A DNA stretch of 56,901 nt. Source: a virus. Location of the stretch: the IMG/VR virus record IMGVR_UViG_3300010151_000014, positions 1 through 56,901 of that record. One strand, written 5' to 3'. How positions within the stretch are numbered: position 1 is the stretch's first letter; the number at the start of each line of letters is the position of its first letter. Below the pieces are notes generated by a model. That model had not been told where the DNA came from and made no database searches. It saw only the letters and a program-made list of their open reading frames with translations. Both the position numbers and the translations under genes were made by a program. This document shows positions 1 through 56,901 of this stretch, piece after piece.

Positions 1-2
1 AT

Positions 3-1244
3 GTTTCATTGGGTAAGTTATTAATGACGTATATTGGAATCCCTCTCCAGGAGACAGGGGATTTTAATGAAGTTCAATTTATATTTTATTCATTTAATAG
101 TTTATCTGGGTTTATTCGACACCATAATATAGCACAATTCCCAATTGAAATTGAACAATTCAATTCAAAATATAAAGCAAAATTTGCGCCCATGCTTAGC
201 ACAACCCTAAACGGATTTATGGACTTTATAAATGATGAGTTTATTAGACGTGAATCAGCATCAGCATATGGGTTTGACACCCTCTACGGTGAGCCTGATG
301 ATGATGGCGATATAAAACTAAATTCCACATACAAAGGGAACCCGTCGAAGCTGAAGACGAAGAGGATGGAAATTTTAGAAACGGCGTATCCTGAAGGTTC
401 AGATGCCCAGTTTCGAAAACCAGATTTACAGTTTGCCGTAGAATGTGTTCCTGTAAAAAAACCTGATCCAAATAATCCAGAAAAATATACATTACATATT
501 TCAGAAACAATATTACGTATATTTGTGTATGATAAGGCGGCTACCGGTGTTGAACCACATGCTATGTTGTTGTCATCATTATCACAACACAATTTTAATA
601 TAATACGCCCGGCCGGAGAAGAAGGTAGTACAAAAGATGATAAGTATGGTAACCAAAGTTATACATCACATCATGATGGCCATCTTGCAAAAATATTTAA
701 ATACGCTAGTGAAGAAGGGATTATTGAGAAAAGTACGACTTCTAACACAGGCGCAGATAATGAGAAGGATATAACGTATGTTAAAGTAAAAGGAAAAAGG
801 CTTAAAGAATTTTTACGTAAAATATCACCATCCTGTATTGTAGGTTCAACAGGTAATCCTGTTCGGGTTGCAGGTTTAACAAGCTTGAATGACCCTGCGC
901 TAACATCAATACGTATAAAGGAGGCGACGGAAAAGCCTGGGGTTGTGAATGAAGAAAACAAAGACTTTCCATCTTTTATTCAACCTACCCAACTTAATGT
1001 CGATATGTTTGGCATGCCGTTATTTTCATATGCGTCAAATGTATTTTTTGATTTTAATACTAATACGACAGTAGACAATTATTATATATGTATAGGCGTC
1101 GATCATAAACTTAAACAAGGGAGTTTTGAAACATCAGCCAAATTTATTAATAGTGATGGTTTCGAGAAATTCAGATCGCCACTCGCCGATATTGAGCGCC
1201 AGATCGAAATTGCGAACAAGGTCTCGGAGACAAATGAAAGCTAG
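3..1244 (+). CDS. Probable virion structural protein, 5' end outside the window
   Basis: The frame is open to the left edge, so the gene probably starts upstream; TTG at 9 and ATG at 27 are the first internal candidates. About 410 residues are visible with no catalytic motif that I recognise. The last 100 residues (a QPTQLNVDMFGMPLFSY stretch, then a DNYYICIGVDHKLKQGSF stretch) resemble the end of phage baseplate or tail proteins, where a beta-rich domain finishes with a 'H.l..GsF.T' pattern. That resemblance is from memory and is weak. No signal peptide or membrane segment is visible. It precedes the PolA gene by 45 bases. Confidence 0.4.
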   Translation, partial: VSLGKLLMTYIGIPLQETGDFNEVQFIFYSFNSLSGFIRHHNIAQFPIEIEQFNSKYKAKFAPMLSTTLNGFMDFINDEFIRRESASAYGFDTLYGEPDDDGDIKLNSTYKGNPSKLKTKRMEILETAYPEGSDAQFRKPDLQFAVECVPVKKPDPNNPEKYTLHISETILRIFVYDKAATGVEPHAMLLSSLSQHNFNIIRPAGEEGSTKDDKYGNQSYTSHHDGHLAKIFKYASEEGIIEKSTTSNTGADNEKDITYVKVKGKRLKEFLRKISPSCIVGSTGNPVRVAGLTSLNDPALTSIRIKEATEKPGVVNEENKDFPSFIQPTQLNVDMFGMPLFSYASNVFFDFNTNTTVDNYYICIGVDHKLKQGSFETSAKFINSDGFEKFRSPLADIERQIEIANKVSETNES

Positions 1245-1289
1245 TTCAGGCAAGATTGAAAATGACATATGCTTTGATTAATATGATAT

Positions 1290-2489
1290 ATGAAGTTTTG
1301 TATTTTAAAATCAATGATTGGGACAAATCATCATTTGTTAATTAATGGCCAGGAATATTCTTGGGTTGATTCGATTGATAACGGAATCCTGTGTCTGGGT
1401 GGCGCCCAATTACCTGAGCAAATAATGTCAATTGATTATATTTCGAAGTTATATAGAAAAAATATCCCAACATTTTCCTCAACACCTCATGCAAAATTTT
1501 TTCATTCAATTGGCATGCATGATGACGAAATTAAGTGGCAAAAGGTATTTAGTCCTGAAAGATACCAAGTATTAATCAAAGATATGGTTAATAACACATG
1601 TCGTGTCATTGAGGCACTTCAAGCATCAGACTATTATGATACCCTTGAAAAAAGGTTGGGCGTTCTTATGTGTCTTAAACCGGCCCGAATTGATAATGAT
1701 GAGATCACAAGAAGCATTAGAAATGAAAGTGATCTCACACAAAGATCTAATCTTAAAACATTCATTGCAAAAAGAGGATATGCAAGAGTACCGGTTTATG
1801 AGAGTACGGTGACATCAACTGGCCGAATGATTATAATCGACGGACCTCAAATATTAACATTACGTAAAAAACACAGACAATTAATTAAATCATCATATGA
1901 TAAAGGTGATATAATTTCAATTGACTATTCAAGCCTAGAGCCGCGAACAGCAATGGCTATAGCTGGTCAAACACCTTCAGGTGATATATACGAATGGATC
2001 GATGGTGAAATATTCGATGGCAAATTAGGCAGAACAAAAGCAAAAACATTAACACTTTCAATTATATATGGGATGTCTTTGCATTCAGCCCAAAGTAAAT
2101 ATGGGAATATAACAGTTGGTACAAAAAAGAGGTTGCGTGATTTATTTTCTGTAGATGAAATAACAAAATCTTTGTTAGAAACGCCAAAAGATGAATTGAG
2201 AAATCTATTTGGTAGACCAATATTCCCAGATGATGAAAGAAAGTTATTTAATTCGTTTATTCAAAGCACCGCGGTTGATGTTGCAATGTTAGGTTTTAAG
2301 CAAATCATAACAGAGCTTAAAAAGAATATAGAATGTAAACCTTTATTTTTGATTCATGACGAAATCATATTTGATGTACCAAATTTGGCGTTTAACAAGG
2401 TTGGCAAAATACTTAAATATGGTATTGACATTAAAATAAAAAATGATATTGTCAATTTTCCTGTGACAGTGGAGAAACTAAATGCCTAA
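1290..2489 (+). CDS. Compact family A DNA polymerase (palm/fingers only)
   Basis: Template-directed DNA synthesis. The three family A motifs are visible in order: motif A DYSSLEPR (canonical DYSxxELR, first catalytic Asp), motif B around RTKAKTLTLSIIYGMS (R..K...YG), and motif C IHDEIIFDVP (second catalytic Asp-Glu). At 399 residues it is much shorter than Klenow-type or T7-type enzymes (600-700). The roughly 170 residues before motif A show no 3'-5' exonuclease motifs (no DxE...D pattern), so proofreading appears absent or supplied elsewhere. The ATG at 1290 is the first in frame; its Shine-Dalgarno is weak. The stop overlaps the next gene by 8 bases. A separate DnaE-type polymerase lies at 14813, so this may be an accessory or repair polymerase. 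Confidence 0.85.
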   Translation: MKFCILKSMIGTNHHLLINGQEYSWVDSIDNGILCLGGAQLPEQIMSIDYISKLYRKNIPTFSSTPHAKFFHSIGMHDDEIKWQKVFSPERYQVLIKDMVNNTCRVIEALQASDYYDTLEKRLGVLMCLKPARIDNDEITRSIRNESDLTQRSNLKTFIAKRGYARVPVYESTVTSTGRMIIIDGPQILTLRKKHRQLIKSSYDKGDIISIDYSSLEPRTAMAIAGQTPSGDIYEWIDGEIFDGKLGRTKAKTLTLSIIYGMSLHSAQSKYGNITVGTKKRLRDLFSVDEITKSLLETPKDELRNLFGRPIFPDDERKLFNSFIQSTAVDVAMLGFKQIITELKKNIECKPLFLIHDEIIFDVPNLAFNKVGKILKYGIDIKIKNDIVNFPVTVEKLNA

Positions 2490-3024
2490 TGATGCTATAT
2501 ACGACATGTTATTTGAAGAGCCTATCGAAGATGTTATATGCAAAATGTTATTCGAAGATAATAGTCATATCGAGAATGATCATTCTCGGTTAACCTCAAA
2601 TAAAGTTACAACTAGTTATTTAGGTCGCACTAATATACTCAGCGTAGGGAGTAAGAAAAAGTTACATCTTCTTACTCCAGAAGAAAATCTTATAAATTTA
2701 GGTATTTCAAATAATAAAATAGATGGTACATTAATTGAACAAATTCAAAAATTGTTAGCAAAAGCACAACAAAATAAAATTTTTGGTACCATATTTAGCA
2801 ATACTTCTAAACAAATTGATAAATTAGGTAGGGAAGGTTTATTAATGGGTATTAATGATAATGAGGTTCCCCGCCGCCACGCTGCCCATTATTTACGTTT
2901 ACTGTTGATTAATTCGTTTATTTTAGGTGTGTTACATGATAAGACTGATGTTCGAATACAAGGTATTAATACCGGTTTATTAATATACCCATCGAAAAAT
3001 GGTAAGTCTCGTTGGGAATTTTGA
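2482..3024 (+). CDS. Hypothetical protein, 180 aa
   Basis: Overlaps the polymerase gene by 8 bases, implying translational coupling. The N-terminal 30 residues are acidic and contain a near repeat (YDMLFEEP / CKMLFEDN). The middle is rich in Lys, Asn and Ile. The C-terminal part has a hydrophobic helix (YLRLLLINSFILGVL) too short and interrupted to call a membrane anchor. No family recognised. Confidence 0.7.
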   Translation: MPNDAIYDMLFEEPIEDVICKMLFEDNSHIENDHSRLTSNKVTTSYLGRTNILSVGSKKKLHLLTPEENLINLGISNNKIDGTLIEQIQKLLAKAQQNKIFGTIFSNTSKQIDKLGREGLLMGINDNEVPRRHAAHYLRLLLINSFILGVLHDKTDVRIQGINTGLLIYPSKNGKSRWEF

Positions 3025-3050
3025 TATTTAATATTCAAGTTTGTACAAAA

Positions 3051-3079
3051 TCACTTAAGTTATTATGATTAAACTAAGT
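3051..3079 (+). promoter_or_regulatory. Imperfect inverted repeat ahead of the HD-like gene
   Basis: CACTTAAGTT is followed by a 10-base spacer and AACTAAGTG, pairing with one bulged base. It sits 14 bases before the ATG at 3093, overlapping the leader. It could be a translational operator or a weak terminator for the polymerase operon; there is no U-tract. Confidence 0.3.
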
Positions 3080-3092
3080 GAGGTAAGCTACA

Positions 3093-3671
3093 ATGGATAT
3101 TAAGGATTTATGGGAACAGTATTATTTTCTTTTGATACGAACTTTTGATGTTAGTGAACAAAATGTTGTTAAATGTATGCTCGATGAGCTAGGTGAACGT
3201 ATGATTATGACGCCGGCAAATATGACAACAAAAAAGATTGGGTGTGAACCTGGCGGTATGCTTAAGGTATCACTTCAAGTTGCATCACAGGCAATAAAAC
3301 TACTTGAGGCGTATGGGCTAGATCCTAGTATGAAGCGAAATCTCATTAAGGTTGCATTACTTTATGATCTTGGGAAGGTAGGTGATCTACAATACGATCA
3401 TTTTATTGTGCAGGATAGTGATTGGCATCGAGAAAAATTAAATGCTCATTATAAAATTTCTAATGACCCAGATTTGCAAAAAATGGCTATAGCACATCGA
3501 ACATTATATTTGCTACAGCATTTTGGAATAGCACTTACTCAAGATGAGTGGTTGGCGATTCAGTTGGCTTCAGGGTTTCATTTTGAAGAAAATCGTTGGT
3601 ATGTATACAATGAACCAACATTAGCCAGGATTATCCAACATGCCATATATATGGTAATAAGAAATGGTTAA
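3093..3671 (+). CDS. HD-domain-like protein with degenerate metal site
   Basis: 192 residues. The pattern around residue 90 (ALLYDLGKVGD) matches the HD-superfamily core 'LLHDIGK', but the His of the HD doublet is Tyr, and the helix where the first His is expected (LKVSLQVASQAIKLL) also lacks His. The fold is therefore likely HD-like, but the usual two-metal phosphohydrolase centre is not intact. The preceding GTGAGGTAAGC gives a good ribosome binding site. Nothing here supports a particular substrate. Confidence 0.55.
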   Translation: MDIKDLWEQYYFLLIRTFDVSEQNVVKCMLDELGERMIMTPANMTTKKIGCEPGGMLKVSLQVASQAIKLLEAYGLDPSMKRNLIKVALLYDLGKVGDLQYDHFIVQDSDWHREKLNAHYKISNDPDLQKMAIAHRTLYLLQHFGIALTQDEWLAIQLASGFHFEENRWYVYNEPTLARIIQHAIYMVIRNG

Positions 3672-3713
3672 TGACTCATAAAAGCCTATATATTAACAAG
3701 GTTAACTGAACAA

Positions 3714-3932
3714 ATGAAATCCCACTTTACACTTCGCCAATTTATTACCCAAATATTAGGTGAGCAAAATATTAATGATGAAGATATTATTGATGAAGAT
3801 GAAGATATTATTGATGAAGATGAAGAGCATGATGATGATCAACAACACGAAATAAGTGTTACGGCAGGTGTTGCCGGCGTGTCATTACCATTGGGATATC
3901 AGCGTAAAGTATACCCAAAAACTAAAAACTAA
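3714..3932 (+). CDS. Small acidic protein with capsid-targeting-like N-terminus
   Basis: 72 residues in three parts: an amphipathic leader (LRQFITQILGEQ) ending in a (L/I)xE site, an acidic repeat (DEDIID twice, then DEDEEHDDD), and a Gly/Val-rich tail (GVAGVSLPLGYQ). The leader matches the one shared by a dozen other proteins in this window, interpreted as a prohead protease-processed head-targeting sequence. The tail suggests a small head-associated protein. Function unknown. Confidence 0.65.
   Translation: MKSHFTLRQFITQILGEQNINDEDIIDEDEDIIDEDEEHDDDQQHEISVTAGVAGVSLPLGYQRKVYPKTKN
3775..3829 (+). repeat. Tandem GATGAAGATATTATT-type repeat inside a coding region
   Basis: Two copies of a roughly 24-base unit (GAAGATATTATTGATGAAGAT) encode the DEDIID acidic repeat of the 72-aa protein. 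It is probably prone to slippage and copy-number change between relatives. Confidence 0.7.
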
Positions 3933-3970
3933 ATATTTAAACATTTAATGAAGTTAGATTATACTAATTT

Positions 3971-3986
3971 AGGTGAATAATCACCT
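3971..3986 (+). promoter_or_regulatory. Hairpin in the ssb leader (AGGTGA-N4-TCACCT)
   Basis: A perfect 6-bp stem with an ATAA loop, 43 bases upstream of the ssDNA-binding protein start. There is no U-tract, so a regulatory role is as likely as termination. T4 gp32 represses its own mRNA through a structured leader; an analogous site here is an inference. Confidence 0.35.
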
Positions 3987-4028
3987 TGATACATTTAATT
4001 AATAATTAGTAATTAAGGATTTATAAAA

Positions 4029-4793
4029 ATGGCAATTGATTTTGATGCGATTAGGAAGAAGCTTAGTCAACTAAGCGGAAATGGAAGCAGACGTGATAAG
4101 ATGTGGCGCCCCGAAGAAGGGGAGACTTCATCAATTCGGATTATTTCATTCCCAGACAATGATGGCCAACCTTTTAAGGAGCGTTGGTTCTACTATAATA
4201 TTGGTGATAATCCAGGCTTTTTGACCCCTCATCAATTTGGTGATCCGGATCCAATCCAAGAGCTAATCAATAAGTTGCGCGCTGACAATAAAAAGGAATC
4301 ATATGAGCTGGCAAAGAAGTTATACCCTAAGATGCGTAGTTACGCTGCTGTAATTGTGCGTGGGGAAGAGGATAAAGGTGTAAGACTTTGGTCCTTTGGG
4401 AAGATGGTTTATCAAGACCTGCTTAAGACCATGATTGATGAAGATTATGGCGATATTACAGATCCTCTAGAGGGTCGGGACATTCGTGTTGAGTGTTCAA
4501 AACAACCTGGTAAGAAGTGGGCAATGACGACTGTGCGCCCACGTCCTAAGTCAAGCCCACTTTCGACTGATTCAAAGCAGGCTAAAATGTGGATGGATAA
4601 CATTCCAAACCTAGATGACCTATACAGTTGTAAGTCATATGATGAGCTGGAGCGAATTATTAATAATTGGCTAAATGATCCTATGGATGAAGATGGCAAT
4701 TCATATGATAGTGGTGAAAAAAATAGCTCTGTACCTCCCTCAAAGAAGTTTAATGATCTAAATGATGCATTTAAGGATCTAGCAAACTTCTAG
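4029..4793 (+). CDS. Single-stranded DNA-binding protein, T4 gp32-like
   Basis: Coats ssDNA at the fork and in recombination and recruits partner proteins. The 254 residues resemble the short gp32 of marine T4-like phages: an N-terminal basic segment (RKKLSQLSG), then the OB-fold core with MWRPEEGETSSIRI and a FKERWFYYNIGDNPG aromatic stretch, and an acidic C-terminal tail (GEKNSSVPP...FNDLNDAFKDLANF) typical of SSB partner-binding tails. The zinc-binding Cys/His cluster of T4 gp32 is not evident. The gene is monocistronic, with a leader hairpin and a strong terminator, and precedes uvsX, the usual functional neighbour. Confidence 0.85.
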   Translation: MAIDFDAIRKKLSQLSGNGSRRDKMWRPEEGETSSIRIISFPDNDGQPFKERWFYYNIGDNPGFLTPHQFGDPDPIQELINKLRADNKKESYELAKKLYPKMRSYAAVIVRGEEDKGVRLWSFGKMVYQDLLKTMIDEDYGDITDPLEGRDIRVECSKQPGKKWAMTTVRPRPKSSPLSTDSKQAKMWMDNIPNLDDLYSCKSYDELERIINNWLNDPMDEDGNSYDSGEKNSSVPPSKKFNDLNDAFKDLANF

Positions 4794-4856
4794 TATACGT
4801 ACAAAAAGCTGAAAGCCGTTTAGTATATGTTGTTGGCAACTAGTTCTATGGGCTTT

Positions 4857-4888
4857 GGGAGATGGGGGCGCCCCCATCTCCCATTTTT
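4857..4888 (+). terminator. Strong intrinsic terminator after the SSB gene
   Basis: A perfect 12-bp GC-rich stem (GGGAGATGGGGG / CCCCCATCTCCC) with a CG loop is followed by ATTTTTTG. It lies 64 bases after the SSB stop and insulates that highly expressed gene from uvsX. Confidence 0.92.
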
Positions 4889-5009
4889 TGTTTTAGAGAT
4901 AATCATTAATGTATGGTTCAAAGAGGCGGATTTAAATTTGAGGTGGTAACCAATAAAGTTTTTGAACATATGCTTAAAATAAATAATATTTGAACATAAA
5001 GGATAATCA

Positions 5010-6647
5010 ATGCCAAAAAAGAAAAAGAAGACAGATGATAAGCCAGCCAAGATAGTCGATTTTACCGGTGACTTAATCACTGCACTTAATAAGGAATGTG
5101 GGCAAAGGGTTGCCTACAATTTATCAACAACACAAAGCCCTACTCATATTAAGCGATGGATTGGGACAGGTTCACAACAGCTTGACGCGATTATTTCTAA
5201 TCGCCTAAACGGGGGCTTACCAGAAGGAAGGATTATTGAAATATTTGGCCCACCCTCAATTGGAAAATCGCATATTGCGACCCAGATTTCAGCAAAAACC
5301 CAACAGATGGGCGGGATTGTCGTATATATTGACACAGAAAATGCGACTAGCGTAGAAAATCTTCGATTGTTGGGCGTCGATGTAACAACACGTTTTGTAT
5401 ATGTTGATGAACACTGCACAGAAAATGTTTTTGCAATTGCACATGCAACAATTCTTAAAGCGAAAGCAATGGATAAAGATGTTCCCATTACGATTATATG
5501 GGATTCTGTTGCAGCAACATCGCCAAAAGCAGAGCTTGATGGCGATTATGATAAAAACAATATTGCATTAAATGCACGGGCAATTTCAAAGGGGATGAGA
5601 AAGATTACAGGGATTATTGGCCAAACAAACACACTCTTTGTTTGTCTTAATCAAACGAGAATTAATATCGGGGTAATGTATGGTGACCCTACATGCGTAG
5701 ACCCATATACAACAAGGTTTAAGATTCGCTATGATGAAAATTCACTCTTTGCAGAACGATATCGTGAATATTTCAAAAACCCTCGAGGTGATATTGATTA
5801 TGAAACTGATCTAACATTTCAGACATATGCAAATATTCTTGGAATTGACGACTTTGAGACACCATGTGAGTATGATCTTACAGATGTTGGGACTATGGTC
5901 GAGACGCCTACTGGGTTTAAACCAATGACTAATTTTGTGGTTAAATCATCTGTTGATACATCGTATATTTTAGGTAAATTGAGCGCGACATCAGTCCATA
6001 GAACATTAGTTAACAAACAATGGGTTAGGCTAAAAGATAATGTCAATGCCGAAAAGATTAATAAATCAATTAACGTTGTTGATATCTCTGTTCCAGATGG
6101 GAACGCCTATATAGCAAATGGTCATATTAATCACAACACAGTTCCTGGAGGTAAGTCAATCCCGTATCATGCGTCTGTTCGCATTAAACTTGGCGCAGGA
6201 AAACCAATTGAAAATAAAAAGAAAGAAATAATTGGTATTAATGTAACGGCAAAAACAATTAAAAATAAGGTTGCGCCACCATTTAGGACTGTAAAGTTTC
6301 AAATACATTTTGGAAAAGGCATTGTTGAACATGAGGAAGTGTTTGATGAACTAAGAAAGGCAGATCCTGTTTTCTTAAATAATGAAAAAATTGACATATT
6401 AGGTGCTGGTACTTGGAAAAAGTTCGTTATAACAAATACAAAAACAGGTGATATAGTTCATGAAAAAAGTTTTTATAAATCAGATTTTAAACAAATTTTA
6501 TATAACCCAAATTATAAACATTATATCGACGCATTAATGGAAAATACATATATTAGAAAAGCGCAAATCAACGTTGACACTGAGTCATATGAAGAGATTC
6601 GCTCAATCGCGATGAGTTTAGACGACGATTTTACACCACCAGAATAA
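5010..6647 (+). CDS. uvsX: UvsX/RecA recombinase precursor containing a mini-intein
   Basis: Catalyses strand exchange in recombination-dependent replication and repair. Walker A is GPPSIGKSH (residues 80-88); the Walker B region is TIIWDSVAA; a loop region LFVCLNQTRINIG follows. The host-protein reading is interrupted after MYGDPT by 148 residues starting with Cys229 and ending His375-Asn376, after which the recombinase resumes with TVPGGKSIPYHASVRIKLG (compare the RecA K-Y-ASVR region). Without the insert the protein is about 397 residues, the size of T4 UvsX. The start has a good context (AAAGGATAATCAATG). It follows the SSB terminator and precedes an exonuclease and the helicase. Confidence 0.9.
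   Translation: MPKKKKKTDDKPAKIVDFTGDLITALNKECGQRVAYNLSTTQSPTHIKRWIGTGSQQLDAIISNRLNGGLPEGRIIEIFGPPSIGKSHIATQISAKTQQMGGIVVYIDTENATSVENLRLLGVDVTTRFVYVDEHCTENVFAIAHATILKAKAMDKDVPITIIWDSVAATSPKAELDGDYDKNNIALNARAISKGMRKITGIIGQTNTLFVCLNQTRINIGVMYGDPTCVDPYTTRFKIRYDENSLFAERYREYFKNPRGDIDYETDLTFQTYANILGIDDFETPCEYDLTDVGTMVETPTGFKPMTNFVVKSSVDTSYILGKLSATSVHRTLVNKQWVRLKDNVNAEKINKSINVVDISVPDGNAYIANGHINHNTVPGGKSIPYHASVRIKLGAGKPIENKKKEIIGINVTAKTIKNKVAPPFRTVKFQIHFGKGIVEHEEVFDELRKADPVFLNNEKIDILGAGTWKKFVITNTKTGDIVHEKSFYKSDFKQILYNPNYKHYIDALMENTYIRKAQINVDTESYEEIRSIAMSLDDDFTPPE
5694..6137 (+). mobile_element. Mini-intein in the recombinase gene
   Basis: The 148-residue insert has the hallmarks of a class 1 intein: N-terminal Cys (CVDPYTTRF), a block B-like TSVH, block F-like VVDISVPDGNAYIANGH, and C-terminal His-Asn followed by Thr as the +1 extein residue. 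The short length and lack of LAGLIDADG or HNH motifs indicate the homing endonuclease has been lost or was never present. It sits in the ATP/DNA-binding core just before the strand containing the conserved ASVR pattern. Splicing itself is inferred. Confidence 0.88.
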
Positions 6648-6664
6648 TATAATAAAGGAAAATT

Positions 6665-6739
6665 ATGAAACAAACGAATAAGGGGGCATCCATCATGAGC
6701 AATATATTACTCATTGATGGACTATGACTTAGCGTTTTC
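6665..6739 (+). other. Exonuclease N-terminus separated by in-frame TGA (6725-6727)
   Basis: Both ATG 6665 (preceded by AAAGGA) and ATG 6695 (preceded by AAGGGGG) open the same frame as the exonuclease and encode NILLIDGL, the first beta strand and first metal-binding Asp of FEN nucleases. The next codon is TGA, then the frame continues as LSVFMRHYKANP without another stop. In the family, and in the paralogue at 36392 (LLDGANLM), this position is Asn. See findings. Confidence 0.8.
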
Positions 6740-7681
6740 ATGAGACATTATAAAGCAAACCCAACAATATCATCCAATGGTGTACATGCTGGTGGTGTGG
6801 TGGGGTTCTTTAAAGAAATAGAGGGTTTATGTCAACGCCTAGGCCCACAAAGGGTTCATATTATTTGGGAAGGAGGTAAAAATCACCATCGTGAAACAAT
6901 ATTCAAAGATTATAAAAGGACACAAAAATCACAAAACTATAATCGATTTTATGATGATATACCGGACACATCGGAAAACCGAATAGAGCAAATTGCATTT
7001 TTAATTAAGTGTTTTAAAACCCTTCCTATATATCAACATTTCGTTGAGGGATGTGAAGCAATTGATATTATCGAATATATTTCACGACATATATATGAGT
7101 ATGCGAATATTGTAGTTGCGTCAAGTAATAAAGGACTTTATCAATTAATCAATGATCGTACAATTATTTGGTCACCAGGACAAAAAAAAGAAATAACAAC
7201 CAATATTGTTTTGGGGAAAATATGTATACACCCAAATAATATTGCAATTGCTCGAGCTTGTGTTGGTGATAAAAATGATAATATTGAAGGTATTAAGGGT
7301 GTTGGTTTTAAAACGCTAGCCAAACGTTTACCATTTCTAAAAGGATCTAACGTTTTTAGTATTGATGATATTATCAAGGAATGCAAAAAACAACAAGCTA
7401 TATCAACAGTAAAAATGTATAATGATATCTTGCAAAATATTGATTTAATTAAACGTAATTATGAATTAATGAAATTAGACATAACAAATCTAACAACCCC
7501 GCAAATTAAGCAAATTAAAGAAAGCGTTATAAACGCAGTAGACAAACAATATAATAAATTAGCATTCTTAAGGAATCTTTATAAGTTTGGGTTAAAAAAC
7601 TACGATCCTAATTTACTGTTTTTGACAATGAACATTTTAAACAATAATAACACGGTGATTAATGAATATGGCGAATGTTGA
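6740..7681 (+). CDS. 5'-3' exonuclease (FEN/RNase H family), N-terminus cut off by TGA
   Basis: Likely removes RNA primers or flaps. Recognisable parts: HIIWEGGKNHHRETIFKDYK (arch region with basic residues), GCEAIDIIEY and VVASSNKGLYQLI (acidic active-site strands; here the usual Asp of 'SSDKDL' is Asn), and the H3TH motif GDKNDNIEGIKGVGFKTLAKRL. The ATG at 6740 is the first after the internal TGA but has no Shine-Dalgarno, and starting there loses the catalytic IDG Asp. The two substitutions (missing first Asp, DKD to NKG) suggest this copy is degenerate or needs readthrough. A second, complete-looking FEN gene is at 36392. Confidence 0.75.
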   Translation: MRHYKANPTISSNGVHAGGVVGFFKEIEGLCQRLGPQRVHIIWEGGKNHHRETIFKDYKRTQKSQNYNRFYDDIPDTSENRIEQIAFLIKCFKTLPIYQHFVEGCEAIDIIEYISRHIYEYANIVVASSNKGLYQLINDRTIIWSPGQKKEITTNIVLGKICIHPNNIAIARACVGDKNDNIEGIKGVGFKTLAKRLPFLKGSNVFSIDDIIKECKKQQAISTVKMYNDILQNIDLIKRNYELMKLDITNLTTPQIKQIKESVINAVDKQYNKLAFLRNLYKFGLKNYDPNLLFLTMNILNNNNTVINEYGEC

Positions 7682-9086
7682 GACAGTAGATTTTAATGAA
7701 TATGCATCTTGTTTTGCACACTATGGTAAAAATTTTCAAGAAAAGATTCTTCAAGGCCTATTAATGGATCGCCCATGGGCAACACAAATGTTTGAGGTGA
7801 TGCTACCAGAGTTTTTTGAAGTAAATTATTTACAATATTTGACGCGTTTATATTTCAAGTACTATAGAAAATATAAGGCATTCCCAACTGCCCAGTTGTT
7901 GGTCACAATTATTAAGGAGGATTTATCGGAAGGTGATGATATTATATTACGTGATCAGATTGTAGAGTTTTTGTACCGTATGAAAACAAACCCTTATCCA
8001 GGTGATATTGGGTATGTTAAAGATAAAACACTCGACTTTTGTAAACGTCAAGCCTTTAAAGGCGCTCTTCATAAAGCCGTAGAATTAATCCAAACAGATA
8101 AATTTGGGAGTGTTATAACGTTAATGAAAGAGGCTGTAGCAATAGGCATGCCTCATTCAGCCGGGCATGATTTCTTTGAGGATATTGAGGCACGATTTAT
8201 AGAGGATCACCGAAAACCCGTGCCAACAGGCTTAAAAAAGCTAGATTCAAAAGATATTTTGGATGGTGGTTTAGGGCGAGGTGAGTTAGGCGTTGTTGTT
8301 GCCCCCACCGGAGTAGGAAAATCACACTTTTTAGTGGCCATTGGAGCAAGCGCCATTAATGTGGGAAAGAATGTGTTGCATTATACCTTCGAATTATCCG
8401 AGACGGCTGTTGGTCGACGTTATGATTCGAATTTGACAAAGATTGATATCAATGAACTTATGACGTCAAAACAAGAAGTTCTAGATTGTTATGAGAATGA
8501 AGAACATGGTAGACTTATTATTAAAGAATATCCTACTGGTTATGCATCTGTGCTAACAATTCGAAATCATATTGAAAAATTGTCACTTAAAGGGTTTAAA
8601 CCAAATTTGCTTGTAATTGATTATGCAGATATTATGAGATCATCAAAATCATATGATTCATTACGACATGAGCTTAAGTTGGTTTATGAGGAATTACGTA
8701 ATCTCGCAATGGAGATGGACATTCCTATATGGACGGCATCACAAGCGAATCGAGATGCATCAAACTCTGATATTGTGGGGCTGGAGAATATGTCAGAGGC
8801 ATACGGCAAAGCCATGGTTTCCGATGTTGTAATATCATTATCACGTAAAGCAGAGGAGAAAGCTGCTGGTCATGGGAGACTTTTTGTTGCAAAAAATCGA
8901 GCGGGCCGGGATGGTATTTTATTCCCTATGATGATTAACACTGCGCAATCTCGAATTACATTAATAGATGAGTCTGAATTAACGTTAAATGAAGCGATTG
9001 ATCAAGACAATAATATTGCGAAGGACTTACTTCGAAAGAAATGGAATGAAGTATCAAAGTCACTAGCCAAGCAAAGGGATAATTAA
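7662..9086 (+). CDS. Replicative DNA helicase, DnaB/T4 gp41-like
   Basis: Unwinds DNA at the fork as a hexamer. The N-terminal domain (residues 1-165) is helical. The RecA-like domain begins near residue 185 with VPTGLKKLD, Walker A APTGVGKS (214-221), a TFELSE strand, Walker B LLVIDYADIM and an IWTASQANRDA sensor, matching the gp41/DnaB order. At 474 residues it is the usual size for gp41. It overlaps the exonuclease end by 20 bases and abuts the reductase gene (stop/start overlap at 9086). No primase gene was recognised in the window. Confidence 0.9.
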   Translation: MNMANVETVDFNEYASCFAHYGKNFQEKILQGLLMDRPWATQMFEVMLPEFFEVNYLQYLTRLYFKYYRKYKAFPTAQLLVTIIKEDLSEGDDIILRDQIVEFLYRMKTNPYPGDIGYVKDKTLDFCKRQAFKGALHKAVELIQTDKFGSVITLMKEAVAIGMPHSAGHDFFEDIEARFIEDHRKPVPTGLKKLDSKDILDGGLGRGELGVVVAPTGVGKSHFLVAIGASAINVGKNVLHYTFELSETAVGRRYDSNLTKIDINELMTSKQEVLDCYENEEHGRLIIKEYPTGYASVLTIRNHIEKLSLKGFKPNLLVIDYADIMRSSKSYDSLRHELKLVYEELRNLAMEMDIPIWTASQANRDASNSDIVGLENMSEAYGKAMVSDVVISLSRKAEEKAAGHGRLFVAKNRAGRDGILFPMMINTAQSRITLIDESELTLNEAIDQDNNIAKDLLRKKWNEVSKSLAKQRDN

Positions 9087-11590
9087 TGATAACGATAGAG
9101 GATTCATTTAAGGCTAGCGTTGATTATTTTAATGGTGATGAACTTGCAGCAAGCGTGTTTTCCGAAAAGTACCCTTTACCCGACGGCAAAGGCGGTTTAT
9201 TGGAATTAACCCCGGATGATATGCATCATCGTTTGGCTTATAAATTTGCGGAATATGAAGCAAATTATAAAAATCCACTAAGCAAAGAGGAGATATATTG
9301 GCTATTTTCAAACTGGTATATAACCCCCCAAGGGTCTCCTTTATCAGGTATTGGGAATGATACACAATTTCAAAGTTTATCAAACTGTTTTGTTGTGGAT
9401 CCACCGGAAGACTCATATGGAGGGATCTTATTTACTGATCAAGAACAAGTCCAAATTATGAAACGTCGCGGGGGTGTTGGATTTGATATTAGTAATATTC
9501 GCCCTAAAGATATGGAAACTGCCAATGCTGCACGAACAACCGATGGATTAGCGGTTTTTATGGAGAGGTTTTCAAACTCTTGCCGTGAAGTTGCCCAAGG
9601 CGGCCGTCGGGGTGCACTCATGCTTACAATAAGTTGCAACCATCCAGAAATTGAAACGTTTATTGACATTAAACGAGATCGAAAGAAAGTTACCGGTGCA
9701 AATATATCAATTCGTTTTACTGATGAATTTATGCGGTGTGTTAAGAATGATGTTGACTATGTCTTACGGTGGCCTGTACGGGCCTCAATTGAGGATGCAG
9801 AACTAACCAAAACTATTAAAGCACGTAAAATATGGGAAAAGTTCATTAATGCTTCATGGGAATGTGCTGAACCAGGTGCATTATTTTGGGATAAGGTTAT
9901 TTCTGGTCCGGCAGATTGTTACGCAGAAAGTGGGTATGAAACTGTAGGTGTTAATCCTTGTGCAGAATTAAGTTTAAGTGCATATGATAGTTGTCGTCTT
10001 ATGGTTAGTAACCTTGTTAAATATGTTAAAAACCCATATACACCAAGCGCATATTTTGATTTTGAATTATTTAGTGATAATGTCATAAAAGCTCAGCGAC
10101 TTATGGATGATTTAATTGATATGGAGATTAGTGCAATTGATCGCATATTGTCGAAAATTGAAGAAGACCCAGAATCCCCTTTTGTTAAAAAAATCGAATA
10201 TGATTTATGGTCCAAAATTCGTAAAGCGACCTTGGGTGGAAGACGTACCGGTTTGGGTATCACAGCATTAGGCGACTGCATTGCGGCACTCGGGATAAAG
10301 TATGGGACTAATGAATCAGTTGTGGTCACAGAAAAAATCTATAAAGCAAACGCAATCGCCGCGTATACATCATCGATTATATTGGCTAAAGAGCGCGGCC
10401 CATTTTCTGTATATAATGTAAAGCTTGAAGAGGGAAATGAATATCTGGATCGGATTAATATTAATCTACCCATAGAAATTAATGATATGCGTCTCAAGTA
10501 TGGTCGACGAAATATTGCGCTTATAACCACGGCTCCGGTCGGATCAATATCATTAATGACCCAAACGACATCCGGTATTGAACCAGTATATATGATTAGT
10601 TATAATAGACGAAAAAAGATTGTTGAGCATGACATAGATACCCAAGCTGATTTTATTGATGATTCCGGCGATAAATGGAAAGAGTTTACAGTCTATCATC
10701 ACGGTGTTAAAAAGTGGATGGAGGTAATAGGAAAAACTGAGGTTGATGAAACCTGCCCATATGTTGGCGCCACATCCTCAGAAATTAATTGGATTAAATC
10801 AGTTGAACTTCAAGCTGCGGCTCAGAGATGGGTTTGTCATGGTATTTCAAAAACGTGTAACCTGCCAGCTGATGTTAAAAAAAATATTGTCTCAGACGTT
10901 TACATGGAGGCATGGAGATCCGGATGCAAAGGATTTACGGTATACCGCGAAGGGTCAAGGGACGGTGTCTTTGTTTCATCGGAAAACAAACAAGGAAATA
11001 AAGTCGATGAAGCATGTGATCATGATCGTACAAAAATTAATTTTATCATGAACTCAGCGCCAAAAAGACCTGAAGAATTGGTCTGTGAAATTCATAGCGC
11101 AACAATTAAAGGGGAAGAGTGGACAATATTGGTTGGCCTACTTAATGGGCGGCCCTATGAGGTACTTGGGGGCCTCTCGTCGTTCATTGAGATACCTTCA
11201 AAGTATACTAGTGGGTTAATACGTAAACGTCACAGAAAGACACGAAACAGCATTTATGACTTGGTCTTTGGCGAAAAAGATAATGAAATTATAATCAAAG
11301 ATATTGTACATGTTTTTGATAATCCAAATTATGCTGGATTCACGCGTATAATATCTTTAGCATTACGTCATGGTGCATCGAATCAATATGTTGTTGAACA
11401 ATTAATGAAAGATAGAGATGCCGATCTTTTCTCATTTGCAAAGGTAATTAGCCGTGTTCTTAAGAAGTATATTAAGAATGGAACAAAGCCGAGTGGGGTT
11501 AGCACATGTCTAGAGTGTGGTGGTGATTCTGTAACGTATCAAGAAGGTTGTGTTTTATGTCATAATTGTGGATGGGGTCTTTGCGGATAA
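9086..11590 (+). CDS. nrdJ: Adenosylcobalamin-dependent (class II) ribonucleotide reductase
   Basis: Reduces ribonucleotides to deoxyribonucleotides using coenzyme B12. Seen: the SNCFV active-site Cys, KRRGGVGFDIS and SCREVAQGGRRGALM barrel segments, NPCAELSLS (the Asn-Cys-Glu radical site), GRRTGLGITALGD, a TAPVGSISLM strand, and a C-terminal zinc ribbon CLECGG...CVLCHNCGWGLC with thiols likely to re-reduce the active site. No ATP-cone is evident at the N-terminus. The single 834-residue chain and zinc tail fit NrdJ rather than class I; no NrdB partner was seen. The host must supply or scavenge B12. Confidence 0.9.
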   Translation: MITIEDSFKASVDYFNGDELAASVFSEKYPLPDGKGGLLELTPDDMHHRLAYKFAEYEANYKNPLSKEEIYWLFSNWYITPQGSPLSGIGNDTQFQSLSNCFVVDPPEDSYGGILFTDQEQVQIMKRRGGVGFDISNIRPKDMETANAARTTDGLAVFMERFSNSCREVAQGGRRGALMLTISCNHPEIETFIDIKRDRKKVTGANISIRFTDEFMRCVKNDVDYVLRWPVRASIEDAELTKTIKARKIWEKFINASWECAEPGALFWDKVISGPADCYAESGYETVGVNPCAELSLSAYDSCRLMVSNLVKYVKNPYTPSAYFDFELFSDNVIKAQRLMDDLIDMEISAIDRILSKIEEDPESPFVKKIEYDLWSKIRKATLGGRRTGLGITALGDCIAALGIKYGTNESVVVTEKIYKANAIAAYTSSIILAKERGPFSVYNVKLEEGNEYLDRININLPIEINDMRLKYGRRNIALITTAPVGSISLMTQTTSGIEPVYMISYNRRKKIVEHDIDTQADFIDDSGDKWKEFTVYHHGVKKWMEVIGKTEVDETCPYVGATSSEINWIKSVELQAAAQRWVCHGISKTCNLPADVKKNIVSDVYMEAWRSGCKGFTVYREGSRDGVFVSSENKQGNKVDEACDHDRTKINFIMNSAPKRPEELVCEIHSATIKGEEWTILVGLLNGRPYEVLGGLSSFIEIPSKYTSGLIRKRHRKTRNSIYDLVFGEKDNEIIIKDIVHVFDNPNYAGFTRIISLALRHGASNQYVVEQLMKDRDADLFSFAKVISRVLKKYIKNGTKPSGVSTCLECGGDSVTYQEGCVLCHNCGWGLCG

Positions 11591-11621
11591 AAATGACGAC
11601 GTCTATCCTATTTAATAGTTG

Positions 11622-12521
11622 ATGGCATCAATAAAGCAAATAGCGTATAACCGTAAATCATCTCTTGATTTGGGTTGGTTACCTGCATGGTTTAATGCAT
11701 GTAATTTTGATGATATACTTATCTCGAATATTATTAAGTTTCAAACAGAACATAATATTACTGCCGATGGGTTTTGTGGGCCAAGTACGTATCGCAGAAT
11801 ATATACCGATCGTATGTCGCGTCTTCGCCAACTGGAGCCTACTTCAACCTCACATATGAGTTCAATTGTATACAATGGAGAATTTTTTCCCATTAAGTGG
11901 GACAAAGTTGTACATTGGTTTGATTATAATGGGCTAATATTAAATAAAAATACGTATACTTCATATGAAGGGGAGAAAAAGCGCCCCATTAAAATGTTTG
12001 TGAATCATTGGGATGTATGCCTAAATTCTCATGCATGTGTTCAGATTCTCAATAAAAAACGTGTGTCAGTTCAATTTTGTATTGATAACGATGGGACCAT
12101 ATATCAATTAATGGATATGCAAAACATAGCATGGCATGCCGGAAATCGAGCGGTTAATCATAATTCGGTTGGCGTTGAAATATCAAATGCGTATTATACA
12201 AAATATCAAAAATCATATGTTTTAATGGGTTATGACGAGCGACCAATTAAAACAGGTGTTGTAGTTCATGGTAAAAAACTTGATCCCTTTCTAGGATTTT
12301 ATCCTGAACAGATTAACGCATTAACTGCATTATGGGAAGCAGTACATAAATGCACAGACGTTTTATTTAATATTCCTCAGACGCATAATGAGGTTAGTTC
12401 ATTGGTAAAATCATGTGACTTTTCAGGATTTATTAATCATTATCATATAACTAAACGAAAGATTGATTGTGCAGGCCTAGACAATGAACAAATTTTAAAA
12501 AATGCCAAAGGTTTATCATGA
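11622..12521 (+). CDS. Endolysin: N-acetylmuramoyl-L-alanine amidase with peptidoglycan-binding domain
   Basis: Cleaves peptidoglycan at lysis. Residues 1-70 resemble a PG_binding_1 repeat (IIKFQTEHNITADGFCGPST). The amidase_2-type catalytic domain follows: KMFVNHWDV, then SVQFCIDNDGTIYQL, NIAWHAGN and NSVGVEIS, giving zinc-site His residues and a catalytic Glu. No signal peptide, so export would need a holin. ATG 11622 is preferred over TTG 11619. It overlaps the next gene by 4 bases (ATGA), and the following two membrane proteins look like lysis partners. Confidence 0.88.
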   Translation: MASIKQIAYNRKSSLDLGWLPAWFNACNFDDILISNIIKFQTEHNITADGFCGPSTYRRIYTDRMSRLRQLEPTSTSHMSSIVYNGEFFPIKWDKVVHWFDYNGLILNKNTYTSYEGEKKRPIKMFVNHWDVCLNSHACVQILNKKRVSVQFCIDNDGTIYQLMDMQNIAWHAGNRAVNHNSVGVEISNAYYTKYQKSYVLMGYDERPIKTGVVVHGKKLDPFLGFYPEQINALTALWEAVHKCTDVLFNIPQTHNEVSSLVKSCDFSGFINHYHITKRKIDCAGLDNEQILKNAKGLS

Positions 12522-12919
12522 AAACATTCTTAAAGAACATAAAAAGTGTTCTTATATTTTCTGATAGTGAGCTTTTAGAGTTAATGTTGTGTATAACATT
12601 AATGTTTATAAATCCCACATACTATATTAATACCAATATTTTAACTGGTTGGTGTAGTCTAGGGGTACTTGGCTCATTATTTATTTTATGGGGATTAGGC
12701 AATAAAAGCATCAAAGCAAGGGAAATTGGGCTATTAATGGCGCTAATTAACTTAACGGCGCTAAGCATTGTTGGGATCAAACATGGCCGCATTAATATTA
12801 ATATTTTTTTCCAAAATACAATAATAGCATTTGTGTGGTGGAAAGTCGGCCGGGAGCGTATAGTTCAAAACGTCAAACTTAATAACAAATCGAGGAAGGT
12901 GTGTAATGGAACAAAGTGA
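12518..12919 (+). CDS. Small multi-pass membrane protein, candidate holin
   Basis: 133 residues with three likely membrane helices (ELMLCITLMFINPTYYINTN, LGVLGSLFILWGL, GLLMALINLTALSIVGI) and possibly a fourth (IFFQNTIIAFVWW), ending in a basic tail. It lies between the amidase (ATGA overlap) and a TM/coiled-coil protein, the place where a holin is expected. The holin role is inferred from context and topology only. Confidence 0.6.
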   Translation: MKTFLKNIKSVLIFSDSELLELMLCITLMFINPTYYINTNILTGWCSLGVLGSLFILWGLGNKSIKAREIGLLMALINLTALSIVGIKHGRININIFFQNTIIAFVWWKVGRERIVQNVKLNNKSRKVCNGTK

Positions 12920-13259
12920 TATAATAACTTTATTAATCGCAATTATTGGGACACTTGGTGGCACATCCGCATGGCAATATTATCAAAAGAAACTTGAACA
13001 TAAAAAAGAGCTCAAGGAAAAGGAACACGAAGAAAAATATGTCTATCGGGATGATTTAAGGGAACGTGTTGCAATATTAGAAAGTAAACTTGAAGATTCA
13101 CAAAAAGATAAAGACATATTAAATGATAAGCTTCGAAGCATATTGGAGGAAACAGCTGCCTTGCGCGTAGAGGTCCAGTATTTACGTGAGGAAAGAAAAA
13201 AATTACAATTAACAGTTGATAAGTTAACAGAAAAACTCATCAAGATAAACCTAGGTTGA
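12906..13259 (+). CDS. TM-anchored coiled-coil protein, candidate inner-membrane spanin
   Basis: 117 residues: one N-terminal membrane helix (IITLLIAIIGTLGG) followed by a long charged heptad-rich coiled coil (DLRERVAILESKLED onward). This is the architecture of Rz-like i-spanins and also of some unrelated phage membrane proteins. It overlaps the candidate holin by 14 bases. No outer-membrane spanin is embedded or adjacent; a lipoprotein at 33195 is far away. Confidence 0.55.
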   Translation: MEQSDIITLLIAIIGTLGGTSAWQYYQKKLEHKKELKEKEHEEKYVYRDDLRERVAILESKLEDSQKDKDILNDKLRSILEETAALRVEVQYLREERKKLQLTVDKLTEKLIKINLG

Positions 13260-13271
13260 GTTCAAATATTT

Positions 13272-13301
13272 TTGAAACATATGCTTTTTTGTTAATATAA
13301 T
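13272..13301 (+). promoter_or_regulatory. Sigma-70-type promoter ahead of the 78-aa gene
   Basis: TTGAAA (13272) and TATAAT (13296) separated by 18 bases, with the ATG 22 bases after the -10 and an AGGAG ribosome binding site between. The close match suggests transcription by host-type sigma-70 RNA polymerase. Confidence 0.6.
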
Positions 13302-13322
13302 CATTTATTAATAGGAGAAAAT

Positions 13323-13559
13323 ATGTCTACTTCAACTTATGAAATCATTAAATTGGGTGATCCCGCAATTATTGAAATAGTGCGTTTGTTACAAATGGCA
13401 ATGCTGACCGGGACTGATATTACAGATAACCTTCGAACATTATCTTTGGTTATTGAAGATGGTATTGCATATCCAGATCCAGCTTTTATTGAGGCATTTG
13501 AAAATAATATTAAGAAATTGGAAAAGGAGGCCGATCAACTAAGGGTCGAACTTGCATAA
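13323..13559 (+). CDS. Conserved-looking small hypothetical protein, 78 aa
   Basis: Begins STSTYEIIKLGDPAIIEIVR and ends in a short charged helix. The gene has its own good promoter and an AGGAGAAAATATG start, both signs of a real and well-expressed gene. Its end overlaps the end of the convergent metallophosphoesterase gene by 21 bases. Function unknown. Confidence 0.75.
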   Translation: MSTSTYEIIKLGDPAIIEIVRLLQMAMLTGTDITDNLRTLSLVIEDGIAYPDPAFIEAFENNIKKLEKEADQLRVELA

Positions 13560-14219
13560 TCTAATTTGTCCATCATGATCTATTGTTACATAAGTCATAT
13601 GTGTTATCCAATCACCGGTATTGACATATGTTTTAATATGTAAGTCTTCGTTAATCCATACAACAACCTCCGGGAAGTGTGTATGACCCATAATGAAAAC
13701 GTCTGTATTTGTTGTATTTAAAAAGTTCTTAATTTTAAAAACACTTGGGCTTTGTTTAAAGTAATTGTGGTAAAATGTTAACACATTAATGTTAAACATT
13801 CTTTCTATAAAGTCTTGAAAAATTGATATTAGCTTCATTATAAATCTAAAATGTATAATACCTCGTTTATATAAATCACCATGTGAAACATAAAATGTTC
13901 GATCATTACATGTGAATCGATAATCACGCATAAACTTAATGCCACAAACTGTGGTACCACACCATTTTTCAAATGATATATCATGGTTCCCCACAATATA
14001 TTTAACCGTTTTAAACTTACTTATTACATTAATAAGGGCCGCACATTGTAGTGTAAATAAAGGGGCCTTGATTAAGTCTATGATATCACCGGCTAAAATA
14101 AGTTCATCAAATTCTTCTGATTCTAATAATTTTATTAGTTTATCACTTGCATAAAATCTTGAACCAATATGGAGATCTGATATAATGAGTCGTCTAGGTG
14201 CTTTGGTTCGGTGTGTCAA
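13539..14219 (-). CDS. Calcineurin-like metallophosphoesterase
   Basis: A minus-strand gene in a plus-strand region. Metal-binding motifs in order: ISDLHIG (DxH), LAGDIIDL (GD), VGNHDIS (GNHD), VSHGDLY and MGHTHFP (GHxH), with a closing NTGDW. The layout resembles LpxH/UDP-diacylglucosamine hydrolase-like and YfcE-like phosphatases of about 220-240 residues. No ATG precedes ISDLHIG; the frame opens with TTG at 14219, so the start is uncertain. The substrate cannot be deduced; phage versions may act on nucleotides or DNA ends. Confidence 0.85.
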   Translation of the reverse strand: MTHRTKAPRRLIISDLHIGSRFYASDKLIKLLESEEFDELILAGDIIDLIKAPLFTLQCAALINVISKFKTVKYIVGNHDISFEKWCGTTVCGIKFMRDYRFTCNDRTFYVSHGDLYKRGIIHFRFIMKLISIFQDFIERMFNINVLTFYHNYFKQSPSVFKIKNFLNTTNTDVFIMGHTHFPEVVVWINEDLHIKTYVNTGDWITHMTYVTIDHDGQIRLCKFDP

Positions 14220-14232
14220 AACATGTTACGCT

Positions 14233-14421
14233 ATGTCAAATGATATAAACAATAAAACAAACTTAATGTTCAATATAGAACCAGGTAGCCTAGGATTAAT
14301 CCTTGGTTTTAATGGAAATTTTGAAGAAGTTGATCTATTAATAGATAGTCATACCTGTTCAGTAAATTTGAATTTCTATGAATTTAATGAATATTTTGAG
14401 GAATTATGTTATAATATTTAA
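14233..14421 (+). CDS. Hypothetical protein, 62 aa
   Basis: The start at ATG 14233 is chosen because the upstream part of the frame overlaps the 5' end of the minus-strand phosphoesterase. It is divergent from that gene with only 13 bases between starts. Acidic and aromatic C-terminus (NFYEFNEYFEELCYN). No recognised family. Confidence 0.5.
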   Translation: MSNDINNKTNLMFNIEPGSLGLILGFNGNFEEVDLLIDSHTCSVNLNFYEFNEYFEELCYNI

Positions 14422-14436
14422 GCATATAGGATCAAT

Positions 14437-14802
14437 ATGAATTTACTAAAAATTATGTTTAAACAACAAAGGGATTTTATAGCCCTTTTACAAAAATACC
14501 GTGATCATCCTAACATTCCTTTTGATATTACGGATAAAAAGTCACAACAATTTTTGCGTCAATTGGCGTTTGAGTGCATGGGTGAATTATTTGAGGCAAA
14601 TATACATCTTAAAAATAGTAAAAGTCATCGCAAAACAAATATAGTTGAGTTTGATCGTGATAAATATATTGAAGAATTAAGTGATGTATTGCATTATTTT
14701 TTTGGGATTGCAATTTGCTCTGGGGTTACGTCAGATGAGCTTTATGAAGCATATATGACGAAAGGCGAAACTAACGTCAAACGAATTCTTGACGGATATT
14801 AA
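14437..14802 (+). CDS. All-alpha NTP pyrophosphatase (MazG / dimeric dUTPase-like)
   Basis: 121 residues. The ECMGELFEA helix and EELSDVLHYFFG helix give the ExxE...ExxD metal-binding pattern of the MazG/dimeric dUTPase superfamily, with a Lys-rich loop between. Hydrolysis of dUTP (or another dNTP) to the monophosphate fits the surrounding nucleotide and polymerase genes and would support dTMP synthesis. Substrate identity is not readable from the sequence. Confidence 0.7.
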   Translation: MNLLKIMFKQQRDFIALLQKYRDHPNIPFDITDKKSQQFLRQLAFECMGELFEANIHLKNSKSHRKTNIVEFDRDKYIEELSDVLHYFFGIAICSGVTSDELYEAYMTKGETNVKRILDGY

Positions 14803-14812
14803 AGAGGTATTT

Positions 14813-17800
14813 ATGGGAACTATATTTCCGAAAAAGTTTGTTGGCCTTCATTCGCATTCCGGATTTAGCACCTATGATGGTTTAGGGTACCCAAATCAAC
14901 ATATTGATTTTGTTCGTAAAAATGGGATGGATGCATGGGCACTTACTGATCATGGACATATGAATTCATTTGGTCATGCTTATCTTTATGCAGAGAAATT
15001 AGCTAAAGCTGGGGAAAATTTTAAATTTATTCCTGGTTGCGAAATGTATGTACATCCGGATTTAAACGCGTGGCAACTTGATTATGAGATTAAGCGAGCA
15101 GAAAAGAAAGGTGACCTCGAGGTTCTTAATGTATTACGCAAACAACGAAGAGAACTAGACACGCCACTCACAAACAATCTAATAAATCATGATTTTGATG
15201 TTGAAGAGGGTAAAAGTAAAAATAATGGTCTAACAATCGAGGATGAAGATGCATCACGAAGCAGCAAATTTTATGACCCAATTAAACGACGACACCATCT
15301 TGTCGTACTACCTAAAACGTCAATTGGTCTTGAGAGATTATTTGGCCTAGTTTCTAAGGGTTACCTTGACGGATTTTACCGTTTTCCTCGTGTTGATTAT
15401 TCAATGCTCAAAGAGGCTGCCCAAGGTGGTCATCTAATTGTGTCAACTGCCTGTATTTCTGGCCCTTTGTCCTATGAAATATTTAGGCACTTTCAAGGGA
15501 TTGAGTTCGAAGATCTTAAACCGGAGCTTCTTGATAATCATGATGTTATGGAAAAAGTCCTCCAATCTATAGGGCATGGTCATCAAATGCTTGTTAACGC
15601 TGTTGGCACCGATAATGTGTATATTGAATTACAGTTTAACAAACTTAATGCGCAACATTTAACCAATCGAGCTTTATTGGCATATGCAGAGCGTAATGGT
15701 TTGCAAGATCAATTAATTATTACATGTGATAGTCATTATGCAAACCCAGAATACTGGAAGGAACGAGAAATATATAAGAAGTTGGGTTGGCTAAATTATC
15801 GTGAGATGGATCCTACAAAACTCCCTAAATCAAAAGAGGAACTTAAATGCGAGCTATATCCTAAAAATGCAGAACAGGTTTGGGACTCGTATAAACAAAC
15901 ATCGACAGAGTATGGGTTTTATAATGACCAAATTATATGTGATGCCATTGAGCGAACATATCATATTGCGCATAATGTAATTGCCGATATCCATCCAAAT
16001 ACATCTATTAAACTTCCGACGTTCGTAATCCCAGAAGATAAAACAGAAACAGAGACGTTAATTGATTTATGCAAAAAGGGTATGATTGAAAGGGGTTTTC
16101 AAAATTCACCTAAATATATTGAAAGAATTAAATACGAATTACAGATTATTATTGAACGTAAATTCGAACTATACTTTTTGGTAATGCATCAAATTATTAA
16201 ACTTTCAAAAGAGCATATGTTGGTCGGCCCTGGTCGAGGCTCTGGCGCGTCATCTTTGGTTAATTACGTTTTAAAGATAACAGATGTTGATCCTATTAAG
16301 TATAATTTGTTATTCGAGCGTTTTTTATCAAAATATCGTAAAGAATATCCTGATATTGATTCAGATTTTGCAGACCGCGATAAGCTGCTTGGCCTTTTGG
16401 CTGCACATTTTGGTAAAAGAAACGTCATACCAATCTCAAACTATAACACCTTAAAGCTTAAGGCTCTTATTAAGGATGTTTCAAGATTTTATGGTATACC
16501 TTATGATGAATCAAATGCAGCGACAAAAACGGTGGAGAAAGAGGTTAGAAGGGCAGTACAAAAGCATGGTGAAGATAAGAACTTGTTTGTTTTAAAATAT
16601 GATGATGCGATGAAATATAGTTCTTCATTTCGCACATTTATTGAAAAGTACCCAGAGGTTGGCGAACCTATCAAGGTCCTATTTGGGCAAAATAAATCAT
16701 TAGGCCGACATGCAGGCGGGGTCATTATTTCCGAACATATTCCGGAAAGGATGCCATTAATTCTCTCAAAAGGTGAACCTCAAACACCGTGGGTTGAAGG
16801 GACAAATTTTAAACATCTTGAGGAATTTGGGTGGATTAAGTTCGATCTTTTAGGCCTCGAGACACTTCGTATAATTGAACGCGCAATTGAACTAATCTTA
16901 AAACGAAAGGAAGGAATAACGAACCCTACGTTCATAAATATAAAAGCGTGGTATAAAAAAAATCTATCCCCAGATGTAATTAATTTTGATGATCAAAAGG
17001 TTTATGAATACGTGTATCACTCAGGGCGTTTTGCAGGTATCTTTCAACTTACTTCGGCTGGCGCTCAAAAGTTATTTATGAAAGCTAAACCAAAAAGCCT
17101 TATTGATATTGCAACACTTACGTCGATTTATAGGCCTGGTCCGCTCGCTGCAAATGTTCATAAGCTTTATCTTAAACATAAAAATGGTGAACCTTATATT
17201 TGGGGTCATGAAATAATCAATAAAGTCCTAAAAGATACAAGAGGTCTGATTATTTTTCAAGAATCAGTTATGCAGTTAGCTCATGAAGTCGCCGGCTTTC
17301 CCCTTGACGAATGTGATAAAATTCGTAAATCAATCATGAAGCGTTCAATTTCAGGTGGTGATGAGGCGATTAAGAAAGCTAAGGAGCTACGGATTAATTT
17401 TGTGCAAGGAAGCATCAATAATGGTGTTCCAAAAGATGTTGCAAATGATTTATATGATAAAATCCTTTATTTTGCTGGATATGGCTTTAACGCATCACAT
17501 GCAATATCATATGCAATGGATTCTTATTTTTGCGCATGGTTGATGACGTACTATGAAGAGGAATGGTTGTGTGCCTATCTTGAGGCAATGTCATCAAACC
17601 CCAAAAAGAAAACAAAGGCGTTCAATGAGGTTAAAAAGCTAGGGTATAAGACGGTACCAATTGATATCAATTACGCGGATAAGTCTTGGACAATCTTAGA
17701 AGGTAAGTGCTTTATGCCGAGCTTTCTAAGTTGTAAAGGTGTAGGGGAAGTGGCGGTTGATGAAATTATTGAAAATCGTCCGTATCAGTCAATTCATAAT

Positions 17801-18418
17801 CTATTGTGGAATGAAGACGGAACGTGGAAACACTCGAAGTTTAATAAACGTACGATGTTGTCACTCATAAGAATTCGGGCATTTGATTCATTAGACATAA
17901 TTGGTGATGATAAAATGTTTAAATCGTATAAACACATGGAAGAAGTTATTATTAATAAAAACTCTGACATCAAAAAAAGAACAAAGCGTGATCCTTTAAA
18001 GGGGCAGAATTTGTTTAAACAACATATCCTGGAAACGTCTGACATAGGTGAATGGTCTAGGGTAGAAACGGCTGAGATGTTGACGGAGCATCTCGGTGGT
18101 TGCGACGCATCAAACTTAATATCTGAACCAATGATGAAATGTTTTAGTCAAATGGAAATAGAGTCTGTTGATGAATATCATGGGAAAGATGTATATTGGT
18201 TCATTACTACAGATGTTATTGCGAAGAAAACGAAACGAGGTAAACCCTACTTATTATTAACAGTTAGTGGCAACTCTGGTGCGACTGAAAGGTTGTTTAT
18301 GTGGAACTGGACAAAAGATAAATTCCAGATTCAAAAATATTCTATCTGTGTTGCAGAGATCAACAAAAGCGATTTTGGTTATTCAACCAGACAACAGCAA
18401 ATTAAAATTCTATCATGA
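14813..18418 (+). CDS. dnaE: DNA polymerase III alpha subunit (DnaE-like, family C)
   Basis: A replicative polymerase of about 1201 residues, near the size of bacterial DnaE. The N-terminal PHP domain keeps HSHSGFS, DHGHMNS and PGCEMYV residues, so it may retain metal binding. The polymerase core shows PGRGSGASSLVNYVL, the catalytic PDIDSDF pair, the third Asp in WIKFDLLGLETL, GIFQLTSAGAQKL, IYRPGPL, and ASHAISYAMDSY. The C-terminus has helix-hairpin-helix and OB-like regions (SCKGVGEVAVDEI). ATG 14813 follows AAAGAGG and is preferred to the upstream in-frame start. Overlaps the kinase gene by 4 bases. Confidence 0.93.
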   Translation: MGTIFPKKFVGLHSHSGFSTYDGLGYPNQHIDFVRKNGMDAWALTDHGHMNSFGHAYLYAEKLAKAGENFKFIPGCEMYVHPDLNAWQLDYEIKRAEKKGDLEVLNVLRKQRRELDTPLTNNLINHDFDVEEGKSKNNGLTIEDEDASRSSKFYDPIKRRHHLVVLPKTSIGLERLFGLVSKGYLDGFYRFPRVDYSMLKEAAQGGHLIVSTACISGPLSYEIFRHFQGIEFEDLKPELLDNHDVMEKVLQSIGHGHQMLVNAVGTDNVYIELQFNKLNAQHLTNRALLAYAERNGLQDQLIITCDSHYANPEYWKEREIYKKLGWLNYREMDPTKLPKSKEELKCELYPKNAEQVWDSYKQTSTEYGFYNDQIICDAIERTYHIAHNVIADIHPNTSIKLPTFVIPEDKTETETLIDLCKKGMIERGFQNSPKYIERIKYELQIIIERKFELYFLVMHQIIKLSKEHMLVGPGRGSGASSLVNYVLKITDVDPIKYNLLFERFLSKYRKEYPDIDSDFADRDKLLGLLAAHFGKRNVIPISNYNTLKLKALIKDVSRFYGIPYDESNAATKTVEKEVRRAVQKHGEDKNLFVLKYDDAMKYSSSFRTFIEKYPEVGEPIKVLFGQNKSLGRHAGGVIISEHIPERMPLILSKGEPQTPWVEGTNFKHLEEFGWIKFDLLGLETLRIIERAIELILKRKEGITNPTFINIKAWYKKNLSPDVINFDDQKVYEYVYHSGRFAGIFQLTSAGAQKLFMKAKPKSLIDIATLTSIYRPGPLAANVHKLYLKHKNGEPYIWGHEIINKVLKDTRGLIIFQESVMQLAHEVAGFPLDECDKIRKSIMKRSISGGDEAIKKAKELRINFVQGSINNGVPKDVANDLYDKILYFAGYGFNASHAISYAMDSYFCAWLMTYYEEEWLCAYLEAMSSNPKKKTKAFNEVKKLGYKTVPIDINYADKSWTILEGKCFMPSFLSCKGVGEVAVDEIIENRPYQSIHNLLWNEDGTWKHSKFNKRTMLSLIRIRAFDSLDIIGDDKMFKSYKHMEEVIINKNSDIKKRTKRDPLKGQNLFKQHILETSDIGEWSRVETAEMLTEHLGGCDASNLISEPMMKCFSQMEIESVDEYHGKDVYWFITTDVIAKKTKRGKPYLLLTVSGNSGATERLFMWNWTKDKFQIQKYSICVAEINKSDFGYSTRQQQIKILS

Positions 18419-18942
18419 GTCAAACTATTATTGCGCTTGTTGGCCCTGATAAGTGTGGCAAAACTGAAATTGCTAATGAACTATCGGCAAAATTAAAGAT
18501 TCCGCTTTTTAAGGCTAATACTGAAAAGGGGAAATTTCGAAACGGTGATGATTTTATTAATGAAATGCGATATGCCGATCCTCGAACAATTGATTTGTTA
18601 AGACAAACAGGTTATTCTTTAATTTTAGATCGAGCCTGGCCATGTGAATGGGTATATTCAAGGGCATTTAATAGGGCGACTGATGAAGCGGCTACACGAC
18701 AGTCTGATATAGATTACGCAGATTTAGGCGCTATTGTAATTATTTGTCATCGCACATCATATGCAGGTCTTGTTGACGAAGACGCACCTGAAAAGTTGGT
18801 TGAACCTATGTTACAAAAATTACATTCTTTATATGAAAAATTTGCGCAGCAATCAAAGTGTAGAGTTATGTTTTTGAATGTTGATGATGAAAATTTAGAA
18901 CGAGAAGTAAGTGATATCCTTTCTTTCTTGGGAGTAAGTTAA
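18415..18942 (+). CDS. P-loop nucleoside/nucleotide kinase (dNMP kinase-like)
   Basis: 175 residues with Walker A VGPDKCGKTE, a DR..P motif (LILDRAWPCEWVYS) and an aromatic-rich acceptor region, resembling thymidylate or deoxynucleoside kinases of phages. It is the first gene of the cluster with the glycosyltransferase and the thymidylate-synthase-fold enzyme, so phosphorylation of a modified dNMP is the attractive role; ordinary dTMP phosphorylation is equally possible on sequence alone. Confidence 0.7.
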   Translation: MSQTIIALVGPDKCGKTEIANELSAKLKIPLFKANTEKGKFRNGDDFINEMRYADPRTIDLLRQTGYSLILDRAWPCEWVYSRAFNRATDEAATRQSDIDYADLGAIVIICHRTSYAGLVDEDAPEKLVEPMLQKLHSLYEKFAQQSKCRVMFLNVDDENLEREVSDILSFLGVS

Positions 18943-18943
18943 A

Positions 18944-20221
18944 ATGAATTTGTTAGTTCAAACACAATTGTCAAATTATAATACGGCCGGAAAGTTCATT
19001 CTAGAAGCAGATAGTGGCTGGCAAATGATAATGGGCAGGGTCCGAACGCTTTTGGCACTACAACCTAACATTCGTGTCTCAATTCTTTGTCCTTTACGTA
19101 ATCAACTTGTAACGCAACCTGAGAATGTGAATCCAGATATTATTGATGATTCGCGAGTGAAGTGTTTATATCATGAAATAATTCCAAATGCATTGGCAAC
19201 ACGATATGATTTCGATTTTGATGGAATTGGTAAAATGTTAAAAGATACAAATGAAAGATATACACATGTATATATCAATGATCCTATGCATCTTAGGAAC
19301 TTTCGTGCTCTTTTTTATCTTAAAATGCAATATACACCAAGATTTTTTGTACATTCGCATTTTATTGATAATCCTGAATGTCCTAAGTTTCCAATGGAGG
19401 CGTCTTTGTGGTATGGGCAACTTGAGGCTGCATTGAAGGCAGATTATAATTTTTGGCAATGTGAATCTGCAATGAATTTATTTTTGGATTCAGCAAGAAA
19501 TTATTTAAACGATGAGTTAGTTAATCAAATCAAAAACAAATCTATACCTTGGGATGACGGTTATTCTTATAATGAAATTCTAAAACCTATTGATGAATCA
19601 GGGGTTAGGTTTAAGATTCCTAATGATAAAGTAATTGTATTTGTACCAAATCGGGTGGGAGGAAAAGGTAGATCATCTGATTATACCAATTGTGGAAAGT
19701 TCTTATTTGAGATTTGTAATGAACTTTGGAAGGAGAGACAAGACTTTATTGTGATCGCAGGTAATCCTTCACAAAAGTTTAGCAATGATGAGCTTAATGA
19801 ATTATGTAATCCATATGCAAAGTTGTTTGAAGGTACCTTAACAAGAAATGAATATCGATGGGTAGGTAGAAACTCACATATTTCTGTGGGTTTGTATGAT
19901 CAGGATTCTTATGGTGGCACTGCAGCACGTGAATTACTTGAATTAGGGTGTTTGCCTGTGTGGATCAATAGATATGAATACAAATCACTTGCAGATGCGA
20001 CAGGATACCCATTTATTGCAGCAGAACTTGATAACATTAAGAATGTTTTGAGTGATGTAATTGATTATGCAAAGAAAGATCTCAAATTTAGCAAGGCCTT
20101 GGGTGGGGGTATTATGTTTAATGACGCCTGGTCTTTAAGGGATCTTAATAGGGAAAAATGTAGTTACGAAATGTCAACTCAGCGTGCTCTAGATATTATG
20201 AAAGATGTCGCCAATGTTTAA
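18944..20221 (+). CDS. GT-B fold glycosyltransferase
   Basis: 425 residues in two Rossmann-like halves. The C-terminal half opens with IVFVPNRVGGKGR and has the donor-site pattern DSYGGTAARELLELGCLPV, equivalent to the E-x7-E sugar-nucleotide site of GT-B enzymes; VIAGNPSQKF lies between. No signal peptide or membrane segment, so it acts in the cytoplasm. Flanked by a dNMP kinase and a dCMP-modifying-type enzyme, it is a good candidate for sugar transfer to a modified DNA base; a role in modifying a host polymer remains possible. Its end overlaps the next gene by 17 bases. Confidence 0.75.
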   Translation: MNLLVQTQLSNYNTAGKFILEADSGWQMIMGRVRTLLALQPNIRVSILCPLRNQLVTQPENVNPDIIDDSRVKCLYHEIIPNALATRYDFDFDGIGKMLKDTNERYTHVYINDPMHLRNFRALFYLKMQYTPRFFVHSHFIDNPECPKFPMEASLWYGQLEAALKADYNFWQCESAMNLFLDSARNYLNDELVNQIKNKSIPWDDGYSYNEILKPIDESGVRFKIPNDKVIVFVPNRVGGKGRSSDYTNCGKFLFEICNELWKERQDFIVIAGNPSQKFSNDELNELCNPYAKLFEGTLTRNEYRWVGRNSHISVGLYDQDSYGGTAARELLELGCLPVWINRYEYKSLADATGYPFIAAELDNIKNVLSDVIDYAKKDLKFSKALGGGIMFNDAWSLRDLNREKCSYEMSTQRALDIMKDVANV

Positions 20222-21218
20222 ACGTACGTTCAAAGATTTTACTAGCGCATATCTTTCTCTTGCAGAAGAAATTAGGGATGACTATGATTATATCACGTCA
20301 CCACGTGGAATGAAAGTTAAGGAAAAATTGGGTGTCAAATTTGAGATAACAAACCCACGTCATAGAATCCCATATGTCCCAATTAGAAAGTTTAAGATAC
20401 AATATATGATCGCAGAAACTTTATGGTATTTATCGGCCAATAATAAAACAAAATGGATCGCAAATTACGCACCATTTTGGGAAGGTATTACCGACGATGG
20501 CCTTACGGCGAACAGCGCGTATGGTGCGAGAATATTTCAACGACATGACAGAATTGCGTTGGGTGGTATTAATCAATGGGTATATGCCAAGGAGGTGTTA
20601 AAACAAGACCCAGATTCACGACGAGCCTTTATTCACATCCGAACCCCTCATGATAGTATTATTGGGTCAAAAGATGTACCTTGCACAATAGGATTGCAGT
20701 TTTTTATTCGTGACAATAAGCTGGATCTCATTGTTAATATGCGTTCTAGTGATTTGATTTTGGGAATTTCATATGATGTTCCTGCATTCACATTTTTACA
20801 AGAACTTATGGCGCTTGAACTAGGCGTTTCAATTGGCACTTATATTCATATTTCAAATTCCATGCATGTGTATGAAAAGCATTTTGAAATGTTGGATGAA
20901 ATTCTTGATAAACGTAATGTTGCAGAAAGCATATTATTGAGTTATATGCGTGGACCAATGAAATCAATGCCTAAGCAACAATGTACAATAAGGTTATATA
21001 AATTTGAAGAATTATTGCGCTCCTGTTATGATATTGATAGCATAGATAATGCATTAAGCGATTTAAAGGATATTGATGATTATTGGTTTGATTGGGCACA
21101 AGTATTAGCTGCACATCGAGCAGGAAAATTAGGAAAAAAGAAAAAAATGAAAGATTTAATGTATAATGTTACTGAACAATTACGTCCTATAAAAATAGTA
21201 CATGAGGTAAAGAAATGA
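20205..21218 (+). CDS. Thymidylate synthase-fold enzyme, probably dCMP (hydroxy)methyltransferase
   Basis: Transfers a one-carbon unit from methylenetetrahydrofolate to C5 of a pyrimidine nucleotide. Catalytic Cys160 sits in DVPCTIGLQF; the phosphate-site Arg180/Asp183 are in MRSSDLILG; His221/Tyr223 are in SMHVYEKH. Asp191 in LGISYDVPAF occupies the position of E. coli ThyA Asn177, the residue that selects dUMP; Asp there is found in T4 dCMP hydroxymethylase and is known to switch ThyA to dCMP. The His next to the Cys in ThyA is Thr. A cytosine substrate is therefore favoured; methyl versus hydroxymethyl product cannot be told. Context with kinase, glycosyltransferase and epimerase supports base modification. 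Confidence 0.82.
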   Translation: MSPMFKRTFKDFTSAYLSLAEEIRDDYDYITSPRGMKVKEKLGVKFEITNPRHRIPYVPIRKFKIQYMIAETLWYLSANNKTKWIANYAPFWEGITDDGLTANSAYGARIFQRHDRIALGGINQWVYAKEVLKQDPDSRRAFIHIRTPHDSIIGSKDVPCTIGLQFFIRDNKLDLIVNMRSSDLILGISYDVPAFTFLQELMALELGVSIGTYIHISNSMHVYEKHFEMLDEILDKRNVAESILLSYMRGPMKSMPKQQCTIRLYKFEELLRSCYDIDSIDNALSDLKDIDDYWFDWAQVLAAHRAGKLGKKKKMKDLMYNVTEQLRPIKIVHEVKK

Positions 21219-22225
21219 GAGTGTTAGTAACAGGTGGATGTGGATTTATTGGTTCGACATTGGTTCGAAAATTGAGGGAAAATAATATTCAAGTTGATAT
21301 TGTTGATGATATGTCAGTTGGTAATCTTTCAAAGCTAGGAAAAGTCCCTCTTCGTGTTGTCCCAGTTGATCTAATAAGTATATATCAAAATACAGTTGAG
21401 GATAATGAGCTCAAAGAGGGCCATGTTTTGGTTTTTGAAGGGGATTTTACACACCCACTAATATTAAATAGAATTGCTCAGGGATATTATATGTATGTTT
21501 TTCATCTTGCGGCAGATCCACGTGTTGAATATTCTATACAAAATCCTTACAAAACAACGGTCAATAATATATCAAAGACTGTTTTGCTATTGTCTTCATG
21601 CGCAGGTAATATTCAACGTTTTATATTTTCATCGTCATGTTCAGTCTATGGTGATCAGTATTCTATTGAAGGTACCCCAACAACCGAAGCATCACCGACG
21701 GCACCATGTTCACCATACGCACTACAAAAATTAACAATTGATCAATTGTTACCTATGTTCTATAAGTTTCACGGATTAGATTCGGTTTCATTACGATATT
21801 TTAATGTATATGGTCCTGGTCATGATGGTACCGGTGCATATGCAACTGCAGTTGCTGCATGGTGTAGCGCACTTAAAAAAAGCCAGTCTTTACGCTCAGA
21901 TGGAGATGGAACACAGAGTCGTGACATGGTATTTGTTGACGACATTGCGGCAATTAATATTGCAGCTATGATTCAAACAAAGGATCTTAAAGGTGAGGCA
22001 TTTAATGTGTGTACAGGCACTGCGATATCAAATAATGATATCCTACAATTAATTTGGAAACTTTATGGACCATATACGAGGAAAGACTCACCATGGCGTC
22101 CCGGGGATGTGATGCACACATTAGGAAATAATACAAAAATAAACGATGAACTTATCCCATATCCATGGTTAGGTTTTAAGGAAGGCCTGGAACAAACAAT
22201 GAGATGGTGGGGCCTAATTAAATAA
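21215..22225 (+). CDS. NAD-dependent sugar-nucleotide epimerase/dehydratase (extended SDR)
   Basis: 336 residues. NAD-binding GGCGFIGS near residue 7, DVVDDMSVG second strand, HLAADPRVEYS, catalytic SSSCSVYGD Ser and YALQK Tyr/Lys, and a C-terminal sugar-binding RDMVFVDDIA segment. This is the UDP-glucose/UDP-xylose 4-epimerase-type layout; the exact sugar is not readable. Overlap with the upstream gene (ATGA) ties it to the base-modification cluster, where it could supply the activated sugar to the GT-B enzyme. Confidence 0.88.
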   Translation: MRVLVTGGCGFIGSTLVRKLRENNIQVDIVDDMSVGNLSKLGKVPLRVVPVDLISIYQNTVEDNELKEGHVLVFEGDFTHPLILNRIAQGYYMYVFHLAADPRVEYSIQNPYKTTVNNISKTVLLLSSCAGNIQRFIFSSSCSVYGDQYSIEGTPTTEASPTAPCSPYALQKLTIDQLLPMFYKFHGLDSVSLRYFNVYGPGHDGTGAYATAVAAWCSALKKSQSLRSDGDGTQSRDMVFVDDIAAINIAAMIQTKDLKGEAFNVCTGTAISNNDILQLIWKLYGPYTRKDSPWRPGDVMHTLGNNTKINDELIPYPWLGFKEGLEQTMRWWGLIK

Positions 22226-22276
22226 GATCATTATAAATTGCATTAAATTCATTTTTATCTAATAAAGGCTTGAAAT

Positions 22277-22750
22277 ATGAAAGAAATTTGGATAACAAAA
22301 TCTACAATTATTGAAAAACCATGGGGCACGGAACAAATATGGCAAACCGGAGGTTGGAGACAAATATCTAGCAAAATTCTATATCTAAAAGAAGGTTATC
22401 GCACTAGCCTAAAATATAATAATATTAAAAATGAAGTATTATTTATTTTGTCTGGGAGGTTGTTATTAACATATTCGAACGAAAGATTTAGACAAAATAA
22501 AGAATTTAAGTCGTGTTATCTCACGGCCGGTGAAACAATTAATATTCAAAGTGAATGCCCATATCGTCTTAAGGCAATTGAAGACACAGTTGTTGTCGAA
22601 GTGGGTGATCGTCCGTCTACTCAAGATTCTATTGTTCGATTTCATGATGATTATGGTCGTCATCCAAAAACCGGTGACGAATTAATTAACGATATGGCCC
22701 AACAAGCTATATATGAGTCAGGGCACCTAGGCATTAAACAAAATGATTAA
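22277..22750 (+). CDS. Cupin protein, mannose-6-phosphate isomerase type II-like
   Basis: 157 residues. IEKPWGTEQIW is the N-terminal signature of type II phosphomannose isomerase cupins, followed by YLKEGYRTSLKYN, FILSGRLLLTY and ETINIQSECPYRLKA, the two cupin motifs. The usual metal-binding His residues (HxH...E) are largely replaced (TSLKYN), so it may bind a sugar without classical catalysis. Likely sugar-nucleotide metabolism or sugar handling for the upstream glycosyltransferase. Confidence 0.68.
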   Translation: MKEIWITKSTIIEKPWGTEQIWQTGGWRQISSKILYLKEGYRTSLKYNNIKNEVLFILSGRLLLTYSNERFRQNKEFKSCYLTAGETINIQSECPYRLKAIEDTVVVEVGDRPSTQDSIVRFHDDYGRHPKTGDELINDMAQQAIYESGHLGIKQND

Positions 22751-22782
22751 TAAATCCATATATCTGAGGGGTATCATATAAT

Positions 22783-23784
22783 ATGTCAAAACCTAATCCA
22801 GGCGATGTAAATTTGGTGTTGTATCATGCAGACTGTAGTGACGGATTTGGGTCGGCATATGCCGCGTGGAAACTACTTGGCTCAAAAGCGAAATATATTC
22901 CATGTAAACATGGGTCATCCCCACCAGATGTTGTTGGAAAAAATGTTGCAATATGTGATTTTAGTTTCGATAATGCCACAACAAAGAAAATGATTGAAGA
23001 TGCAAATACATTAATCATTCTAGATCATCATAAAAGCGCTGTAATCGAATTGCATGATATTGCTGAAACAGTATTCGATATGAATCATAGTGGGGCAATT
23101 ATTACATGGAATTTCTTTCATCCAGGAAAAGAATCACCTAAATTTTTGAAATATATTGAAACGCGAGATTTATGGAAATGGGATTTACCTTATTCAAAAG
23201 AGTTTTCGTCTGCATTTGATATGATTCCATTTGAGTTTGAGGAATTTGAGAAATTTGAAGATGACAGTGTATTTGACGCAGCGATTAAAAAAGGGTCGGT
23301 AATTTTATCATATAGCAAAACTGTTATTAAAAAAGTTGCCTCACAAGCACGAAAAAGAAAACTTGATGGCAAAGATATATACGTTGTTAATGCTTCACAT
23401 TGGATGAGTGAAATTGGCGCGCATCTATCAACCTTTTGCGATTTTGTGTTCATATGGTACTATGATCACGGACAACGAAACATTAAAGTCTCACTAAGAT
23501 CACATGGTGATAATGCTGATGTTTGCGAGATTGCAAAAAGTTTTGGTGGTGGTGGTCATAAAAATGCCGCCGGTTTTACCCTTCTGGGGGGTACATGCGT
23601 TGATGATTTATTTGATGTTGTGGAAGAAAAAGTTGATACAACAGCAGCGCGGGATGAGCTTAACAAAATTAAAGTACAGTTTGAGGAATCTGGTAATATT
23701 AAAAAAGTGGAAGTGATCAATGCTGTAAGTGCCCTTTTAGATGATGTTATTGATCATCAAGAAGAGGATTTAAAGAAAAGCTAG
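22783..23784 (+). CDS. DHH/DHHA1 family phosphoesterase (NrnA/RecJ superfamily)
   Basis: 333 residues. YHADCSDGFGSAYAAW contains the first Asp motif, VAICDFSF the second, ILDHHKS the DHH motif, and GGGGHKNAAGF the DHHA1 motif near residue 265. This is the arrangement of nano-RNases and single-strand exonucleases. Possible jobs are degrading short oligonucleotides or cyclic dinucleotide products during infection; the second would make it relevant to host defence, but no feature distinguishes these. Confidence 0.88.
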   Translation: MSKPNPGDVNLVLYHADCSDGFGSAYAAWKLLGSKAKYIPCKHGSSPPDVVGKNVAICDFSFDNATTKKMIEDANTLIILDHHKSAVIELHDIAETVFDMNHSGAIITWNFFHPGKESPKFLKYIETRDLWKWDLPYSKEFSSAFDMIPFEFEEFEKFEDDSVFDAAIKKGSVILSYSKTVIKKVASQARKRKLDGKDIYVVNASHWMSEIGAHLSTFCDFVFIWYYDHGQRNIKVSLRSHGDNADVCEIAKSFGGGGHKNAAGFTLLGGTCVDDLFDVVEEKVDTTAARDELNKIKVQFEESGNIKKVEVINAVSALLDDVIDHQEEDLKKS

Positions 23785-23825
23785 AAATAGATGTTTGAAA
23801 CGTAAAATTATAAACGATTAATAAA

Positions 23826-24773
23826 ATGACTATATCTGCCGCTATAGGTTTGACAGGATTAGTTTTGTCTACCTACGCCGTAATTGCTAATGATAGTGCC
23901 CAAACATTGGGCACTTTTATATCATCAAATAAGGACACATCTTGGTGGAAATCATGGTTATATATGTCATTAATTATGATTCTAACCTTAGGATATGCAT
24001 GGTTAATAGGTGATATTACATATGGGCGCCTTAATGAAATACCTTTTCCTTTATCATTTAAATGGTACCATGGTGTTGCCCCTGTACTTTTATTGGTATT
24101 AACACATTTCGGAATACCTGTTAGCACAACATTATTAACTTTAAGTTTATTTTCTAGTAGTCTCGTTTTGAAAAAGATTATTATTAAATCCGCAATAGGA
24201 TATGGTATAGCGGCCGTCTCAGCGTATATACTTTGGTTTGTTTTATCATATTTTTTAAACGAAAAGAGACCTGTTAAAATAGGTCACAAAAAGTATTGGG
24301 TGATCGGCCAATGGATGGCGACTGGGTTTTTGTGGAGCCAATGGTTAAGTCATGATATTGCAAATGTTGCAGTTTATCTTCCACGAAAAAACGCTTTAAC
24401 ACCTCTAATGTTTTTAGGTTTTATAACTCTTCTTATTGGGTGGTTGGCATACTTGTTTTACACAAAAGGTGGCAAGATTCAATCGATTATACAATCGAAA
24501 AGTGGCACCCGTTTTGCAAGATCTGCAACCATTATCGACTTTGTTTACGCAATTATTCTTTGGGTTTTTAAAGAATACAATAATTTACCAATGTCGACAA
24601 CTTGGGTATTTGTTGGTTTACTATGCGGTCGTGAATTGGCGGTATATCGGGTATTCTCAAATGGCGCCGGCATTAAAATGATATTTCCAATATTAATTAA
24701 TGATTTTTTTAAAATGATGGCAGGTCTGGCTTTGAGCGTCATATTAGTTGGGTTTATTATTACCTTTGGATGA
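23826..24773 (+). CDS. PiT-family inorganic phosphate permease
   Basis: 315 residues, strongly hydrophobic with about nine membrane segments. PiT signatures are duplicated as expected: NDSAQTLGT with HFGIPVSTT in the first half, and SHDIANVAVYLP with NLPMSTTWVFVGLL in the second. Imports phosphate with a cation; a metabolic gene likely to raise phosphate supply for phage DNA synthesis. It is shorter than bacterial PitA (about 500) because the long central loop is missing, as in PiT proteins of aquatic phages. Confidence 0.88.
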   Translation: MTISAAIGLTGLVLSTYAVIANDSAQTLGTFISSNKDTSWWKSWLYMSLIMILTLGYAWLIGDITYGRLNEIPFPLSFKWYHGVAPVLLLVLTHFGIPVSTTLLTLSLFSSSLVLKKIIIKSAIGYGIAAVSAYILWFVLSYFLNEKRPVKIGHKKYWVIGQWMATGFLWSQWLSHDIANVAVYLPRKNALTPLMFLGFITLLIGWLAYLFYTKGGKIQSIIQSKSGTRFARSATIIDFVYAIILWVFKEYNNLPMSTTWVFVGLLCGRELAVYRVFSNGAGIKMIFPILINDFFKMMAGLALSVILVGFIITFG

Positions 24774-24832
24774 TATCATTTTTAAAATAAGGTTTCGAAA
24801 GAAATCAAATAAATATTATTTATGTAAATGAC

Positions 24833-24860
24833 TTGCACAAACGTTACAATAAACTATAAA
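24833..24860 (+). promoter_or_regulatory. Sigma-70-type promoter for the small secreted protein
   Basis: TTGCAC (24833) and TATAAA (24855) with a 16-base spacer; the ATG follows at 24879 behind AAAAGG. The 105-base gap after the permease gene and the promoter suggest independent expression. Confidence 0.5.
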
Positions 24861-24878
24861 TTTATAAAAGGTATTTAA

Positions 24879-25136
24879 ATGAAAAATGTAATAATGACAT
24901 CATTAATGTTGGCTCTATCTTATATGGGCATAGCTCAAGCTGAATGTATACAAACCCCACAGTCAAGTTGGATAACTCAGGCGTGTTATTATACAGTAAC
25001 AACGGACATATATATGAATAGAAAACGTTATATATTTTGTGGTATACCATACACTACGTTTTTGGATCTAGTTAATGCCCCTTCACCTGGTAAATATTAT
25101 TATGCTATGATTAAGGGCAAATATAATTGTTGGTGA
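24879..25136 (+). CDS. Small secreted protein with signal peptide
   Basis: 85 residues. A clear Sec signal peptide (short basic start, MTSLMLALSYMGI core, AQA cleavage site) releases a mature protein of about 64 residues with four Cys, suggesting two disulfides in the periplasm. No recognised family. Sole exported soluble candidate beside the phosphate permease; possible superinfection-exclusion or periplasmic role is speculation. Confidence 0.7.
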   Translation: MKNVIMTSLMLALSYMGIAQAECIQTPQSSWITQACYYTVTTDIYMNRKRYIFCGIPYTTFLDLVNAPSPGKYYYAMIKGKYNCW

Positions 25137-25189
25137 TGCTGCACCTTATCTATACCGCTTAAACACCCTATATAGGCACTTAGAAAAAT

Positions 25190-25819
25190 ATGTTGGAACA
25201 ACAAACACTAAAACTTAAATATCATGAGCAACCACAAGATGAACCCAATGAACCTATCGAGGATAGCGAAGGTGATAAAACAATAACACATAAAAAATAT
25301 GCCACAATTGTTGCCGATCCTCCTTGGTATCAACGTGGCGGTGGAAAATGCAAAAGGGGAGCCGATCGGCATTACCCAATCCTTAAAGAACACCAGATTA
25401 AAAATATAATGTTCAATTATTTGGATGATAAGGTTGCAGATAATGCGCATTTATATTTGTGGACGGTGAATAACCATCTTCCAGAGGCACTTCGTATTAT
25501 CGAACATTTAGGTTTTCGTTATATCACAAATCTTGTTTGGGCAAAACCTTATTTTGGTTTAGGTCGATATTTTCGGGGACAGCATGAATTATGTCTTTTT
25601 GCAACAAAAGGCCGGGGTTTTACACCAAAAACATCAAAAAACAATATATCAACACTCATTGGTCAATCATTAATTAAGCCAACAACTCATAGCACAAAAC
25701 CAAAGGTGATATATGACTTAGTTGAGGCACGCAGTCAAGGCCCTTATTTGGAAATGTTTGCGCGTAATAAACGAAAAGGATGGGATACGTGGGGAAACGA
25801 AATTGACAACAAGGCTTAG
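25190..25819 (+). CDS. MT-A70-type DNA adenine methyltransferase
   Basis: 209 residues. VADPPWYQRGGGKC contains the DPPW catalytic motif, followed by a target-recognition/SAM region and LYLWTVNNHLPEAL, NLVWAKPYF and QHELCLFATKG strands of the MT-A70 family. Likely methylates N6 of adenine in phage DNA, protecting it from restriction. The recognition site is unknown. Its 3' end overlaps the dCMP deaminase start. Confidence 0.9.
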   Translation: MLEQQTLKLKYHEQPQDEPNEPIEDSEGDKTITHKKYATIVADPPWYQRGGGKCKRGADRHYPILKEHQIKNIMFNYLDDKVADNAHLYLWTVNNHLPEALRIIEHLGFRYITNLVWAKPYFGLGRYFRGQHELCLFATKGRGFTPKTSKNNISTLIGQSLIKPTTHSTKPKVIYDLVEARSQGPYLEMFARNKRKGWDTWGNEIDNKA

Positions 25820-26213
25820 TTGGGATGAGATTTGGATGAACTTTACACGCCTGGTGGCGAAACGTTCATATGATCCACGCCATAAAGTTGGTGCAATTGT
25901 CGTTACCGGTGATAATACGCAGGTGCTATCAATAGGTTACAATGGCAATTATGCCGGTGGACCAAACGAAATTGAAACAATCATACCTGGTCAATCAGGT
26001 ATGATTCATGCTGAGATTAATACATTAATTAAATTGGACTATAACAACCCTAAGTATAAAAAAATGTATCTCACATTATCACCTTGTCGTATGTGCGCAA
26101 AGGCAATTATTAATGGCGGGATAAATGAAGTAATATATGATAAAGAATATAGGGATACATCAGGTATACATATATTAGAACAGATTGGTATTAAATTACG
26201 TAAATACAAATGA
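25803..26213 (+). CDS. dCMP deaminase (cytidine/deoxycytidylate deaminase family)
   Basis: Zinc-dependent conversion of dCMP to dUMP, feeding dTMP synthesis. HAE (MIHAEINTL) and PCxxC (LSPCRMCAKAI) motifs are intact, with SIGYNGNYAGGPNE for the substrate loop. The start is TTG 25803, chosen because GGGGAAACG lies 8 bases upstream and the usual N-terminus (RLSWDEIWMNF) follows at once. 136 residues. Coexisting with a dCMP-modifying-type enzyme, it competes for the same substrate, as T4 gene cd does beside gene 42. Confidence 0.88.
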   Translation: MTTRLSWDEIWMNFTRLVAKRSYDPRHKVGAIVVTGDNTQVLSIGYNGNYAGGPNEIETIIPGQSGMIHAEINTLIKLDYNNPKYKKMYLTLSPCRMCAKAIINGGINEVIYDKEYRDTSGIHILEQIGIKLRKYK

Positions 26214-26230
26214 ACGTAATATTTATGTTA

Positions 26231-26238
26231 TATAAATA
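26231..26238 (+). promoter_or_regulatory. T4-like late promoter motif TATAAATA
   Basis: A perfect TATAAATA box is 12 bases before the ATG at 26251, immediately followed by AGG that could serve as ribosome binding site. It opens the long run of structural or unknown genes to about 34.5 kb, where late expression is expected. Chance occurrence in AT-rich DNA cannot be excluded. Confidence 0.45.
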
Positions 26239-26250
26239 AGGTTAATTTAA

Positions 26251-27303
26251 ATGAAACATTATGATGAATTATTTTTGGAAAATTTAGTTCAACGTGCAGT
26301 TTATCAACTATGTTCCAATAAGCCTTTATTGCAGGAATCAATATCCCCAATTCTCCTTGAAGGAATTGGGGGAAAGGACATTAGTAGGCTTAAGGAACAA
26401 GTACAGAATGCGAAAGATTCATTGGCTGAAATTAATGATATATTAGGCGACACAATTAATATTTTACCAAATATTCAAGCAGCGTTAAAAAAGTTGGCAA
26501 AAAATATGCCAAGTACAACTGAAATTGTCGCATTGAAGTTTATGGGTGGAAAAAAACAGATTGCGAAAGCTGTTGTAAAGGTCTCGGTAGGGGTTAATAA
26601 AGTTCACTTAATTCGCACAAGTATTTATAATGCCTTATCACTTTTGGCGGAGGGGTTTGCTGAGTTGGATTTTATAAAAGAAATATTAAGTGATCCCAAC
26701 CATGACGCCGCCTATGAATTTAAAGAATTAAACCTACAAAGCTTTGTTGCAAATTATAAAGATGAACTACCTCCCATTAAATCGATTGTAACAGGAATAA
26801 AACGTAGTTATAAAGAACCTCCGGCCGCAACCGGGTGGTTGGGCAAGGCGGCTAATGTATTTGGTGGCCTATTTGGAACATCGCTAACGGTACGTAAATT
26901 TGTTAAAGATATTAGCCTACTCACATTTAAACAAGTTATTCAGATTGGTCAAAATATCGATCCTCATTTAAATGATGCGATTAAAGCCGAAAAAGAAGCT
27001 CGAAAAACCTCGGAGAAAGTGCTTGACGGCGTTACACAGGTCAATGACGAAAAGCAAGAAGAACCTGCAGCGGTGAAGAAGGTAAAGAAACTCAAATCCG
27101 ACACAGTTTATGAATATACCACCATCGCAGGAAAGAACAAGGGTAAAGTAAGAAAAGTGAATGTTATTGGGCCCTCAGAGAAAGAAGGTTATTATCAGGC
27201 ACAACTTCAGAAAAAGAATGGTGAATTTACTAAGGATGAATATTCACTCCCACTTAAGGGTTTTGGTGATCAGGTAAACGAATCAAACTTTGTTAATCGA
27301 TGA
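26251..27303 (+). CDS. Hypothetical, possibly head-internal protein, 350 aa
   Basis: N-terminal helix (LFLENLVQRAVYQLCSN) with a possible (L/I)xE processing site at PLLQES, a helical middle, a Gly/Ala-rich stretch (GWLGKAANVFGGLFG) and a basic C-terminal segment (KKVKKLKSDTVYEYT...) resembling a small SH3-like beta domain. Behind the late-promoter motif and followed by similarly built proteins. Structural or ejected internal protein is inferred; no family recognised. Confidence 0.6.
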   Translation: MKHYDELFLENLVQRAVYQLCSNKPLLQESISPILLEGIGGKDISRLKEQVQNAKDSLAEINDILGDTINILPNIQAALKKLAKNMPSTTEIVALKFMGGKKQIAKAVVKVSVGVNKVHLIRTSIYNALSLLAEGFAELDFIKEILSDPNHDAAYEFKELNLQSFVANYKDELPPIKSIVTGIKRSYKEPPAATGWLGKAANVFGGLFGTSLTVRKFVKDISLLTFKQVIQIGQNIDPHLNDAIKAEKEARKTSEKVLDGVTQVNDEKQEEPAAVKKVKKLKSDTVYEYTTIAGKNKGKVRKVNVIGPSEKEGYYQAQLQKKNGEFTKDEYSLPLKGFGDQVNESNFVNR

Positions 27304-27323
27304 AACGTTTTGGCGAGGATGGT

Positions 27324-27638
27324 ATGAAACAAATCGTAGAATCAATGAAAAGAGTTTTGCTTCGTCGGATTGTTGAAAATCTAAACGAAGTTGATGTGTA
27401 TGATAACAAAGGTAATATTATAATCGCAAAAGATCTTAAGGTTCGACATATTGATTCACAGTTTGAATATACTGTTGCCAATGTTGTAGAAGATGAACAA
27501 GGTATTCAGATTATATTGCGAGCCCCAGATAAAGCACGCTTTACACCAATAGAATATACCGCGGATGTTAATATTGAGGGCATAGGCGATTTGATTATAA
27601 CACAAGATGAGTTTGAAAAAGAATATGAGGTGAATTAA
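27324..27638 (+). CDS. Hypothetical protein with capsid-targeting-like helix, 104 aa
   Basis: Start at ATG 27324, preceded by GCGAGGATGGT; the longer frame overlaps the previous gene. N-terminal basic amphipathic helix (MKRVLLRRIVENLNE) ends in a LNE site matching the shared leader pattern, then a beta-rich domain (KVRHIDSQFEYTVANVVED). End overlaps the next start (TTAATG). Confidence 0.65.
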   Translation: MKQIVESMKRVLLRRIVENLNEVDVYDNKGNIIIAKDLKVRHIDSQFEYTVANVVEDEQGIQIILRAPDKARFTPIEYTADVNIEGIGDLIITQDEFEKEYEVN

Positions 27639-28345
27639 TGAAAAACCTACAACTATATGAAGCCGCAGATATTAACGCAATCAAAAAAAAGATTTATGAT
27701 GAATTGGGTTATAAGGCAATTAATGAGTCGTATGTTATAGAAACCCCGTCTGGGGTTGATTTGCCAACTGAATTGCTAAGTTCTAGGTCAAAAAAAATTC
27801 TTAATAATTTACTGGAATTATACACATCAGAATTAAATCATGTGAGCGCCAAACTTGACACGGCGATTCGCGATGTAAAAATGCCAGATGCGTCATATTA
27901 TGTTTCGCTTAAAGCCCAAGAAGGTCGCTTATTACAACTTAGTTTTTTGTTAGGTTTACATAAAACAAATATATCTGATATGCAATCAATGCTAACAATG
28001 AACACATTAACATATATGCGTTTGGAACGGGATTTTGGTACATTTGATTCGTGGCAAAAGGATATGATTGCATGTGCCATAGGTTCGGAGCGTTTTGCCA
28101 TAACTGCGTATAATGTTCATCTTCGACGATATATGAATCTAATTGTTGATGATTGCCACCCATTACCTCCTTCGGTATTACCAATAATATCAATATGCGT
28201 AATGCCTCAATTATATACTAGGGATTATTTAGATGATCGAAAATCTTACATATATGCAATGATGAAGGAACTTGCATGGGGAAAAATTGAAGAACGCATT
28301 AAAAATACTGAAGCAGCAGCGAAAGCCTACATGGGAAATAAATAA
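27638..28345 (+). CDS. Hypothetical protein, 235 aa
   Basis: Begins MKNLQLYEA, a LYEA sequence that could also be a protease site, then a mainly helical protein with no catalytic motif visible. Adjacent genes overlap by 1 base at each end (A of stop/start), so it belongs to the same transcript. Function unknown. Confidence 0.6.
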   Translation: MKNLQLYEAADINAIKKKIYDELGYKAINESYVIETPSGVDLPTELLSSRSKKILNNLLELYTSELNHVSAKLDTAIRDVKMPDASYYVSLKAQEGRLLQLSFLLGLHKTNISDMQSMLTMNTLTYMRLERDFGTFDSWQKDMIACAIGSERFAITAYNVHLRRYMNLIVDDCHPLPPSVLPIISICVMPQLYTRDYLDDRKSYIYAMMKELAWGKIEERIKNTEAAAKAYMGNK

Positions 28346-28971
28346 TGCGTACAAAAATTGAAAATATATTTGAAGATTATCGAAAATCTATTATGAACCC
28401 ATATTTGCTTGTCGAGGAGGCTGAAGAAGAACCTGCTGAAGATGAAGAAGAACCTGTTGAAGAAGAGGCCGAAACGGAATCCGAAGAAGAGTCAGAAGAA
28501 GAGCCAGAAGAAGAGCCAGAAGAAGAGTCAGAAGAAGAGTCAGAAGAAGAGGAACTTGTTATAACACCGGATGATATAACAAGTTTGGGTCACTCAATTG
28601 ATAATGCAGTTGAGGATTTGCTTGTAGGATATGAGTCAAATGCAAGAAAATCTGCAAAGATCCAAATCGAATCACAATACTCAATACGCAATATATTGTT
28701 GGAAACTAATAAAGAAAATGATATTGACATTAACCAATTTACTAATGATGTCGCGCGATTGTTAATGAATTATACAAATTTGCTTGATATGGAGGCAATT
28801 ATTATTAACAAAACTATACAATTTCTTGTAACCCATTATAATAAAGATATAGCAGAAACATTTTTGGAATTATTAGAGCTTAAACATGGAATTTTTTTGG
28901 ACACCGAGATTGAGGCCAATCAATATTATGCAGCAGGGGCATTCGGTGGGGGGGCTGGTGGGGGGATTTGA
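28345..28971 (+). CDS. Acidic-repeat protein, likely head-associated, 208 aa
   Basis: Residues 8-30 give a helix ending YLLVEE, a plausible (L/I)xE cleavage site, followed by about 45 residues that are almost entirely Glu with Ser/Pro, then a helical domain (ITSLGHSIDNAVEDLL onward) and a Gly-rich tail (AGAFGGGAGGG). Extremely acidic segments are typical of scaffolding or internal head proteins removed at maturation; that role is inferred. Confidence 0.65.
   Translation: MRTKIENIFEDYRKSIMNPYLLVEEAEEEPAEDEEEPVEEEAETESEEESEEEPEEEPEEESEEESEEEELVITPDDITSLGHSIDNAVEDLLVGYESNARKSAKIQIESQYSIRNILLETNKENDIDINQFTNDVARLLMNYTNLLDMEAIIINKTIQFLVTHYNKDIAETFLELLELKHGIFLDTEIEANQYYAAGAFGGGAGGGI
28480..28551 (+). 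repeat. 12-bp tandem repeat encoding the poly-Glu segment
   Basis: About five imperfect copies of GAAGAAGAGYCA encode EEES/EEEP units. Likely variable in copy number among relatives. Confidence 0.8.
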
Positions 28972-29258
28972 GTAAAAGTAAGTATGTTGATTTTGAAACT
29001 CGATCATCAATCCATATATATGTTACAAAATCAATGTATGTTGAATTTCGAAAACTCTTGCTAGATCATAATCTCTCTGCACAAAGTGTATATCAGGAAT
29101 TAATGGGCCTAATTGTTGAAGGCGATGAATATATGGAACAATTACTTGATAGGATGGAAACCGAAAAACGAGAAAAAATTGTTAACAAAGTGAGAAAGAC
29201 TGATGCTGAATCAATTTATAAGGCAATTGCTAATAAAGACGCCTCTACAAAAAATTGA
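28968..29258 (+). CDS. Ribbon-helix-helix-like small protein, 96 aa
   Basis: TTG start at 28968 overlapping the previous TGA, with a run of G just upstream. Residues 11-45 (SSIHIYVTKSMYVEFRKLL, then SAQSVYQELMGLIV) fit a ribbon-helix-helix beta strand and two helices, a DNA-binding fold often used for transcriptional regulation. The C-terminal part is a charged helix. Assignment by pattern only. Confidence 0.55.
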   Translation: MSKSKYVDFETRSSIHIYVTKSMYVEFRKLLLDHNLSAQSVYQELMGLIVEGDEYMEQLLDRMETEKREKIVNKVRKTDAESIYKAIANKDASTKN

Positions 29259-29460
29259 AAAACTTGAATCCAATATTAAAATCTTACACAGATATATTTC
29301 TCTTTTAGAGGCTGATCTTGAAGAAACAAAAGAAGCATTGGCTCAAGTTGCAATATCACAATACGAATTTGTTTCACAGTTTGAATCATTAATTCGGAAT
29401 GCACAAAAAACGAAGATTAATGATACATCAATGAAAGATGACATTGATACATGGAATTAA
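29203..29460 (+). CDS. Small coiled-coil protein, 85 aa
   Basis: Overlaps the previous gene by 56 bases if ATG 29203 is used; a later TTG is possible. Heptad-rich helix (LESNIKILHRYISLLEADLEE). Ends overlapping the next gene by 10 bases. Function unknown. Confidence 0.5.
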   Translation: MLNQFIRQLLIKTPLQKIEKLESNIKILHRYISLLEADLEETKEALAQVAISQYEFVSQFESLIRNAQKTKINDTSMKDDIDTWN

Positions 29461-30311
29461 AAACAGCAACAAATATTGGCATAATATTGTTGTTTTCATT
29501 TATTACATCATTATGTAGTTATTCAATCGGTAGTAGTGTTGAAGAGATTTCATCATCACGTGAATATGCAGAGTTATTTGAATCTCGTAAAGTACTTTAT
29601 AGTGAAGTTAAAATAGAGCGTACGCGCGTAAATGGTTTAACAAAAACACTAAAACAATTGTCTGATGAAAATACTGATTTAACTGATTTAGTTATGCAAT
29701 TACGCCAAAAACCAGATACAATAAAATATGTGTCCGTAATAGAGACAGTGATTGTTCCAACTACAACAATAGAATCATTTACAACACCCCCAGAAGAATA
29801 TATATATCAACTTCATGAAGACACACCTATCGCAAAATTTTCATATGATCAAGCTACCGATCCCTCTTACATATTTGAAACATATGAATTAACATTTCGA
29901 AACTCCATTGTTATAACGGATCAAAAAACTAGCGGACTTTTACAGATATCATCAAGTGCAAACCCAGGTGTATACACGGAATTCCCAATTGATACACTTG
30001 ATGTTCATCATATAACAACACAACGATTATTTGAACCAAATATAGGCCTCGGTTTGACCCTCTCGGCTGGTGAGGATCCTAATTTATTGGGCTCAATATT
30101 TGTGTCATTTTTTCATCCACATGAAAATATCGATGTGTTAGGTTTAAGGGTGGCTGCAAATAAACAAACAGCACAATTTGGGTTAGATTTAGCGGGGTAC
30201 AATGTTGCGGCACATATACCTATACTAACTGATTTATGGGTTCATGGAGGTATTGCAATTGATATCAATGCAAATCCTTCCGGTCATTTTAGCATTGGTA
30301 CCAAGTTTTAG
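29451..30311 (+). CDS. Membrane-anchored protein with coiled coil and beta-rich C-terminus ending in Phe
   Basis: 286 residues: N-terminal hydrophobic segment (IGIILLFSFITSLCSYSIG) without an obvious lipobox, a coiled coil (VKIERTRVNGLTKTLKQLSDE), a Thr/Pro-rich linker, then about 110 residues of alternating hydrophobic strands (GLGLTLSAGED, FVSFF, LGLRVAANK, AQFGLDLAGYN) ending HFSIGTKF. A terminal Phe after amphipathic strands is typical of outer-membrane beta-barrels, so the protein could join both membranes like a spanin. Inference from topology alone. Confidence 0.55.
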   Translation: MELKTATNIGIILLFSFITSLCSYSIGSSVEEISSSREYAELFESRKVLYSEVKIERTRVNGLTKTLKQLSDENTDLTDLVMQLRQKPDTIKYVSVIETVIVPTTTIESFTTPPEEYIYQLHEDTPIAKFSYDQATDPSYIFETYELTFRNSIVITDQKTSGLLQISSSANPGVYTEFPIDTLDVHHITTQRLFEPNIGLGLTLSAGEDPNLLGSIFVSFFHPHENIDVLGLRVAANKQTAQFGLDLAGYNVAAHIPILTDLWVHGGIAIDINANPSGHFSIGTKF

Positions 30312-30354
30312 TATTTTTAGAGACTATTTATTGGATGAAGGTGGGTAAATAATA

Positions 30355-31650
30355 ATGAACGTTAAAAATAATAAGCTTGATAGATTGGTAGAGGCTGTAA
30401 TATTTGAAAATGATTTGGGCGAAGATACAATCCCTATAGGTCTAATGGGCCATAACCCAGTTGTTGGTAGTGCTGTGCGTGCCCAACAAGCACTCAAGGC
30501 GGCACCTGCATATATGCCTGGTCAAGAAGTCCCATTAGTCCCATCTGCTGAGATGAGTATACAATTGGCTGGAAAGATGCCTCCGGTTGATGACCCAAAT
30601 TATACACCAACTTCACCAGCCCAATTTGGCCTGGCTATACAAACCCTTGTTGTCGATGCTTCCACGTATGAGCTTAATGTTTTATATCGCGCGTTCAAAG
30701 ACGTATTAACAACAACATTAATGAAAAAAACAATTTCCGAAGCACCAAGAAACCGCCGACCCCCTGGTGTTCCTTTGGATATAGATTTTGAAGATTTAGG
30801 CGAGCCTGAACCAGGTGAAGAAACACCTGAAGAATATTTGGCAAGACAAAAAGAAGAAATAAACATCTCCGATATTATTAATTGGGATGATATTGGGACT
30901 GATTTAGATCCAATTAATAAAATTCGAAATATAAACAAAAAAGAAAAGGAAGAGGAAGAGGATCACCCTGGATACCTCCCGCAAATGATGAGCTTCAAAG
31001 ACATGGCGGAGGAACTAGGATTTAGTGGTCCGGCCGGCGCAAGAGGTGCAATCGAAAGGATAAGTCGTCGTATGCAGGCAATTAAAAAATTGCTAAAACC
31101 TGCACAGTTAAATAAATTGCACATATATGCAACAGCGCAGTTCATAAAATATATTTCAGATTATATTGATCCAAGTGATCGCGAGGAATTTATGTTAAAT
31201 AGAGACGCAGTACGAGACCTAGACACGTATCGCTTCTTTTTTGTTAATACATTTATTATGCCTACCTATAATAAGGTACGACGAGAGGCACGAAAGGGTA
31301 TTGAGGCCAAACTTATTGAGGTTGGAATTCCTAAAAAATCTATTTTAACGATTACCAATATATTGTTTGGCGAAGCACAAACAAGCCCAGAACAACTTAA
31401 GGCAAAACTTAAAAAAGATTTGGGTGAAAATAGCACGATCGATCCAAATGAGTTATTGGAGAGGTTTAAGCATGTATATCCGGAATTAAAATCAATAGCA
31501 AATCTAAGTACCATCAATTTCTTAAATATGTCAAAAGAAAAATGGGAAACGCTAGCGACAAATAGAAAGAAAAAAGCCATAATAACCGCCCTTGAACAAA
31601 CTAATGAATTTCAAAATGAACAAGGAGCGGAAACAGAAGAACAAGAGTAA
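30355..31650 (+). CDS. Hypothetical, likely virion protein, 431 aa
   Basis: Residues 8-19 (LDRLVEAVIFEN) fit the shared leader with an (L/I)xE site at IFEN. Then a Pro-rich region (MPGQEVPLVPSAEM), a conserved-looking helical domain around TLVVDASTYELNVLYRAF, an acidic linker, and a C-terminal helical half with basic patches. A packaged or structural role is likely; no catalytic motif seen. Confidence 0.6.
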   Translation: MNVKNNKLDRLVEAVIFENDLGEDTIPIGLMGHNPVVGSAVRAQQALKAAPAYMPGQEVPLVPSAEMSIQLAGKMPPVDDPNYTPTSPAQFGLAIQTLVVDASTYELNVLYRAFKDVLTTTLMKKTISEAPRNRRPPGVPLDIDFEDLGEPEPGEETPEEYLARQKEEINISDIINWDDIGTDLDPINKIRNINKKEKEEEEDHPGYLPQMMSFKDMAEELGFSGPAGARGAIERISRRMQAIKKLLKPAQLNKLHIYATAQFIKYISDYIDPSDREEFMLNRDAVRDLDTYRFFFVNTFIMPTYNKVRREARKGIEAKLIEVGIPKKSILTITNILFGEAQTSPEQLKAKLKKDLGENSTIDPNELLERFKHVYPELKSIANLSTINFLNMSKEKWETLATNRKKKAIITALEQTNEFQNEQGAETEEQE

Positions 31651-31681
31651 GGGTGTATTATATTGAGGTTTGGTGAGTATT

Positions 31682-32071
31682 ATGTATAACGTAAAACATT
31701 TTAAAGAAAGTGCTTTGGTGTTTGATTTTTTGCCCCCATTACAAGAGGCACCTAGTCATGGGGCTCATGGTAATATGCCAATCGAACCTATGGCGGCTAG
31801 CACATGGGAGACGTCACATGACCCAAATGGTAAAAAGTTAAAAAGGTTATTTGAATTTCAGAATGTGATATCACGTAATATTTTTGTTGATAATATTTTA
31901 GAACTTGAGGAAATATCTGGACATAATATAGATTTTAGTGTTTACGATTCTAATGTATTGGTTCACCTACAAACCAAAGATCTAGGGATTATTACAGAGC
32001 TTGATTTGGAATGCGGCCAAGCACTTGTTGATTACGCATATGATATACACCAAGCAGGCTTAGACACATGA
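31682..32071 (+). CDS. Pterin-4a-carbinolamine dehydratase (PCD/DCoH)-like protein
   Basis: ATG 31682 follows GGTGAG; an upstream TTG is less likely. The C-terminal 75 residues match the PCD fold pattern: FEFQNVISRNIFVDNILELEE helix, GHNIDFSVYDSNVLVHL strand with the usual 'HhP' motif reduced to GHN, then TKDLGIITELDLECGQALVD. The N-terminal 45 residues are Pro/His-rich and unrelated. With the active-site His residues reduced, catalysis is doubtful; a structural role of the fold is possible. It overlaps the next gene by 4 bases. Confidence 0.5.
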   Translation: MYNVKHFKESALVFDFLPPLQEAPSHGAHGNMPIEPMAASTWETSHDPNGKKLKRLFEFQNVISRNIFVDNILELEEISGHNIDFSVYDSNVLVHLQTKDLGIITELDLECGQALVDYAYDIHQAGLDT

Positions 32072-32409
32072 GCCATATTTTAATGAGCGAAGCATTGGTT
32101 GGTCGTGTTAATGTTTCAGATATGGGCGCTAAAAATAAACTTATCAATCAAATGGTTTGTATACAAAAGGATGATCAAACATTTAAGTGTGAACTTAAGA
32201 CGTTAATCTTAACGTACTCATCGATGGTTATAGTTGGAAATTTAAATAATGAATTCCCGGAATGGCTATATGAATGCTTGGATAAAAGCGTATATATAAC
32301 CATAACAACAAAACAAAAAAAATATGAAATTAATAGAACGTTAAATTTAATTAAAATAACTATTAATAATGAAGATATGATATGGACGATTATGGGAGAA
32401 ACACTATGA
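32068..32409 (+). CDS. Hypothetical protein, 113 aa
   Basis: ATGA overlap with the previous gene. Predicted beta-rich (MVCIQKDDQTFKCELKTLIL, VYITITTKQKKYEINRT). No recognised motif. Overlaps the next gene by 4 bases. Confidence 0.6.
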   Translation: MSHILMSEALVGRVNVSDMGAKNKLINQMVCIQKDDQTFKCELKTLILTYSSMVIVGNLNNEFPEWLYECLDKSVYITITTKQKKYEINRTLNLIKITINNEDMIWTIMGETL

Positions 32410-32564
32410 AAAAATATTCATATGATAAATTTATGGACAAAATCATTAAACAAGAAAAATTACAAGAAAAAATTGATGATATTGCAGAAACGCCTCAAGA
32501 ACATATTTATCGTCGACGTAGCAAAAATTATCGTCATCATATAAAGTGGGGAAAATTTAAATGA
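32406..32564 (+). CDS. Small basic protein, 52 aa
   Basis: ATG 32406 is preceded by GGGAGAAAC and overlaps the previous stop. N-terminal amphipathic helix (FMDKIIKQEKLQEKID) followed by a very basic tail (HIYRRRSKNYRHHIKWGKFK) that could bind nucleic acid. Possibly a head-internal DNA-binding peptide. Confidence 0.6.
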   Translation: MKKYSYDKFMDKIIKQEKLQEKIDDIAETPQEHIYRRRSKNYRHHIKWGKFK

Positions 32565-33193
32565 AAAACATTAAATTAAATACACAAATTAATCTAATTA
32601 AATTACGTCTTTTGCATGAAATAGACGAACGCCAATATCAAGATGCCATGGCAGCGCGCTCAATACCTTATGATCATCAAGATGTGGAAAATAACGAAGC
32701 CCCAGTTGAGGAAGATGAGGAAAGTGACATTGGAGAACAAGAATTGGAAGCCCCAGCTGAAACCCCGATTGAGACGATAAAACAACAACAAACACCAGAT
32801 TATGATATGGTAAAAAAACAATTAAACATTATTCGTGGTGGCCATTCATTTGATGACAAAAAAGTTCGTCCACAAATAACTAAATTTTTTAATGAATTAT
32901 CAACCGCAGAAAAATTGGCGTTATATTCATTTCTAGATGCATTTGCAAAAATGGTATCAAGTGGCGAAGAGGCAAAGAGTGTGCAGGAGCCGTCGGACGC
33001 ACCATTTAATGTTGTGATGAATATTAAAAAGACATCTAATCTAGAAGATGAAGAATCAAGCGAGTCTAACGCTGATACTGATAAAGAATATCCTAAAATT
33101 TCAAGTGTACAAGATGCGCCAATTGTTGTTGGTGAGTCGCAAGGTGGGAAACATACTTTAAAAGAAATAATTAAACGTAATAATAGAGGTTAA
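32561..33193 (+). CDS. Acidic hypothetical protein, 210 aa
   Basis: N-terminal amphipathic helix (INLIKLRLLHEID), then an acidic disordered stretch with NNEAPVEEDEES, a helical domain (PQITKFFNELSTAEKLALYSF) and a second acidic region. Resembles the neighbouring acidic proteins in layout, though not in sequence. Function unknown. Confidence 0.6.
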   Translation: MKNIKLNTQINLIKLRLLHEIDERQYQDAMAARSIPYDHQDVENNEAPVEEDEESDIGEQELEAPAETPIETIKQQQTPDYDMVKKQLNIIRGGHSFDDKKVRPQITKFFNELSTAEKLALYSFLDAFAKMVSSGEEAKSVQEPSDAPFNVVMNIKKTSNLEDEESSESNADTDKEYPKISSVQDAPIVVGESQGGKHTLKEIIKRNNRG

Positions 33194-33194
33194 A

Positions 33195-33509
33195 TTAAAG
33201 TGGGCACTCACAGACCGTTTCAGAGAATATTGAAATAACAATATCAAAACAATGATCATTTTGATACACTAACGCAGTATAGTTTTCAACATAATATATA
33301 TTAGGTTCTTCAAATTCATATGGGTACGACCAAGTAACATCGCCATTATCTAAAGCCATATCATTTTCATTAGTATCAATAATACCACAAACACCATAAA
33401 GTTCGCTTTCCCACCAAATATTTTCAAATTCTGTTTTTACATCTAAAAATTTTTGTGCATCCTCATAAGAATGACAGCCTGCCAACAATATTAATATAAT
33501 CAGGTTCAT
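33195..33509 (-). CDS. Predicted lipoprotein
   Basis: Minus-strand gene in a plus-strand region. Start chosen at ATG 33509 (GGAGATATTA upstream) because it gives a classic lipoprotein signal (NLIILILLAGC, Cys acylated). The mature part is about 90 residues with three further Cys (CGIID, CFDIV, CECPL) and is aromatic-rich. It could be an exclusion factor or outer spanin; nothing decides this. Confidence 0.65.
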   Translation of the reverse strand: MNLIILILLAGCHSYEDAQKFLDVKTEFENIWWESELYGVCGIIDTNENDMALDNGDVTWSYPYEFEEPNIYYVENYTALVYQNDHCFDIVISIFSETVCECPL

Positions 33510-33551
33510 TAATATCTCCACAAAGATAATTAAGATAATAGAGGTGTCTAA

Positions 33552-34541
33552 ATGCAAAAACAACCAGTATTAATTGAGTTTTTTGATTTAAGTGATATAA
33601 CCGCTGGTTTAAAACATACACGAAATTTTACCAAAGTGATGTTTAGAAGTCTTAAGCAGTTAACTAGTTCATTTAAATTGGCATTTGATGGGTTAATATC
33701 AATAAAGGATAAAGCCAAAACAACTGAATTAATCAAAAAATATCATAAGCAAAAGATAAAACGTGATCGAGAAATCGAATCAGAACTTCGTCAATTAGGC
33801 GCATACGAGTTTAATCCAGACCTATTATTATTGAATCCTGTTGCCGGTATGTTATTATCAGTTAACCAAGCAATACGGTTTTTTACCGACGAAGCTGGCG
33901 CGGATGAAATTCCTGCGTGGATGAAAAAATCGCAACAAGCTATAATCGATGAGATCGGTTTGTTGGCATCATTGCGGGGATTATTTTATGAAACCACCCC
34001 CTTGGATAATTTGGATAATGAAGACTTTGGCGTAAGTGGTGAGATTCACATACCAAAAAATGTACAAAGCGATCCAGAAAAAGAAAAAGATGTTTTAAAG
34101 GTATTTAAAGATTCCGGAATTGATTTAGGACAAAAACGAGACAAATATTTTGATGAGATGGCGAACTCACTTAACGGTCTACGTGAGCAAGTTATTGTAC
34201 AAGTCGATATCTTAAACCTGATAAATGACATTAAAGATATTGATGATGTTAAACAATTTATTAAAAGTGCACAAAAAATAAAAGGTTTCAATAGTGATGA
34301 TATCATTAATGCATTTGAGGATATTGAGTCTGCCAAAGGTAATGATGCCTCAGCTTTGTTTAAGGCACTTTTAGATGTGCTCCATACGGCACGATCTGAG
34401 GGCCTGGTTTCTTTAAAGAATGAAATTAACAATATCCTTAAAAATATGTATCCATCAATTGATGATCTCAATAATGCAACACATCCCACCGCGCCCATGA
34501 TTATCGAAATTATTCAAGCAATTAATGATTTATTTAAATAA
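33552..34541 (+). CDS. Hypothetical helical protein, 329 aa
   Basis: Mostly alpha-helical by composition with a hydrophobic helix near residue 92 (LLLLNPVAGMLLSVNQAI). Positively charged N-terminal third and acidic C-terminal half. Built like the 350-aa protein at 26251 but without obvious sequence identity. Possible internal or ejected virion protein. Confidence 0.55.
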   Translation: MQKQPVLIEFFDLSDITAGLKHTRNFTKVMFRSLKQLTSSFKLAFDGLISIKDKAKTTELIKKYHKQKIKRDREIESELRQLGAYEFNPDLLLLNPVAGMLLSVNQAIRFFTDEAGADEIPAWMKKSQQAIIDEIGLLASLRGLFYETTPLDNLDNEDFGVSGEIHIPKNVQSDPEKEKDVLKVFKDSGIDLGQKRDKYFDEMANSLNGLREQVIVQVDILNLINDIKDIDDVKQFIKSAQKIKGFNSDDIINAFEDIESAKGNDASALFKALLDVLHTARSEGLVSLKNEINNILKNMYPSIDDLNNATHPTAPMIIEIIQAINDLFK

Positions 34542-34606
34542 TGTGCCTAATATTTAACACCAACGAATATTTGTAATAAAGTACTATATTACTAGGAGTT
34601 AATAAT

Positions 34607-34948
34607 ATGTCAAGCCAATGGATTCCGGAATTTTGCTATGAAGAAGATGAAAATGGGATGACGTCGAATCTCCCATTTATTCCAGTCCCAGAGGGGGAGA
34701 AAATGCCGGATCTAGTATACGTTTTTGAGAGCAAGAATACCGGTATATTTGAACCAGGTCTTCAGGGTGAGGAGGTACCTGTTATTGAGATGGTACTTCA
34801 TCAATACGCTAATATGGGTATCCTTAAGGAAAGAATGTCGGCGCTTGAATATGATAATGTTCGATTTACCATGGGCCTTGAACCAATCAAGAATGCTGCG
34901 ATCAAAGGTGCGAAGATTATCGATAATGTTAGAAAAAATCTATCATAA
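34607..34948 (+). CDS. Hypothetical protein, 113 aa
   Basis: Well-formed gene behind ACTAGGAGTTAATAATATG. Begins SSQWIPEFCYEEDENGM, contains a PDLVYVFESKNTGIFEPG segment, and ends in a helix. Looks conserved-type, but I cannot name a family. Confidence 0.65.
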   Translation: MSSQWIPEFCYEEDENGMTSNLPFIPVPEGEKMPDLVYVFESKNTGIFEPGLQGEEVPVIEMVLHQYANMGILKERMSALEYDNVRFTMGLEPIKNAAIKGAKIIDNVRKNLS

Positions 34949-35035
34949 CCATTTTTATATTGTAAATTCATCATAATCTATCTATAGTTGATATAGGATT
35001 ATAAAAGTTATAATTTACAATATGTGAAGGTTAAT

Positions 35036-35839
35036 ATGTATTTGACGCGCAAACAATCGATCATAGCCTTAAAGAACATGATGACATTCAATAAAGAACT
35101 TAATATATTATTTGAAAAGTTTAATACTAGCCTTAAGTCAAATATGGGACGACGAAATGCTTTATTGTCGGGTTTACAGGAAAAATATTTCGCTGATGCA
35201 TTAATGGAAGTATATCCCAATACAACGTCCGACGGGAGAACCGGCCAACCAGATATCCTAATTCCTGAGCTAAGTCTATGTCTTGAATGCAAACTAACAT
35301 CGCCACTGGCTTCAACGGGTGCCATAATATTTCAGAGTGACTCAATGACATTTAATAATAAGCCAAATGGTGTGGATTTTTTATATGTTATTGCTAACAA
35401 GGCATTCGAGTCATTTGCTGTTCTCCATTTTAGTGGGCTAACCCGTGATGATTTTAAAAAAGAATCCCCTGGTTCACGTGGTCGGATTCATATGAAAAAG
35501 TCTAATGCCATGCTAAAGTGCAAACCCCTTATAGGGGGTGTGATTAATAAACGATTACTTATAATTGAAAAATACAAGAATGATTTAGTTGCAACGCGTC
35601 AATCAGCTATTGAGCGGTTGGGATCATTACAGGCACTTATTGAAAAAGCAAATTATGGGACAAAAAAGAAGCAAAGGCTCGAGGGTGTATGCACTCGTGA
35701 AGCTATTCGATTAACAAAGAAAGTTGCACATCTTGAAGAGAAAATTGAGATGCATCTTTCGAAACCCCCACTATATTCAATTACTTACGAAAATTTAGGA
35801 GAAATATGTCAAACCAAAAATTTGATTTGCGAAGTATAA
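35036..35839 (+). CDS. PD-(D/E)XK-type endonuclease with C-terminal coiled coil
   Basis: ATG 35036 follows GAAGG; the earlier GTG 35024 overlaps that site. The core shows RTGQPDILIPELSLCLECKL, i.e. PD followed by LEcK after ten residues, the catalytic pattern of restriction-endonuclease-like nucleases, with an upstream helix containing Glu (LQEKYFADALMEV). The C-terminal 100 residues are charged and helical. Could degrade host DNA or be a restriction-like or homing enzyme; no partner methyltransferase is adjacent. Confidence 0.65.
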   Translation: MYLTRKQSIIALKNMMTFNKELNILFEKFNTSLKSNMGRRNALLSGLQEKYFADALMEVYPNTTSDGRTGQPDILIPELSLCLECKLTSPLASTGAIIFQSDSMTFNNKPNGVDFLYVIANKAFESFAVLHFSGLTRDDFKKESPGSRGRIHMKKSNAMLKCKPLIGGVINKRLLIIEKYKNDLVATRQSAIERLGSLQALIEKANYGTKKKQRLEGVCTREAIRLTKKVAHLEEKIEMHLSKPPLYSITYENLGEICQTKNLICEV

Positions 35840-36051
35840 TCCGTAAAGAGATTCTAAATGCGTTATCCCATCGAAATGATGCAACGTCATCATATGATAT
35901 CGAACGTTTACAACGTGCACAAAGTGTGTCTGCTGTATATGGGTATACCTCTTTAACAGACTCTGGGTTTAACCCAAATTATAAAAAGGGTAAGCGAGTG
36001 CACGGCCCTGGCGGTTCATATGGGTTTCTTGGACCTGGTTTTAAAAAGTAA
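35806..36051 (+). CDS. Small protein with capsid-targeting-like leader, 81 aa
   Basis: Overlaps the nuclease gene by 34 bases. N-terminus FDLRSIIRKEILNAL fits the basic amphipathic leader; there is no clean xE site after it. The C-terminal part is Gly/Lys-rich (NYKKGKRVHGPGGSYGFLG), resembling small virion proteins such as the 72-aa protein at 3714. Confidence 0.6.
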   Translation: MSNQKFDLRSIIRKEILNALSHRNDATSSYDIERLQRAQSVSAVYGYTSLTDSGFNPNYKKGKRVHGPGGSYGFLGPGFKK

Positions 36052-36063
36052 AAGGGTTTTAAA

Positions 36064-36420
36064 ATGAATGTTGGCGAGATTATTTATATTCGTGTTTTGG
36101 CACAAGAAATGTCACAAAAGATATTGGTACCTGTTAAAATTGTTGAACGATTGATCAGAGAATCCATGGATGGCATCATAACAACGTATGTTGCACAAAC
36201 CCCAGGTGGAGAACAGTATGAGTTAAATTCAACCGAAGAAATGTTTAAAACACTGGAATCCGCGCGCGTCGAGCTTATTGAGGAATCAACACGCAATATT
36301 GATGATATCATCAAAAAGGCTAGCCTTTTTGAACAAAAATATTTTAATAGTACTGGCGTAACACAAAATGAACCGCAACAAGAGGATGTTTATGTCGAAG
36401 AGAACACTACTGCTCCTTGA
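36064..36420 (+). CDS. Hypothetical protein, 118 aa
   Basis: Starts with a short beta-type segment (MNVGEIIYIRVLAQEMSQKI), then a helix-rich acidic half. Overlaps the following exonuclease gene by 29 bases. No family recognised. Confidence 0.6.
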   Translation: MNVGEIIYIRVLAQEMSQKILVPVKIVERLIRESMDGIITTYVAQTPGGEQYELNSTEEMFKTLESARVELIEESTRNIDDIIKKASLFEQKYFNSTGVTQNEPQQEDVYVEENTTAP

Positions 36421-37196
36421 TGGGGCAAATTTAATGCAACGCGCGCGCTTTTCAAGTCGACGAAACCTACAAGGAAAAAAGAATGCGATCATATATTCAT
36501 TCTTTCGTTCGCTTCGTCCATTGGTGGAAAAGTTTAAACCGACAAAAGTTATTCTTGCGTTGGAGGGGCGCCCAATTAGGCGTTTTGAACTTCATAAAAA
36601 TTATAAAGCAAACCGTGTATGGGATGATTCTGATGATTATGGAGTACAACGTTTAGTAATCTTGCAATTACTTAAATATTTACCGATTACAACAGTTCGA
36701 CATCCGGAACGTGAGGCAGATGATGTAATCGGTCACTACGCTTTAAGCGATGAATGGGATCGTCGTGTGATTGTTTCAAGTGACACAGACTTCATTCAAC
36801 TATTGAATGTAGACAAACGTTGCGAAGTATACAACCCTATCACAAAAAGAACGAGAACACCCCCTTGTGATGATTATGTTGGGTGGAAGGCATTAGTTGG
36901 TGATAGTGCAGACAATATTGAAGGGTTTCGAGGCGTCGGAAACAAAACAGCAATCAAATTAATCGAAAATCGTAAAAAGTTGTTGTCTTTTTTAGATAAA
37001 AAAAATGGTCATGAGAAATATAATAAAAATAGAACCTTGATTCAATTTGAACAGGTTGATGAATGTGACGTTGATTTTGTTGTTGGAAGCGCACAATGGG
37101 ATCAGTTATTCGAAAAGTTTAAGGATTTAGGTTTTTGGTCAATTGTTAACAAAACATCTTGGTCGAAGTATATTAATACATTTAAAGGGGTCATAG

Positions 37197-37213
<17 letters not shown>
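36392..37213 (+). CDS. 5'-3' exonuclease / flap endonuclease (FEN family), complete
   Basis: ATG 36392 follows AGAGG and puts the first metal Asp at residue 10 (LLLLDGANLM). Further family motifs: ALEGRPIRRFELHKNYKANR (arch), HPEREADDVIG and VSSDTDFIQLL (acidic cluster), and GDSADNIEGFRGVGNKTAIKL (H3TH). Length 273 fits T4 RNase H and T5-type nucleases. All catalytic positions appear intact, unlike the copy at 6740, so this is probably the working primer/flap nuclease. Confidence 0.9.
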
Positions 37214-38989
<1,776 letters not shown>

Positions 38990-39061
38990 ATTTTATATTT
39001 AATACACGTGAACATAAATGGATAAAATTTATTTTTATAAAAAATAATGCGGAGTAATTTA

Positions 39062-40021
39062 ATGAGCCATGTTAAGTGGACAAAAATTGTATCGTTTCAT
39101 AATATCGTAAAAAGTATACGCACTACGTTTCAGGATACTGAAATACCTTATCCCATTGTTACGTATCGGGCAAAAATTAAATTGCATGGTACTAATGCCG
39201 GGGTACGTATAGATAGTGATGGTGTAATAGCACAATCCCGTACACAAGACATATCACAACAAAATGATAATGTCGGATTTGCAAAGTGGGTTGCTAATAA
39301 TGAAAATTATTTCGCACAATTTGATCGCGGCATCGTTATTTTTGGTGAGTGGGTCGGTCCAGGTATTCAAAAGGGCACTGCAATAAATCAAATTTCAAAT
39401 AAATCATTTTGCGTTTTTGCGATTCAAATCGAAAATAATATGATTATCGATCCATCCCATATTACCCAATTATGTGAAAAACAACACAAACCAGATAATA
39501 TGTGTATTCTTCCATGGGCAACAAAAAGTCAAACAATTGATTTTTCAAATCATGATGCACTTGTCAAATTTATTGATTGTGTTAACAATAAAGTTCATAC
39601 CGTTGAGGAATGTGATCCATGGGTTAAGGAAGAGTTTAATATAGAAGGTATAGGGGAAGGCCTGGTATATTACCCACAAGACTCCACAACACAATATATA
39701 TTTAAAGCCAAGGGTGAAAAACACCAAGTGAAAAAAGCAAAGAAACCTGCCCAAATTGATCCAGATGTTTTGGCCAATATTGATGAATTTGTTTTGTCAT
39801 TTGTAACCTTACCTCGTTTACAGCAAGGCGCCTCTGAAGCATGTGGCGGAAAATATGATGTAAAACTCATGGGCTCTTTTTTAAAGTGGTTTGGTAATGA
39901 TGTAAAAAAAGAAGGTGTTGATGAGCTTGAAGCTTCTGGGCTTGAATGGAAACAAGTTGCTAGGGCTGTATCGTTTAAGGCTAGGGGCTGGTATCTTTTA
40001 AGGGCAAAAGAAGAGATTTAA
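39062..40021 (+). CDS. RNA ligase, Rnl2 family
   Basis: Seals RNA nicks or repairs cut tRNA after host defence cleavage. ATG 39062 follows GCGGAGTAATTTA. Nucleotidyltransferase motifs: I KLHGTN (Lys40 nucleophile), IIIa-like FGEWVGPG, IV GEGLVYY and V FKAKGEKHQ. The C-terminal third is helical. Length 319 is close to T4 Rnl2. Follows GroEL by 72 bases. Confidence 0.85.
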   Translation: MSHVKWTKIVSFHNIVKSIRTTFQDTEIPYPIVTYRAKIKLHGTNAGVRIDSDGVIAQSRTQDISQQNDNVGFAKWVANNENYFAQFDRGIVIFGEWVGPGIQKGTAINQISNKSFCVFAIQIENNMIIDPSHITQLCEKQHKPDNMCILPWATKSQTIDFSNHDALVKFIDCVNNKVHTVEECDPWVKEEFNIEGIGEGLVYYPQDSTTQYIFKAKGEKHQVKKAKKPAQIDPDVLANIDEFVLSFVTLPRLQQGASEACGGKYDVKLMGSFLKWFGNDVKKEGVDELEASGLEWKQVARAVSFKARGWYLLRAKEEI

Positions 40022-40070
40022 ACGCCTATATATAACTGCAACTTAGTGCTATTAACTAATAGGATAAAAT

Positions 40071-40211
40071 ATGAAAATAAGCAAGCATCTCCTTAATCGT
40101 CTTCTTAGGAAAGAAATCCTTAAGGAGGCAACTATATTAACGGCTGACGAAGCTATTACCAACGCAATTCACGATTGGGTTAGTGCATCCTACATCTTTA
40201 ATAAAGGCTGA
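40071..40211 (+). CDS. Short ORF with capsid-targeting-like leader, 46 aa
   Basis: Preceded by TAGGATAAAAT. N-terminus MKISKHLLNRLLRKEILKE is a strong match to the shared leader with an LKE|A site, followed by TADEAITNAIHDWVSASY. It ends in TGA and may be the front of a larger gene that has been truncated, since the region behind it is decayed. Confidence 0.55.
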   Translation: MKISKHLLNRLLRKEILKEATILTADEAITNAIHDWVSASYIFNKG

Positions 40212-40312
40212 TCTAAATAATATTGTTTTAGGTTATTGGGAAAGTCTGTTAGATTATTAAGAAAAATAAGGCCCAAAATAGGCTTATTGTTTATAAAAGA
40301 AAAAAAATAAAT

Positions 40313-40507
40313 AGCCCAGATCATTATAGTATTGGTAATATTGAGGTTATTGACTTTATTGAATTATGGGATTTGGATTTTTTTACCGGTAATGCGATAA
40401 AATATATCGCAAGGCATAAATACAAAGATAACCCAATAGAAGACCTTAGGAAGGTTAAGTGATATATTACGCGATTGATCAAAAATTTAGAAAGACTAGA
40501 TGGATAA
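40313..40507 (+). pseudogene. DUF3310-like gene remnant with TGA at a conserved Trp position
   Basis: The frame reads SPDHYSIGNIEVIDFIELW, then FFTGNAIKYIARHKYKDN, PIEDLRKVK, TGA (40460-40462), YITRLIKNLERLDG. This is the DUF3310 pattern (typical '..DLkKA.WYl.r'), with TGA where Trp usually stands. The frame is open back to 40253 but has no ATG or GTG start. Promoter-like TATAAT lies after it. The 393-base stretch 40212-40604 holds nothing else I can support. Confidence 0.75.
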
Positions 40508-40604
40508 TCTAAAAAAAAATATACATACTAGTGTAAAAACAAATATACCATGGTATAATAGAATTATGGTAATGGCACCATATTAATTAAGAAGGCACAC
40601 ATTA

Positions 40605-40850
40605 ATGATTAAGTTTGATATCGATATTGACATCTTGGCGAAGCTGGATGAGGATATCCTTCATCGGCATGCACAAAAGCTTAAGCATCGCTTACGTAAA
40701 GTCAAGTCATATAATGAGCGTATGAAGCTTGAGACAGAATTCTGTTATTACTATCGTGAACTGGAAATGCGTTATGTTCGCCGACAGGCACACATAAGGT
40801 ATCTAACTGGCCGAGGACGGGCTTACCATAATACACCAGGTGTTGCATGA
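40605..40850 (+). CDS. Small helical protein upstream of the sigma factor, 81 aa
   Basis: Charged helical protein (DEDILHRHAQKLKHRLRKVKS) with a basic C-terminus. Its TGA overlaps the sigma gene ATG, implying coupled translation. Could regulate the sigma factor, but this is guesswork. Confidence 0.6.
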   Translation: MIKFDIDIDILAKLDEDILHRHAQKLKHRLRKVKSYNERMKLETEFCYYYRELEMRYVRRQAHIRYLTGRGRAYHNTPGVA

Positions 40851-41572
40851 GTTTATCAACATATTTTGACGGTGTTGGGACTCATAAACTCCTGACAAAA
40901 GATGAGGAAATTGCTCTTTCAAAACGTATTGAAAAAGGTGATATACAGGCTAGAAATACACTGACGGCATCAAATTTACGATTGGCAATCTCGATTGCGA
41001 AGAAGTACCAAAATAGAGGTGTTGATCTTGAAGATCTAATTCAGGAGTCCAACATTGGTCTAATGAAGGCTGTTGATCGTTTTGATTGGCGCCGTGGGTT
41101 TAAGTTTTCAACATATGCATGTTGGTGGATTAGACAGTCTGTTCTTAAGCATATTAATACGCACAAAACAGACGTACGGATCCCTTCACATATTAGGGCT
41201 ATGGCCTGGAAAGCAAAACAATATGCAACTGAATACGAAGATGAATTTGGCGTTAAGCCAACAGATCCCGAGTTGGCCGAGGCACTTGATGTAACCGTCA
41301 AGGCACTTAAACGCATGCGTTCAATGCACCATAATTTTGTCGCACTAGATGCCGATATCGGCGTTGGTGATGGATTTCGAAAACTTGGTGAAATTATTCC
41401 CGATGAAAATATTGTTGATCCCGCTATTGGTTTGGACAATGAAAAAATTAATGCATTAATGCGTATTGCACTTCGTGAACTTTCACCCCGTGAAGAAGCT
41501 GTGCTACGCATGCGTTTTGGTTTAGGTTTTGATAAAAATGATGATGAATTCTTGGTGAAGGTGAAAAAATGA
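40847..41572 (+). CDS. Sigma-70 family factor, regions 1.2 to 4.1
   Basis: Directs RNA polymerase to phage promoters. Region 1.2 is LLTKDEEIALSKRIEKGD; region 2 is NLRLAISIAKKYQNRGVDLEDLIQ, with FDWRRGFKFSTYACWWIRQ as 2.3/2.4; region 3 is PSHIRAMAWKAKQ and TDPELAEALDVTVKALKRM; region 4.1 is LMRIALRELSPREEAVLRMRFGLG. The chain ends there, without the region 4.2 helix-turn-helix, which appears in the next overlapping gene. The resemblance is to bacterial primary/group 2 sigmas, not T4 gp55. Confidence 0.9.
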   Translation: MSLSTYFDGVGTHKLLTKDEEIALSKRIEKGDIQARNTLTASNLRLAISIAKKYQNRGVDLEDLIQESNIGLMKAVDRFDWRRGFKFSTYACWWIRQSVLKHINTHKTDVRIPSHIRAMAWKAKQYATEYEDEFGVKPTDPELAEALDVTVKALKRMRSMHHNFVALDADIGVGDGFRKLGEIIPDENIVDPAIGLDNEKINALMRIALRELSPREEAVLRMRFGLGFDKNDDEFLVKVKK

Positions 41573-41850
41573 GTATGCCAATTGGAAAGACGTTCAAAGG
41601 TGGATATGGTGCTAGTTCACAATATGGCTTATGTTATAGAGAGATTGCCGAAAGAATGACAGCCACCGGTGATAAAATGAATCACTCAACTGCACGAAAT
41701 GTACTACTTCGGGCGTTGGAGAAGTTGGCAATCCCATTGACTAATATGTATACCGACTCAGACTTTGAGAGCCTAGATCCCTCCGTCATTGTTAAGGATC
41801 CCTCTTTTCAAGAGGGTATAATTGCGGTGTTACATAATATATATGATTAA
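41569..41850 (+). CDS. Separate sigma region 4.2-like protein, 93 aa
   Basis: Starts in an ATGA overlap with the sigma gene, in the -1 frame. Residues 23-54 (LCYREIAERMTATGDK...STARNVLLRALEKL) match the region 4.2 helix-turn-helix 'T.EEIg..l..s...vr.ie..AL.KL'. The first 20 residues (MPIGKTFKGGYGAS) are unlike sigma. It could be joined by -1 frameshifting at the A6 run just before the stop, or work as a separate subunit. Confidence 0.75.
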   Translation: MSMPIGKTFKGGYGASSQYGLCYREIAERMTATGDKMNHSTARNVLLRALEKLAIPLTNMYTDSDFESLDPSVIVKDPSFQEGIIAVLHNIYD

Positions 41851-42125
41851 TGTTTTCAATTTTACTAAATAGACTTCGAAGCGTCTCCGGTCACACTGCC
41901 TTACTTGAGGCATGTGATTGGGATGAAGATATAATGGACGCCGCCTTTAAAGATTTAGATAGTGTATTATCTTCGAGTACCGCTTTAAGTGCCCATGAAT
42001 TAAGCATCGAGATTCGTAAAAAACTACGTATTAAAATGTATAATGATGAGGTTATAAAGTTATTAATAAAGTTGATTAATATTGAAATAAAGAATGAAAT
42101 ACTAACAACAAAGGGTGAAACATGA
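41850..42125 (+). CDS. Hypothetical protein, 91 aa
   Basis: Starts on the last base of the previous stop codon and overlaps the next gene by 4 bases. Helical, acidic in the first half (DWDEDIMDAAFKDLDSV), basic in the second (IRKKLRIKMYNDEVIKLL). No family recognised. Confidence 0.6.
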   Translation: MFSILLNRLRSVSGHTALLEACDWDEDIMDAAFKDLDSVLSSSTALSAHELSIEIRKKLRIKMYNDEVIKLLIKLINIEIKNEILTTKGET

Positions 42126-42445
42126 AAGTGCCATGGAAATATTACGCGAAACGTAGAGGTCATAATCTAACTGATATGTTATTAAGAAACATGTTTAAGA
42201 CGTACGAACAATATTCAAATTGGTGTTTGGCAAAAGGTGTCGAACCAACAACCTTAAAAGAATTTATTCGCCATCTCCCTCCAACGCCGCCACCTATTGT
42301 TAAACCCAAACCAAAGCCGATTTCAAAACCCAAACCAAAGCCGAATTCAAAACCTAAACGGATTACCTCAAAAAAGCGTAAGCCTAAAATAACAGTAAAA
42401 AAATATCAAAAAACTCAAATTTCTGATATTAATCATGATGAATGA
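42122..42445 (+). CDS. Lys/Pro-repeat basic protein, 107 aa
   Basis: First half is ordered and aromatic (KTYEQYSNWCLAKGVEP), second half is a tandem repeat of PKPKP(I/N)S units and strongly basic (SKKRKPKITVKK), resembling nucleic-acid-binding tails. Possibly a DNA-condensing or RNA polymerase-associated protein; no motif proves it. Confidence 0.6.
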   Translation: MKVPWKYYAKRRGHNLTDMLLRNMFKTYEQYSNWCLAKGVEPTTLKEFIRHLPPTPPPIVKPKPKPISKPKPKPNSKPKRITSKKRKPKITVKKYQKTQISDINHDE

Positions 42446-42476
42446 TCTATGTTTGCTACAAAAGGGTGCCTATTTA

Positions 42477-42632
42477 ATGTTGACAAAAAACAAATTTATC
42501 AACATCAACAAGAAAGAACCTTGTTTGGTTATTGATGATCTTTATTATAATGACGGAAATCGATATATTGTTTTGGTCAACAATAAAAAGTTAATTGTTA
42601 ATCAAAATGATTTGGTTAACATAAAAGCCTAA
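42477..42632 (+). CDS. Small hypothetical protein, 51 aa
   Basis: ATG 42477 is preceded by AAAGGGTGCC and preferred over the ATG at 42435 which overlaps the previous gene. Beta-rich (PCLVIDDLYYNDGNRYIVLV), like a small SH3-type phage protein. It converges with the minus-strand gene that follows, overlapping by 4 bases. Confidence 0.55.
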   Translation: MLTKNKFININKKEPCLVIDDLYYNDGNRYIVLVNNKKLIVNQNDLVNIKA

Positions 42633-43039
42633 CCAATACCTTGCCAACCATCCGAACCTGTTAATGCTATTTGCTTGTCACGACCAATATCCGTTAATTC
42701 AGCCAACACTTCAAACTTAATTACGTTTGTGTTACTAATGCTATTACTTAGAAAAAGATCTTTAATGCGCATATCCATAGAAACACTTTCTCCCATGGCT
42801 AATGTAATAAAGTTTGTTTGTGACGCAGGGTTTGCTTTGACACCATTTTCTGTAAATCCAACACATAAATCTGAAGTTACACTATGTATATTACGAACAA
42901 TTATGGTTTTAGTGATCTTTGGAAATGACACTTGCCGTGTTTCTTGATTTTGTAATTCGCTTGATGTCACATAAGGTATACCCGAACATTGATATTCACC
43001 TACAGATTTAACGCCCGGTGGGGCCCAATTAATTGCCAT
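42629..43039 (-). CDS. Probable virion decoration or head protein
   Basis: Minus strand. 136 residues of beta-rich sequence starting MAINWAPPGVKSVGEYQ and SGIPYVTSSE, later FPKITKTIIVRNI and MGESVSMDMRIKDLFLSNS. This opening is one I associate with small head-surface or structural proteins of large marine phages, from memory only. No signal peptide. The isolated reverse orientation suggests a separate promoter. Confidence 0.5.
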   Translation of the reverse strand: MAINWAPPGVKSVGEYQCSGIPYVTSSELQNQETRQVSFPKITKTIIVRNIHSVTSDLCVGFTENGVKANPASQTNFITLAMGESVSMDMRIKDLFLSNSISNTNVIKFEVLAELTDIGRDKQIALTGSDGWQGIG

Positions 43040-43093
43040 GTATTTAACTCCGGTATTAATATATATTAGTACTAATCAAGTAAAAAGACATTA

Positions 43094-43756
43094 ATGTTAA
43101 ACGAAATTAATTTAAATCATGAAAATTTTCACTATAGAGATTTGGTTGATCAAGTTGATGATCAAATCATTGATTTTGTTTTTGCAATCGATGATGATGA
43201 AGAGCATAATATTGAATTTGACTTTATATGGCCATATCCTGTCGATCCTTCTGTGTTTGATGGCGACTATTCTAGGGTGTTTATTGTAGAGGTCACCGCA
43301 CATATTAATAATGACATATCAAGTTTATTTAATATTGAGGCAAATGCAGGCTTAAATGGTGAGGGTTACGCATATATTGGTATTCAAATCGAGTATAAAC
43401 AACACGCCAAACTAGCTAATCATTTACACAAGTTTATTGGAAATCTTCGTGGGGTATTGGCTCATGAAATTCATCATTTAACGCAAGAGCCCCCTTTAAA
43501 ACGTATTAATTGCCCGGAACATATAACACAAAAAAAGGAAACATTTCAAGATTATTTTACTTCATCTTGTGAGGTGCCGGCATATGTGATAGGTTTTCGT
43601 GCCGAGGCTAGCCACTCAAAAAAGCCAATTAAAAAATTAATGTCTAATTACTTAAATAATTATATTAAGGCCGGGGTTATAACTAGTACCGAAGCAGATA
43701 ATGTGTATAATACGTGGACTGAGTTTAACGCAAAATTAACTGATTTTAAAGTATGA
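43094..43756 (+). CDS. Putative zinc metalloprotease (HExxH)
   Basis: 220 residues with LRGVLAHEIHHLTQEP, a HExxH zinc motif preceded by a helix and followed by a possible third ligand region (CPEHITQKKETFQDYF). The N-terminal half is acidic and beta-rich. No signal peptide, so it would act on a cytoplasmic or virion protein. Directly followed by another HExxH gene. Confidence 0.6.
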   Translation: MLNEINLNHENFHYRDLVDQVDDQIIDFVFAIDDDEEHNIEFDFIWPYPVDPSVFDGDYSRVFIVEVTAHINNDISSLFNIEANAGLNGEGYAYIGIQIEYKQHAKLANHLHKFIGNLRGVLAHEIHHLTQEPPLKRINCPEHITQKKETFQDYFTSSCEVPAYVIGFRAEASHSKKPIKKLMSNYLNNYIKAGVITSTEADNVYNTWTEFNAKLTDFKV

Positions 43757-43760
43757 AAAT

Positions 43761-44189
43761 ATGAAACACATATTTCACTGTGAATTATGCCCTAAACTAA
43801 CGACTATTATAACATATCCAGAGGATGTACAATACGAGATGTTCAAAAAACAATTCCAGTTATCCGGACATGCATTTTTGCTTCACGAACATCATGCTAT
43901 TATTGTTGATGGTGCCATTGTTCTTAAAGAATGGTTCACTTCTGATCACCTTAGCGTCATTCAGGCACATGAAATAGGTCACTATATGGCGGGACATGGA
44001 AGTGTCACCAATGAAACGAGAGAGGCTCATAACATTGAGCAAGAAGCAGATTGGTTAGGGTATTTCTTGCTTAAAAATAAAAAAATGTTTAGTGCCGCAA
44101 AACTTCATGAAGAAGAATATGTGTTGAGATATGGGATCCCACCATATTTTTGCGATAAAACAATGAAACATATACGTAATCTAGTTTAG
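43761..44189 (+). CDS. Putative metallopeptidase of ImmA/IrrE type
   Basis: 142 residues. VIQAHEIGHYMAGHG (HExxH) and EQEADWLGYFLL (ExxAD) are spaced as in ImmA/IrrE-like peptidases, which cleave repressor or regulator proteins. Short and without an HTH domain. Begins 5 bases after the previous metalloprotease gene. In a phage it might inactivate a host regulator; target unknown. Confidence 0.75.
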   Translation: MKHIFHCELCPKLTTIITYPEDVQYEMFKKQFQLSGHAFLLHEHHAIIVDGAIVLKEWFTSDHLSVIQAHEIGHYMAGHGSVTNETREAHNIEQEADWLGYFLLKNKKMFSAAKLHEEEYVLRYGIPPYFCDKTMKHIRNLV

Positions 44190-44216
44190 TTTTATAAAAG
44201 GATAAAAGGAATTAAT

Positions 44217-44423
44217 ATGACACCTCGTGCAAATGATAAAGTATATGTATGGAATAATATAGTTAGGGTTGGCGTTGTCAAGCGTATTGTGCCGGTTGAG
44301 ACATCCTTATGGTTTGTGGATGGTATGCCGGGAAGGACACTAAAAGCGGAAATTAAATTTCCAGATAGCAATAATCTTGAGTACCATATACTAAGTGAGC
44401 TACGCATTCACCATCGTCCATGA
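44217..44423 (+). CDS. Hypothetical small protein, 68 aa
   Basis: Clear ribosome binding site (AAAAGGAATTAATATG). Beta-rich (DKVYVWNNIVRVGVVKRIV), reminiscent of small SH3-like barrel proteins common in T4-like phages. Function unknown. Confidence 0.6.
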   Translation: MTPRANDKVYVWNNIVRVGVVKRIVPVETSLWFVDGMPGRTLKAEIKFPDSNNLEYHILSELRIHHRP

Positions 44424-44426
44424 TTA

Positions 44427-44741
44427 ATGTATAATATGTGGTGTGTTTATCTTTTACGTTGTCATGACAATAGTTTGTATTGTGGTGTGACAAATAACAT
44501 AGGCAAAAGATTAATAAAACATTCACGTGGTACCGGCGCAAAATATACGCGCTCAAGATTACCAATTAAACTAGTTTGGAATTCTACATATATTGATAAA
44601 AGTACGGCATATAAAGCAGAGTATTTTATTAAACAGCATTCAAAAAAACAAAAAGAAGAGCTACTGCTAAATATTGGAAGCGTTCTCAATAAGACACTGC
44701 TTAAACGCTTCGGTATTCGTTCCCGGCAAATCACCATATAA
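44427..44741 (+). CDS. GIY-YIG domain protein (UPF0213/YhbQ-like nuclease)
   Basis: 104 residues. MWCVYLLRCHDNSLYCGVTN carries the GIY-YIG variant (VYLL...YCGVT), then IGKRLIKHSRGTGAKYTRSRLP and AEYFIKQHSKKQKEELL with the catalytic Arg and Glu regions. Single-domain GIY-YIG proteins of this size act on DNA; this is not an obvious intron-homing enzyme. The 3' part overlaps a minus-strand ORF. Confidence 0.85.
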   Translation: MYNMWCVYLLRCHDNSLYCGVTNNIGKRLIKHSRGTGAKYTRSRLPIKLVWNSTYIDKSTAYKAEYFIKQHSKKQKEELLLNIGSVLNKTLLKRFGIRSRQITI

Positions 44742-44828
44742 GGCCACAGTCACTAGTGTCCCTATAGTTGATCCAAGCACCACGCCAATTAAACATCCTA
44801 CGTATTGTTTTAAAAATGTTAATAACAT
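44667..44828 (-). CDS. Small single-TM membrane protein on the minus strand, 53 aa
   Basis: ATG at 44828 preceded by an excellent AGGAGTTTGAT site and a TATTATATAAAAT box. Encodes MLLTFLKQYVGCLIGVVLG then STIGTLVTVALYGDLPG, a single membrane helix with a 23-residue hydrophilic tail. It overlaps the end of the GIY-YIG gene by 75 bases on the opposite strand. A toxin, holin-like or exclusion peptide are possible; none can be chosen. Confidence 0.6.
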   Translation of the reverse strand: MLLTFLKQYVGCLIGVVLGSTIGTLVTVALYGDLPGTNTEAFKQCLIENASNI

Positions 44829-44899
44829 ATCAAACTCCTATTTTATATAATAGCATATCGAGCCTCTATATATATATGTATGATAATAAGGGTATGACC

Positions 44900-45397
44900 A
44901 TGAATACATTACGTCGATATATTGAAAGTATATTATCAGAATCCTTTCGACATCAAGGTAGCTACGATTATTTTCGTGTCGAATTACCAGGGATTGGATA
45001 TGCCCAGGGCGGAACGAGTCTTCGTTTCAAAGAATGCCAATCCGATGTTGATAAAATTAAGCAGTCACCGGAATACCTTGAGGCAGAAGAAAGATACTTG
45101 TCAGACCCTAAAAATGTTTGGGGTGATGGGTCACTTAAGAAGTTCACACCAAGATTTTATGATGTAGAGAATGCGTGGATTCATAGTCCCAAGAATCGAG
45201 GCAAAGGCCATGGCAAAGAGATCTACAAGGCATTTATCGATAAGGCAGTTGAGTACTCAAGATCTTATGGTGCTGTATTCGTTGGGGCACATCATTGTAC
45301 AATAGGATCAGGCACATCACAAGCTGCTAAACGAGTTTGGAAATCTCTAACCAGAGAATACACATCTTCGGGTGATGTTATCTTTATAGGGCTATAA
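44900..45397 (+). CDS. GNAT acetyltransferase with capsid-targeting-like leader
   Basis: ATG 44900 follows AATAAGGG; the longer upstream frame is not needed. Residues 1-15 (MNTLRRYIESILSES) are the shared leader with an (L/I)xE site at LSE|S. GNAT motif A is HSPKNRGKGHGKEIYKAF (acetyl-CoA pyrophosphate loop, residues 96-112), followed by helix FIDKAVEYSRSYGAVFVG. The base composition is visibly more GC-rich than neighbours. The acetylated target could be a protein, a small molecule or a tRNA; packaging into the head is inferred. Confidence 0.78.
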   Translation: MNTLRRYIESILSESFRHQGSYDYFRVELPGIGYAQGGTSLRFKECQSDVDKIKQSPEYLEAEERYLSDPKNVWGDGSLKKFTPRFYDVENAWIHSPKNRGKGHGKEIYKAFIDKAVEYSRSYGAVFVGAHHCTIGSGTSQAAKRVWKSLTREYTSSGDVIFIGL

Positions 45398-45398
45398 G

Positions 45399-45863
45399 AT
45401 GAAGATATTACGTGAGTACATAAGGGAATTATTGGTGGAGGAAGTAAAATTCAGCGGGATTCTAAAGGTTATGCCAGATGCAAATGTAATTGCATCAGTC
45501 TTGATTTTAGCAGATCAACTCCCACCTGAGGCTGTGATGTTATCGGAGGATAGGTTCCATGTGACGTTAGCACATCAAAGTATTTTGAAGCCATACAAAA
45601 AACAACTCAAGCAGTTGTTAAAAGATGGAATGTTACCACCAGCTCCGCCAGTTATTGTAGAGTCAGCACTAGAAGAACGAGTTGATGAAACAGGCGATAG
45701 GAGATCATGGGTTGTATGGGTCAAGAATCAGGATGAGTTGAAGGCCTATGTGCAAGAAGTTATTCAAATGGTTGGAGGCCCGCCAGGTGATCCTGAGCCA
45801 TCCCGCAGGTTTCATATATCAATTGCGAATCTAACGGGTAATCCAGGCGATTCAGTAAGATAG
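45399..45863 (+). CDS. 2H phosphoesterase-like protein with capsid-targeting-like leader
   Basis: 154 residues. MKILREYIRELLVEE is the shared leader with LVE|E. Two HxT/S motifs, FHVTLAHQ (residues 53-60) and FHISIANL (138-145), are spaced as in 2H phosphoesterases (2'-5' RNA ligase-like and cyclic-nucleotide hydrolases). It begins 1 base after the acetyltransferase stop. Phage 2H enzymes such as T4 Acb1 cleave CBASS cyclic oligonucleotides; whether this one does is inference. Confidence 0.72.
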   Translation: MKILREYIRELLVEEVKFSGILKVMPDANVIASVLILADQLPPEAVMLSEDRFHVTLAHQSILKPYKKQLKQLLKDGMLPPAPPVIVESALEERVDETGDRRSWVVWVKNQDELKAYVQEVIQMVGGPPGDPEPSRRFHISIANLTGNPGDSVR

Positions 45864-45871
45864 TTATAAAC

Positions 45872-46246
45872 ATGAACAATACATTACGTCGATATATTGA
45901 AAAAGTATTATATGAGCAAAAGATGCAACCTATCATGGATCCACTATTTAATGTTCGTGAAATCTGTAAGGAATTTACATTACTTGAAGACCATTTGAAT
46001 CAACCTGAAAAGCGGTGTCACGACTGCATTAATAAACACTTACTTAAAGTTGAGGCATTAGCGGAAGAAGCAATATCCTTAGATCAAGTAAAAAGCTTTA
46101 AGTTTTTACTTGATATACCTCAAATTATTCGTGGTTGGCATAATTTAATCTTATCGAACGATCCCAGATCATATGAACAGGTGTCGTCAAAAATAAGAAT
46201 TTTACGTAAAATATTAATGCCTTATGTGGTTGATCATTTTAATTAA
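45872..46246 (+). CDS. Hypothetical protein with capsid-targeting-like leader, 124 aa
   Basis: MNNTLRRYIEKVLYEQ is nearly the same leader as in the acetyltransferase, with a LYE|Q site, followed by a helical body containing a CHDC pair and LLDIPQIIRGWHNLIL. No family recognised. Third of three consecutive genes with this leader. Confidence 0.65.
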   Translation: MNNTLRRYIEKVLYEQKMQPIMDPLFNVREICKEFTLLEDHLNQPEKRCHDCINKHLLKVEALAEEAISLDQVKSFKFLLDIPQIIRGWHNLILSNDPRSYEQVSSKIRILRKILMPYVVDHFN

Positions 46247-46315
46247 ATTTAAACACTTAGTGTATACATGATATAATATATTGTTCAAATAAAAATAACA
46301 AAGGAGTTGAACAAC

Positions 46316-46588
46316 ATGAGTAAAAGTAAGATTAATACGAGTTTGATAGTAGGTTCGGGTATGTTGGCACTTATTTTGGTCGCATATATTATTATGAGGC
46401 CTGGTGTTAGTGATATTAGCGAAACAAATATCAATAAGGCCCATGTCACATTTGGTGAAATTTCAACTACCATTGATAATGAAGATGCCTTGATTAATGA
46501 GCAATCTGATGAGATTAATCTTGTTGAAAATGAAGAAGAAATTGTCGATGAAGAAGATATGGTTATCGACGTTATTGGGCATGAATAA
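46316..46588 (+). CDS. Membrane-anchored acidic protein, 90 aa
   Basis: ATG 46316 follows AAGGAG with a TATAAT box at 46272. One membrane helix (SLIVGSGMLALILVAYIIM) then an acidic tail rich in Glu/Asp (VENEEEIVDEEDMV). No family recognised. Followed by a strong hairpin, so probably transcribed alone. Confidence 0.65.
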   Translation: MSKSKINTSLIVGSGMLALILVAYIIMRPGVSDISETNINKAHVTFGEISTTIDNEDALINEQSDEINLVENEEEIVDEEDMVIDVIGHE

Positions 46589-46606
46589 TAAATAAATGTA
46601 TTTAAA

Positions 46607-46630
46607 GGCAGGTGGGCTACCCCACCTGCC
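46607..46630 (+). terminator. Hairpin terminator (GGCAGGTGGG / CCCACCTGCC)
   Basis: Perfect 10-bp stem with a CTAC loop 19 bases after the membrane protein gene. The tail is TCATTAATTAA rather than a long U-run, so it may be a weaker or bidirectional terminator. The 139 bases to the next gene hold no ORF that I can support. Confidence 0.75.
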
Positions 46631-46769
46631 TCATTAATTAATATAAACAAAAAACAATTGGTTTAGTAATAAAAAAAATTGAAAACTTCAAAAGATTGCT
46701 CCAAACGGTTTAGGATCATATCACATATAATAAAAAACTATATAATAAAATTAAAGAGGTCCTTAAGAA

Positions 46770-47321
46770 ATGAGTATTAATGAGTTTATTATGTTTGTGG
46801 GCCCTATGTTTGGAGGAAAGACGACAAGGTTACTTAGTGCTCTAGAGCGTTTTAAATATCAAGGAAAAAAGATATACACATTTAAACCCAGTATTGATGA
46901 AAGATATTCATGTAATAATATTGTATCACACTGGGGTGCGCTAATAGCCTCAACTCAAATTTTTAACGCCCATGAAATTAGTGATCTAATTACTAGTAAA
47001 AATGAATCTCTGATTATTGCTATTGATGAGGCGTTTATGATTGAAGGCATTTCTCAAGTTTTAATTAATGCGTATCATGCTGGGCATACCATATTGGTGT
47101 CATCATTACAGTTATCATCAAATGGTTCACCCTATAGGGAAATTGAAAAAATGCTCCCACATGCAACGAAAGTTGAGGTATGCCCTGCTGTCTGTGCTTT
47201 TGATGGGTGTGAATCTAATGCATATTTTACCTTAAAAATTGGTGGTAGAGATGATCATGAAATTGAAGTTGGTGGTGAAGATATGTACCAACCTAGGTGT
47301 TTAGTTCATTTTAAGGTATGA
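46770..47321 (+). CDS. tdk: Thymidine kinase (type II)
   Basis: Phosphorylates thymidine to salvage dTMP. Walker A GPMFGGKTTR (residues 10-19), Walker B LIIAIDEAFMIEG, and a zinc ribbon with CPAVCAFDGC and later RCLVHF. Length 183 is usual for type II TK. The AAAGAGGTCCTTAAGAAATG start is good. Adds to the dTMP supply genes at 14437 and 25803. Confidence 0.92.
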   Translation: MSINEFIMFVGPMFGGKTTRLLSALERFKYQGKKIYTFKPSIDERYSCNNIVSHWGALIASTQIFNAHEISDLITSKNESLIIAIDEAFMIEGISQVLINAYHAGHTILVSSLQLSSNGSPYREIEKMLPHATKVEVCPAVCAFDGCESNAYFTLKIGGRDDHEIEVGGEDMYQPRCLVHFKV

Positions 47322-47346
47322 TTAATTAATATTTATTAATAAGGAT

Positions 47347-47571
47347 ATGTCAAATAAAGGTACCAACACCACAATATTAATAGCCGGAGACCTGGTACAA
47401 TGGCATAAAAAATTTAATATAAAAGGATATGGTTTGGTTATTGAGGTTTATGAGATAACTAGTGTTAAAGATGAAAATGATACAACATTATATGCAGAAA
47501 TTATGTGGCCAACAGGATGGATATGGAATGTGCCTATAGGTATGGTTCAACTTGTTAATGTTAAGAAATAA
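47347..47571 (+). CDS. Small SH3-like hypothetical protein, 74 aa
   Basis: AAGGATATG start. Layout GDLVQWHKKFNIKGYGLVIEV...YAEIMWPTGWIWNVPIGMVQLV is that of small beta-barrel proteins recurring in marine myoviruses, and similar in form to the C-terminal part of the protein at 52020. Function unknown. Confidence 0.6.
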   Translation: MSNKGTNTTILIAGDLVQWHKKFNIKGYGLVIEVYEITSVKDENDTTLYAEIMWPTGWIWNVPIGMVQLVNVKK

Positions 47572-47583
47572 GGAAACGAATAT

Positions 47584-47877
47584 ATGACAATTAGGTCGCG
47601 AAATGCAATCGCAATATTAGAAAATAATGATTGTCATGAAATTATAGTATCCTTTAAAAGGAATATTGAAAATAACACATATACAAAAATAACGACAACA
47701 AATGTTAGAAATTATACCACGGGTCAATTAAGATCAGGAAAAATAAAAGATGTTCTAGATGGACCTTATATTTTGGTAACAATTGAAGATGATTATGATG
47801 AGACAATATCATATCAAGATTTTGGTGGGAAAATGAAGACCCTTTATTTCAAAAAGATTAATATTAAAGAAAATTAA
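47584..47877 (+). CDS. Hypothetical protein, 97 aa
   Basis: Beta-rich, with EIIVSFKRNIENNTYTKIT and a short acidic loop. No recognised family. Confidence 0.55.
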   Translation: MTIRSRNAIAILENNDCHEIIVSFKRNIENNTYTKITTTNVRNYTTGQLRSGKIKDVLDGPYILVTIEDDYDETISYQDFGGKMKTLYFKKINIKEN

Positions 47878-47962
47878 TTCATGAATCATAAAAATAAAAA
47901 TATAACATATTATAATTATAGCTTAAATATAGTGAGAGATATATATAAAATAAGGGGGTTTA

Positions 47963-48313
47963 ATGAAAATCACGATTAATCAATTGAAACAAATCATTAA
48001 AGAAGAATATAATAAATTTAACGAAGCCACTAGCCGCTGGGACAGCCGCAGCGCGAAAGGCTTTGACAAGGAATATTACAAAAGTAGAACGGAACGTCAT
48101 CGTGATGGATGGGGCGGGCCACCCACCGGCCGCTATGATAATGATGATGATTACGAAGAAATGGACCCTTATCGCTATAGCGACTTAACAGATGAAGAAA
48201 TTGAGGAACTTATTGGGCCAGATGGGTTAGCGCAATTAAAAGCGGATCAAAAAATATTTGAAAATGAATGGTCGGTAAAAAGAGAAAGAGAAAAAAGAAG
48301 AAACGTAAAATAA
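47963..48313 (+). CDS. Protein with capsid-targeting-like leader, 116 aa
   Basis: AAGGGGGTTTAATG start. N-terminus ITINQLKQIIKEEYNKFNEA matches the leader with FNE|A. The rest is charged with an acidic patch (DNDDDYEEMDPYRY) and basic tail (KREREKRRNVK). Unknown, likely virion-associated. Confidence 0.62.
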   Translation: MKITINQLKQIIKEEYNKFNEATSRWDSRSAKGFDKEYYKSRTERHRDGWGGPPTGRYDNDDDYEEMDPYRYSDLTDEEIEELIGPDGLAQLKADQKIFENEWSVKREREKRRNVK

Positions 48314-48391
48314 TTTCATTAATGATGAATAAATACACAAAAAATTTATTAATCCGATCCTTTAATCTCCGGCAACTTCTGGGGATATGAA

Positions 48392-49012
48392 ATGCGAATA
48401 GGCTTAGTACCAATATCCGCTAAACCTTATCATATAGGGCATCATTCATTAGTTCTAAATGCGTCAAAAGAAAATGACAAAGTTATTCTTTTTGTCTCAA
48501 CATCAGATCGAAAACGAAAAAATCAATTTCAGATTTTAGGATCTGATATGAAACATATTTGGACAAATGAACTTGAGCCTATTATGCCTTCGAACGTTAG
48601 TATTAAATATGGGGGTTCTCCGGTCGGCAAAGTGTGGAAAACATTAGGCGACGCAAATGATAATATGTCAAATGACACATATGTTATATACTCTGACCCA
48701 ATTGATACAAAAAATAACTACACTGAGCCTAGGTTAAAAAAATATTCTGGTGATCTATTTGCACGTGGGAATATTGTGTTGGCGGCTAAAGAGAGCCCAT
48801 ATAAATATATGCGTGGAGGTAAAGTAGGGACGCCAAATGTTAGTGGGACAGCTGTTCGGATAATGCTTCAAAACAAAGATTTCGAAGCATTTCAAAAAAT
48901 AATGCCCATAGGTGTCGATACAAAAAAGATATATAATATATTGATTGGTACCAATAAGGCTATACAACATGAAGAATTAATTCGTAATATGATTTTTCGT
49001 ATTATAATGTGA
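48392..49012 (+). CDS. Nucleotidyltransferase of the NMNAT/cytidylyltransferase superfamily
   Basis: 206 residues. ISAKPYHIGHHSLV carries the (H)xGH motif and NVSGTAVRIML the ISxTxxR motif of NMN/cytidylyltransferases. It precedes the ligase-like gene by 7 bases. NAD+ synthesis or a nucleotide-activating role with the ligase are possible; similar pairs are common in large phages, as I recall. Confidence 0.72.
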   Translation: MRIGLVPISAKPYHIGHHSLVLNASKENDKVILFVSTSDRKRKNQFQILGSDMKHIWTNELEPIMPSNVSIKYGGSPVGKVWKTLGDANDNMSNDTYVIYSDPIDTKNNYTEPRLKKYSGDLFARGNIVLAAKESPYKYMRGGKVGTPNVSGTAVRIMLQNKDFEAFQKIMPIGVDTKKIYNILIGTNKAIQHEELIRNMIFRIIM

Positions 49013-49019
49013 AAATAAT

Positions 49020-50225
49020 ATGGGCGGAGTTGCAGGTCATTTAAATCATATTCATGAAAATTTAGATTTTACATTTGGTGAAATAAAGAATGTACTATTT
49101 GATGTAGCTCATGCAAATATTGAGGTTATTGAGAAAGTCGACGGCCAAAACATGTTTTTTACATATCACGTTGGAAAAGATCAAATACTTACGGCACGTA
49201 ATAGTGGTGACATCAAAAAAGGTGGGATGACACCATCCGAATTTGCCTTAAAGTGGGCAAATCATCCAAATCAAAATGTTCAACAGGCGTTTATGAATGG
49301 TTTCTACGCCATCGCCCGCGCAATTGATTATATTGATCCTTCGTTGTTATTGAAAATATTTGGTGATAAAGGGCAAAATTACATTAACACAGAAATTATG
49401 TACACAAAGAACCCTAATATTATAAATTATGGTGGTGATTGGATCGTTTTACATAATCTGTATATATTTCATAGTGATGGAACAAAAACAATTGAGACAG
49501 GTGATAAGTTTTCTTTGCTTGTTGATGCTGTTCAAACGGCCGAGGGTGAAATTGATTCTAAGGGGTGGAAAATATCCGGCCCACAAATTGTCAATATTAA
49601 AGACATATCAGATGGCACTGCATATGACACATTTACGTCAACCCTTGATTTAATTACGGGAATGAGTGATGACGCAACAATCGGTGATTACGTTACGCAA
49701 CAATTACGTATACGTCTTACGGATAATATACCAATTAATCAACAAGAGGATGTGATTAACACAATAATCGGCGCGCCTAACTCAAAAAATATCAAAGAAC
49801 TAAAAAAAGAAATACCTAAATCATATCATAAACGATTAAGTGCAATTGCGACTAAAACAAATTCTAGAAAAATTATATCATTAATAGTTGGCCCAATAGA
49901 AAAGGTGATAAGTGATTTTGCGATTGAGGTTTTGCGTGGACTTGAATCATTTTTTCTTGTTGGTGATCATGATAAAGAAATTGTTCGAATGAGAAATGAG
50001 CTCAAAGCATCAATCGCAAAACTTGAAAATGCCCCTGCAGATAATGCAGAAAAAGCTGGTAAGTTATTAAAGAAACAACTTGGAAAATTAGGCGATATTG
50101 AAAATATAGCCTCGACAATGGAGGGGATTGTGTTTGAATATCCTTCCGGAAGCAAAGTATTATATAAGTTAACAGGCACTTTTGCGATGGTTAATCAAAT
50201 TATTGGACATGCCTATCGAGTGTAA
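49020..50225 (+). CDS. Nucleotidyltransferase/ligase-like protein with KxDG motif
   Basis: 401 residues. Motif I is EKVDGQN (Lys39), III-like NTEIMYTK, IV EGIVFEY and V YKLTG, the set of covalent nucleotidyl transferases such as RNA/DNA ligases. The middle is a large helical insert (ELKKEIPKSYHKRLSA onward). It is coupled to the nucleotidyltransferase upstream. Substrate and whether it ligates are unknown. Confidence 0.68.
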   Translation: MGGVAGHLNHIHENLDFTFGEIKNVLFDVAHANIEVIEKVDGQNMFFTYHVGKDQILTARNSGDIKKGGMTPSEFALKWANHPNQNVQQAFMNGFYAIARAIDYIDPSLLLKIFGDKGQNYINTEIMYTKNPNIINYGGDWIVLHNLYIFHSDGTKTIETGDKFSLLVDAVQTAEGEIDSKGWKISGPQIVNIKDISDGTAYDTFTSTLDLITGMSDDATIGDYVTQQLRIRLTDNIPINQQEDVINTIIGAPNSKNIKELKKEIPKSYHKRLSAIATKTNSRKIISLIVGPIEKVISDFAIEVLRGLESFFLVGDHDKEIVRMRNELKASIAKLENAPADNAEKAGKLLKKQLGKLGDIENIASTMEGIVFEYPSGSKVLYKLTGTFAMVNQIIGHAYRV

Positions 50226-50284
50226 AAATCTGATATATATGATATAATACATCTATAAAATAAATTGTTTTGATGAGGCACCAT

Positions 50285-50507
50285 ATGGTTATACAGATCG
50301 ATGATATGGTTAAAAGAAGATTTTGTGGTGAGTCACTTAAACGTATAATTACATATGTTCCAACATTTAATCCAAATTAATTATATCTTTGTATAGACGC
50401 CAATATTAGCAGTGCCTCCGTGTTTAATGCAACGACAGGGGGCCATTGAAGATATAGTGAATTCAATGGAATATTATGAGGTGATATCACATGTGATGGA
50501 TAAATAA
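50285..50507 (+). pseudogene. Degraded small SH3-like gene
   Basis: An ATG at 50285 starts IQIDDMVKRRFCGESLKRI and ends at 50380; following bases in other frames read LYLCIDANISSAS and FNGI-type fragments, consistent with frameshifts in a gene like that at 47347. The 394 bases from 50226 to 50619 hold this remnant, a TATAAT near 50245 and otherwise nothing I can support. Confidence 0.4.
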
Positions 50508-50619
50508 TGTCCCCAATTAATTGTGTAATAATCTAGGCTGGTTAACAATTATAGATTTTTTTAAAAATAAAATAAATAAAGTAATATTCTAAAATTATAT
50601 ATTAATAATAGGCGGGAAT

Positions 50620-50913
50620 ATGAAAATTACAAAACAACAGTTACGACAGCTAATCTTAGATAATATTAATGAATCATCTTATCATCGTGCTGCTCATGAT
50701 CATGCTGCTCATTCAAAAGAAACGGTTTTGGCATTAATCATGGCTGGTATTGAGGAGTTGGCTAATCAAAAGGGTGTAATGATTAGTGGTGCTGATATTG
50801 AAGAATATAAATACGATATTCGGCCGCTGCTCTCTAGGGAACTCGTTCAATCGATTGGGGATATATTCTCCGAGATTATGTTCCCCGATCCTCACCTTAG
50901 GCAGGGGCACTAG
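50620..50913 (+). CDS. Protein with capsid-targeting-like leader, 97 aa
   Basis: AGGCGGGAATATG start. Leader ITKQQLRQLILDNINES with a INE|S site, then a His-rich stretch (SYHRAAHDHAAH) and a helical domain (TVLALIMAGIEELANQKGV). Unknown. Confidence 0.65.
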   Translation: MKITKQQLRQLILDNINESSYHRAAHDHAAHSKETVLALIMAGIEELANQKGVMISGADIEEYKYDIRPLLSRELVQSIGDIFSEIMFPDPHLRQGH

Positions 50914-50976
50914 AATATGATAAAATCTTCTCCAAAGTATTAATATACTATAAGACTATACGTTGGAGGATTAATA

Positions 50977-51984
50977 TTGTTAGGTTCTAAAAATATTGTT
51001 GATGTTGTGCTAGGCATGCAATATGGGGATGAAGCAAAAGGTAAGGTAACACATTATTTGGCTTCAAATAATAATTATACACATGTCATGAGGTGGGGTG
51101 GGGGTTGCAATGCCGGGCATACTATCATCCATAATGGGCAAAAGCTCGTAACCCATTTGGTGCCGGTTGGCGTACTTCATGGGATTAAGTCTATTGTAGG
51201 TACAGGTTGCGTTCTTAACGTAGACTATTTTCTTAAAGAAATAAAATATCTTGAAAATGCAGGAGTGCAGATCACAGGCAATTTGTTTGTTGCAGAAAAT
51301 GTACATATTACAACTAGTGCCCATCTTGAAGAAGAGGCTAATGAAGTTAAAGTAGGTACCACGAGACGAGGCATCGGTCCAACATATCGTGATAAGGTTG
51401 CCCGCAAAGGATTGTTAGCAAAGCATGTCCCAGAACTCTCAAAATATCTAATTGATGTATACGAAGAGTTTCATAATACCAATGAAAATATTCGGATCCT
51501 ATGTGAAGGTGCACAAGGGTTTGGGTTGGACGTTAATTGGGGTGATTACCCTTATGTAACTAGTTCACAATGTGCACTTTCAGGTGTATTTCAAAATGCA
51601 ATTAGCCCACATTGGATTCGTGATGTATGGGGTGTCGGAAAAATATACGAAACATATGTTGGCGCAAAGCAATTTGAGCCTAGTGAAATTATATTTCAAC
51701 GTATTCGGGAAATAGGCGAAGAATATGGTGCAACTACGGGGCGAGCAAGACAATGTAATTGGCTTAATTTGAACGAGCTTATTAAGGCGGTTAAGATCAA
51801 TTCATGCAACAACCTAGTAATCAACAAAATGGATGTAATGAGAAAAGTGGGTCATTGGAAATTATATCATGATAATAAGCTATTGAGTTTTACAAAAGAA
51901 CAGCATATCAAGTCTTACATTTTAGATAATGTAAAAAATGTGTATATTCATTTTTCGGAACATAAGGATAGAATAGCGTACTAA
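50977..51984 (+). CDS. purA: Adenylosuccinate synthetase, short phage/archaeal type
   Basis: Makes adenylosuccinate from IMP, GTP and Asp in the standard family. TTG start at 50977 is fixed by GGAGG 8 bases upstream. Motifs: GMQYGDEAKGKV (phosphate loop with catalytic Asp), GGCNAGHTI (catalytic His), KVGTTRRGIGPTYRDK, GAQGFGLDVNWGDYPYVTSS and GATTGRARQCNW. Length 335 is about 100 short of bacterial PurA, like archaeal and phage versions. The Asp argues for a standard PurA; phage PurZ, which makes 2-aminoadenine precursor, typically has Ser at that position. Confidence 0.85.
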   Translation: MLGSKNIVDVVLGMQYGDEAKGKVTHYLASNNNYTHVMRWGGGCNAGHTIIHNGQKLVTHLVPVGVLHGIKSIVGTGCVLNVDYFLKEIKYLENAGVQITGNLFVAENVHITTSAHLEEEANEVKVGTTRRGIGPTYRDKVARKGLLAKHVPELSKYLIDVYEEFHNTNENIRILCEGAQGFGLDVNWGDYPYVTSSQCALSGVFQNAISPHWIRDVWGVGKIYETYVGAKQFEPSEIIFQRIREIGEEYGATTGRARQCNWLNLNELIKAVKINSCNNLVINKMDVMRKVGHWKLYHDNKLLSFTKEQHIKSYILDNVKNVYIHFSEHKDRIAY

Positions 51985-52019
51985 TATGTTAACGTACACA
52001 AAATCTAAAAGTTAAGCTT

Positions 52020-52727
52020 ATGAAAAATATTGAACAGTCACATATTGCTAAATTACTTTTTTTACAACCATCAAAAACGTTTGCAGTTGAACAAATAAAA
52101 AAAAATATATTGCAACCGTTACAAAAAACAATAACAGATATTAGTATAATGAGGTGTACCGGGCAAACAACACGTATTATTATTAATGTTTTAAAAGATA
52201 TTATGCAAGGATATTCGCCCATTATATTGTCGCATAATATATATATGTCGAAGTTTATAGGGGGGAAACTAACGAATTATGGCAATAATATTGGAATGGA
52301 TTTACTATTAGTATACGAACGTGGTGTCTGCGTAGTATACAAAAGGGTGGGCAGTACACGCGATAAAGTTGTGGCCGCGCGCATAATGGCCGCCTCAAAG
52401 TGCTCCTCCCATGTCAAAGTCATAAATTTAAAGCGTATATATATTGATAACGCATTATTTGATGTTAATTATTTTAACCGTAAGCAAATGATATCATGGT
52501 GGTTAAAAGATCATCTAAAAGCGATTGTGCCCAATATTGACGAAAGTTTTAGGTTTAAATGTGGGGATTTGATTAAATGGGGTGATTATCCCGGAATAAT
52601 ATGTAATATTAATAACACCAGAAATATTTGGGACGGATCTATTACGATATTTGCCGATAAAAAAATGATAACGATCCCATTAAATAATTTTGATATATTA
52701 GAAAAATATTGTACAAACTTTAATTAA
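52020..52727 (+). CDS. Hypothetical protein, 235 aa
   Basis: Contains RCTGQTTRIIINVLKDI, a P-loop-like but non-standard glycine stretch, and a C-terminal small barrel (FKCGDLIKWGDYPGIICNI) shared in form with the 47347 protein. Its 3' part is the source of the repeat found at 55699. No family recognised. Confidence 0.6.
   Translation: MKNIEQSHIAKLLFLQPSKTFAVEQIKKNILQPLQKTITDISIMRCTGQTTRIIINVLKDIMQGYSPIILSHNIYMSKFIGGKLTNYGNNIGMDLLLVYERGVCVVYKRVGSTRDKVVAARIMAASKCSSHVKVINLKRIYIDNALFDVNYFNRKQMISWWLKDHLKAIVPNIDESFRFKCGDLIKWGDYPGIICNINNTRNIWDGSITIFADKKMITIPLNNFDILEKYCTNFN
52503..52539 (+). repeat. 37-bp direct repeat, copy 1 (inside gene)
   Basis: TTAAAAGATCATCTAAAAGC and following bases are identical at 52503-52539 and 55699-55735. 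Copy 1 is coding (3' part of the 235-aa gene). Confidence 0.95.
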
Positions 52728-52763
52728 AGTTATCTATTTTTCATATATATACAATAGAGGTAT
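52705..52763 (+). repeat. Duplicated leader with promoter-like TATATATACAAT, copy 1
   Basis: Stop region of the 235-aa gene plus leader: AATATTGTACAAACTTTA, then AAAGTTATCTATTTTTCATA and ACAATAGAGG. Nearly the same bases recur at 55737-55800 with small indels. Probably carries a promoter for the following gene. Confidence 0.9.
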
Positions 52764-52821
52764 TTTTAGATGAAGTCAAAGGTGTGTGACGTGTTGAAGA
52801 ACAGTATTAATAGGATTACAA

Positions 52822-54045
52822 ATGAAAACTTATACGCTGGCTGAGGTATATCACACCCCAGTTCGATATAAATCAAAAGAATCTTTGTTGGTTGAGGGTC
52901 TCAACGCAAAAGATATAGTGATGGACATTATTCAAATTGGTGTCGCTTCTGGGGCTGTCGTGGTGAGCGGGGGCGCCGGTGGTGACACAGTTACGGATGT
53001 TCTCTTTGCTGTAGAGAAAGCCACTGATGTCCTAGAAGAGGTCACTGGCATAATAGGAGAATTGGCGGAGCTAGGTTCGATTCTACACGCCGCAGTTAAA
53101 CTTGATTTTGCTGGTAATCCACAGAACTTCTATAATGATGTAAAAGGCCTTGTAAAAAGAACGGTTGCTTCTGGGCTTGTGGGAGAAACAGCCAAGAACT
53201 TTATTGAGGATGTCGCAGAGACGGTTTATAAAGTAATAGGAAAATTAGTTCGAGCAATATCGAAATGGGTTTCAGCATTGTTTCCCGATGATTTTGGGCT
53301 CAGTGGACCGGCTTTTGAAGCTACGATGTCCACTGCGATTTCTTCGGTTGCTGCAAATTCTTATAATTTGGCGACTGGTGCCGTGGAAGCTCTTGGTGAA
53401 ACGGGCAAACTCATAACTGATTCGGATGCGCTCGAGGCATTTCTTTTAGACATTACAGATAGTGCAATAAATTACGGAGAAAAAGTAAACGATATTATTC
53501 AAAACCCGGATCCAGAAAAAGCAACGTTAATGGGATCATTGAAGGCAACAGCAAAGCTTGGAATTGAGATTCATCCATTGGTAGCAACAGGCGCTTGGGC
53601 TGCGAGGAAAATGGGAATGGATACCGATACGTTGGCAGAAGATTACTTAGACGTAGTAGAACACCTACATCCCAAGCACCCTGCTAGCTTGATGATGAAA
53701 AAAATACTTCCTAAGGGTCTCTTTGCGCTTGAACAAATTAGGGACGACTGGATTCCAGCCGCAGCCGAGGTCATGCACAAACTGATCTCTTGGCTTTTTG
53801 CCGCGATTGCCCTTTTTCAGATGATTATGAATCCAAAAGAAAGAAAAGAGATTTTGGCTGTCAAAACCAGAAAATCGGATTTTGATCCTCTTGGAATTGA
53901 AGGCTTGGATGACCTCGATATAAAGCTTGGTGATGAAGATGTTGACATGACGCAAAGAAAGTTGGCTGCGCACAGATATCTAAGCAATGAACTCTTGATC
54001 AGGGAATGGGTGAGGTTGAGGTTGGGACAACGTGTGTTGCGTTGA
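52822..54045 (+). CDS. Large helical protein, candidate head-internal/ejection protein
   Basis: 407 residues. N-terminus MKTYTLAEVYHTP... with LLVEG at residue 26-30, a plausible prohead-protease site; T4 internal head proteins also begin MKTYQEF-like. The body is Ala/Gly/Val-rich with hydrophobic amphipathic helices (IGVASGAVVVSGGAGG; WLFAAIALFQMI) typical of membrane-active or ejected proteins. The C-terminus NELLIREWVRLRLG resembles the leader helix of other genes. First gene of the GC-rich cassette. Confidence 0.65.
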   Translation: MKTYTLAEVYHTPVRYKSKESLLVEGLNAKDIVMDIIQIGVASGAVVVSGGAGGDTVTDVLFAVEKATDVLEEVTGIIGELAELGSILHAAVKLDFAGNPQNFYNDVKGLVKRTVASGLVGETAKNFIEDVAETVYKVIGKLVRAISKWVSALFPDDFGLSGPAFEATMSTAISSVAANSYNLATGAVEALGETGKLITDSDALEAFLLDITDSAINYGEKVNDIIQNPDPEKATLMGSLKATAKLGIEIHPLVATGAWAARKMGMDTDTLAEDYLDVVEHLHPKHPASLMMKKILPKGLFALEQIRDDWIPAAAEVMHKLISWLFAAIALFQMIMNPKERKEILAVKTRKSDFDPLGIEGLDDLDIKLGDEDVDMTQRKLAAHRYLSNELLIREWVRLRLGQRVLR

Positions 54046-54119
54046 AGAACCGAACTAACGGCCGATAATTACGATCACGATACGGCGATTCGTGATGTGC
54101 TAAACAGGAATTTAACAGC

Positions 54120-54407
54120 ATGCCCTATCAGGTTAATGATCTTAGCAAAAACAAAAAGAAGAAAACTTGTAAGCAAAAGTCAACCGGTAAGACGGGTCGG
54201 TGGACGCTGTCATACACTGACAAGAAAGGAAAACATCACAAGATCTGTCACACCTCGAAAGCAAATGCAGGGGCTCAAATGAAAGCGATCGAACGTGGTA
54301 AACATGAGGAAGATGCTCACGAAGCCGAAACACTGGATGGGTGTGGTGAGGACAAAAAGAACCTGCTGCGGGTGTTTGTCAGAAAAGCGCTGTTTGAGTC
54401 TGTGTGA
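54120..54407 (+). CDS. Basic protein with leader-like helix at its C-terminus, 95 aa
   Basis: Highly basic N-terminal part (LSKNKKKKTCKQKSTGK) followed by SYTDKKGKHHKICHTSKANA, suggesting nucleic-acid binding; ends NLLRVFVRKALFESV, the same helix plus LFE|S pattern seen as leader elsewhere but at the C-terminus. Unknown function; possibly a DNA-associated head protein. Confidence 0.65.
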   Translation: MPYQVNDLSKNKKKKTCKQKSTGKTGRWTLSYTDKKGKHHKICHTSKANAGAQMKAIERGKHEEDAHEAETLDGCGEDKKNLLRVFVRKALFESV

Positions 54408-54480
54408 TCTTTCACATATTTCGCACAATCAATTGATCTTTTGGCGTGTGCGAAATATGTATGAAAACATAAAGGTTAAT

Positions 54481-54693
54481 ATGCGTGGAGAAGCTATAGT
54501 GCACATTTTATCATTGTTATTGTTGCTTGGTTGTTCTGGTTTGGGCGCAGAACAAGATATGCCCACAGATAATGAAATACAAAAACAGCGCCTTATGCTT
54601 GATAGGTTGGACGCACCGACAAGTTCCAGGCTCGAGCTAACAGATATTGCGGCATCAAAAATAAGACTCATCCACATGAGTGAGAGCAAATGA
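54481..54693 (+). CDS. Small predicted lipoprotein, 70 aa
   Basis: ATG 54481 follows AAAGG; longer frames overlap the previous gene. Signal with lipobox (IVHILSLLLLLGC, Cys acylated), then a short hydrophilic segment with LMLDRLDAP. Overlaps the next gene by 4 bases (ATGA). With its host-like composition it may be a bacterial gene acquired with the cassette. Could serve as an outer spanin. Confidence 0.65.
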   Translation: MRGEAIVHILSLLLLLGCSGLGAEQDMPTDNEIQKQRLMLDRLDAPTSSRLELTDIAASKIRLIHMSESK

Positions 54694-54857
54694 TATGGTT
54701 ACTCAAGAATCTTCTAGCGATTGTTTCAAAGACCAAACGTGCGGTATTTGATCACGATCCAGAAATGATGACCCAGATAATCAGGGTTGAAAAGGAAACA
54801 AAACGCCTGCAGCGGTTGGTTTTGTTTCATTCAAGAAAAATGAAAATAAAAACCTAA
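54690..54857 (+). CDS. Small basic protein, 55 aa
   Basis: Starts in the ATGA overlap with the lipoprotein stop. IWLLKNLLAIVSKTKRAVF is an amphipathic N-terminal helix, the C-terminus is basic (RLVLFHSRKMKIKT). No recognised motif. Confidence 0.5.
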   Translation: MIWLLKNLLAIVSKTKRAVFDHDPEMMTQIIRVEKETKRLQRLVLFHSRKMKIKT

Positions 54858-54956
54858 ACATTTATGAGTTAGCGTTTATTATTTGTATAGATTGATTGAT
54901 TTGCCTTGAAGGAAATCTTTCAATTTGTAACACTCGCTGAAACAGGAGAAAACAGC

Positions 54957-55406
54957 ATGACAAACATACGTACTACTTATCGCGCAAATTCGCAACTACC
55001 CAGCTTGCTTGGCGGCCGGATTTTTGATGATTTTTTTGACAACATCTTCTCGAATTTTCCGACGCACTTGCAGCGTTCTACACAGGGATACCCTGTTGCC
55101 GATATCTATCGGCACAACGGTGGAGATACTGTGTTGGAGTTCGCCCTCGCGGGGTTCAACAAGGATGAGCTTTCAGTAGCCATCCAGCCCGAAGATCGTA
55201 GCATCACCGTTACGGCGACATCAAATGTCGATGACGAGAGAGACGATTCTCGCCGCATTGCCCGTCGGAGTTTTTGTAAGACATTCGTTAACTATGACAA
55301 TAACCTCGATCTTTCAAAGGCCGAAGCGAATTTTGAAAACGGGCTTCTTACCGTCAGAGTTCCGACTCGGGACGAAGTTCCACCCGTAGAGATCAAGATA
55401 CTGTAA
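54957..55406 (+). CDS. Small heat shock protein Hsp20 (alpha-crystallin domain)
   Basis: ATP-independent chaperone, 149 residues. ATG 54957 follows AACAGGAGAAAAC. Alpha-crystallin core runs from YPVADIYRHNGG through EFALAGFNKDELSV and ITVTATSN to EANFENGLLTVRVP, with the conserved A-x(n)-GLL element; RSFCKTF precedes it. The N-terminal IFDDFFDNIFSNFP is typical of IbpA-type proteins. Common in T4-like cyanophages; here it is in the acquired cassette. It may work with the phage GroEL. Confidence 0.92.
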   Translation: MTNIRTTYRANSQLPSLLGGRIFDDFFDNIFSNFPTHLQRSTQGYPVADIYRHNGGDTVLEFALAGFNKDELSVAIQPEDRSITVTATSNVDDERDDSRRIARRSFCKTFVNYDNNLDLSKAEANFENGLLTVRVPTRDEVPPVEIKIL

Positions 55407-55696
55407 TTTACAAAGTTACGATATTGAAACAAGAATATCGCCAGTGGGGTCAACACCGTCCAGATATCCCTCAAAAGCCAGAACAAGACCGGATTGGGAG
55501 CAGCAACCGTGGAAAGCTTAGAGCCTTGTTTGGGCAACTCTTTTGCGGGGTGAATGCCCGACCCCGGCCATATAGATTTTGGCACTAGAACACAGATATC
55601 TCTGTTTATATCGATCTTCAGTATTTCAAATTCTGATTTGTTACCGAAATACCCATGCCACACCAAGACGTTTTCAACTAACTCAATGTAGCTCAT
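55292..55696 (-). CDS. Doubtful minus-strand ORF between Hsp20 and the repeat
   Basis: Opens at ATG 55696 exactly at the edge of the repeated segment, then VLVWHGYFGNKSEFEIL and IDINRDICVLVPKSIWPG; it runs 115 bases into the antisense of Hsp20. The 5' half reads like a real protein fragment; the rest may be antisense noise. The 401-base stretch 55407-55807 otherwise contains only the repeat copies. Confidence 0.3.
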   Translation of the reverse strand: MSYIELVENVLVWHGYFGNKSEFEILKIDINRDICVLVPKSIWPGSGIHPAKELPKQGSKLSTVAAPNPVLFWLLRDIWTVLTPLAIFLFQYRNFVNYSILISTGGTSSRVGTLTVRSPFSKFASAFERSRLLS

Positions 55697-55698
55697 GA

Positions 55699-55735
55699 TT
55701 AAAAGATCATCTAAAAGCGATTGTGCCCAATATTG
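55699..55735 (+). repeat. 37-bp direct repeat, copy 2
   Basis: Identical to 52503-52539 but no longer part of an ORF. It is joined directly to the second block, with bases equivalent to 52540-52704 deleted. Confidence 0.95.
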
Positions 55736-55736
55736 C

Positions 55737-55800
55737 AATATTGTACAAACTTTAAAGTTTAAAGTTATCTATTTTTCATATATATATACAATAGAGGCAT
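55737..55800 (+). repeat. Duplicated leader with promoter-like box, copy 2
   Basis: AATATTGTACAAACTTTA, AAAGTTATCTATTTTTCATA and ACAATAGAGG match 52705-52763 with a 5-base insertion and one extra TA. It sits just before the 273-aa gene, like copy 1 before the 407-aa gene, supporting a regulatory role. Confidence 0.9.
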
Positions 55801-55807
55801 TAACATT

Positions 55808-56629
55808 ATGAGATCTAAAATAGGTTACACCAATATTGGTCGATATGATGAGAGAAACATTTATAATATTACATCATCGAAACAACTTAAGCTACTAATC
55901 AATGATGAGCTTGACAACATACGTTCAGATCAAAATTTAGATGAAGGAGTAATGGACTGGATTCAAACCAGTTTGGATGTTGTTGGTTTAATCCCAGGTG
56001 TTGGCGAGGTTGCTGATGCAATTAATGCGATTATATCACTTGGTCGGGGAAACCCAATTGAGGCGCTTCTTTCACTAATATCAATGATTCCAACCGCCGG
56101 TGACATAATTGGAAAGGGCGGAAAAGTTATATATAAACTTTTTAAACCTGCTTTGGCGTTATTTAAAGGTGGCGCAAAAACCGGCAAGATTATTAATAAA
56201 ATTGGCGCCAAAAATATTAAAAAAGCTTGGCCAATGATTGAACCAGTTAAGAATCTTATTGTACAACATGGCCCACAAATGGTTGATCTTCTCAAACACA
56301 TCAAGGCAAAGGATATCACAGGAATTGAAAAAATTATTGGGAAAAAAGTCCCTAAGGTGGCTCTTGGCGCCGTTGAAAAAGTTTTAGAGAACGTTGCCAA
56401 TAAACTTCCGAGCGCTGACATTCAAAGTGTACTTAAGTTTCTCGCTGAAATCGATATCGGTGACAAGCTATTCGGTGGGGGTGATGATACAGGTGAATTA
56501 GAACAGGCGTTAGAAGCAACCTTTCATAATGGCCCATTACTTTTGGGTCAGGCATTGTATGGGGATAAATATGTTAATGAGCAATTAATGTACTATGCAG
56601 ATGAGATTGAACGTGTCTTAAAATCTTAA
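55808..56629 (+). CDS. Gly/hydrophobic-rich protein with pretoxin-like segment, 273 aa
   Basis: Residues 20-45 form a leader-like helix (LKLLINDELDNIRSDQNLDE|G). Then GLIPGVGEVADAINAIISLG and IPTAGDIIGKGGKVIYK, a pattern reminiscent of the glycine-rich pretoxin or membrane-inserting segments in polymorphic toxins, followed by basic Ala/Gly helices. Probably virion-internal and membrane-active during DNA ejection. Inference; no toxin domain is visible. Confidence 0.6.
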   Translation: MRSKIGYTNIGRYDERNIYNITSSKQLKLLINDELDNIRSDQNLDEGVMDWIQTSLDVVGLIPGVGEVADAINAIISLGRGNPIEALLSLISMIPTAGDIIGKGGKVIYKLFKPALALFKGGAKTGKIINKIGAKNIKKAWPMIEPVKNLIVQHGPQMVDLLKHIKAKDITGIEKIIGKKVPKVALGAVEKVLENVANKLPSADIQSVLKFLAEIDIGDKLFGGGDDTGELEQALEATFHNGPLLLGQALYGDKYVNEQLMYYADEIERVLKS

Positions 56630-56695
56630 GACTTTTTTGGTAATTAAAAAATATTTGAATGTACATGCAAAGCTTCATAAAGAATGGTCCGAAGA

Positions 56696-56901
56696 ATGAG
56701 TGAACGGCTATTACGAGAATGGATAAGGGAGAAGTTAGTTGAGGCTGGTGCTTCGGCTGAGCGACAAGAGTATGGCCTGATCGACTCGATTAATGCCATG
56801 GCAACTCCTGAAAAACCAGTCGAGTTAAAGAGCTCTGGTGAAACAATTCTTGATGTAATTGGTGCTTCAAAAGTTGAGGGTATGAATGACTTAGGCAAAG
56901 A
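56696..56901 (+). CDS. Protein with capsid-targeting-like leader, cut by the window end
   Basis: MSERLLREWIREKLVEAGAS is one of the clearest leaders, with LVE|A. The visible remainder (EYGLIDSINAMATPEKPVEL and on to NDLGK) is not identified. Composition is GC-richer than the phage average. 3' end outside the window. Confidence 0.7.
   Translation, partial: MSERLLREWIREKLVEAGASAERQEYGLIDSINAMATPEKPVELKSSGETILDVIGASKVEGMNDLGK

Follow-up and report, generated by a model that had tools for sequence, protein, structure and literature searches.

A phage gene island predicted to make sugar-capped 5-hydroxymethylcytosine, with an exchangeable capping enzyme and partner kinase

Results

Organization of the Gene Island

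The window analyzed here, a metagenomic contig, is the whole 56,901-nucleotide stretch of IMG/VR virus record IMGVR_UViG_3300010151_000014. Directly behind a DnaE-type DNA polymerase lie five tightly packed ORFs, all on the + strand (Table 1). The start of the kinase gene overlaps the stop of the gene for PolIII alpha, the glycosyltransferase (GT) and thymidylate synthase (TS)-fold genes overlap by 17 bases, the TS-fold and epimerase genes by 4 bases, and the cupin gene starts 51 bases past the epimerase gene. The five-gene set recurs in IMG/VR contigs at approximately 40–90% identity, so these ORFs are real genes, and the adjacent, overlapping or abutting genes seen at 18415–22750 in an earlier sequence-only reading were all recovered. 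In most relatives, PolIII alpha is the upstream anchor of the island, although it is not itself a modification gene, and a deaminase gene, plausibly a nucleotide-pool helper, is kept downstream. No dCTPase or dC-specific nuclease was recognized among the window genes scanned.

Table 1. Position and assignment of the island genes and of the conserved genes on either side.
Feature	Position	Strand	Evidence and remarks
DNA polymerase III alpha (DnaE type)	14789..18418	+	NCBIfam TIGR00594, 594 bits, above cut-off
P-loop deoxynucleoside/deoxynucleotide kinase	18415..18942	+	PHROG, profile matches, Walker A
GT-B glycosyltransferase, GT4-like, predicted 5hmC sugar transferase	18944..20221	+	AlphaFold2 and Foldseek fold
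TS-fold enzyme, predicted dCMP 5-hydroxymethylase (R139, C160, T161, S181, D191)	20205..21218	+	PF00303 (Pfam), E = 1.5e-30; specificity residues
Extended-SDR nucleotide-sugar 4-epimerase-like enzyme	21215..22225	+	PF01370, E = 2e-45
Cupin-fold protein	22277..22750	+	PHROG 7851 'cysteine dioxygenase', E = 3e-14
dCMP/cytidine-type deaminase	25722..26213	+	PF00383, E = 7e-19; start uncertain, listed TTG overlaps preceding gene

The TS-Fold Enzyme

The TS-fold enzyme was aligned with ThyA, T4 gp42 and SPO1 gp29, each taken from its own genome record. Residues E71, C160, H221 and Y223 corresponded to ThyA E58, C146, H207 and Y209. Asp191 fell on ThyA Asn177, T4 gp42 Asp179 and Asn194 of the SPO1 dUMP-hydroxymethylase, which upholds the placement proposed before alignment, and it was invariant in 13 homologues. 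Thr161 occupied the position of ThyA His147; these two positions are the best at separating modified from unmodified phage contigs (PMC8670742). Also, the enzyme carries Arg139 and Ser181 (the latter invariant across homologues), which are marks of a deoxyribose rather than a ribose substrate. By far the nearest solved relative was MilA, the mildiomycin CMP 5-hydroxymethylase (PDB 5jnh; best PDB match, 300 residues, E = 1e-46), which likewise has Asp at the cytosine-specifying position. However, MilA has a ribose-selecting Lys133/Ala176 pair whose swap turns it from CMP to dCMP (PMC5175136). The window enzyme has Arg139/Ser181 in place of this pair, so a dCMP preference is predicted and a MilA-type CMP hydroxymethylase was rejected. 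Unlike MilA, it also stands in a phage setting, next to a nucleotide kinase and a cap enzyme. The earlier assignment to a dCMP-type transferase is therefore backed by the residue set (D191, R139, S181), by which we predict a dCMP, not a CMP or dUMP, hydroxymethylase.

The Glycosyltransferase and Its Replacement in Related Phages

The GT had no Pfam match and belonged to no sequence family. Its AlphaFold2 model, from a run with 15 sequences, was confident (pLDDT 85.8, pTM 0.85); an earlier run with 9 sequences had been weak (pLDDT 70.6, low TM). The best Foldseek matches were BshA/MshA (E = 5e-11, TM up to 0.66 on the query and 0.71 on the target), and the model has a GT4-like GT-B fold, with two Rossmann-like domains that correspond to those of GT4 enzymes of solved structure. 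An invariant D321...E330, seen in sequence only, is one residue longer than the E-x7-E donor motif. No match was obtained by tblastn against phage records at E up to 5, and the profile found nothing credible in the PDB by sequence. Of the T4 DNA glucosyltransferase families (GT63/GT72), beta-GT was the one compared pairwise; the profile reached an hhalign probability of 0.4%, and it had no detectable relation to the other GT family described below. In bacterial and archaeal genomes, none of 46 pattern matches was confirmed. No sequence link to a characterized DNA glycosyltransferase was found in these searches.

The neighborhood of the GT was more informative. In 14 of 14 further distinct contigs, among them records of 200–370 kb, an orthologue and a D-type TS lay no more than about 5 kb apart on the same strand. 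The D-type TS enzymes next to these orthologues fell into three unrelated clades, one with T4 gp42 relatives. Within the window's own TS clade (73–75% identical), the place of the window's GT is taken by a carbamoyltransferase or by another GT, so the cap is a swappable slot. The carbamoyltransferase (L012, L047, L057) shares 34–36% identity with the carbamoyltransferases that neighbor a D-type TS in Xp15 and BF503P1; a carbamoyltransferase paired with a TS has been shown experimentally to act on 5hmC (PMC8670742). The only PDB match of the alternative GT was T4 DNA beta-glucosyltransferase (E = 8e-5), and in marine phages this T4 beta-GT relative is accompanied by a UDP-galactopyranose mutase. 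These decorators did not co-occur as strong matches in 36 whole records. Thus, the hydroxymethylase is coupled genetically to a cap enzyme across related loci. Since the GT stands alongside three D-type TS clades, is swapped within its slot and is mutually exclusive with the other decorators, it most likely caps 5hmC. The GT-B sugar transferase of the sequence-only reading is thus retained, with its fold and a very probable role as 5hmC decorator, although the searches gave it no sequence match to a characterized DNA glycosyltransferase.

The Kinase Follows the Decorator

The kinase matched only AAA_28 in Pfam, below threshold, and 'thymidylate kinase' in PHROG (E = 9e-7); as a profile, it matched deoxynucleoside kinase (deoxyguanosine kinase, E = 5e-5) and also YorR. 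The Walker A motif GPDKCGKT and the motif DR..P.E..YS were invariant. The kinase tree sorts by decorator, whereas the TS tree mixes decorators: kinases of GT islands grouped together (99/95; clade in 98% of bootstrap trees), as did those of carbamoyl islands in a clade of their own (100/100). In pairs with 71–81% identical TS and unlike decorators, the kinases were only 18–45% identical. The kinase-GT pairing survives genes inserted between the two, as in L019, L020, L024 and L028. The adjacent polymerase was also associated with the decorator, more weakly (p 0.003–0.009), so part of this link may reflect lineage structure. By profile search, neither kinase type nor a 232-aa protein of the carbamoyl cassette had a counterpart in the Xp15, BF503P1, T4 and SPO1 stretches compared. 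Because the kinase changes with the decorator, it may be decoration-specific. Of the step first assigned to it, raising a modified dCMP, the nucleotide-kinase family holds, but a neutral housekeeping role does not fit a tree sorted by decorator.

Discussion

Read from its genes, the island very probably makes a sugar-capped, hypermodified cytosine derived from 5hmC. In the predicted pathway, the TS-fold enzyme would convert dCMP to 5-hydroxymethyl-dCMP with methylene-tetrahydrofolate, the kinase would raise this product towards the triphosphate, and the phage polymerase would incorporate the modified nucleotide. The GT-B enzyme would then add a sugar to the 5-hydroxymethyl oxygen, and the capped cytosine would hide the DNA from host nucleases. 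We infer these substrates and products, the sugar, the order of incorporation and capping and the protective role from the computed gene content, specificity residues, fold, swaps, mutual exclusion and kinase/decorator concordance.

Two other readings of the same genes were considered. The GT, epimerase and cupin might form a pathway for surface or virion glycans that merely adjoins a dCMP hydroxymethylase; the fold neighbors of the GT are general GT4 enzymes acting on small molecules and glycans, neither the epimerase nor the cupin goes with the decorator, and glycan clusters do occur in large phages (PMC7824862). Nevertheless, the constant proximity of the GT to a D-type TS, even in records of 200–370 kb, and its substitution there by either a carbamoyltransferase or a relative of T4 beta-GT make this very unlikely. 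The TS-fold enzyme itself could be a MilA-like CMP hydroxymethylase or a dCMP methylase. Its closeness to MilA is set against the deoxyribose-type R139 and S181. As to the methylase, dCMP methylases likewise have Asp at the ThyA Asn177 site, and the TS tree was built without a dCMP methylase (Xp12 type). Asp191 by itself would fit such an enzyme, which is excluded only through its neighbors, since the caps occurring in the slot require a hydroxyl. We thus regard either identity as highly improbable and retain a dCMP hydroxymethylase.

The exchange of capping enzyme and partner kinase together suggests that the viral DNA is disguised by a plug-in system. Nucleotides rather than DNA might be capped, or the 5-hydroxymethyl group or its cap might be what the kinase acts on; the kinase would then be cap-specific and not a general 5hm-dCMP kinase. 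The separate kinase clades, their divergence beside similar TS and the pairing across inserted genes would agree with this, and the characterized carbamoyltransferase also accepts 5hmdCTP (PMC8670742). However, the kinase could simply travel with the decorator by physical linkage, with no functional tie between them, the polymerase reveals some lineage structure, and T4 glucosylation comes after replication (PMC13216743). This alternative is possible but rather unlikely. With the same reserve, cap and kinase could be proposed as one exchangeable unit, the kinase serving the capped nucleotide or phosphorylating the hydroxymethyl or cap; sugar or carbamoyl would then be added before polymerization or via an activated intermediate, unlike in T4, and the marine mutase with the T4 beta-GT relative would give galactofuranosyl-5hmC DNA.

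The island resembles T4 (gp42 with beta-GT/alpha-GT) in placing a D-type TS-fold hydroxymethylase beside a GT-B sugar transferase; gp42 and b-gt are adjacent in T4, and some relatives of the window's GT adjoin gp42 orthologues. The island departs from T4 in its TS, which falls in another clade (nearest MilA), in a GT that could not be related to T4 beta-GT by sequence, in a kinase that is another P-loop family member and is exchanged with the decorator, and in DnaE-based replication. With the 5hmC carbamoyltransferase system (PMC8670742; Xp15, BF503P1), the island shares a D-type TS with a group transferase acting on the hydroxymethyl, and the homologous transferase occupies the slot in relatives; the window has a glycosyltransferase instead, whereas islands of the carbamoyl type come with a separate kinase and, in most cases, an ATP-grasp protein.

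If the predicted function is true, the DNA-capping repertoire of phages gains a GT family without sequence link to known DNA glycosyltransferases, which may be already described. The cap would then act as a plug-in: the hydroxymethylase backbone would stay, while any of three caps could be fitted, each accompanied by a separate kinase lineage. Natural cap replacements constitute ready-made pairs with which to test the host defences that a given cap evades, and the cap enzymes are new candidates for tagging 5hmC. Also, the kinase/cap concordance offers a direct way to ask if the T4 order, replication first and capping second, is universal.

Concerning the donor sugar, which may or may not be glucose, RB69 offers a precedent for 5hmC bearing a non-glucose sugar, arabinosyl-5hmC, by means of phage-encoded sugar-nucleotide enzymes (PMC6024577). 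Its candidate donor genes are nucleotidyltransferase/isomerase-like, whereas the window has an epimerase instead. This protein has the motifs GGCGFIG and Y168xxxK, and its best NCBIfam match, galE, is below cut-off. The sequence-only reading made it the source of the donor sugar, a role that was not borne out: in an identity regression its divergence tracked that of the hydroxymethylase (r = 0.83) rather than the decorator, and the gene remains intact where a carbamoyltransferase fills the slot. The cupin, which had no Pfam match, was found with all three decorators (neighbors in L030, L012 and L037) and apparently also stays with the hydroxymethylase backbone rather than with the decorator.

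Gene content and the predicted modification island

The window, a virus record from IMG/VR (56.9 kb, 35.6% GC), has its long genes nearly all on the + strand and codes for RecA, DnaB, ribonucleotide reductase, a gp32-like protein, two 5'-3' exonucleases, GroEL, an RNA ligase, sigma-70, thymidine kinase, adenylosuccinate synthetase, a DnaE-type PolIII alpha and a piece of a family-A polymerase. Such a gene content shows it to be part of a larger phage genome, that of a large phage. The five genes in which the sequence-only reading had seen a cytosine modification cluster lie where it placed them, in frames that overlap or nearly abut. As the frames are so packed and the same set was found again in related contigs, the island is not a product of chance.

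Features of the window and of related IMG/VR contigs (L-numbers)
Feature	Position	Strand	Remarks
Family-A DNA polymerase piece	1290-2489	+	399 aa; PF00476, E=6.5e-14
Kinase	18415-18942	+	island
Glycosyltransferase (GT)	18944-20221	+	island
Thymidylate-synthase-fold enzyme (TS)	20205-21218	+	island; predicted dCMP hydroxymethylase
Epimerase	21215-22225	+	island
Cupin	22277-22750	+	island
Predicted multi-spanning membrane protein	23826-24773	+	by eye, like a PiT-type phosphate transporter
MT-A70 family protein	25190-25819	+	E=1.5e-15; near island
Fe/Mn superoxide dismutase C-terminal domain match	27638-28345	+	E=2.5e-6; kept downstream of island in many relatives
Adenylosuccinate synthetase	50977-51984	+	short, 335 aa
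ATP-grasp protein	L012:4154-5446	+	adjoins carbamoyltransferase; N-terminal carbamoyl-phosphate-synthase-like, C-terminal HAD-phosphatase matches
Apyc1-like (anti-Pycsar) metallo-beta-lactamase protein	L019:9134-9988	+	PF23023, E=2.6e-23; between kinase and GT
UDP-galactopyranose mutase	L037:7032-8144; also L040-L043, L050, L059	+	between hydroxymethylase and T4 beta-GT relative, marine phages

Predicted hydroxymethylase and glycosyltransferase

The TS belongs to the thymidylate synthase family (PF00303, E=1.5e-30), and its nearest solved relatives are the MilA structures (E=1.3e-46), with ThyA and T4 dCMP hydroxymethylase far behind. The CMP preference of MilA is due to Lys133 and Ala176, and its K133R/A176S double mutant favours dCMP (PMC5175136); the window enzyme carries Arg139 and Ser181 at these positions. 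Asp191 indeed aligns with ThyA Asn177, as had been proposed, and with T4 gp42 Asp179 and MilA Asp186, while Thr161 aligns with ThyA His147. A metagenomic association study (PMC8670742) found 177 and 147 to be the two positions that best distinguish modified phage contigs from unmodified ones. The combination R-C-T-S-D was present in 74 of 79 aligned proteins and R-W-T-S-D in one, in an alignment seeded with Asp-type proteins, where the correspondence of positions counts and the frequency is not a background rate. In the same alignment, ThyA reads R-C-H-S-N, and SPO1 dUMP hydroxymethylase and two relatives read R-C-N-S-N.

The GT had no match in Pfam, in the PDB by sequence or among 50,697 phage records, and a scan of bacterial and archaeal genomes confirmed no relative. 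Relatives were found in 15 IMG/VR contigs, two of them almost identical at the locus. An AlphaFold2 model built from 15 sequences (pLDDT 85.8, pTM 0.85) finds its matches among GT4-like GT-B enzymes, with BshA and MshA the best. The D321...E330 block and Arg237 are invariant among the relatives and, judged from sequence, appear to resemble GT4 donor-site motifs.

Exchange of decorators beside the predicted hydroxymethylase

Each of the 14 other distinct GT contigs has an Asp-type TS close to the GT and in the same orientation. These enzymes fall into three unrelated clades: that of the window, that of T4 gp42 (including the TS of contig L008, 51% identity) and that of contig L024. Conversely, close relatives of the window TS adjoin other decorators, i.e., other enzymes predicted to act on 5hmC. 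Contig L012 (TS 75% identical by BLAST) has a carbamoyltransferase and an ATP-grasp protein that may supply carbamoyl phosphate. Along its whole length, the carbamoyltransferase shares 34-36% identity with the carbamoyltransferases that Xp15 and BF503P1 encode close to D-type TS genes, and for such a pairing the formation of 5-carbamoyloxymethylcytosine was shown experimentally with another phage enzyme (PMC8670742). A second GT family, for which T4 DNA beta-glucosyltransferase is the sole PDB match (E=8e-5), is present in contig L014 (TS 73%) and in many more. One marine group has it adjoining a bona fide UDP-galactopyranose mutase (367 bits against TIGR00031, over the cut-off), and a galactofuranosyl-5hmC pathway through these two enzymes is possible.

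Mapped onto the TS tree, decorators change 13 times over all groups, where 3 would be the minimum, and for the window's GT the starred branches require no fewer than 7 changes. Among 36 whole records, the window's GT was found in 16, the beta-GT relative in 16 and the carbamoyltransferase in 3; none had two strong decorator matches, an absence that weighs less than presence since the records are fragments, many retrieved via a decorator. The weak partial matches comprised one to the second GT family in L052 and, outside the island, NodU-family pieces in two of the GT records. The Apyc1-like insertion in L019 suggests that the island is a counter-defence spot.

Kinase, epimerase and cupin

The kinase is by family a deoxynucleoside or thymidylate kinase relative; in correction of the first reading, it follows the decorator. 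All kinases of GT islands form one clade (99/95) and all those of carbamoyl islands another (100/100), even though TS and decorator are shuffled relative to each other. Pairs of islands with TS 71-81% identical but unlike decorators have kinases only 18-45% identical, and several GT islands retain the kinase/GT pairing despite genes inserted in between. The polymerase also shows some association with the decorator, smaller (p 0.003-0.009; here and below the permutation test is blind to tree structure and p values are indicative only), so lineage structure contributes to the kinase pattern.

The epimerase had been taken as the maker of the donor sugar, and this was not borne out: its divergence tracks that of the TS (r=0.83) and shows no such link with the decorator (permutation p 0.36-0.86), and its motifs are intact beside the carbamoyltransferase as well. 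The cupin was present alongside each of the three decorators. In the window the epimerase may therefore still have a part in donor-sugar supply, as UDP-Gal is a product that a 4-epimerase could make. Some other cassettes bring an evident donor-making enzyme of their own; none was found in that of the window.

Proposed route and novelty

Most likely, the TS would convert dCMP to 5hm-dCMP, the kinase would phosphorylate it, the phage polymerase would incorporate the modified nucleotide, and the GT would cap the hydroxymethyl group before or after incorporation. The characterised carbamoyltransferase acts on 5hmdCTP and on DNA (PMC8670742). The kinase/decorator pattern makes capping at the nucleotide level worth considering.

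Phage 5hmC bearing a sugar is a chemistry class known for long. As far as the searched databases and literature go, the new elements are a family of GTs that shows no sequence link to known DNA glycosyltransferases, three caps that can replace one another in a single slot, kinase/cap concordance, and a galactofuranose route predicted for sister phages. A 2024 paper in Cell Reports on phage 5hmC glycosyltransferases reportedly concerns methyltransferase/dioxygenase-dependent systems, not TS-dependent ones.

Other genes of the window

The record carries two polymerase types, family A and DnaE. The adenylosuccinate synthetase bears the PHROG family label of the 2-aminoadenine enzyme PurZ (E=5e-67); it scores 135 bits against the NCBIfam PurZ model, far under the 300-bit cut-off, and its QYGDEAKGK loop retains the PurA-type Asp. 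The MT-A70 protein is a possible adenine methyltransferase, with a 74% identical homologue close to the L012 island.
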